28,300 nucleotides of DNA from a virus. Under the pieces are notes generated by a model, which was given only the letters and a program-made list of their open reading frames with translations, did no database searches and had not been told where the DNA came from. This document shows, one piece after another, positions 1-28,300 of this stretch (position 1 is its first letter; the number at the start of each line of letters is the position of its first letter). The stretch lies in IMG/VR virus record IMGVR_UViG_3300030106_002336, positions 1-28,300 of that record. One strand, written 5' to 3'. The translations under genes were made by a program, and so were the position numbers.

Positions 1-48
1 GTACCTAACAGTGGTAACATATATTTAAACGATAACGAATCAGTTTAA
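1..48 (+). CDS. C-terminal end of an upstream gene (partial)
   Basis: An open frame runs from the window edge and ends at TAA 46-48. The last 15 residues read VPNSGNIYLNDNESV. Its stop overlaps the next ATG as TAATG, as is common in this late operon. It lies just upstream of virion genes on the same strand, so it is probably another late or structural protein, but too little is visible to name it. Confidence 0.5.
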   Translation, partial: VPNSGNIYLNDNESV

Positions 49-155
49 TGCACAAAAGCAAAGGAGTAGCAATATTTTTGGCTATTGGTATGCCTAAAGG
101 TAAACTATTGCAACAATTAAAGAGAAGAAAAAATGGCAAAAAAGAAATCAAATAG
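48..155 (+). CDS. small basic protein, 35 aa
   Basis: An ATG at 48 is coupled to the preceding stop (TAATG), and the frame runs 35 codons to TAG 153-155. The product starts MHKSKGVAIFLAIGMPKGKL and is strongly basic after a short hydrophobic stretch (LKRRKNGKKEIK). It overlaps the start of the next gene by 23 nt. An internal ATG at 90 (MPKGKLLQQL) is an alternative start. I do not recognise the family. The support is translational coupling and the lack of any other use for this 85-bp gap, so it could still be a chance frame. Confidence 0.4.
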   Translation: MHKSKGVAIFLAIGMPKGKLLQQLKRRKNGKKEIK

Positions 156-2502
156 AAAAAGAAATTCAAAAGTAACAGTATCATCTGTTGTGGATAATAT
201 TAGAAAAGGTTTACAGATTGGAGGAAGGGGTATAGACCCAACAAAAGAATTTGAAGATGCAGGTATTCCAAGAGAATTACCTCCTACAGCTACACCTATG
301 CCTACACCTGAACCTACTGTTAATCTACCTCCAGATGTAGAAGTACAAGATACTCCTCCTCAGTTGCCAAGTAATAATCGTGATATTATAACACCTACTC
401 CTGCACCCGGAGATAAAGGAGGTGTGCCTACACCAACACCTACAACAGGACCAGCACCGACACCAGCTCCAACACCAGCACCTACTAAACCACCTACAGA
501 TGGAGATGATTTTGACCCTGACAAAGATTTATGGTGGATGTCATTAGGGTATCAAAGTATTGAAGAAGCTATGAGAGATGGTTGGTTTATTGACCCAAGA
601 ACAGGAGAACCTAGAAGAAGAGGAAGACCGGGAGAAACACCGACACCTCCACCAACACCAGCTCCAACACCAGAGCCAACACCAGAGCCGACACCGGCTC
701 CAACACCAGAGCCAACACCGGCAGAAGAAGACACTAGAGATGCTAGGCAAATAGCTAAAGATATTCTTTCTGGAGAATATAAAGTTCGTGAAATACCTGA
801 TGCTCAAAAAGTTGAAATTGGTGAAGATGTAGAAGCTTTACAACTAGATGAAATAGAAGAGTTAAAACCTGTAACAATTTCTCCAACAAGTCAAGAAAAT
901 GTTAGTTTAATTGAAGATATTATACAAGCTGAACAACCTGAAGAAGTAAAAGCTTCAGGTATTAGTGAAATATTACAAATTCCTCAAGATGTAGCTATAA
1001 AAATTGTAAGAGGAGAAATATCCTCTAAAAGTTTAACTGATGGAGTAGAGGTTCAAAGAATTGAAGATATAGAATCAGCGAAAGTTGATATTAGAGAAGG
1101 TGCTGTAGCTAAAAGAGTTGTAGGCTCTTTAAGTCCTAATGCAAAAGCTACTGCTGCTCAAAATGCTGGAGTTACTCTATCAAAAATTACAAGAGCTAAG
1201 AAACAACTACGAAATGCTGGTCTTTCTGAAAATGAAATATTAGAATTAGGAAATGACCCTGAAGAATTAGAAGCAAGACTAACTGATTTTACAGAAGAAC
1301 AAAGAGGTATAATAGAAGGATTGCCTGAAGAAGCTTTAGTTTCAAATCAATTAGATAGTCTACTTGAAGGTATTGAAGAAGGAGAAATACCAACATGGGC
1401 AAGACCTGCTGTTGCTTCTGTAGAAGCTATGTTAGCTCGAAGAGGTTTAAGTGCTTCTACTGTAGGTCGAGATAATCTTATTAATTCTATAATACAAACA
1501 GCAGTTCCAATAGCTCAATCTAATGCTCAAGCAATACAACAATCAGTAGCTCAACAAAAAGGTATTGAAGCACAAGCAGCTGAAGCAGATGCTCAAAGAC
1601 AACAACAAGTTTCTTTACAGAATGCTAGAAATGTTTTTAATTTAAATATGGCACAATTTAGTGCAGACCAACAAACTGAATTATCAAATAGTAAATTTTT
1701 ACAAACTGTATCTTTAGCTGAAGCTAGTAACAATCAACAAGCAGTATTACAAAATGCTGTGTTAATGTCTCAAGCTAATTTAGCAGAGGCAAATTTTGCT
1801 CAACAATCTCAAATACAAAATGCTAAGAATTTTTTAGCAATGGACATGCAAAATTTAAATTTAGAACAACAATCAAATATGTTAGAAGCACAACAAGAAC
1901 AGCAAAGAATGTTATCTAATCAAGCTGCAGAAAATGCTAGAAGGCAATTTAATGCAACTTCAGATATACAAGTTCAACAATTTAATGCAAATTTAGCAGC
2001 TAGAATTTCTCAGTTTAATGCTACACAAGAAAATAGTTCAAAACAATTTAATGCTCAAGTGCAAAATGCAGCTGAAGCTAGAAGAGTAGCTAATGAAATA
2101 GATATAGCAAAAGTAAATGCTGCGATAATAAATGATAGTAATAAATTTAATGCTCAAGTTGCTTTTGAAAGAAATAAATTTAATACTGCCAATAGACAAG
2201 CAATTTTACAATCAAATACAGAATGGAGAAGAAAAGCTAATTTAGCAGATACAGCAGTTCAAAATCAAATCAATATGCAAAATGCTATGAATGCATATAA
2301 TATGGACACTGCTGCATTAAGTTTTATGTGGCAAGAGTTGAGAGATGATGCTGATAGAGAATTTAGACATGAAGAAAATGAATTAAATAGAAAGAATGCG
2401 TTAATTCAACAAGCTATAGATAATGCATCTGCATTAGGTAAACACTACAGTTCTTATGATAGTATTGTAGGTATGATAAACGATATATTTGGAGAAACTT
2501 AA
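133..2502 (+). CDS. large virion-type protein with Pro/Thr-rich N-terminus and Gln/Asn-rich coiled-coil C-terminus (789 aa)
   Basis: First large gene of the late cluster. Residues 1-30 are Lys/Arg-rich. Residues about 55-200 are low-complexity Pro-Thr-Ala-Glu with two blocks of PTPAPTPE-type repeats, which look like an extended flexible linker. Residues about 200-420 are acidic and mixed. Residues about 450-760 are Ala/Gln/Asn-rich and helical, with a recurrent (Q/K)FNA motif (RQFNA, QQFNA, SQFNA, KQFNA, NKFNA, NKFNT), typical of a long coiled coil. No enzymatic motif is visible. Position, size and composition suggest a virion structural or internal (ejection) protein, analogous in place to the T7 gp14-gp16 region, but I cannot assign it to a named family. 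The next gene begins 12 nt downstream behind an AAGGAG ribosome site. Confidence 0.8.
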   Translation: MAKKKSNRKRNSKVTVSSVVDNIRKGLQIGGRGIDPTKEFEDAGIPRELPPTATPMPTPEPTVNLPPDVEVQDTPPQLPSNNRDIITPTPAPGDKGGVPTPTPTTGPAPTPAPTPAPTKPPTDGDDFDPDKDLWWMSLGYQSIEEAMRDGWFIDPRTGEPRRRGRPGETPTPPPTPAPTPEPTPEPTPAPTPEPTPAEEDTRDARQIAKDILSGEYKVREIPDAQKVEIGEDVEALQLDEIEELKPVTISPTSQENVSLIEDIIQAEQPEEVKASGISEILQIPQDVAIKIVRGEISSKSLTDGVEVQRIEDIESAKVDIREGAVAKRVVGSLSPNAKATAAQNAGVTLSKITRAKKQLRNAGLSENEILELGNDPEELEARLTDFTEEQRGIIEGLPEEALVSNQLDSLLEGIEEGEIPTWARPAVASVEAMLARRGLSASTVGRDNLINSIIQTAVPIAQSNAQAIQQSVAQQKGIEAQAAEADAQRQQQVSLQNARNVFNLNMAQFSADQQTELSNSKFLQTVSLAEASNNQQAVLQNAVLMSQANLAEANFAQQSQIQNAKNFLAMDMQNLNLEQQSNMLEAQQEQQRMLSNQAAENARRQFNATSDIQVQQFNANLAARISQFNATQENSSKQFNAQVQNAAEARRVANEIDIAKVNAAIINDSNKFNAQVAFERNKFNTANRQAILQSNTEWRRKANLADTAVQNQINMQNAMNAYNMDTAALSFMWQELRDDADREFRHEENELNRKNALIQQAIDNASALGKHYSSYDSIVGMINDIFGET
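640..722 (+). repeat. 12-bp tandem repeat coding for PTPAPTPEPTPE
   Basis: Near-perfect repeats of a 12-bp unit of the type CCAACACCAGAG encode alternating PTPA and PTPE, about residues 170-196 of the 789-aa protein. A second, less regular block of the same kind lies at about 430-486. The repeats are much richer in C and G than the rest of the gene, and the third codon positions vary (CCA/CCG, GCT/GCA). They are a plausible place for slippage and length variation between strains. Confidence 0.85.
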
Positions 2503-2514
2503 GGAGAAATATAA

Positions 2515-3687
2515 ATGGGATTTTTGAAAAAAGCTTTTAAAAAAATAGGAAAAGGAATAAAAAAAGTAGCTAAAAAAGTTACTAAAGTAACAAAAAATAT
2601 TTGGAAAGGTATTAAAAAAGCTGGTGGTAAAGTTATGAAAGCCATTAGTAAAGCAGGTATAGTAGGTCAACTTGGATTAATGTTAGTAATGCCTTATGCT
2701 ATGGCAGGTATTGGAAGTTTAATAGGAGGAGCTGCAGGAGGTTTAAGTGCGACATGGACAGGTTTTGGTAATTGGGCTTCAGGTATGATGGGAAGTTCTA
2801 ATGCTTTTGCTCAAGCAGTAGGTGGAATTGCTAAAGGAGTTTATCATGCTGGAGCTACTGCTGGAAAATTAATAAAAGGAGTTGCTAGTTTTATTGATAC
2901 AGGATTTAAAACTATAGCTCAAAAAACTGGATTACCTAACCCAATAGAAGGTTTTTCTAGTGCAGTTAAATCTGGATATACTAAAAGTTTTGCTGCAACA
3001 AATAATTTTTTATTTGGAGGAACAGATATACAGGCAACAGCCTCTCAACTAAGAGCAGCTGGAGTTACAGATACTTCATTTACTGATGGTAATTTTACTT
3101 ACAATGATGCAACTGCTCCTAAATTAGATGAAAAAGGATTTAATATTGAAAAATTAGAATCTTTACAACAAGGAGATTTATCTGGACAAATATATAATCC
3201 TACAGGAACTGTAACTTACAATGATGCAACTGGTATTTATACTGACAGTATAGGTGTCGAATTTACTGCTGATTTAGATGGTAATTTTACACAAGTTGGT
3301 GGTTTTAAATTTGGAGAATTTAATATGCCTAAAGGTGGATATACAGTAACTCCTGAAATGGCTACAGAACAATTAACAAGTATGGGCATTGATACAAGTA
3401 TTCCTCAAGTTGGTGAACTACCTACAAGAGTTAATAAATTTGGACAACAAATAAAAGATTTTGCTGTATCAAAAGCAGGAGACTATATAAATAAATATGT
3501 AGATAATAAGATTAATAATTCTATTTATGGTGAACAAGATACTGATACAAGTATTGGATTTAGTCAATGGGAAGAAGTAGGTAGAGGTATTGATGTTGTA
3601 AATTTCTTTAAAAAAGGAGATAGCTATACTCCAAGTTTAGCAGCATTTTATGATGATGCTGAAAATGTATTTGGAAGTAGAGCATAA
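2515..3687 (+). CDS. putative virion/ejection protein with Lys-rich amphipathic N-terminus (390 aa)
   Basis: The first 45 residues are a Lys/Gly-rich amphipathic segment (KKAFKKIGKGIKKVAKKVTK) that resembles a membrane-active peptide. A hydrophobic Gly/Ala-rich stretch follows at about residues 48-80 (GQLGLMLVMPYAMAGIGSLI), then a soluble Thr/Asp-rich remainder. A polycationic head followed by a hydrophobic helix would suit a protein that is ejected and inserts into the host envelope, but that is inference. Strong Shine-Dalgarno AAGGAG sits before ATG 2515. It is placed between two other large virion-type genes with no gaps. No named family recognised. Confidence 0.7.
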   Translation: MGFLKKAFKKIGKGIKKVAKKVTKVTKNIWKGIKKAGGKVMKAISKAGIVGQLGLMLVMPYAMAGIGSLIGGAAGGLSATWTGFGNWASGMMGSSNAFAQAVGGIAKGVYHAGATAGKLIKGVASFIDTGFKTIAQKTGLPNPIEGFSSAVKSGYTKSFAATNNFLFGGTDIQATASQLRAAGVTDTSFTDGNFTYNDATAPKLDEKGFNIEKLESLQQGDLSGQIYNPTGTVTYNDATGIYTDSIGVEFTADLDGNFTQVGGFKFGEFNMPKGGYTVTPEMATEQLTSMGIDTSIPQVGELPTRVNKFGQQIKDFAVSKAGDYINKYVDNKINNSIYGEQDTDTSIGFSQWEEVGRGIDVVNFFKKGDSYTPSLAAFYDDAENVFGSRA

Positions 3688-3696
3688 AATATAATT

Positions 3697-4317
3697 ATGA
3701 AAAGAGTAATACAAGAATTTGAACCTGAAGTGCTAGAGCAATTTAGTAATAATCCGGGAGTATCTATTCCCGGACAATCATTAACTAATGACCCTGATAA
3801 TCCTTATCCTTGGGAACAAGCACCTAAGTTTACAGAAAAACAAGAGGCTTTAGACTACATAGTTTCTGAAATTTTAGAAGAGGATAGAATACTAACAATT
3901 ATGGATAGTGTTAGTAAAGGAGTGCCTTTAACTGATATAGCTTATTTAATTTTACGAAAAGCATTTTCTAAAGGTTTTATTAATCCTGATTTAATGCTAT
4001 TGTTAGCAGAACCTTTAATATTTGTTTTAATGGCAATATCAGAAAAATCAGGTGTTGAATATATTTTATATGAAGGTGAAAATGAAGAAGAAGAATTTGA
4101 TGAAGAAGATGTTTCAGATTTACCTGATATGCTTAAAGAAAAATTAAAAACTAATCCAGATTTAGCTGAAACAATACAGCAAAATATTACTAGAGAAAGT
4201 TTACAAGATGTTGAATTACCAGAATCAGTTGAAGAACAAGTTGAACAGTTTGAGCCTTCAGATAGTTTACTTGAAAGAAATCAACAAAATGATAAGAGTT
4301 TATTAGAAAGGAGATAA
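3697..4317 (+). CDS. putative virion-associated protein, acidic (206 aa)
   Basis: The N-terminal part has the segment PGQSLTNDPDNPYPWEQAPK (residues about 25-44). From memory this resembles a motif in small virion proteins of marine phages, though I cannot verify it here. A helical middle (about 50-118) includes a hydrophobic run, NPDLMLLLAEPLIFVLMAIS. The C-terminal 90 residues are strongly acidic with EEEEFDEED and several Glu-rich stretches. It could be a head- or tail-associated structural or chaperone-like protein. The gene lies 9 nt after the preceding stop, and its own stop is separated by 1 nt from the next ATG, so the late genes are tightly packed. Confidence 0.65.
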   Translation: MKRVIQEFEPEVLEQFSNNPGVSIPGQSLTNDPDNPYPWEQAPKFTEKQEALDYIVSEILEEDRILTIMDSVSKGVPLTDIAYLILRKAFSKGFINPDLMLLLAEPLIFVLMAISEKSGVEYILYEGENEEEEFDEEDVSDLPDMLKEKLKTNPDLAETIQQNITRESLQDVELPESVEEQVEQFEPSDSLLERNQQNDKSLLERR

Positions 4318-4318
4318 A

Positions 4319-6286
4319 ATGGCAAAAGATTTTAAAAAAATGGATTCAGTTGAGTTTGGTCTAAATTTATTAGCAGACCAACAGGCAGAGTTTAAAGCAC
4401 AAGCAAGAAAGGCTGCAAAAAGAGAAGAAAGATTAATGGGTTTAAAACTTGTAACATCTGGTTTATCTCACTTAGTTAAAGAAAAATTTAATGCTTTTGA
4501 AAATTCTTTACAACCTCAAAAAATAAAATTAAATAATATTTATAACTCAGCTCAAGATATTATAGCCACTAATAAAATTATAGATACACAATATAATGGA
4601 GATGCTAAAGCATATTTTACAAATTTATATAGAACACAACTTACAAATTATGGCTCACAATTATACCCAGATGCTGACCCTGAATCATTAGGGCATTTTA
4701 CATTACAAAAAGCAGAAGAATTAGGAAATCTAAAAGGCTCTGAATGGGCTAATGTACTAAAAGAAGCTAGAGACTTACCTACAAGTGTAGAAGGTCTACA
4801 AAATAATTGGGATAGATATGTTAAAGAATCAGTTCCTACTAATGTATTTTCATGGGCTACTAAAGGTATAAAAAACTTTTTTTCTGGTAAAAGTCCAGAA
4901 CAAATAGAAAAAGAAGCTCAATTAAGTAGAGATAAATTATTTAATGAAGATTTGTTTAAAGATTTTATAGAATTGGAAACAAGTTATAATAATTTTAAAA
5001 ACATAGCTCCTTCAGAGTCAGCAACAATTTTTAAAAATTTAGTAGACGATTATAAGGAAAAAAATGAAAAAGATGTAACATTTAAAAATAAAGTAGAAAA
5101 TGTTCAAGTTATTACTCAAAATAAGAGAAATGGAACAGTTCAAACTTATGCAGTTTATACTATGAAAGATAATAATTCTCCTACAGGAAGAAGTTTTATG
5201 AGTCAAGAGATTGGAAATTATGGAACTCCTAATCCTAGAGAAGTAATAATAAGAAGCGACCAACAAATAAATGTAGGGTTATCAACAATGAAAAGTGAAT
5301 TGAATAATTTAGGAAATGAAGAATTAATTAAATTATATGATAGTTATGGTGAAGTTGAACAAAGAGCTTTAGGTTCAAACTTTTTAAATGCTAGAGATAG
5401 TTTTTTAGAAAGTGCTAATACTGTAGGCATAAAGGTTACTCAAACACAAGCAGAAAAGTTAGCAGTAGAGTATGTTCTTAAAAGTCAAGAAGGCACTATG
5501 ACAGCTTATGATGGTGCATCAATTTTAATGGAAAGGGGAGAGTTAGCATTTGATACTGTTTTAGAAAATTTTAAAGCATATTATAATGATGCTCAAAATA
5601 ATTTTGGTCAGAAAAAAGCTATGGAAATATATAATGACATGTATGCTAATATTGAAAGAGCATATCAAGCTAAAGAAATTACTGAAGACGAAAGAGAAGA
5701 AAATTTAAATCAATTAAATGAAGCAAGTGGTCAAGAAATAGATTTTAGAATTTCTAATACTCAGCAGCAAAAGCAAGACACTGATTCGTCAGATGTTAAA
5801 ATAATTCCTACAAATACAAAAATTGAAACTATAGTAAAAGATAAATTAGGAGAAGATAAATCTCTAACTGATTTAGAAAAAATATATAAAGACATATCTA
5901 AAAGGGGTGGGGGAGTTTCTGGAAGATACATTGACTTTTTTGATTTAATACCTAAAATGGATTTATCTAATTTAAGTAATGATGAATTAGAAGCTTTATA
6001 TAATTTCACCGATAGATTTGGTAAAGATGCGTTAAGAAAGCAACTTGCTATTCCTGATGATTACAATTTTAGTGAATTTGCTTTTCAAAGAAATACTTTT
6101 AGAGAGGCTATTGAAGATGTAATTAAGAAAAGAGAGGATGAAACAGGTAAATTAATTATCGGTAATTATATGTATGGCGACAAACGAAGACAAATGGGTA
6201 TATCTTTAGATGATATATTTTTTAAACCTTTATTAGAATTAATAATCTCTGAATCCCAGCCAAAGACAGAAACAGAATCTAAATAA
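4319..6286 (+). CDS. putative internal virion protein (655 aa)
   Basis: Large, mostly helical, charged protein without signal peptide or membrane segment. The N-terminal 60 residues are Lys/Ala/Glu-rich (KAQARKAAKREERLMGLKLV). The middle contains long alternating-charge helices, and residues about 470-500 form a Gln/Asp-rich linker. I see no lysozyme, transglycosylase or protease motif. The start is supported by AAAGGAGAT just before ATG 4319. Its position between the 206-aa virion protein and the 1310-aa giant suggests a T7 gp15-like internal core/ejection role (inference from gene order, not from sequence similarity). Confidence 0.65.
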   Translation: MAKDFKKMDSVEFGLNLLADQQAEFKAQARKAAKREERLMGLKLVTSGLSHLVKEKFNAFENSLQPQKIKLNNIYNSAQDIIATNKIIDTQYNGDAKAYFTNLYRTQLTNYGSQLYPDADPESLGHFTLQKAEELGNLKGSEWANVLKEARDLPTSVEGLQNNWDRYVKESVPTNVFSWATKGIKNFFSGKSPEQIEKEAQLSRDKLFNEDLFKDFIELETSYNNFKNIAPSESATIFKNLVDDYKEKNEKDVTFKNKVENVQVITQNKRNGTVQTYAVYTMKDNNSPTGRSFMSQEIGNYGTPNPREVIIRSDQQINVGLSTMKSELNNLGNEELIKLYDSYGEVEQRALGSNFLNARDSFLESANTVGIKVTQTQAEKLAVEYVLKSQEGTMTAYDGASILMERGELAFDTVLENFKAYYNDAQNNFGQKKAMEIYNDMYANIERAYQAKEITEDEREENLNQLNEASGQEIDFRISNTQQQKQDTDSSDVKIIPTNTKIETIVKDKLGEDKSLTDLEKIYKDISKRGGGVSGRYIDFFDLIPKMDLSNLSNDELEALYNFTDRFGKDALRKQLAIPDDYNFSEFAFQRNTFREAIEDVIKKREDETGKLIIGNYMYGDKRRQMGISLDDIFFKPLLELIISESQPKTETESK

Positions 6287-6295
6287 TATATATAC

Positions 6296-9200
6296 ATGGG
6301 CATAACCTATAAATCTACACTTACACCAAGTACACCTTCATTAACAAGAGGTAAATACACTCTTGACGATTTAGAACAAGATGAAGAATTTTTAGAAGTA
6401 TCTGAAAGATTTTTAGAGTCTATAGGAGAAAAGTCAGATGATGTTTTTGAATTTTTAAGAGATTCAGATTTTAATTTATATTCAGGAATGCAAAGAGCCA
6501 TGCAAAGTGGTAAATTTAATGAGCAACAAAAAAAAGATTATTCTTATCTTAGAAAAAAATTTGATGGAGCAGATGTAGGAAGTTTAAAACAATGGGTTGA
6601 ACTTATTAAAGATGGCTCTATTGATGTTGTGACCGACCCTACATTATTATTAGCTGCAGTTACAACTCCTTTGACAGGTGGTACTTCTTTGGCAGCTAGA
6701 CAAGGAATAACAACAGCTTTAAATCAAGGCTCTAAACTTGTTGCTACAAATTCATTAAAAGATGTAGGAAAAAAACAAGCTTTAAAAACTGCAGGTATTA
6801 TTTCTGCTGAAGCCTCTGCATGGACAGGGTTTGATAATCATTTTAGACAAAATACAGAATTAAATGTTGGATTGCGAAAACAATACTCTAATCCTGAATT
6901 AGTAGGTTCGGCTGCTTTAGGAGCTTTGACTGGTGCATTATTTGGTGGTTTAGCACAAAGAAATCTTTTGTTTAATTCTAAAATGAATAGATATTATTCT
7001 GATGATGAGTTTAGAAAAGAAGCTGGAAATGAACTTTTGTTTAAAGCTAGAAAATTAGGAGATACTTTAAAAGCTAGAACTATAGGTTCTGCTACTTCTA
7101 TTTTAGATACGATTTCAGAATTTTCTCCAAGTGCAAAAAAATTAGGTCAAACAATTAGAGAAGATTTTGAAAAAAAATTTTTACAGAGAACACGAAAAAA
7201 ACTTGATTTTTCTTATGGTGAAGATTTAGATTTTAGAAGAGGTAATTATTTTTTAGATTTTGATGCAGCTTTGAAACCTGTTAGAAAGGCAGGAACAATA
7301 AGTCCTGAAAATGAACAAGGTATTTTAAAAATTTTAAGAGGTGATAATCCTACAAATTACAATAAAGAGGTTCAACAAACAGCTAAAAATTTAAGAAAGT
7401 TTTTTGATAATATTTTAAAAGATGCAGAAGATGCTGGGCTTAGTGTTGGTAAAGTAGAAGATTATTTTCCTAGACAATGGGATAGAAATGCAATATCAAA
7501 AAATCCAGAGCTTTTTAAACAAAAACTTGTTGATAATAAAATTGTTTCTTCAAAAGAAGTAGATGATGTTGTTGAGGGAATGTTAAATAAAAATAATGAA
7601 TTGTATGCACCTCACTCAATTTTATTAACTCAAGCAAGAAAATTTCAAAATTTAAAAGATAATGAATTTTCAGAATTTTTGACAAATGATTTAGTAGAAG
7701 TTGCTACAAACTATTACATGAATGCAGCTCGTATGATTGAACATAAAAATAGTTTTTTATTAGCAGGAAAAGCTTCAAAACTTAGACCGACAAGAATTGT
7801 AGGTTCAGAAGATGAGGTTTTAGCTTTTCATAGAAAAAGTAATGAAGAACAATTTACTGAAAGATTTATAGATAATATAGACAAAGAATTAAAAGCTGTT
7901 AGAGGTAAAGGTTTAACTAAAAGAGACAAACAAAAAATTTTAAATTTGTATAAATCAGTAACCGGTCAAGTAGAATATTTTAATTCAGGAGCTATGCAGG
8001 GTGCTTATGATGCTATGAAATTAGCTAACTCTATGGCTTATTTACCATTAGCTTCAGTATCATCACTAACAGAGGGATTTTTACCATTAATAAAAGGTAA
8101 TCCAACTAAATCTACTCAAAAAGTTTTAGAAGCATTAAAAGAAGGTAACAAAATTTTTATACAAGATATTCCCGGAATATTAAGATTAAAACATAAAATG
8201 TCTACCTCTCAAATTCAAAAAGAACTAAATTCTGTATTTATAGGAATGGATGAAGCTATTTCAGAAAGCACTAATAGATTATCTGGAGAAGGATTACAAA
8301 ATGAATTTTTTAAAAAAATAGGTAGAGGATTTTTTAGATTTAATTTTTTAACTCCTTGGACAAAAACAGTAGAGTTAGGTTCTTTTAATGTAGGTAAAGA
8401 TTTAATCTTAGATAATTTAACAAAATTAAATAATTTTAAAAAGCAAGGAATAAACATTTCGTCAGATACTGCTCCAATGAGAGTACAAAATTTAAAAGGA
8501 GAACTATTTGATTTAGGAATTGATGTTAATAAAGGAATAAGTTGGCTAAATAAAGGTGCTAATATTGAAGATAATTTTTATACTAACAATGTGGTCAGAG
8601 GAGCTGGTAGATTTGTTAGAACAATTATTTTGCCTACAGCAAGAGAAAGAGCTAAAATTCCTACTTTAATGACTAATCCTAAAATAGATATTTTAACTCA
8701 ATTTTTAAGATACCCTACAGTATTTAGTAATACAGTTTTAAAAAATTTTGCAAGAGATGCAATTCAAAATCCAGCTGCTAATGCTCCTAGAGTTACAGCA
8801 TTTGCTATTATGGCTACTACACTAGCCTTACAAACAAACTATTGGAGAAGTTCTAAAGAAAATAGAGACAAAATTGACCAAGATGGATTTTCAAATAGAG
8901 ATATACTAAAAGCTTTTCAAAGAGTTGGTTTACTTGGACCAATAGAATATGGAGTTAGATTTGGAGATGCTTTGAATGTTGGTAAAAATCCTGCAATAGC
9001 TGCTAGTAATTTAGGTGGACCTATATTTGGTGATTTTGCTGGGCATTTAATTTATAATAGAGGATTACTAGAAACTTATGGAGCTGGTAAAATACCCGGA
9101 GTTGCTACCCAAAATATAATAGAAAGATACACAGGAGTTAATCCTTATGCTCCAATAAAACAAGGTGCTAAAAAAATTGATAAAAAGATTTCAGAAGGAA

Positions 9201-10228
9201 TAGCAAATGCATTTAGAGCATTAACTTTACAAGAAAAAGAAAAAAATCCTTTTGTATCTTTAGTGGGTAGAGGCAAATTAAGACCACAATTTTTTGAAGG
9301 AGGGGAAGTTAATGTTCCTTTTGTTAGAGATGAGCCTGAAAATAGAATAGACCCTTTTACAGGAGAACCTTATGCAGCTCAATCTGACATAACAAATGAC
9401 TCTATTAAACGAGAATCAACTGCAGAACAAATGGAAAGATTAGGTTTTTCTGAAGGCAGAAATCCTAATATTATTAATTTACAATTTTTACAAAAATATC
9501 ATAATAAAAATTTTACGGATGTAGATGAATTTAAAGGAACTTTAGATAAAGAATTAAAAGGACAAACAGTTTCTATGAGATTAGGTACTTTTGGAATAGA
9601 TGGTAAAACTTATATTCTACCTACCTATGCAAAAGGTATTGGTAAAATATTGCCTGTAGAAACATTTATGCAAGATATTAGAGATGGTAAAATAATTGGA
9701 TATAAAACTAAAGATGAAGCTGAAAAACAATTATCAATTTTAAGAAGTACAATTCTTAATAAAGAAAGGACAGGTTTTGCTAATGGTGGAGAATACGACT
9801 CAAAAAATGTTATTGATGATTTAAGTAAACAATTTATGAATCCTAAAGAGCAAAGAAACTTTGAAGCTGATGCAGCTGAAAGTTTAAATAAATTAGTAAG
9901 TGAACAAAGATTACCAGAAGAATATAAATTAAATATTACAGGAAGCAGAAATAAAGTTAGATATGTTGAGGGAAGTAATGATGCTTTTAATGCTTTAAAA
10001 CATTACAACTTAGGAATAAAATATGGCGATAGTGTTATAGGAACTACCCTTATAAATGCAAGGGAAGTTGGTCAAATACTAACACAAGGTCGATTTCTTG
10101 ACTCGGCTCAAGATATTCAAAATAATATAAAAGGTATAGCTTTTCTGCGTGAAGCTAAAGGAAACAAACAAGAAGCTTTAATGTTGGCTTTAAATGATAT
10201 TGAAAAAAGATACAAAACAAATAAATGA
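6296..10228 (+). CDS. giant internal virion/ejection protein (1310 aa)
   Basis: The largest gene in the window. Residues about 105-220 contain Gly/Ala-rich hydrophobic stretches (DPTLLLAAVTTPLTGGTSLA and SAALGALTGALFGGLAQR) that could insert in a membrane. The middle has the segment VEDYFPRQWDRNAI (about residue 385), a motif style seen in large phage virion proteins. A second hydrophobic/helical domain lies at about 560-900. The C-terminal third carries two Gly-Gly-Glu turns (FFEGGEVNVPF near residue 1003 and FANGGEYDS) and a small globular domain to the end. No transglycosylase catalytic motif was found. Length and place at the end of the virion cluster match the T7 gp16 position. Function inferred, not proven. 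No clear ribosome site precedes ATG 6296. The stop overlaps the next ATG by ATGA. Confidence 0.7.
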   Translation: MGITYKSTLTPSTPSLTRGKYTLDDLEQDEEFLEVSERFLESIGEKSDDVFEFLRDSDFNLYSGMQRAMQSGKFNEQQKKDYSYLRKKFDGADVGSLKQWVELIKDGSIDVVTDPTLLLAAVTTPLTGGTSLAARQGITTALNQGSKLVATNSLKDVGKKQALKTAGIISAEASAWTGFDNHFRQNTELNVGLRKQYSNPELVGSAALGALTGALFGGLAQRNLLFNSKMNRYYSDDEFRKEAGNELLFKARKLGDTLKARTIGSATSILDTISEFSPSAKKLGQTIREDFEKKFLQRTRKKLDFSYGEDLDFRRGNYFLDFDAALKPVRKAGTISPENEQGILKILRGDNPTNYNKEVQQTAKNLRKFFDNILKDAEDAGLSVGKVEDYFPRQWDRNAISKNPELFKQKLVDNKIVSSKEVDDVVEGMLNKNNELYAPHSILLTQARKFQNLKDNEFSEFLTNDLVEVATNYYMNAARMIEHKNSFLLAGKASKLRPTRIVGSEDEVLAFHRKSNEEQFTERFIDNIDKELKAVRGKGLTKRDKQKILNLYKSVTGQVEYFNSGAMQGAYDAMKLANSMAYLPLASVSSLTEGFLPLIKGNPTKSTQKVLEALKEGNKIFIQDIPGILRLKHKMSTSQIQKELNSVFIGMDEAISESTNRLSGEGLQNEFFKKIGRGFFRFNFLTPWTKTVELGSFNVGKDLILDNLTKLNNFKKQGINISSDTAPMRVQNLKGELFDLGIDVNKGISWLNKGANIEDNFYTNNVVRGAGRFVRTIILPTARERAKIPTLMTNPKIDILTQFLRYPTVFSNTVLKNFARDAIQNPAANAPRVTAFAIMATTLALQTNYWRSSKENRDKIDQDGFSNRDILKAFQRVGLLGPIEYGVRFGDALNVGKNPAIAASNLGGPIFGDFAGHLIYNRGLLETYGAGKIPGVATQNIIERYTGVNPYAPIKQGAKKIDKKISEGIANAFRALTLQEKEKNPFVSLVGRGKLRPQFFEGGEVNVPFVRDEPENRIDPFTGEPYAAQSDITNDSIKRESTAEQMERLGFSEGRNPNIINLQFLQKYHNKNFTDVDEFKGTLDKELKGQTVSMRLGTFGIDGKTYILPTYAKGIGKILPVETFMQDIRDGKIIGYKTKDEAEKQLSILRSTILNKERTGFANGGEYDSKNVIDDLSKQFMNPKEQRNFEADAAESLNKLVSEQRLPEEYKLNITGSRNKVRYVEGSNDAFNALKHYNLGIKYGDSVIGTTLINAREVGQILTQGRFLDSAQDIQNNIKGIAFLREAKGNKQEALMLALNDIEKRYKTNK

Positions 10229-10470
10229 TATTATACACTGAAAAACAACTTGACCAAGCTTGGCATTCTGATTGTAAAAGAAGAACACTAAATGATAAGC
10301 CTTGGTTATCAAGAGAAAACTATAGACAACTTTTTGAAGGTTGTTTAGATTTTAAAGTAGCAGGAATGCATCAAGAAAGTAAATATTATTTAAAAACTTT
10401 TGATGTTCATATACCAAAACATATTTTAGAAACAATAGACGAAACAATAACTGTAGAATCAGAGGAGTAA
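10225..10470 (+). CDS. small conserved-type hypothetical protein (81 aa)
   Basis: Starts within the last codons of the giant virion gene (ATGA overlap), so it is probably translated by coupling. The product is soluble, with aromatic and charged residues (MILYTEKQLDQAWHSDCKRR) and a DVHIPKHILETIDETI segment, ending acidic. No motif recognised. It sits between the ejection protein and the holin-like gene, so a late role (virion assembly or lysis) is likely. The next ATG is 1 nt after its stop, behind GAGGAG. Confidence 0.65.
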   Translation: MILYTEKQLDQAWHSDCKRRTLNDKPWLSRENYRQLFEGCLDFKVAGMHQESKYYLKTFDVHIPKHILETIDETITVESEE

Positions 10471-10471
10471 G

Positions 10472-10906
10472 ATGGGATTCCCTTTTGAAATAATAACAAT
10501 GTTAGCATCTACTTTATTAAGTAGTGTACTTAGCCTATGGTCAGAAAGTAGAAAAGCTAAACAACAAGAACAAATGGCTCTAATAACTAGAGGCAAATTT
10601 CAACTAAAAGCTATTGATGCAGCTCGTAATGTTAAGAGCCAAGGCTTTCAATGGACAAGACGAATCATAGCTTTAGTTTCTGTTTTTGCTATAGTAGTTT
10701 TCCCAAAACTCGTAGCAGTATATTACCCAGAAGTTTCAGTTACTGTAGGATATACAGAGTTCAGACCCGGATTCTGGTTCTTTACCAGTGACGAGGAAGT
10801 ATTCAAGTGGGTAACTTTTAAAGGTTTAGTAATAACACAACTAGATACAAACCTAGTATCAGCGATTATAGGAATGTATTTTGGTGGTAGCCTAGTAAGA
10901 AGATAA
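10472..10906 (+). CDS. putative holin, 3-TM type (144 aa)
   Basis: Three hydrophobic segments are visible, at about residues 5-23 (FEIITMLASTLLSSVLSL), 65-86 (RRIIALVSVFAIVVFPKLVA) and 126-141 (LVSAIIGMYFGGSL). A basic, Gln-rich cytoplasmic-type helix lies between the first two and a Tyr/Phe/Trp-rich loop between the last two. This layout resembles the three-TM holins of phages and gene-transfer agents (GTA_holin_3TM style). It sits at the end of the late operon, followed by two tiny membrane proteins. No endolysin is present in the window. The ribosome site GAGGAG precedes ATG 10472. The holin assignment is by topology and context. Confidence 0.55.
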   Translation: MGFPFEIITMLASTLLSSVLSLWSESRKAKQQEQMALITRGKFQLKAIDAARNVKSQGFQWTRRIIALVSVFAIVVFPKLVAVYYPEVSVTVGYTEFRPGFWFFTSDEEVFKWVTFKGLVITQLDTNLVSAIIGMYFGGSLVRR

Positions 10907-11025
10907 TGGATGATTTTAAAAAGGTTGTACTAGCCTTTCTAGTATCTTTTTGTTTTTTATTAGGATGGTTTATTGGTAAACTTATACTTTTATTTTACTA
11001 TATATTTTTTTCACACTTTAGATAA
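10906..11025 (+). CDS. tiny single-TM protein (39 aa)
   Basis: The ATG overlaps the holin-like gene stop as TAATG. The product starts MDDFKKVVLAFLVSF and is nearly all hydrophobic from residue 8 to 36, with a Gly-Trp in the middle, ending SHFR. It is one or two membrane helices. It may be a lysis accessory (antiholin or spanin-like) judging by position, but there is no lipobox or other diagnostic feature. Its own stop overlaps the next small ORF the same way. Confidence 0.5.
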   Translation: MDDFKKVVLAFLVSFCFLLGWFIGKLILLFYYIFFSHFR

Positions 11026-11105
11026 TGGATGATTGCAGAGAAAAACTTGAGATAACACTTTTATGCCTTGTATTTTTAGGTATGTTAATTGCGTTGTCAG
11101 CTTGA
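11025..11105 (+). CDS. tiny single-TM protein (26 aa)
   Basis: TAATG-coupled to the preceding gene and beginning with the same MDD. It reads MDDCREKLEITLLCLVFLGM and ends LIALSA, so it is a short N-terminal polar part and one membrane helix. The stop (TGA 11103-11105) lies inside the -35 box of the hsp20 promoter. It is short enough to be accidental. The support is double translational coupling and the hydrophobic pattern. Confidence 0.35.
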   Translation: MDDCREKLEITLLCLVFLGMLIALSA

Positions 11106-11130
11106 CAAATTTGTAAAATAATAGTATAAT
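11102..11130 (+). promoter_or_regulatory. consensus sigma70-type promoter for hsp20
   Basis: TTGACA at 11102-11107 and TATAAT at 11125-11130 are separated by exactly 17 nt. Both hexamers match the bacterial consensus perfectly. Transcription should start near 11137, which gives a leader of about 56 nt before the hsp20 ATG. This makes hsp20 independent of the late virion operon upstream. Confidence 0.85.
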
Positions 11131-11136
11131 AAAAAG

Positions 11137-11195
11137 AGCAATAGGGCAAAAAGCATATTGCATAATTTAACTTGCTTAATAAGGAGTAAAATATG
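11137..11195 (+). promoter_or_regulatory. ROSE-like RNA thermometer in the hsp20 leader
   Basis: Two hairpins fit this leader. Hairpin 1 pairs GCAATA 11138-11143 with TATTGC 11156-11161 around a 12-nt loop. Hairpin 2 buries the ribosome site: 11170-11173 ACTT and 11175-11177 CTT pair with 11181-11187 AAGGAGT around a 3-nt loop (11178-11180), with G11174 bulged and one U-G pair (11173/11184). Beyond one A-A mismatch, 11165-11168 pairs with 11189-11192, so the stem ends directly at the ATG (11193). The anti-SD strand contains UUGCU with its G bulged opposite AGGA. That is the known hallmark of ROSE elements upstream of proteobacterial ibpA/hsp20 genes. Heat would melt the stem and free the SD. 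Function inferred from sequence and pairing. Confidence 0.7.
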
Positions 11196-11624
11196 ACAAG
11201 TAAATTTCTTTTGGATTTAACACATCCATCTTTTAGCAAATCCTTAATCGGATTTGATTCGTTATTCAATGAGCTATCTAAGTTACAAAATTTAGATAGA
11301 GAATCTAATAGTTCTTATCCACCTTATAATCTTTATAGGGATGGTGAAATATATACAATAGAAATGGCAATGGCAGGTTTGTCTTCCAAAGATATTGATA
11401 TTGAATTAAAAGAAAGGGTATTGACTATTTCTTATGAAAAGAAAAATGATGATAATGATATAGCTGTCCATAAAGGTCTAGCTAATCGTTCATTTAGAAG
11501 AAGTTTTAATTTAGCAGAAGATATTGTTGTTAATAAAGCTTCACTAAAAAATGGATTACTTTCTATAGTTTTAGAAAAAATTATACCTGAAGATAAAAAA
11601 CCTATCAAAATAAAGGTATCTTAA
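11193..11624 (+). CDS. hsp20: small heat-shock protein Hsp20/IbpA family (143 aa)
   Basis: Alpha-crystallin-type ATP-independent chaperone that binds unfolding proteins. The N-terminal arm (1-40) includes GFDSLFNEL, the IbpA-like start of the family. The domain begins PPYNLYRDGEIYTIEMAMAG (about 43-62), continues through strands with KGLANRSFRRSFNLAE (about 91-106) and has the conserved NGLLSIVLEK (G-x-L) near residue 120. It ends with the family I-x-I anchor as IKIKV. Length is normal for IbpA. The gene has its own perfect promoter and a leader that can hide its ribosome site, so it is likely heat-controlled. sHSPs are known in marine T4-like cyanophages. Here one stands alone between late and middle genes and may protect virion or host proteins during infection. 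Confidence 0.93.
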   Translation: MTSKFLLDLTHPSFSKSLIGFDSLFNELSKLQNLDRESNSSYPPYNLYRDGEIYTIEMAMAGLSSKDIDIELKERVLTISYEKKNDDNDIAVHKGLANRSFRRSFNLAEDIVVNKASLKNGLLSIVLEKIIPEDKKPIKIKVS

Positions 11625-11631
11625 TTTTAAT

Positions 11632-11724
11632 ATGAATAAAAAAGAAAAAATATTTTTATACTTTAATATAATTTTATTATGGGCTGTTGTAATATGGTCT
11701 TTTTATTTTTTATTTATAGCATAA
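11632..11724 (+). CDS. tiny single-TM protein downstream of hsp20 (30 aa)
   Basis: ATG 11632, seven nt after the hsp20 stop, runs to TAA 11722-11724. The product starts MNKKEKIFLYFNIILLWAVV, a Lys-rich cytoplasmic start and one membrane helix with two Trp. No convincing ribosome site, so coupling to hsp20 is needed. It ends right at the terminator, so it is probably the last gene of the hsp20 transcript. Function unknown. Confidence 0.4.
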   Translation: MNKKEKIFLYFNIILLWAVVIWSFYFLFIA

Positions 11725-11750
11725 AATAAAAAAAGCCCTCGAAAGAGGGC
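11722..11750 (-). terminator. intrinsic terminator, GNRA-loop hairpin
   Basis: GCCCTC 11735-11740 and GAGGGC 11745-11750 form a perfect 6-bp stem around a GAAA tetraloop. Read on the minus strand the hairpin is followed by a long T-rich tract (A-run at 11722-11734 on +), a textbook terminator for the leftward middle operon. On the + strand it is followed by a weaker T/C stretch (11753-11760), so it may also stop the hsp20 transcript. It marks the junction of the convergent units. Confidence 0.85.
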
Positions 11751-11793
11751 AATTCTTTCTCTCAGGCTCTCAGAGGCTGTCTAACAAAAATCA

Positions 11794-11839
11794 TAAGATA
11801 TTCGACTCCTACTATTCCTAATAGTAAAAGAATGTCTTA
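11794..11839 (+). other. long stem-loop in the convergent intergenic region
   Basis: TAAGATATTC 11794-11803 pairs with GAATGTCTTA 11830-11839 (10 bp, one U-G pair that is valid only in + strand RNA). Inside it ACTATT 11811-11816 pairs with AATAGT 11820-11825 around CCT. A smaller alternative, AGAAT 11829-11833 with ATTCT 11846-11850, overlaps. The element lies between the terminator and the last minus-strand gene. It could be a backup end for + transcripts, a transcript-end stabiliser or a small RNA. Confidence 0.4.
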
Positions 11840-11873
11840 GAAACGATTCTATGAGGTCAATTTTTTTAAAAAG

Positions 11874-12095
11874 TTAATTTTTTAAAGCATTTATCTCATT
11901 TTCTATATGATGATGTATTTTATCTATTTTAGTTCTACCTTCTCTAATTATTGTTTGAATAACTCTTAAATCATGTCCAGAGAAAACTTTATCAGCATGT
12001 TCATAAGGCAATCCTGATATTTCTCTAACTAATTTTCCAGAGGTGTCAAACAATATTCTGTAAGATAGAATGTTTGCTTCTTGGTTATTATCCAT
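11874..12095 (-). CDS. hypothetical protein (73 aa), last gene of the middle operon
   Basis: Soluble protein starting MDNNQEANILSYRILFDTSG and ending in a His-rich helix (KIDKIHHHIENEINALKN). The centre has a short VFSGHDLRVIQTIIREGRT helix pair. No known motif recognised. The ATG follows the upstream stop by 1 nt, so translation is probably coupled. The terminator lies about 120 nt downstream, so this is the 3'-most gene of the leftward transcript. Confidence 0.6.
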   Translation of the reverse strand: MDNNQEANILSYRILFDTSGKLVREISGLPYEHADKVFSGHDLRVIQTIIREGRTKIDKIHHHIENEINALKN

Positions 12096-12096
12096 T

Positions 12097-12393
12097 TTAT
12101 ATAAGTTGATTTATTAAATTATTAATTAATAAAGATAAACCGACAGCATTTAATATTATTAATGCTCTATCTTTCCACATTAAGCCAACAACTAACCAAG
12201 CACTAACTCCTGTTATAGATAATAGTAAATCGGTATAAATCATACCATCTACTCCTCGCATGGACATAGCAACTAATATTAGTATACTACCTGCCCATTT
12301 GATATACCAAGATATATCTCCTTTTGGTGTTGCTGACTTAAATATTCTTTTAGAATTTAGTAATTCTTTACTGTCAAACTTTTGTTTACTCAT
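12097..12393 (-). CDS. 3-TM small membrane protein, DUF6552-like (98 aa)
   Basis: After a polar N-terminus, three hydrophobic stretches are visible: IKWAGSILILVAMSM, MIYTDLLLSITGVSAWLVVG and ALIILNAVGLSLLINNLI. The central WLVVGLMWKDRALI pattern reminds me of the DUF6552-type membrane proteins found in phages and Rhodobacterales, an assignment from memory. I chose the ATG at 12393, which overlaps the end of nrdB. A TTG nine nt upstream is the alternative. Role unknown. It lies next to nrdB and downstream of a cytochrome c and a second membrane protein. Confidence 0.6.
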   Translation of the reverse strand: MSKQKFDSKELLNSKRIFKSATPKGDISWYIKWAGSILILVAMSMRGVDGMIYTDLLLSITGVSAWLVVGLMWKDRALIILNAVGLSLLINNLINQLI

Positions 12394-13366
12394 TGTTTTC
12401 AATATTAGAAAAAGTTACTAAATCTTGTTTACCTCTTAATCCTGCTTTCATGTAAGTAGTTGCCCTACCTTCAAAGAAGTTTTGATGTTCTATGCCCATA
12501 ACTTCATCTAACCAAGGTAAAGGGTTATCTTTTTGATTATAGTTAGGTTTTAACCCTAGCTGTAATAATCTTCTGTCTGCAATGTATCTGTTGTATTTAT
12601 ACATATCTTGTTTAGTAAGTCCTTCAATGTCGCCCATCTCAAATACTAAATCTAAAAACTTATCCTCAAGTTCAACCATTTGTCTACAGATGTCGTAAAG
12701 CTCTTTCTTAAAATCATCTGTCCATATTTCTATGTTCTCTTGAATAAACTCTCTAAATAGTTTAGTCATAGCTTCAACATGCATTGACTCATCACGAATA
12801 GAATATGTTACAATCTGACCCATACCTTTCATTTTACCAAATCTAGGAAAGTTTAACAGTATTGCAAAACTACTAAATAATTGTAGTCCTTCTGTAAATG
12901 CAGAATAAACTGCTAAAGTTTTAGCAATAGTTTCTCTTTTAGCTTTCTTGGGTTTAAAGTTACCAACATAATCATGTTTATCAGCCATCTCTTCATAATC
13001 AGCAAAAGCTTTATACTCAACATCTGGCATACCAACTGTATCTAGTAGTAAAGAATATGCATGTTGATGTATTGATTCCATATTAGCAAAAGAACTCATC
13101 ATCATTCTAGCTTCTGGTTTTTTGAATATAGGCATATACTTATCTATATATCCTGCACCAACATCTACATCTGATTGTGTGAATAATCTAAATATTTGTG
13201 TCAGTAGATTTTTTTCATTGTCTGATAAGTCTTGCCAATCTTTTACATCTGTATGTAAAGGTACAGACTCAGGCATCCAATGCATTTGATTTTGTAAAAA
13301 GTAGTAATCGAACATCCAAGGATATTCAAAAGGTTTGTAGTATTCTCTAGTTGTTAATAAACTCAT
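12386..13366 (-). CDS. nrdB: class I ribonucleotide reductase, beta (radical) subunit NrdB (326 aa)
   Basis: Small subunit of aerobic RNR, which makes the radical needed by NrdA to reduce ribonucleotides to dNTPs. All key residues are visible by alignment to E. coli R2: iron ligands D66, E97, H100, E159, E193 and H196 (motifs NMESIHQHAY, TEGLQLF, RDESMH) and the radical tyrosine Y104. The C-terminal tail is acidic (FSNIENNE), as needed to bind NrdA, though without the usual final Phe/Leu. Length is slightly below the E. coli protein and normal for phage NrdB. In the same operon as nrdA but separated from it by four small genes including a cytochrome c. Start overlaps the upstream gene's end (ATGA). 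Confidence 0.95.
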   Translation of the reverse strand: MSLLTTREYYKPFEYPWMFDYYFLQNQMHWMPESVPLHTDVKDWQDLSDNEKNLLTQIFRLFTQSDVDVGAGYIDKYMPIFKKPEARMMMSSFANMESIHQHAYSLLLDTVGMPDVEYKAFADYEEMADKHDYVGNFKPKKAKRETIAKTLAVYSAFTEGLQLFSSFAILLNFPRFGKMKGMGQIVTYSIRDESMHVEAMTKLFREFIQENIEIWTDDFKKELYDICRQMVELEDKFLDLVFEMGDIEGLTKQDMYKYNRYIADRRLLQLGLKPNYNQKDNPLPWLDEVMGIEHQNFFEGRATTYMKAGLRGKQDLVTFSNIENNE

Positions 13367-13584
13367 TCATCCTCCTCTGTAAAATATGTGTTTAAAACTT
13401 CAAGCTTGTCATGGTAATCTGCCATATATCCAAGTTCTTTTTCCATAGTTTCCATAATATCAGAATGCTCTCCTACTCCGACACTTTTATGTAGATAGTT
13501 TTCTACATTCATTCTATGTTTATGTAATTGTCCTGTAAAGTATTGTCTTAATACATCTATACTTATGTTTCTAAAATCATCCAT
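13363..13584 (-). CDS. hypothetical protein (73 aa)
   Basis: Soluble, helical and acidic, starting MDDFRNISIDVLRQYFTGQL, with His-rich middle helices (HKHRMNVENYLHKSVGVGEH) and ending EEDE. The alternating pattern suggests a two-helix hairpin. No family recognised. Translationally coupled on both sides: its ATG is 1 nt after the cytochrome stop and its stop overlaps the nrdB ATG. Confidence 0.65.
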   Translation of the reverse strand: MDDFRNISIDVLRQYFTGQLHKHRMNVENYLHKSVGVGEHSDIMETMEKELGYMADYHDKLEVLNTYFTEEDE

Positions 13585-13585
13585 A

Positions 13586-14026
13586 CTATTCTAATTCATT
13601 CTCTATAAAATCAGCTAAAGTGTTTATATCTGCATCAGATAAAATACTAGCTTGACTCCACATTGTAGAACTCATTCCTCCTCTAGTTTCTTTGTTCCTA
13701 TACTGTGTTAATGCTTCAATAATATAATCCTCATCTTTACCAATTAAAGATGGGAAAGCTCCTACTCCTTGTCCATTTTGTCCATGACAAGCAGCACAAC
13801 CACCCCACAAACCTCTAATACTTGAGTAAGGGTCTGCTAATGCTTGTTCATTTTTTTCTTCTAGTTGTTCTAATAAAGAGCCATGTTCTTTAATGTAATT
13901 ATCATAACACTCATCATAACATCCTTGTACTCGACTATATCCTTTATATTCAAGATTAGTTGTTATATAATACATAATAGATGCTAAGAATGTTATAATT
14001 AATATTATGAATTTTAAATCGTTCAT
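13586..14026 (-). CDS. membrane-anchored class I cytochrome c (146 aa)
   Basis: Haem-binding electron carrier, predicted to sit in the periplasm on an N-terminal anchor (hydrophobic residues about 5-21, no cleavage site obvious). The haem motif C77-A-A-C80-H81 begins a normal small cytochrome c fold: GGCAACHGQNGQGVGAFPSL, then the C-terminal MWSQASILSDADINTLADFI pattern, where M118 or M122 would be the sixth iron ligand. Two extra Cys (C36, C40) lie in the linker. Haem attachment would need the host Ccm system. It overlaps the upstream membrane protein gene by 4 nt and is inside the RNR operon. A cytochrome c in a phage is unusual. It may keep or divert respiratory electron flow during infection (inference). 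Confidence 0.9.
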   Translation of the reverse strand: MNDLKFIILIITFLASIMYYITTNLEYKGYSRVQGCYDECYDNYIKEHGSLLEQLEEKNEQALADPYSSIRGLWGGCAACHGQNGQGVGAFPSLIGKDEDYIIEALTQYRNKETRGGMSSTMWSQASILSDADINTLADFIENELE

Positions 14027-14418
14027 GCTTCTTTATCTAAGTTCCATTTAGCTCTTTTTTCGTAGTTAGGTTTAGATATTTTATTCCAAAACCTTTTTCT
14101 TTCTGTATCGCTTTTTAAATTAACATACCATTTATGTCCATCTCTTTCAGCATCTAAAAATATGGCTCTTGTAAAAAGTAAAGGTATTATTATAGAGCAA
14201 TGTATAGCAAAAGATAAAATACTATTGTAGCCATACCAACCTAGATAATAAGTTGCTACTAATCCAAAAAAGAAAGACCATACTGTAAATAGTATTAAAG
14301 TAAAGTAAGCTTGAATAGATGGTTCAGGAATATATTTAAGTGGATTATATCTATTATCCATAACTAACTTCCAACACTCATCAATCCAAAACATAAATTG
14401 TAATATTTTATTTTTCAT
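14023..14418 (-). CDS. two-TM membrane protein paired with cytochrome c (131 aa)
   Basis: Starts MKNKILQFMFWIDECWKLVM, an amphipathic, Trp-rich segment, then two membrane helices at about 37-60 (YFTLILFTVWSFFFGLVATY) and 68-90 (LSFAIHCSIIIPLLFTRAIF), then a basic, Trp-rich cytoplasmic tail ending WNLDKEA. No haem or metal motif besides single His/Cys in helix 2. The ATGA overlap with the cytochrome c gene suggests that the two products are made together, and it might be the membrane partner of the cytochrome. Family unknown to me. Confidence 0.7.
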   Translation of the reverse strand: MKNKILQFMFWIDECWKLVMDNRYNPLKYIPEPSIQAYFTLILFTVWSFFFGLVATYYLGWYGYNSILSFAIHCSIIIPLLFTRAIFLDAERDGHKWYVNLKSDTERKRFWNKISKPNYEKRAKWNLDKEA

Positions 14419-14564
14419 CCTTGTCCTCTATATTTTTTAAAACTTCTTCTATAATTTTTATTCATGGTAGAAGTTGCTAAATTTCTTCTACCTTGACTTG
14501 TTTTCTTACCTCTAACACCTGTAACTGGTGTGTGACTATTTGTTGTACTCCACTTAGCTGCCAT
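14415..14564 (-). CDS. tiny basic protein (49 aa)
   Basis: Fills the space between nrdA and the 131-aa gene exactly: its ATG overlaps the nrdA stop (TAATG) and its TGA overlaps the next ATG. The sequence begins MAAKWSTTNSHTPVTGVRGK and is rich in Lys/Arg/Gly/Tyr (MNKNYRRSFKKYRGQG at the end), so it could bind nucleic acid. Both overlaps make it very likely a real gene. Family not recognised. Confidence 0.65.
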   Translation of the reverse strand: MAAKWSTTNSHTPVTGVRGKKTSQGRRNLATSTMNKNYRRSFKKYRGQG

Positions 14565-16453
14565 TATCCCTCACAACTTATACATTCAACCTCATCTAAT
14601 TTAATACGAGGTACTTTAATATTTACATTTTCTGTAGACCTTGCAGCATTAGACCTAAAGTAATACAATGATTTTAACTTATGCATACCATACCAATGAA
14701 CATCATTTATGTATTGTATATATTCATTATGCACATCTTGGTCAGCTGTAGCACTTGGTAAATCAAAAAATAGATTTACACTTTGAGCTTGACATATAAA
14801 CTCTTGTCGTTTGTAAGCATGTTCAACAACCCATATCTGATTTATTTCACTTGCTGTTTTAAATACTTCTTTTTCATTATCTGTAAAAATATCTATGCTT
14901 TGTATTGAACCTTCATTCGCAGATATTTCTTTCCATAGTTTTTCTCTTTTCTTTTTAGAAAGTTTCTTTTTATTTATAACTTTGTCTAAATATCTATTTT
15001 TAACTTGATAAGTACCTGATAAAGTTTTGTGTGTATATATGTTAGCCCTATATGGCTCAATCGAAGGAGATGCCCCACCACAAATAATACTAGAAGAGGC
15101 ATTAGGAGCAACAGCGATAAGATGAACATTCCTAACATTACTAGAACCTGCATCAGGGCATGACCCACGCATGTCTGCCAAGTCTTGAGTTGCTTTAGTA
15201 GCTCTTGTATTGATATGTTTAAATAATTTATAGTTGATTCCTGTTGCTTCCATACCCTCAAAAGGTACATTTTTAGATTGTAAATAGGAATGAAAACCCA
15301 TTGCTCCAAGACCGATTGACCTTTCTCTGTATGCTGAGAAGGCTGCTTTTTGATAACCTTCTTTTTCTTCTTTGATGTAGTTTGTAAATCTTTTGTAGTT
15401 GGCATTATATTCTCCTAGTTCTTCTATGTCTACAATGTTTTCTATAAAATGTTGAATGACATTATCCAACATTGTTATTAAGTCTGATATAAAAAGTTTA
15501 TTATCTTTCCATTCATCAAACTTTTCTAAATTTACACTAGACAAACAACAAACTGCTGTTCGTTCTTCATTAGTAGCTAGTGTTATTTCAGAACATAAAT
15601 TACTTTGTTTTATTTCTAAGCCTAAATCTTTTTGACTTTTTGGTAAATGTTCATTACAAGTATCTATGTTTATTAAATATGGTTCTCCTGTTTCTGCTCT
15701 AGCATTTATGAGTTGCCACCATAAAGAACGAGCATTTATAGTCTTTACAGGTTGTTTTGTTTTAGGGTCAATCAATCTCCAATCTTCATCATTTTTTATA
15801 GCTTTTAAAAAATCATTAGTGATGTTTACACCATTATGTAAATTTAAACATTTTCTATTTATATCTCCACCTGATTCTTTTCTCATATTTAAAAATTCTT
15901 CTATCTCTGGATGAGATACATCTAAATATGCAGCATAAGAACCTCTTCTTGTAACACCTTGATTAAAGGCTAACATTTGTGAATCAACTACATGCATGAA
16001 TGGTATGCAACCAGTAGACTTACTGCCATTAGAAGTAGATACCCCATTGCTACGCAAATCCCCCCAATATCCACCGATGCCTCCACCTGCACTTGCCAAC
16101 CATATATTCTCGTCATAGTGAGCAGACAAACCAACCCTACTGTCAGGTACATAATTAAGAAAACAGCTGATAGGTAAACCACGACTCGTTCCCCCATTAC
16201 TAAGGATAGGAGTGCTAAACATGAACCAATGTAGGGAACTGTAGTCATACAATCGTTGAGCCAATTCAAAATCCGTGTTGTTTTTATATGTTGCTGCAAA
16301 TACTGCAGCCCTTGCCAAAGCTTCTTGAGCATGTGTTTCCTCCTTCCAAAAATATCTATCTCTCAATGTATCTAAACTAAACTTATTTAGCTTAGACTCT
16401 CTGTTATAATCTATTGTAATACCTAAGTATTCTTTTCTTCCAACTTTATCCAT
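14564..16453 (-). CDS. nrdA: class I ribonucleotide reductase, alpha (catalytic) subunit NrdA (629 aa)
   Basis: Reduces ribonucleoside diphosphates to deoxy forms with NrdB. The catalytic set is present: C97 (LPISCF), N285-C287-E289 (SNLCSEI) and C302 (VCCLSSVNL), corresponding to E. coli C225, N437/C439/E441 and C462. The C-terminal redox pair is C624-x-x-C627 (CISCEG). The protein starts directly with the 10-helix region. The N-terminal ATP-cone that lets cellular NrdA be shut off by dATP is absent, so the phage enzyme should escape that feedback. Length (629) is short because of this loss. It leads the nucleotide block and follows DUF3310 by 4 nt. The ATG at 16453 is the only good start. 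Confidence 0.95.
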   Translation of the reverse strand: MDKVGRKEYLGITIDYNRESKLNKFSLDTLRDRYFWKEETHAQEALARAAVFAATYKNNTDFELAQRLYDYSSLHWFMFSTPILSNGGTSRGLPISCFLNYVPDSRVGLSAHYDENIWLASAGGGIGGYWGDLRSNGVSTSNGSKSTGCIPFMHVVDSQMLAFNQGVTRRGSYAAYLDVSHPEIEEFLNMRKESGGDINRKCLNLHNGVNITNDFLKAIKNDEDWRLIDPKTKQPVKTINARSLWWQLINARAETGEPYLINIDTCNEHLPKSQKDLGLEIKQSNLCSEITLATNEERTAVCCLSSVNLEKFDEWKDNKLFISDLITMLDNVIQHFIENIVDIEELGEYNANYKRFTNYIKEEKEGYQKAAFSAYRERSIGLGAMGFHSYLQSKNVPFEGMEATGINYKLFKHINTRATKATQDLADMRGSCPDAGSSNVRNVHLIAVAPNASSSIICGGASPSIEPYRANIYTHKTLSGTYQVKNRYLDKVINKKKLSKKKREKLWKEISANEGSIQSIDIFTDNEKEVFKTASEINQIWVVEHAYKRQEFICQAQSVNLFFDLPSATADQDVHNEYIQYINDVHWYGMHKLKSLYYFRSNAARSTENVNIKVPRIKLDEVECISCEG

Positions 16454-16457
16454 ATTA

Positions 16458-16757
16458 TTAATTTAAATAATTTTTATCATTATCTCCTTTTAAAAATTTT
16501 TCTTCTTCATCATGTACATATAACATGATTATAGCATAGTGTAATATTTTCATTAAGTCTTTTCTATTCTTACCATCTTTATTACCATATCGTTTAGCAT
16601 ACTTCATAATATTACCAATGCAAAATCCCTCTCCATGTCCAGAGTCGATGATAACATCAGTAGCTTGGTATTTATCTGTAGCATAGTGTTGTCCATAAGT
16701 ATCATAAATATAATTTTTTAGTTCTTCTATTAACTCATTTTCATTAAACTTATACAT
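16458..16757 (-). CDS. DUF3310 family protein (99 aa)
   Basis: Small phage protein of the DUF3310 (SaV-like) family, shown by YQATDVI (residues about 30-36) and the core block GFCIGNIMKYAKRYGNKDGK (about 44-63), then NRKDLMKILHYAIIMLYVHD. The fold is helical and soluble. Members are often next to nucleotide-metabolism or replication genes in phages and have been suggested to be nucleotide-related, but the biochemical role is not settled. Here it lies between the nuclease genes and nrdA, in keeping with that. It overlaps the upstream gene by 8 nt. Confidence 0.8.
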   Translation of the reverse strand: MYKFNENELIEELKNYIYDTYGQHYATDKYQATDVIIDSGHGEGFCIGNIMKYAKRYGNKDGKNRKDLMKILHYAIIMLYVHDEEEKFLKGDNDKNYLN

Positions 16758-17010
16758 TTAAACCTCCTACTATATCTTGTAATGTTATGTTAGGATTTTT
16801 CTTAACTTGTTTATAAAACCATCTTAATGAGTAGGCACTTAACATAAATCTATTGTTAGCATATATGTGTGTTTGCTCTGGTAAAAACTCTTTTATATTT
16901 TTCATAGTAATTTTATTAACATCTTCTCCATCTGGAACCATAGTTTTTAACCACTCAATAAGTAGTTCTTTACTTCTTCTTCTTAATTGTTTAGCTTTTT
17001 TACCTCTCAT
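16750..17010 (-). CDS. basic hypothetical protein (86 aa)
   Basis: Starts MRGKKAKQLRRRSKELLIEW with a strongly basic N-terminal helix, then LPEQTHIYANNRFMLSAYSL and a basic helix (RWFYKQVKKNP). I believe I have seen this style in phages of marine bacteria, but I cannot name a domain. It overlaps the exonuclease end (11 nt) and the DUF3310 start (8 nt). The position, between replication nucleases and RNR, suggests a DNA-metabolism accessory or DNA-binding role. Confidence 0.65.
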   Translation of the reverse strand: MRGKKAKQLRRRSKELLIEWLKTMVPDGEDVNKITMKNIKEFLPEQTHIYANNRFMLSAYSLRWFYKQVKKNPNITLQDIVGGLNV

Positions 17011-17869
17011 ATTTTATCTCATCTACTTTTGGTGGATTAGGTGTGTCGGTAAAGTAAGTCAATCCTCTTGCATACTTAAACACTCGTAAGCCTTGTCCAT
17101 CATTTGCATCTTTGTGACACTCAAACTTATGTCTACAATAAGTACATTCTCTAGGTAATTTCATGTTACCAGATACACCTTCAGGTATAGTATTATAACA
17201 TAAGTCAGGGGGTGTGTCAAGAGCTATGACATTTTTAACATCTTTTATTTTCTTCTTAATATTTGGCTTGTCAAAGTTAGATGGTTTAAATAATGCTAAC
17301 TCTCCATTCTCTTTATTAAGAGCTAAAAAAGCACCATTCTTTGTACCCTCTGCTGCTTCATATCCTGTAAGCTGTGCCATATAGCCAAAGGTATCTTCTT
17401 CTGGTAGTGTGCCATCTTTAAATTTTCTAAATCCATAACCAGATGCAGTTTTAACATCAACCACTTCACCATCTATAATACAATCCATGTGACCTTTGAC
17501 ACCACTAACTTGTACTGACTTTTGTTCACCCTCTACTTTATGACCAGATAATCTTACTAGAAATAAAACAATCTCTTCTAATAAATGTCCATATAAAAAC
17601 TTTATAAAAACTGAGGGTGGTATTTTCTCTGGTTCTTTATCAGACTTTATATCAAACCAAAGTTGTCTAAGTGGTCTGCCAATATTAGACATTCTTAACT
17701 TTTCATTACTACGAGGCTCTGGGTTTGACCACTTTCGTAGTATGTCTTTCATTGACTCCCCAAACTTGTCAATGTTCTCCTCTTTAATGTCTAATGAACC
17801 ACCCTCGCCAAGGACAGATAGTTTTTCATATATATCTTCTACTAATGTATCTAGTGTTTTTTTACTCAT
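17000..17869 (-). CDS. PD-(D/E)XK exonuclease, RecB/Cas4-like (289 aa)
   Basis: Nuclease probably used for host-DNA degradation or recombination, corresponding in place to T7 gp6 but of another fold. Motifs in order: H95 (GHLLEE), D129 (KGHMD), D138-V-K140 (VVDVK) and Q166-x3-Y170 (MAQLTGYE), which are the RecB-nuclease family signature. A C-terminal cluster C242-x2-C245-x5-C251, with C224 upstream, resembles the iron-sulfur-binding cysteines of Cas4/AddB enzymes. The N-terminal cysteine that usually completes that cluster is replaced (NIGRPLRQLW), so a Fe-S cluster is uncertain. Overlaps the endonuclease gene by 8 nt. Confidence 0.8.
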   Translation of the reverse strand: MSKKTLDTLVEDIYEKLSVLGEGGSLDIKEENIDKFGESMKDILRKWSNPEPRSNEKLRMSNIGRPLRQLWFDIKSDKEPEKIPPSVFIKFLYGHLLEEIVLFLVRLSGHKVEGEQKSVQVSGVKGHMDCIIDGEVVDVKTASGYGFRKFKDGTLPEEDTFGYMAQLTGYEAAEGTKNGAFLALNKENGELALFKPSNFDKPNIKKKIKDVKNVIALDTPPDLCYNTIPEGVSGNMKLPRECTYCRHKFECHKDANDGQGLRVFKYARGLTYFTDTPNPPKVDEIKYER

Positions 17870-18275
17870 CTTTTAGTTCTTTATATGATTTTACCACATC
17901 AGTTGAGAATAACTTTAACAGATTTACAAGATACATACGACTTGCATTATTGTCACCACCTGCTACACTTTTAAAATAATCTAACTTAGAAACTATTTTC
18001 TTTAATGTAGAAGTTTTAAATACTAATGTGCAATATTCATCTTTACCAATACAAAGATTATGAAACCAATAGTCTGATTCAGTTGCCATAATACCTGATG
18101 GTTTATTCCAACACTCATATTCAATAGCTATATTACCTGTCTTTTGCCAAATATCTCTTTCCGATTTAACTTCTATCTTAGCTTTAGAAAATATATCTGC
18201 TATTTTATCTTCTCTAATTTGACCATATTCTAAATCTATGTCAAACTTTTTTCTATCTTTCTTAGTGGGTTTCAC
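17862..18275 (-). CDS. PD-(D/E)XK-like endonuclease (137 aa)
   Basis: Short nuclease-type protein. The core is E35-V-K37 following an acidic helix (E22), then D41 and the strand GNIAIEYECWNKPSGI with E52, and TESDYW. This matches the pattern of small phage endonucleases/resolvases of the PD-(D/E)XK superfamily. It overlaps the DNA polymerase gene by 14 nt and the exonuclease by 8 nt. Its place resembles T7 gp3 (endonuclease I) relative to polymerase and helicase, so resolving branched DNA is a fair guess. Subfamily not certain. Confidence 0.65.
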   Translation of the reverse strand: MKPTKKDRKKFDIDLEYGQIREDKIADIFSKAKIEVKSERDIWQKTGNIAIEYECWNKPSGIMATESDYWFHNLCIGKDEYCTLVFKTSTLKKIVSKLDYFKSVAGGDNNASRMYLVNLLKLFSTDVVKSYKELKDE

Positions 18276-19989
18276 TCCAATTACCTCCTACTTTGTACTC
18301 TCCATCAAGAGGACATCGTAAATTAAAATGTTTGCCTGACTCTATGATTGACTTAACTGCCATATCTCCAAAGAAGTCAGCATACTCTTCTTTTACTTCA
18401 ACCTGCCATTCATCGTGTATGTTAGCGACAAATTTATAATCTATGTTATTACATGTTGCCCACTTGTCTGCTAATGTTAAAGCTTGTTTCATAACAATCG
18501 CACCTGCACCTTGTAGTAAACTATTTAAAGATGCATGTGCATTTCGTATGTATATCTTTCTCCCATCTAAACCTTTGAGATATTTCTTTGTTGCTGCTCT
18601 TTGAACTCTATCTCGAAGTGATTTAAATGATGGTTTATTAGCAAAGAAATGTTTTCTAATTCTCGAACCATCTGCTTTATTCCCTCCAACCACTTTGCCA
18701 AGTTTTTCATCTCCTGCTCCGTACATGAGGGCATAGATGAATGTTTTAGCCTGATTTCTTGATTTAAGTCCTGCAAGTTTTTGATTAGAGCTGTGTACAT
18801 CTCCGTTGATAATTTCATTAATAAACTCCTCGTCATTCATGTAATGTGCTAACATTCTTATCTCAAGACCACTAGCATCAATACCTACTAATTTATATCC
18901 TTCGTCTACTACCCAACAAGCTCTACACTCTTCACCATAAGGAGAAGCTAGACTAGGAACTTGAGCCATGTTAGGATTTCTATGTGTCATTCTACCTGTT
19001 ATAGTTCCATTAGGAATAACAAAACCATGTACTCTGTTATCTTCTGAAACTGCTTCAATCCATGAGTCGATTTGTGCTATGCGTTTTTGTAGTAATAAAA
19101 ACTCTGCTATTAAACCTGCTTCATGGATATGAGTTATCTGAGATAAAGTTTTCTCATCAACTATTGGTTGATTAGTAGGAGTAAATCTTTCAGGTTTCCA
19201 ACCCATCTCTATAAGATACTCTCCTATTTGTTTTCTTGAGCCTAAATTAAATGGCTCTAGTTTTCTTCTCATAAATGGCTCAAAATCGTTATTGGTTAGG
19301 CATGTATTATATTCATCATCTGTTAGACCCCTCTTCGATAATGAGCCATCTTTTTTAATGTAAGGTTTAACTATTCTATCATCAACCCATCTAGGTTTAA
19401 ATGTTTTATGAACTTCATCTTCTACACTTTGTAATCTTTCTCTTAATTGTGCAAGTAGTAAAGTAGCAGACTTACTATCAAAGCTAAATCCATTTATCTC
19501 TTGTTGGTTCATTATTTTTGCTACTTGATGTTCTAAGTCTACACTTTCTTTTGAAAAACCTTTTGACTCTATTTGTAATCTTTTGTAAACTAAAGTATTC
19601 AGTTGAACATCTCTAACGCAATAGTTTAACATCTCTGTTGAATAGTTTTGATAATCCTCAAACTCTATCTTGCGATATGATAATCTATAACCCCAATTAT
19701 CTAGGCTATGTCCTCCCTCTCTTGTTGGGTTAAACAACCTAGATAATACTAAAGTATCTACCACATTGTCCGTAAGTTTAATATTACCAAACTTTTCAAC
19801 CATAGGTATGTCAAACCCTAAAACATTATGACCTATCAACTGTTCAGCACTTTGTAAAAACTTATACCCCTCTTCTAGTTTATCAGGAGGAAACTTATAA
19901 ATTTTATTAGTGTCTATATCTTGTGCTACAATACACCATATCTTAGTAGCATTTAGGTCGTCTGTTTCTATGTCAAATATTAATCTCAA
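18262..19989 (-). CDS. family A DNA polymerase, T7 gp5-like (575 aa)
   Basis: Replicative polymerase with proofreading. The exonuclease domain shows D6-x-E8 (FDIETD), N55-x3-F59-D60 (HNVLGFD) and Y123-x3-D127 (YCVRD). The polymerase domain shows motif A D371 (DASGLEIRM), motif B R411-x3-K415-x3-Y419 (RNQAKTFIYALMYG) and motif C H525-D526-E527 (NIHDEW). The residue equivalent to E. coli Pol I F762 is Tyr (Y419), the T7-type version, which accepts ddNTPs and is usual in fast lytic phages. At 575 aa it is shorter than T7 gp5 (704), and I see no clear long thioredoxin-binding loop. Its ATG overlaps the primase-helicase stop (ATGA type). Confidence 0.95.
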   Translation of the reverse strand: MRLIFDIETDDLNATKIWCIVAQDIDTNKIYKFPPDKLEEGYKFLQSAEQLIGHNVLGFDIPMVEKFGNIKLTDNVVDTLVLSRLFNPTREGGHSLDNWGYRLSYRKIEFEDYQNYSTEMLNYCVRDVQLNTLVYKRLQIESKGFSKESVDLEHQVAKIMNQQEINGFSFDSKSATLLLAQLRERLQSVEDEVHKTFKPRWVDDRIVKPYIKKDGSLSKRGLTDDEYNTCLTNNDFEPFMRRKLEPFNLGSRKQIGEYLIEMGWKPERFTPTNQPIVDEKTLSQITHIHEAGLIAEFLLLQKRIAQIDSWIEAVSEDNRVHGFVIPNGTITGRMTHRNPNMAQVPSLASPYGEECRACWVVDEGYKLVGIDASGLEIRMLAHYMNDEEFINEIINGDVHSSNQKLAGLKSRNQAKTFIYALMYGAGDEKLGKVVGGNKADGSRIRKHFFANKPSFKSLRDRVQRAATKKYLKGLDGRKIYIRNAHASLNSLLQGAGAIVMKQALTLADKWATCNNIDYKFVANIHDEWQVEVKEEYADFFGDMAVKSIIESGKHFNLRCPLDGEYKVGGNWSETH

Positions 19990-21653
19990 AATGCATCTCC
20001 TTGTTCAGATTTTAAATCGTCAAAATCATCTACAACTTCTGCTAACCTGCCGGTATCTCCATCATATAATAAATGAGTAGCAAGTCCTACATCTCCTGTG
20101 TATCTTGATTTTAGTATTCTAACTTTTGTTGTTCTTGACTCTTCAGGGTCAGTAGCCTGTTGATTTCTTTCTAAAGCTATCACACAATCGGATAACTGTG
20201 CTATACTATTAGAACCTCTAAGATGTGATAAGCTAACTTGTATGCCATTCTCATGTCCTTTATTACCATCAACTCGTCTTAGATGAGATACTAATATTAT
20301 ACCTGCACCTGTTTCTTCAACCATACTTCTTAGTCTAGTCATAATATTATCTATGGCTCGTCTTTCATCTCCCTCAGATGTTGCACTAACTAGCATGTGT
20401 AAGTGGTCTACCACCACCCATTTACAACCACACCCTATAATCATAAATCTTAGTTTAGAAAATATCTCATCTATATCTGTTGTGCCAAAGTGAGCATGAA
20501 CCCAAACTCTGTTTTTATTATCGCCATCATAGAGTATATCAAAAAACTTATCTATATCATCTGTGCTAAATTGTTCTCGTATCTGGTCAATGTAAAGTCT
20601 GGCATTAGCCTCAATAGATATAATACCATCTATTGTTCTTCGCCAATCTTCTTCCAAAGCTATGACACCTACATTGTCCTGCGTAGTTTTTATTAAGTGA
20701 TGCTCTAACTCTCTTGTGACACTTGACTTACCTAGTCCTGTGCCACCTGTTAAAGTAACTAACTCTCCTTGTCTAAGTCCATATAACTTTTTGTTTAGCC
20801 CTTCCCAAGGATAAGGAACACTCTCTTTCTTTTCTCTGTTGTGAAACTTATCTCTAGTTTCAGAAACATTTATAACTCCACTAGGAGTATATGTTTTTGC
20901 TGACCACCATGCCTCAACAAACTCTTTATGCTTATTATTTTTAAGCATATCATTAGGGTCTTTCCACCCATTAGGCATTGTCATTATCTTACACTTGGCA
21001 GGTTTAAATAGTCTTGCAACTTTTACTGATGCTTCTTTACCTGCTTTGTCATTGTCAAAGGCAATAATAATATTTTCAAACTGCTCTAAAAACTCTAGGC
21101 TTTCTTTAACATCTTTTTCTGCACCTGCTGAACCTCTTTTAATTGATACTACTGCCCACTTACTACCTAGTAATTCATAGGTCGCCATGGCATCACACTC
21201 GCCCTCTGTTATTGTTATATACTTAGCTTGTTTAAATAACTGTTGTCCAAACAAACCTGTATTTTCAAATGAGCCACTAAGATAAAATCTTTTGTCTTTT
21301 GAGTATCTAGTTTTAGTAGCACTTAGTTCGTGTCCATTATAGTAAGGATAGAAATGTTGAATAACATCTCCTGCCTTATCATGTAGTACAGTCACACCAT
21401 ACTTCTGTGCTGTTGCCTTACTAATTCTCCTATCGGTCAAGTCTGCAAATGTTCCTTGACCAACAGGATTATCGTAAGAAGATTTTTTTGTAGTAGTTTC
21501 CATTACACTTTCCCCATTAAATAATTTATTATAATCAGGCATAAACTCGCCACAACTAAAACACTTAGCTGAACCATCAGTATTAATACCAACTGCATCG
21601 CTAGAATTACATAGTGGGCAAGGTTGATGCACCTTATCAAATCCATTATTCAT
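19986..21653 (-). CDS. fused primase-helicase, T7 gp4-like (555 aa)
   Basis: One chain makes primers and unwinds DNA. Numbered from an upstream ATG (559 aa), it has a zinc finger C16-x2-C19 ... C35-x2-C38 after H13, a TOPRIM primase domain with E155 (TEGECDA) and D204-x-D206 (AFDNDKAG), and a RecA-type DnaB helicase domain with Walker A GGTGLGKS (307-314, K313), Walker B VVVDH (D420) and later motifs VSHLRR and SHLRGSNSIAQLSD. The acidic C-terminus ends DAF, like the T7 gp4 tail that contacts the polymerase. I chose the start at 21653 because GGAGG sits five nt before it. ATG 21665 has no ribosome site. Confidence 0.95.
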   Translation of the reverse strand: MNNGFDKVHQPCPLCNSSDAVGINTDGSAKCFSCGEFMPDYNKLFNGESVMETTTKKSSYDNPVGQGTFADLTDRRISKATAQKYGVTVLHDKAGDVIQHFYPYYNGHELSATKTRYSKDKRFYLSGSFENTGLFGQQLFKQAKYITITEGECDAMATYELLGSKWAVVSIKRGSAGAEKDVKESLEFLEQFENIIIAFDNDKAGKEASVKVARLFKPAKCKIMTMPNGWKDPNDMLKNNKHKEFVEAWWSAKTYTPSGVINVSETRDKFHNREKKESVPYPWEGLNKKLYGLRQGELVTLTGGTGLGKSSVTRELEHHLIKTTQDNVGVIALEEDWRRTIDGIISIEANARLYIDQIREQFSTDDIDKFFDILYDGDNKNRVWVHAHFGTTDIDEIFSKLRFMIIGCGCKWVVVDHLHMLVSATSEGDERRAIDNIMTRLRSMVEETGAGIILVSHLRRVDGNKGHENGIQVSLSHLRGSNSIAQLSDCVIALERNQQATDPEESRTTKVRILKSRYTGDVGLATHLLYDGDTGRLAEVVDDFDDLKSEQGDAF

Positions 21654-21671
21654 GCCACCCTCCATAGTGGT

Positions 21672-21893
21672 TTACTTATTATTATCCTTTGACTTGGCAT
21701 CAGTTTCTACCAATGCCTCATCAGTTAATAAAGGTCTTAATTCTTCTTGTAGTTTATCGTTAGACTTTTGTAAACTAATTTGCATTTGATTGTTAAATGC
21801 CATTTGACTTACATAAGCCTGTATTTGTTGTCTTACTTTTTCATCAGAAACTTTTTCTGTATCGTAAGACTTACCATCAAAACTAATAATCAT
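21672..21893 (-). CDS. small coiled-coil protein (73 aa)
   Basis: Starts MIISFDGKSYDTEKVSDEKV, a short beta-hairpin-like unit that resembles DUF6447-type phage proteins (from memory, tentative), then a helix rich in Gln (QQIQAYVSQMAFNNQMQISL) and an acidic/Lys C-terminus. It lies between SSB and the primase-helicase genes, 2 nt from the first. It could be a replication accessory or simply unknown. Confidence 0.65.
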   Translation of the reverse strand: MIISFDGKSYDTEKVSDEKVRQQIQAYVSQMAFNNQMQISLQKSNDKLQEELRPLLTDEALVETDAKSKDNNK

Positions 21894-21895
21894 AA

Positions 21896-22303
21896 TTAAA
21901 ACTCCTCGTTGTCAGGGTCTGCTTCCCCATACTCAACTAAGTTATTAACCTTTACTGCAACTAACTCAGCAAAAGTTCCAAAGTCATTTGAGTAAGGTTT
22001 AAACTTTACTGTCACATCACTACCATTACCTACCAAAGTATCTAATGTATTACCATCAGTATCAATTAACTTTGGTGCAGGATTAGTAGCACCATCTCTG
22101 TTTGCAACTCTTTTAGCAAACTTAAAAGTAGGTTCTTCGTATTTTTCAGCACCTGATTTATCTTTAACTCTTGATAAACCAATGCTTTCTAAACGACCAG
22201 CTTCATCTTCATTTGTTGTCAAGTATATTAAATACTGACCGAACTTATTCGGTGTAGACACACTTGCCCACAACGAACTTCCATTAGCATATTCTACTGC
22301 CAT
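21896..22303 (-). CDS. single-stranded DNA-binding protein, T7 gp2.5-like (135 aa)
   Basis: Coats ssDNA and recruits polymerase and helicase. The protein is small and beta-rich with N-terminal VEYANGSSLWASVSTPNKFG and strands (FGQYLIYLTTNED, DVTVKFKPYSNDFGTFAELV). It ends in an acidic tail closing with Phe (YGEADPDNEEF). The acidic, Phe-ended tail is the key interaction feature of T7 gp2.5. It is shorter than T7 gp2.5 (232 aa), so it is assigned by fold pattern, tail and place in front of the replication genes. It is the first gene after a perfect promoter (22337-22365), with TAGGAGG as ribosome site. Confidence 0.8.
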   Translation of the reverse strand: MAVEYANGSSLWASVSTPNKFGQYLIYLTTNEDEAGRLESIGLSRVKDKSGAEKYEEPTFKFAKRVANRDGATNPAPKLIDTDGNTLDTLVGNGSDVTVKFKPYSNDFGTFAELVAVKVNNLVEYGEADPDNEEF

Positions 22304-22336
22304 AATATAATCCTCCTATAGATTAAATTGTTGACC

Positions 22337-22365
22337 ATTATAACATTTTTAGATTGAAAAGTCAA
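22337..22365 (-). promoter_or_regulatory. sigma70-type promoter of the SSB/replication operon
   Basis: On the minus strand TTGACT (22365-22360) and TATAAT (22342-22337) are 17 nt apart, a near-perfect match to the consensus. The start of transcription should be near 22330, about 27 nt before the SSB ATG (22303). It drives the long middle operon that continues to the terminator at 11750. Confidence 0.85.
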
Positions 22366-22382
22366 TACCTGTTTTGAGGTAT
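22365..22382. promoter_or_regulatory. inverted repeat abutting the -35 box (candidate operator)
   Basis: ATACCT 22365-22370 and AGGTAT 22377-22382 form a 6-bp dyad with a 6-nt spacer (GTTTTG). One arm touches the last base of the TTGACT -35 box of the replication promoter. This is the right size and place for a dimeric regulator site. Confidence 0.45.
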
Positions 22383-22408
22383 GTCACAGGCAAAACATTC
22401 AGAACTGA

Positions 22409-22448
22409 GTAGCATACGAAAAGGTGATTTATGAGGGCAATATGCTAC
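22409..22448. other. 8-bp inverted repeat with competing stem
   Basis: GTAGCATA 22409-22416 pairs perfectly with TATGCTAC 22441-22448 around a 24-nt loop. In minus-strand RNA an alternative stem between AGGTG (22453-22449) and CACCT (22424-22420) would exclude it. No T-tract follows, so it is not a normal terminator. It may be an attenuator-like or processing element between the small ORF and the replication promoter, or the 3' part of the structured RNA upstream. Confidence 0.4.
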
Positions 22449-22456
22449 ACCTCTTT

Positions 22457-22639
22457 TTAAATATTTTCTTCTTTTATTAATAACCAATCAGCAACAATTT
22501 CTGTAGCTGTATCATTGGATAATTTGAATTTGTTTTGTAATTGTGCAGGGTAGCCATCAATGTTAGCAACCGAGCTGTCTGTAATCTCATCTAAAAATGT
22601 GAAATATTTTTTTATATTATTTTCCATATTATTTTCCAT
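22457..22639 (-). CDS. small hypothetical protein (60 aa)
   Basis: Starts MENNMENNIKKYFTFLDEIT (a short internal repeat gives two possible ATGs, 22639 and 22627) and ends FKLSNDTATEIVADWLLIKE plus a few residues. This looks like a small soluble helical phage protein. There is no good ribosome site for either start. It is the only coding-looking frame between the replication promoter and the large non-coding region. Confidence 0.5.
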   Translation of the reverse strand: MENNMENNIKKYFTFLDEITDSSVANIDGYPAQLQNKFKLSNDTATEIVADWLLIKEENI

Positions 22640-22669
22640 ATCTAAAGTTTAGTGCTAGTTTATTTGGAT

Positions 22670-23257
22670 TTAAGACTGCTTTGAACTCTAGCAAACTCAG
22701 TCTGCACATATTGGCTTTGTTGTTTATCGTCTGTTCAAACCCCTCGCTAAATGAGAAAAATCGGACTAGTAGAACCTATGACCACTTCCTGATGGTAGAG
22801 CCTAAATCGGTGGGGTTATTTCAAGAACCCATTAACTACTGCCACTCTGAAGTCCTACAAGATACTTACACTTTTAAAGTCGTCTAACAGTCAGTATCAA
22901 TACTGTTAGGGAGACTTTTAGGTAGTCGCATGATGGTCTCTAGCACTTATTTGCGTTTTATCCTTGACTTCCCTCGTCACTCTGTATAAAACAGCACAGA
23001 CTTCAAGATTTTATAAAGGCTCATTACCTACCTAAACTAAAAGCAAGGTGTTGTTTATATGACTTCTCCTAGCCTAACTTACAGAGTATATATCCTCTAT
23101 TGTAAGTTACAAACTTCAGTGCCTCATCAAACGGCTATCGTCCTTTAAGTCCTTGCCGTATTCTAGGACACCTTGCAAACTTTAAAATTCGACCCTCTAA
23201 TTTCGCTTCTAACGAAAAGTTTTAGGGGTAGCAAGGGTAAGATACCCCCTAATTTTA
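22670..23257 (-). ncRNA. candidate large structured phage RNA (about 590 nt)
   Basis: This region has no credible gene on either strand and is visibly richer in G+C than its surroundings. Many perfect complementary segments nest or follow each other: 22673-22678/22698-22703; 22763-22772 with 22836-22840 and 22851-22855; 22878-22881/22913-22916 enclosing 22884-22891/22902-22909; 22917-22925/23028-23036 (9 bp) enclosing 22963-22967/23003-23007 and 22982-22985/22991-22994; 23043-23051/23168-23176 (9 bp) enclosing 23076-23083/23101-23108 (8 bp) and 23131-23135/23155-23159; 23192-23205/23213-23229; and 23235-23239/23243-23247. A minus-strand promoter lies at 23264-23292 with expected start near 23257, so the minus strand is favoured. 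It recalls large phage RNAs such as GOLLD or ROOL in size and context, but I recognise no conserved motif of a named class. Confidence 0.7.
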
Positions 23258-23530
23258 GTAATTATTAAACACATCTGTTATGATAGGCTCAACATAATCG
23301 TAGGCTACATCATCAAATGTATATATAAAATTACCTCCTTGTGTTTGTTGTTTATTAAAAAATACAGGCTCATCAACCTTGTTTAAACTTTCTATCTCTT
23401 TATCAAACTGCTCTGCCTGTTGAGGTGTTAAATGCCAAGTCACTTCCCAAGGTGCTTCTGGGTGTGGGTAATATGTTATACCTTTATAACCCACATCTTC
23501 TTTTGTTTCTGTTGTCAAGTCTTTTAACAT
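23255..23530 (-). CDS. hypothetical early protein (91 aa)
   Basis: Soluble, mixed alpha/beta protein: MLKDLTTETKEDVGYKGITY, then PHPEAPWEVTWHLTPQQAEQ and an aromatic, acidic C-terminus (YTFDDVAYDYVEPIITDVFN). GGGGAG precedes its ATG. It overlaps the upstream gene end by 7 nt. No family recognised. Its 3' end contains the probable promoter of the structured RNA. Confidence 0.65.
   Translation of the reverse strand: MLKDLTTETKEDVGYKGITYYPHPEAPWEVTWHLTPQQAEQFDKEIESLNKVDEPVFFNKQQTQGGNFIYTFDDVAYDYVEPIITDVFNNY
23264..23292 (-). promoter_or_regulatory. probable promoter for the structured RNA
   Basis: On the minus strand TTGAGC (23292-23287) and TTTAAT (23269-23264) are 17 nt apart: 4/6 and 5/6 matches to consensus. 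Predicted start about 23257, right at the first hairpin of the non-coding region and at the end of the 91-aa gene that it overlaps. Weaker than the other promoters but well placed. Confidence 0.5.
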
Positions 23531-23775
23531 ACACTCCCCTTTGCCATCTCGTCTATATCTTTAGATGATATTGTATCAGAAGATTGGTTAGATAAATACT
23601 CTATCATTCCTCTAAACATAACTGTATCTGTCACAACACCCTCATGTTCAACACAATAATTAAACATATAATCTTTACAATCATCTTGTAAGTCTTGTCG
23701 TGTTATCAAACACCATTCTTTTTCAACAAACTCATTAGCTTGTTCCATTATTAAATCATTAATTATATTACTCAT
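23524..23775 (-). CDS. hypothetical early protein (83 aa)
   Basis: I place the start at ATG 23775, which has GGAG seven nt upstream. A longer frame beginning at 23790 has no ribosome site of its own. The product starts MSNIINDLIMEQANEFVEKE, is helical and acidic with several Cys (WCLI, DDCKDY, NYCVEH, final VC). No motif recognised. Part of the run of tiny overlapping early genes. Confidence 0.6.
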   Translation of the reverse strand: MSNIINDLIMEQANEFVEKEWCLITRQDLQDDCKDYMFNYCVEHEGVVTDTVMFRGMIEYLSNQSSDTISSKDIDEMAKGSVC

Positions 23776-23962
23776 TAAAAGTCTCCTCAAAATTCATTTT
23801 TACGCCTAACATATTTTCAAATAATTTCAATCCCTCCGTTGAATTTATTTCAGGCTCGTTAAAGTTTCTTCTTTCTTGGTTAGTTAAGTGCAACCAATAT
23901 CTAAAGTTTTCATAGTCTGTTTGACTATCGTTCCATTCCCATCTTAGTATTTCGCCCATCAT
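23768..23962 (-). CDS. hypothetical early protein (64 aa)
   Basis: Starts MMGEILRWEWNDSQTDYENF. ATG 23962 is preferred over the in-frame ATG 23974 because GGAG lies just before it. The middle is LHLTNQERRNFNEPEINSTE, acidic at the end. It overlaps the next gene (8 nt) and the 47-aa gene upstream (38 nt in another frame). Function unknown. Confidence 0.55.
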   Translation of the reverse strand: MMGEILRWEWNDSQTDYENFRYWLHLTNQERRNFNEPEINSTEGLKLFENMLGVKMNFEETFNE

Positions 23963-24068
23963 TTTTATCTCCATAATTTTTTATCTTTATAAATTCATTT
24001 TCATCTGTGCCAATTAAATCTTGGCTATCATACCAATCATCAACTAACTTATCTAATTCTTCTTCCAT
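23925..24068 (-). CDS. tiny acidic early protein (47 aa)
   Basis: The first ATG after a strong promoter (24095-24123), with TTTGGAGG as ribosome site 8 nt upstream. The product starts MEEELDKLVDDWYDSQDLIG, strongly acidic, then turns basic (KIKNYGDKNDGRNTKMGMER) after it enters the overlap with the next gene. The promoter and ribosome site make translation very likely even though it is short. Function unknown. Confidence 0.6.
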   Translation of the reverse strand: MEEELDKLVDDWYDSQDLIGTDENEFIKIKNYGDKNDGRNTKMGMER

Positions 24069-24092
24069 ATATACAACCTCCAAAGGTTAAAG

Positions 24093-24123
24093 CAATTATA
24101 ACATATAATTGACTTATTGTAAA
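24093..24123 (-). promoter_or_regulatory. early promoter with 19-bp perfect palindrome over the -10
   Basis: On the minus strand TTTACA (24123-24118) and TATAAT (24100-24095) are 17 nt apart. The sequence CAATTATA-ACA-TATAATTG (24093-24111) is a perfect inverted repeat that covers the -10 box and part of the spacer, so a repressor bound there would block the promoter. The promoter overlaps the stop of the upstream 92-aa gene and feeds the tiny acidic gene. Confidence 0.65.
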
Positions 24124-24392
24124 GCATTTTCTTCAACATAATCTTTTAATTTAAAAATTACAAAATCTTTAAATGCGTTTTTAAATTCTTCCATATCCCA
24201 ACCTCGTCTAGTATGATAACAAAATTCATATATTAAATTGTCATGCACTACAAAGTCTTGGTCAGTTTCTTTCATTCTATCACGAATACAATCAATAGTC
24301 AATGCCCAAATGACAAGAGATTTATTATCTTCCTCCCACTTAGTTATACTATCCCAATCTATCTTTCTTTTTCTACTTTCAAACCTAGTCAT
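24114..24392 (-). CDS. hypothetical early protein (92 aa)
   Basis: Start chosen at ATG 24392 (GAGGAAG before it). An upstream frame start at 24416 lies inside the preceding gene without a ribosome site. Basic start MTRFESRKRKIDWDSITKWE, then helical with DNLIYEFCYHTRRGWDMEEF and a KDYVEENALQ end. No known motif. Overlaps the upstream gene's end by 8 nt. Confidence 0.6.
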   Translation of the reverse strand: MTRFESRKRKIDWDSITKWEEDNKSLVIWALTIDCIRDRMKETDQDFVVHDNLIYEFCYHTRRGWDMEEFKNAFKDFVIFKLKDYVEENALQ

Positions 24393-24585
24393 TATCTTCC
24401 TCAAAATTATCAGCATTTAATATACATTCCCAATCGCCACCATTACAATCAACTTCATCTGTATCGCCACCTCCACGACAAAATATATCTTCTGCTTCTT
24501 CATACGAATTAGCCATAACAGTAGTTTCTTCTGTAATTAATACAGTATTGCTAAATATATATTCTTTCTTTTTATCTTTACTCAT
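24385..24585 (-). CDS. hypothetical early protein (66 aa)
   Basis: Starts MSKDKKKEYIFSNTVLITEE, then VMANSYEEAEDIFCRGGGDT and an acidic tail with two more Cys. The strand-then-SYEEAEDI helix pattern is that of many small phage proteins with a beta-alpha ferredoxin-like start, but no family can be named. ATGA overlaps on both sides. Confidence 0.6.
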   Translation of the reverse strand: MSKDKKKEYIFSNTVLITEETTVMANSYEEAEDIFCRGGGDTDEVDCNGGDWECILNADNFEEDND

Positions 24586-24821
24586 TCTTCCACCTCACTA
24601 TAATATTCATCTAAGACTTCTTCACTATCTGCCCGTTTCCAATCAATCTCATAATCTGTAGTAGATGAAAAAGTTTTTTCAGTACCATCTATATAATCAA
24701 TATCTAATTCAGAGTGTTTAATTCGATAATCTTTTACTTTATCCCAATCAATACCTAACTCGTCTAAGTCAAATTCTATTGTTTGATGATAGGTTGCTTG
24801 TATGTATTTAGGTTTACTCAT
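24582..24821 (-). CDS. hypothetical acidic early protein (79 aa)
   Basis: Starts MSKPKYIQATYHQTIEFDLD. Acidic (many Asp/Glu, ending YYSEVEE) with alternating strand and helix predicted by eye. A DNA-mimic function is conceivable for such an acidic early phage protein but is pure speculation. ATGA overlap with both neighbours. Confidence 0.6.
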   Translation of the reverse strand: MSKPKYIQATYHQTIEFDLDELGIDWDKVKDYRIKHSELDIDYIDGTEKTFSSTTDYEIDWKRADSEEVLDEYYSEVEE

Positions 24822-25138
24822 TCTCCCTCCTTATCTTTGTGGAAATCCAATATTAATTGACTAAAGTTATAATTACCATCTTTGTCATATACAGGGTTAG
24901 GTTCTTCCCATGAAGATAAAATGCCATGCATTCGGTCTGCAACACAATCATTTTTCCATATATGAGAATTGTTTGGGTATATATCAGCAAACTCTTTTAA
25001 AGAAAGTTCATCAAATTCTTTTGCTATTCTTTTTGCATATATTTCGCTATCACACATAGAAAGAAAATCTTCTTTACATTCTTCTAATTCTTCAATAGTT
25101 AAATTAGCAAAACAATGTACTTCAAATTCATTACTCAT
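24818..25138 (-). CDS. hypothetical acidic early protein (106 aa)
   Basis: Starts MSNEFEVHCFANLTIEELEE, acidic, with four Cys (HCFAN, EECKE, SMCDS, NDCVA) and a C-terminal aromatic part (YDKDGNYNFSQLILDFHKDK). The ribosome site AGAGGAAA is in front. Cys spacing does not match a standard zinc finger. No family recognised. Confidence 0.6.
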   Translation of the reverse strand: MSNEFEVHCFANLTIEELEECKEDFLSMCDSEIYAKRIAKEFDELSLKEFADIYPNNSHIWKNDCVADRMHGILSSWEEPNPVYDKDGNYNFSQLILDFHKDKEGE

Positions 25139-25322
25139 ATTTATTTCCTCTGTTTCCTTTATAAACTTTACCCAAAAATTCCACTTCTAAGCAATTTATT
25201 AATTCATCTAACCCATCACAAATACCAACATATTTAGAATGACTGTGACTATCATTTACCCACTCTTCATTATCTTCTTTTATGTCTTCTGCAATATTTT
25301 TTATTCTTTGTAATGTTATCAT
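25131..25322 (-). CDS. hypothetical early protein (63 aa)
   Basis: ATG 25322 is taken as start because AGGAGG is six nt upstream and it overlaps the preceding stop as ATGA. The longer frame to 25361 lies within the upstream gene. Starts MITLQRIKNIAEDIKEDNEE, helical and acidic, with a HSHSKYVGICDGLDELINCL segment. The pattern suggests a small helical protein. Unknown. Confidence 0.6.
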   Translation of the reverse strand: MITLQRIKNIAEDIKEDNEEWVNDSHSHSKYVGICDGLDELINCLEVEFLGKVYKGNRGNKYE

Positions 25323-25513
25323 GCTTCCTCCTCTATTTGCCATTCTCCACACCAACCACAACTGTAATTGAAGCCATATTCACTTAATTCAAAAGGCAAT
25401 GCTTGATAAGTCATTTCTCCTTTTTTATCACATTTGATACATTTAAAGTTAGTTCCATCATCTAAAGGGTTGCCAACCTTTAACACATCTTTAATTGTAT
25501 ATATATCACTCAT
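25319..25513 (-). CDS. small zinc-ribbon protein (64 aa)
   Basis: Two CxxC knuckles, C25-I-K-C28 (FKCIKCDKKG) and C52-G-W-C55 (YSCGWCGEW), with 23 residues between them, form a classical zinc ribbon. It starts MSDIYTIKDVLKVGNPLDDG and ends WQIEEEA. Such small phage ribbons often bind nucleic acid or host transcription proteins. In an early operon it might act on host RNA polymerase, which is inference. ATGA overlaps. Confidence 0.7.
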   Translation of the reverse strand: MSDIYTIKDVLKVGNPLDDGTNFKCIKCDKKGEMTYQALPFELSEYGFNYSCGWCGEWQIEEEA

Positions 25514-25599
25514 TCTTCCTCCTCACTATTAAACCAAACTGCAAAACCTACTGCTATTGATACAAACAGTAAGAACAATATTATTATCTCAGCATTCAT
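25510..25599 (-). CDS. tiny single-TM early protein (29 aa)
   Basis: ATG 25599 lies inside the last codons of the upstream gene and the TGA overlaps the zinc-ribbon gene start. The product starts MNAEIIILFLLFVSIAVGFA and ends with VWFNSEEEE: one membrane helix with an acidic tail. It fills a gap in an otherwise packed operon, so it is likely real. Function unknown (possible inner-membrane early protein). Confidence 0.5.
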   Translation of the reverse strand: MNAEIIILFLLFVSIAVGFAVWFNSEEEE

Positions 25600-25909
25600 C
25601 ATTCACTCCTTGTTCTTCACTTGCCTCTAGTATTGCTCTGTCCATAATTGGCTCAGTAATCTCATAACAACTATCCCAATCACCATTCTGAGCAAAACTA
25701 ACTGCTCTTGGAAAGTAGTAAGAGGCTCTCCTATTCTCATTACCACCACCATTATTATACAAATCGTAGTAAGCATTAACAAGTTTTCTAAACCTTTCTA
25801 GTTTAGGATTATCCTTTGCATTTTCTACCTCATCTATATCAGGTATCAACTCCATTAGTTTATCTCCTAACTCTTGATACTTACCATTACTACTCCAATA
25901 ATCACTCAT
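25589..25909 (-). CDS. hypothetical early protein with YYDxYNNG motif (106 aa)
   Basis: Starts MSDYWSSNGKYQELGDKLME. The segment KLERFRKLVNAYYDLYNNGG, followed by GNENRR, is a pattern I associate with a family of small phage proteins of unknown role. The C-terminus is acidic. Ribosome site GGAG is some 9 nt upstream. No catalytic residues that I can point to. Confidence 0.6.
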   Translation of the reverse strand: MSDYWSSNGKYQELGDKLMELIPDIDEVENAKDNPKLERFRKLVNAYYDLYNNGGGNENRRASYYFPRAVSFAQNGDWDSCYEITEPIMDRAILEASEEQGVNDEC

Positions 25910-25922
25910 TTCTTTTTCTCCT

Positions 25923-26273
25923 TTAATGTTGCCTATACCAATAATCTATACCATCAAAATAAATACTAGCATAATAGTATTGTTGGTCACGGGCAAAAGC
26001 CTCTATGTCTATATAACATTCTAAAGCCTCATCTACTTGATTAACTTCACGAAAGTAATCCCACATATAATCTTCAAAATAACTATCTCTAATGAAAGTC
26101 ACACCAAACTTTAAGTCCTCCAAGCCATCAGTATATTTATGACAATACTCATCTACTGTATTTTGTAATGCTTCTACTTCTTCCTCAAAGTCTTTATCGT
26201 CTTTATACTTTTCTATATATTCAAGTATATCTCTACTATCTATTACATCATCTACATTTGTTATATCAATCAT
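25923..26273 (-). CDS. ArdA/antirestriction-like early protein (116 aa)
   Basis: Starts MIDITNVDDVIDSRDILEYI at ATG 26273, which has TAGGAGAG upstream and overlaps the previous stop. The frame can be read further up but lacks a ribosome site. The order VIDSRDI, then a charged helix, then LKFGVTFIRDSYFEDYM and finally YIDIEAFARDQQYYYASIYF with DGIDYWYR matches a family of phage proteins often labelled antirestriction proteins, related to the end of ArdA (DNA mimic that blocks type I restriction). It is acidic as expected of a mimic. Placement in the early region fits. The family link is from memory, so moderate confidence. Confidence 0.55.
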   Translation of the reverse strand: MIDITNVDDVIDSRDILEYIEKYKDDKDFEEEVEALQNTVDEYCHKYTDGLEDLKFGVTFIRDSYFEDYMWDYFREVNQVDEALECYIDIEAFARDQQYYYASIYFDGIDYWYRQH

Positions 26274-26491
26274 TTTTGCTCTCCTAATTTTTCTAATATC
26301 ATACTCCAAGATTTTTCTATGTCTGAAGTATCTCCGTCTGCCCAAGCAACTTCTCTAGTAATAACATCATCAATAGTATTTATTGCTTCGACTATTGTTA
26401 TTGGCAGGGGGTATGTCTGCCACTCACTACCCCCCATTATGCCATCAGTTATTAAGTCTGCTTGTGCCTTAATATCTTTATCGTCTATCAT
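26270..26491 (-). CDS. hypothetical early protein (73 aa)
   Basis: Coupled to the upstream stop (TAATG). Starts MIDDKDIKAQADLITDGIMG, acidic and helical, with WQTYPLPITIVEAINTIDDV in the middle. No domain recognised. The next gene's ATG overlaps its stop. Confidence 0.55.
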   Translation of the reverse strand: MIDDKDIKAQADLITDGIMGGSEWQTYPLPITIVEAINTIDDVITREVAWADGDTSDIEKSWSMILEKLGEQK

Positions 26492-26682
26492 TATACACCT
26501 ATGAATGAAAGATAGTGCTTACCAAAGTTAAATACTCTGCCTCGCCCTGTAGCATAAGTGCCATACTTACTTTGCATACCTCTCTTATGATATGCAACTC
26601 TAAATTTAAAACCTAGAACACTACAATGTGTGTATCTAGTATTGAGGTAATTATTACCACTAAAAGTTTTTATGCTAAACAT
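26491..26682 (-). CDS. basic early protein (63 aa)
   Basis: First gene behind the promoter at 26761-26789, with a strong AGGAGGG ribosome site. Starts MFSIKTFSGNNYLNTRYTHC and is rich in Arg/Lys/Tyr/Gly (YHKRGMQSKYGTYATGRGRV), so it is basic and beta-like. It may bind nucleic acid. The family is unknown to me. Confidence 0.6.
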   Translation of the reverse strand: MFSIKTFSGNNYLNTRYTHCSVLGFKFRVAYHKRGMQSKYGTYATGRGRVFNFGKHYLSFIGV

Positions 26683-26730
26683 ATCGCCCTCCTTGGCTAG
26701 TTTACATAACTACTTTGGAATATACAGTAG

Positions 26731-26756
26731 CAGTTAAACTGTAATACTTTTATTAC
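26731..26756. promoter_or_regulatory. two adjacent palindromes in the 5' leader (candidate operator)
   Basis: CAGTT-A-AACTG (26731-26741) is followed without a gap by GTAATA-CTTT-TATTAC (26741-26756), and an ACAGT copy at 26724-26728 lies beside the first. They lie just downstream of the -10 box on the minus strand, the position of a repressor operator or a leader hairpin. Confidence 0.45.
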
Positions 26757-26760
26757 AAGT

Positions 26761-26789
26761 ATTCTTTCATACTTTTTTAATCTTGTCAA
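26761..26789 (-). promoter_or_regulatory. early promoter upstream of the basic 63-aa gene
   Basis: On the minus strand TTGACA (26789-26784) is a perfect -35. AAGAAT (26766-26761), 17 nt away, is a 4/6 -10. It stands in a 140-bp non-coding stretch (26683-26822), the only sizeable gap in this part of the early region. Confidence 0.5.
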
Positions 26790-26822
26790 TAGTAAAATTA
26801 AAATAAGTATATGTTTTTATTT

Positions 26823-27062
26823 TTATTCTTTTTCTTGTTGCTTTGCTAACCATGAATTAGCAACCTCACTTAAATATTTGTCGGTAGTTTTATTCATTCT
26901 CTGTTGAGTAGTCATTAGGATTTTATAAAATTCCATTTTATTACTATAATGAACATCATCATCTGCTAATATTTTTTCTTTGCTATCTTCTAATTCTTCT
27001 AGTAAATCTTTCTCAATATTATACAACTCATAATTTTTATCTTCATAACTTTTACTATTCAT
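26823..27062 (-). CDS. helical hypothetical early protein (79 aa)
   Basis: Starts MNSKSYEDKNYELYNIEKDL, followed by charged helices (LEELEDSKEKILADDD, FYKILMTTQQRMNKTTDKYL), ending AKQQEKE. Looks like a small helical bundle or coiled coil. GAGG lies before the ATG. No family recognised. It is the last gene before the regulatory gap. Confidence 0.6.
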   Translation of the reverse strand: MNSKSYEDKNYELYNIEKDLLEELEDSKEKILADDDVHYSNKMEFYKILMTTQQRMNKTTDKYLSEVANSWLAKQQEKE

Positions 27063-27067
27063 AATTT

Positions 27068-27187
27068 TTACCTCACAATGTTTAATCCAATTATTGCAAA
27101 CAATATCACTAAACTAAATTGGAATAGTTTAACTTTATAAAAATGATTATCATACACATAATCTAATTTGTCAAATAATTTTTTCAT
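27068..27187 (-). CDS. tiny single-TM early protein (39 aa)
   Basis: ATG 27187 is preceded by the same GAGGAGTAAT leader as its neighbours, a strong ribosome site. The product starts MKKLFDKLDYVYDNHFYKVK and ends with a membrane helix (LFQFSLVILFAIIGLNIVR). Cytoplasmic N-terminus expected. It fills a gap between two other small genes. Function unknown. Confidence 0.6.
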   Translation of the reverse strand: MKKLFDKLDYVYDNHFYKVKLFQFSLVILFAIIGLNIVR

Positions 27188-27188
27188 A

Positions 27189-27398
27189 TTACTCCTCACT
27201 ATCTCTTTCAACAGTATATGTGCCAACTGTATTTCCATTTATATCAATACATTTTCCAAAATCTCTATGCTCAAATTTTGGCATTATCTCTTTTAGTATT
27301 CTTTCAACCTCAGCATATTCAAATGTTGGATTTTCGGAACTCTCACAACAATTCCAAAATGCTGAGTTATCTGTTTCTATATTTATATTTATTTTCAT
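27189..27398 (-). CDS. hypothetical early protein (69 aa)
   Basis: I choose ATG 27398 because GGAGTAAT directly precedes it. A longer frame to 27431 is inside the upstream gene. Starts MKININIETDNSAFWNCCES, then a YAEVERILKEIMPKFEHRDF helix and GNTVGTYTVE strand. Alpha/beta small protein of unknown function. Confidence 0.6.
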   Translation of the reverse strand: MKININIETDNSAFWNCCESSENPTFEYAEVERILKEIMPKFEHRDFGKCIDINGNTVGTYTVERDSEE

Positions 27399-27408
27399 AT
27401 TACTCCTT

Positions 27409-27984
27409 TTATTTCTTAGCCACTCTGCCATAGTTATTTGGCTCTAAACTATTAGCATAATTAATAATTTCTATAACCTCGGAAACATTATTATAGCTTT
27501 GATTATACCTAACTTCTCCATCTTTTTTATATGGCTCTAGCCATTTTCCGTTAGGTTTCATAACTAAAACTTCGGCAGTAACAGAAGTTGTAAATCTTTC
27601 ATCTTCTGTACTATCCTCTGTTGTTTTTAACACATAGTCAAATGGCAATTCGTTTTCTCCAATTCTATTAGTATAGTTAGAGCAATAATTAGTTTTACCA
27701 AATTGAATAGAAACTTTATAACCATTTTCTAAATCAAACCAAATGCCCTTACCATACATACCATAGTTTTTATTACTATCGTCTAAAGGTGAGCTACCAT
27801 CTTGTCGTTCATGCACAATGATAAAACCAGATTTAGTCTTATAAAAATCTTCATGTGTTTTTACATTTTTATTTCTACTTCCATCTTTATTAAATTTGTG
27901 AGGCACATCTCCCACATAAGTATTTAATAATTTGTTGCCCATTTTAAGGGTATCGTTTAAGTCTTTTAAATTATTTTTATTCAT
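27409..27984 (-). CDS. conserved-type early protein (191 aa)
   Basis: Largest gene of the early block. ATG 27984 has AAGGAGTAAT in front. An ATG 15 nt further up has none. Starts MNKNNLKDLNDTLKMGNKLL. The middle holds GMYGKGIWFDLENGYKVSIQ with FGKTNYCSNY, and the end holds EVLVMKPNGKWLEPY and VSEVIEIINYANSL, which together resemble a beta-rich phage family of unknown function that ends in an Ile-rich helix. No enzymatic motif seen. Confidence 0.65.
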   Translation of the reverse strand: MNKNNLKDLNDTLKMGNKLLNTYVGDVPHKFNKDGSRNKNVKTHEDFYKTKSGFIIVHERQDGSSPLDDSNKNYGMYGKGIWFDLENGYKVSIQFGKTNYCSNYTNRIGENELPFDYVLKTTEDSTEDERFTTSVTAEVLVMKPNGKWLEPYKKDGEVRYNQSYNNVSEVIEIINYANSLEPNNYGRVAKK

Positions 27985-27992
27985 ATTACTCC

Positions 27993-28217
27993 TTAACAAA
28001 AAGCTCTATTTTTTGCTTGATGCAATTTAATTTCAGCTAAGTTCATTAACTTTTTTAATCTTCTTTTATGATGAGGTAAATTCGGCTCACAAAACAAAGC
28101 ACCCTCAATCCAATTTTTAGTTCTTTGAATTTCATTAACTAAATTTTCTAACTCTTTAATTCTAACACTTAAATTAATGTCATTATCAATCGTATGTTTT
28201 CTATTATCTTTTTGCAT
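27993..28217 (-). CDS. basic coiled-coil early protein (74 aa)
   Basis: Starts MQKDNRKHTIDNDINLSVRI and has a heptad-like helix (RIKELENLVNEIQRTKNWIE), then EPNLPHHKRRLKKLMNLAEI and a basic Cys end (NRAFC). AGGAGTG precedes ATG 28217. Might bind nucleic acid. Not recognised. Confidence 0.6.
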   Translation of the reverse strand: MQKDNRKHTIDNDINLSVRIKELENLVNEIQRTKNWIEGALFCEPNLPHHKRRLKKLMNLAEIKLHQAKNRAFC

Positions 28218-28218
28218 T

Positions 28219-28300
28219 TTACACTCCTAAAAATTTGGGAAAGCTAGGAAATCTTTGCTTAGTATCTTTAGCATGAATTGTATATCTAGCGTTCCTTGTT
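28219..28300 (-). CDS. C-terminal end of a further early gene (partial)
   Basis: An open minus-strand frame runs from the window edge to TAA 28221-28219. The last residues read RYTIHAKDTKQRFPSFPKFL and then GV. The stop lies just before the next ATG, the same spacing as elsewhere in the operon. Basic, unknown. Confidence 0.45.
   Translation of the reverse strand, partial: TRNARYTIHAKDTKQRFPSFPKFLGV

Follow-up and report, generated by a model that had tools for sequence, protein, structure and literature searches.

What occupies the roughly 590 nt without a gene that lie between the early and the replication genes of this viral genome? The window analysed here, 28,300 nt at its full length, comes from a viral record of 36.6 kb that carries primase-helicase, DNA polymerase A and ribonucleotide reductase genes. 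By primase-helicase, its nearest isolates are the pelagiphages HTVC104P, HTVC103P and HTVC115P (47–50% identity), and the gene order at the single-stranded DNA-binding protein (SSB) gene matches that of HTVC104P. The region in question (22640–23257) lies between the p91 ORF and the p60 and SSB genes, all on the minus strand. A sequence-only reading had taken it to be non-coding, richer in GC than its surroundings and the template of a new large structured phage RNA. The first two points were confirmed: on the minus strand, no ORF within 22640–23254 reaches 50 aa, homologous loci have retained no ORF either, and GC content is 0.396 at 22751–23250 compared to 0.33 on each side. The sole plus-strand ORF (22681–22887, TTG start) opposes the operon direction and is not conserved among relatives. 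The p60 ORF is identical in one close relative (L224) and missing from an otherwise near-identical one (L129), apparently a recent gain or loss. Elsewhere in the window, a c-type cytochrome domain (13586–14026, minus strand; Pfam Cytochrom_C, E 1e-8) lies beside the ribonucleotide reductase genes, an Hsp20 small heat-shock protein gene occupies 11193–11624 of the plus strand (Pfam HSP20, E 6e-15), and a large protein encoded at 133–2502 of the same strand carries long repeats rich in threonine and proline towards its start.

The helices that had suggested an RNA are present: two long-range 9-bp stems match exactly at the positions proposed for them, and the 8-bp hairpins were found as claimed. 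By themselves, these stems are no evidence of structure, and the whole region folded no better than shuffled sequence (z = –0.34 and –0.31 for the two strands). Among the modules described below, M2 reached z = –2.7 against shuffles, and M5 and D folded worse than shuffles (z = +1.0 and +1.8). A covariance search of the window against Rfam at the gathering score gave no match to GOLLD, ROOL, OLE, HEARO, IMES, group I intron or RNase P families, and at a relaxed threshold the region together with 16 related loci gave no relevant match. ARAGORN returned no tRNA or tmRNA. Because the folding energy is ordinary and Rfam was empty, the case for structure rests on comparison with related loci.

A scan with the helicase yielded 80 loci. 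SSB lay upstream of the helicase in nearly all of those with sequence reaching far enough, and many had a gap of roughly 250–500 nt upstream of SSB with pieces of the window sequence in it, some of them reordered. Further contigs came from pattern scans for three of these pieces and later two more, and Blast with seed arrays brought the collection to 152 distinct array-like stretches. When each piece was represented by seed sequences, the 152 stretches spelled 105 distinct module strings, and the 104 stretches with at least three pieces spelled 81. The same module search gave 678 matches on real sequence, with the modules on the same strand; neither block-shuffled sequence nor the opposite strand gave any. 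In these related marine phages, the arrays usually lie immediately ahead of the SSB/primase genes. The notion of a single fixed 590-nt fold like GOLLD or ROOL therefore had to be given up, as the locus is a mosaic whose module number, order and content vary between phages. In the window there are about seven self-contained modules, most with a proposed or proven pseudoknot, and the two long-range stems are the closing helices of two separate ones, M2 and E (Table 1).

Table 1. Modules of the RNA array and neighbouring features in the window.
Feature	Position	Strand	Details
RNA module array	22640..23257	-	5′ to 3′ M1, M2, E, M4, M5, D, D3; homologues in ~150 array stretches on other viral contigs
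M1	23180..23252	-	hairpins 23246-23252/23222-23228 and 23213-23217/23201-23205; proposed pseudoknot 23234-23238/23192-23196
M2	23043..23176	-	outer 9-bp stem 23168-23176/23043-23051; helix 23166-23169/23149-23152
M2, inner parts	23155-23159/23131-23135; 23101-23108/23076-23083	-	pseudoknot; hairpin
E	22917..23036	-	P1 23028-23036/22917-22925; pseudoknot 23022-23024/22933-22935
E, inner helices	23016-23019/22962-22965; 22952-22955/22927-22930	-	P2; P3
U-type hairpin	22970..23010	-	exchangeable, nested in P2 of E; stem 22996-23000/22981-22985
M4	22878..22916	-	hairpin 22902-22909/22884-22891, closed by AGUC/GACU
M5	22766..22861	-	outer helix of 12 bp enclosing three 4-bp helices, all nested
D	22700..22771	-	P1; P2 hairpin 22753-22755/22743-22745; pseudoknot about 22737-22741/22713-22718
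D3	22654..22702	-	stem 22698-22702/22674-22678; proposed pseudoknot 22688-22692/22654-22658
p60 ORF	22457..22639	-	lacks a clear ribosome-binding site; lies outside the RNA
A3	about 22373..22458	-	beyond the p60 ORF; relative of the module opening most other arrays
Promoter-like site of SSB operon	22337..22365	-	TTGACT-17-TATAAT, 11/12
SSB gene	21896..22303	-	downstream of array; weak PHROG 112 match, E 8e-4
Primase-helicase gene	19986..21665	-	Pfam DnaB_C and Toprim

The arrays range from ~100 to 750 nt and from one to about nine modules, and they follow a loose grammar: A comes first, directly after the promoter, then B, C or E; D comes late, and K, F, G or E last. Several pairs of modules are found either way round: the window has M4-M5-D, L179 has M5-M4-D and L319 has M4-K-M5-D. 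Hairpins move on a smaller scale. The T hairpin was found within M2 (L224, L292 and L345, where it replaces the inner hairpin), within E (L129 and L084) and alone (L179), and the U hairpin within E, within B and alone; in other E, B and C copies the P2 position holds a U, T, X, Y or Z hairpin or a minimal loop. Modules within one array are mutually unlike, with at most an occasional second copy of D. Their ends differ freely yet stay complementary, as the P1 sequences illustrate, and an integron-like attC cassette array was rejected since the units share no common recombination-site ends. In searches of whole records, no record had more than one array place; the partial contig L120 shows two. 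The A3 module is kept in L129, in L224 (98%) and in L001–L003. T runs resembling intrinsic terminators follow the M2 stems in L002 and L003 and the A3 stems in L001–L003, in which the last A3 stem is the one concerned.

Exchange was clearest between phages that are otherwise nearly the same. L129, the nearest relative, is 95.6% identical to the window over 19156–22456, 92% over 22912–24024 and 97.6% over D–D3; in it, U and K modules replace M4 and M5, and the E module contains a T hairpin rather than the U-type. L224 (89% identity overall) has a T hairpin in M2 and two tandem copies of D, and lacks M5. L113 is the same virus (100%). Among the A-type phages, at least five different arrays (A-B-H, A-C-F, A-C(Z)-D-F, A-C-D-F and A-U-F) precede an 84-aa protein of identical sequence. 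As an identical protein occurs with five arrays and the same modules precede unrelated genes, array content is not tied to one gene.

Compensatory changes in the stems of homologous loci, whose absence would have refuted the sequence-only reading, were found in several modules. Of the E family, 74 distinct copies were collected, which fall into the subfamilies E, B and C. From one subfamily to another, P2 and P3 are displaced by one base; a joint column alignment of the three was therefore rejected in favour of parsing the strands by conserved anchors. All four Watson-Crick types occur at the pseudoknot pair (GC 30, AU 25, UA 11 and CG 7), P2 appears as CCUU/AAGG, CUAC/GUAG, CUUAC/GUAAG, UUUAC/GUAGA, CCAC/GUGG and CCUAU/AUAGG, and P1 takes many different sequences. 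The loops, in contrast, are nearly invariant (U[G/A]UAAAA, AU[A/G]AA and AAUGAGNNCUANAACC; UAUAAAA, AUAAAA and AAUAAGUGCUA in the E module), so that loops stay fixed while stems vary. A lone E-type element on a 58,959-base contig of a different phage group (L087) has its own compensating pseudoknot pair, ACG/CGU. The column alignment of M2 was also shifted and rejected, and its helices are given as strand pairs; its pseudoknot reads ACGGC/GCCGT, ACAGC/GCTGT, CGAC/GTCG or AGGAT/ATCCT among relatives. The strand pairs of M4 are CTAACAGT/ACTGTTAG, CTAACTAT/ATAGTTAG and CCAACAGT/ACTGTTGG. D3, carried by 16 arrays, has GACTG/CAGTC or GACAG/CTGTC, the latter in L104, L156 and others. M1 is kept with little variation in L129 and L224, too few relatives for covariation.

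For D and M5 the changes were counted against shuffle controls, which ignore relatedness and with which slid controls for both modules agree. Across 23 sequences of D, 89.9% of cells were paired compared to 82.1% in shuffles, and covariation was 0.244, a value reached by 0 of 500 shuffles, compared to 0.110; GC, AU and UA all occur at one of its pseudoknot pairs. In 14 sequences of M5, 98.8% of cells were paired (81.5% in shuffles), and 64 cells showed double changes compared to 20.5, again reached by 0 of 500 shuffles. The covariance model of D (R1) finds one copy in this genome. G-U pairs on the minus strand point to an RNA of that strand. At the level of sequence comparison, these results establish the conserved RNA folds, their strand, their modularity and their exchange, and we consider it almost certain that the region specifies a real, modular structured RNA. 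The proposal of a new large structured non-coding phage RNA, outside the named classes of Rfam, is upheld in this modular form.

The promoters of relatives suggest how the arrays are transcribed. A perfect TTGACA-17-TATAAT was present in 30 of the 57 A-first arrays with upstream sequence, and 9 more had an 11/12 match; shuffled upstream sequence never reached 12/12 (0 of 1,140). The –10 box mostly ends 11–15 nt before A, and with strong promoters at this distance the transcript of these relatives should start near the first base of the array. In the relatives, this supports strong transcription of the sigma-70 type from the first module onward. In the window, the promoter that the sequence-only reading placed near 23257 exists as a site but is weak: it matches at 9 of 12 positions, the best found in this lineage, which lacks a perfect promoter, and such sites were about as common in shuffles. 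Early promoters farther upstream may instead drive the window array. Many relatives have no terminator between the array and the next gene, whose ribosome-binding site the array directly adjoins. We infer that transcription of the array is early and abundant.

The genes that follow arrays mostly encode the 84-aa basic protein and otherwise include helicase, SSB and many unrelated small genes. The protein belongs to a family of 80–100 aa (L009, L013, L016 and many other loci) with a conserved basic tail like RDRNNARRRQKRL, and was predicted to form a β hairpin and a long helix (pLDDT 86). It had no match in Pfam, PHROG or PDB, and a fold search was empty. It is absent from the window, and its candidacy as an RNA-binding partner is only a guess. 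A search of 50,697 phage records with four different arrays gave no match. GTDB contained a single match to the D pattern, in Acetobacterium, which was put down to chance as the D covariance model gave it no support. Rfam, the phage records and the literature, of which coverage was incomplete, contained no description of a phage RNA built of shuffled and nested modules; this kind of RNA is apparently undescribed, and an earlier description may exist given that incomplete coverage.

Some known systems share single features with the arrays. ToxI, the RNA antitoxin of type III toxin-antitoxin systems, consists of tandem RNA units that form pseudoknots. These units are near-identical repeats next to the gene of an endoribonuclease toxin, whereas array modules are unlike each other; the tested small proteins downstream of arrays or flanking them matched no ToxN-like or other toxin in Pfam, PHROG or PADLOC. 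With no near-identical tandem repeats and no adjacent toxin, a type III system was rejected. Module D, which also has U-rich and A-rich single strands, is similar to the H-type pseudoknot of SAM-II, which likewise combines a pseudoknot and a single stem with one U-rich and one A-rich strand. The extra hairpin of D and its lack of an Rfam match set the two apart, so the likeness is a lead only. A riboswitch was rejected because the same modules precede many unrelated genes and show no association with ligand-related genes.

What the RNA does can be approached by weighing four other readings against a role in trans. The main rival is a leader acting in cis: the array would serve as a long 5′ untranslated region of the transcript on which it acts, for example by antitermination in the manner of put RNA, by shielding the early mRNA from RNases or by governing its processing. 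The promoter just ahead of the first module in many relatives and the last module adjoining the next ribosome-binding site both suit it, as does the presence of arrays before many operons, which fits an operon-level rather than a gene-level role. A put-like RNA binds RNA polymerase and thereby suppresses pausing and termination, and put itself is a short fixed element. The arrays are likewise structured RNA, and a promoter closely precedes them in relatives, that of the window being weak; but they combine up to about nine unlike modules that are exchanged independently of the downstream genes. Phage HK022 supplies a precedent in put, a structured RNA of its early transcripts that acts alone (PMC9378689). 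A cis leader leaves unexplained why the modules change before an identical downstream protein and why many unlike modules with fixed loops are needed, and the strong promoter of the window lies after the array, before SSB. We regard it as somewhat less likely than a role in trans.

We give considerably less weight to an architectural RNA in which the modules build a large RNA-only assembly. Like the arrays, GOLLD and ROOL are large, ornate, non-coding RNAs of phage origin, and the 5′ region of GOLLD is less conserved (PMC12286853). Unlike them, the arrays have no common core scaffold, their modules are shuffled, nested and lost, and no Rfam match in sequence or structure was found; their range of length and module number is ill-suited to a fixed symmetric cage, and this reading is improbable. 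A role in replication, as a structured primer transcript or a single-stranded origin by SSB, primase-helicase and DNA polymerase, would account for the array neighbouring replication genes in the window as in many relatives. However, arrays also precede unrelated genes (in L093 and L096, several kb separate them from SSB and helicase), GC skew does not turn at the region, and the pairing fits an RNA of one strand, which makes it more improbable still. Chance stems in a non-functional intergenic spacer would agree with folding energies equal to those of shuffled sequence, but covariation of D, M5 and E far above shuffles and slid controls refutes this explanation and leaves it practically no probability.

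Our best guess, tentative as it is, is that the array RNA is a platform in trans, each module binding a host or phage factor. The array would be made as the first part of an early transcript and fold as separate modules, which recombination between phages would add, remove, reorder and nest, while selection would preserve the fold and loop sequences of each. Because the modules move independently of each other and of the downstream gene, each may have its own partner or task. As a platform or decoy, the RNA would use each module to bind a macromolecule of the host or the phage during takeover. The module set would follow the changing targets of the host, much like anti-defence genes, whose pattern of exchange the arrays resemble. 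The abutment of array and ribosome-binding site, which suits a leader, and the weak promoter of the window count against this. For the whole statement of a mosaic, early-transcribed platform or decoy in trans whose modules track host targets, we estimate a probability of about 0.4; the function, the action in trans and the binding partners are the parts that we infer.

Energy-based screens miss such RNAs, as D and M5 fold worse than shuffles yet covary strongly. Phage mosaicism is known for genes; here it extends to RNA domains below gene size, including hairpins swapped inside folds. The recurring modules with fixed loops resemble binding or catalytic cores, and well over a dozen undescribed RNA folds are now listed for probing and structure solution. 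SAR11 bacteria are among the commonest in the ocean. The nearest isolates by helicase infect SAR11, and the host processes concerned could be important. Possibly, the array-bearing phages have a new kind of genetic entity, a combinatorial RNA on which selection and exchange act at the level of the pseudoknotted module. Its modules would serve as changeable effectors against, or mimics of, host factors, and would evolve as anti-defence gene islands do, but without protein.
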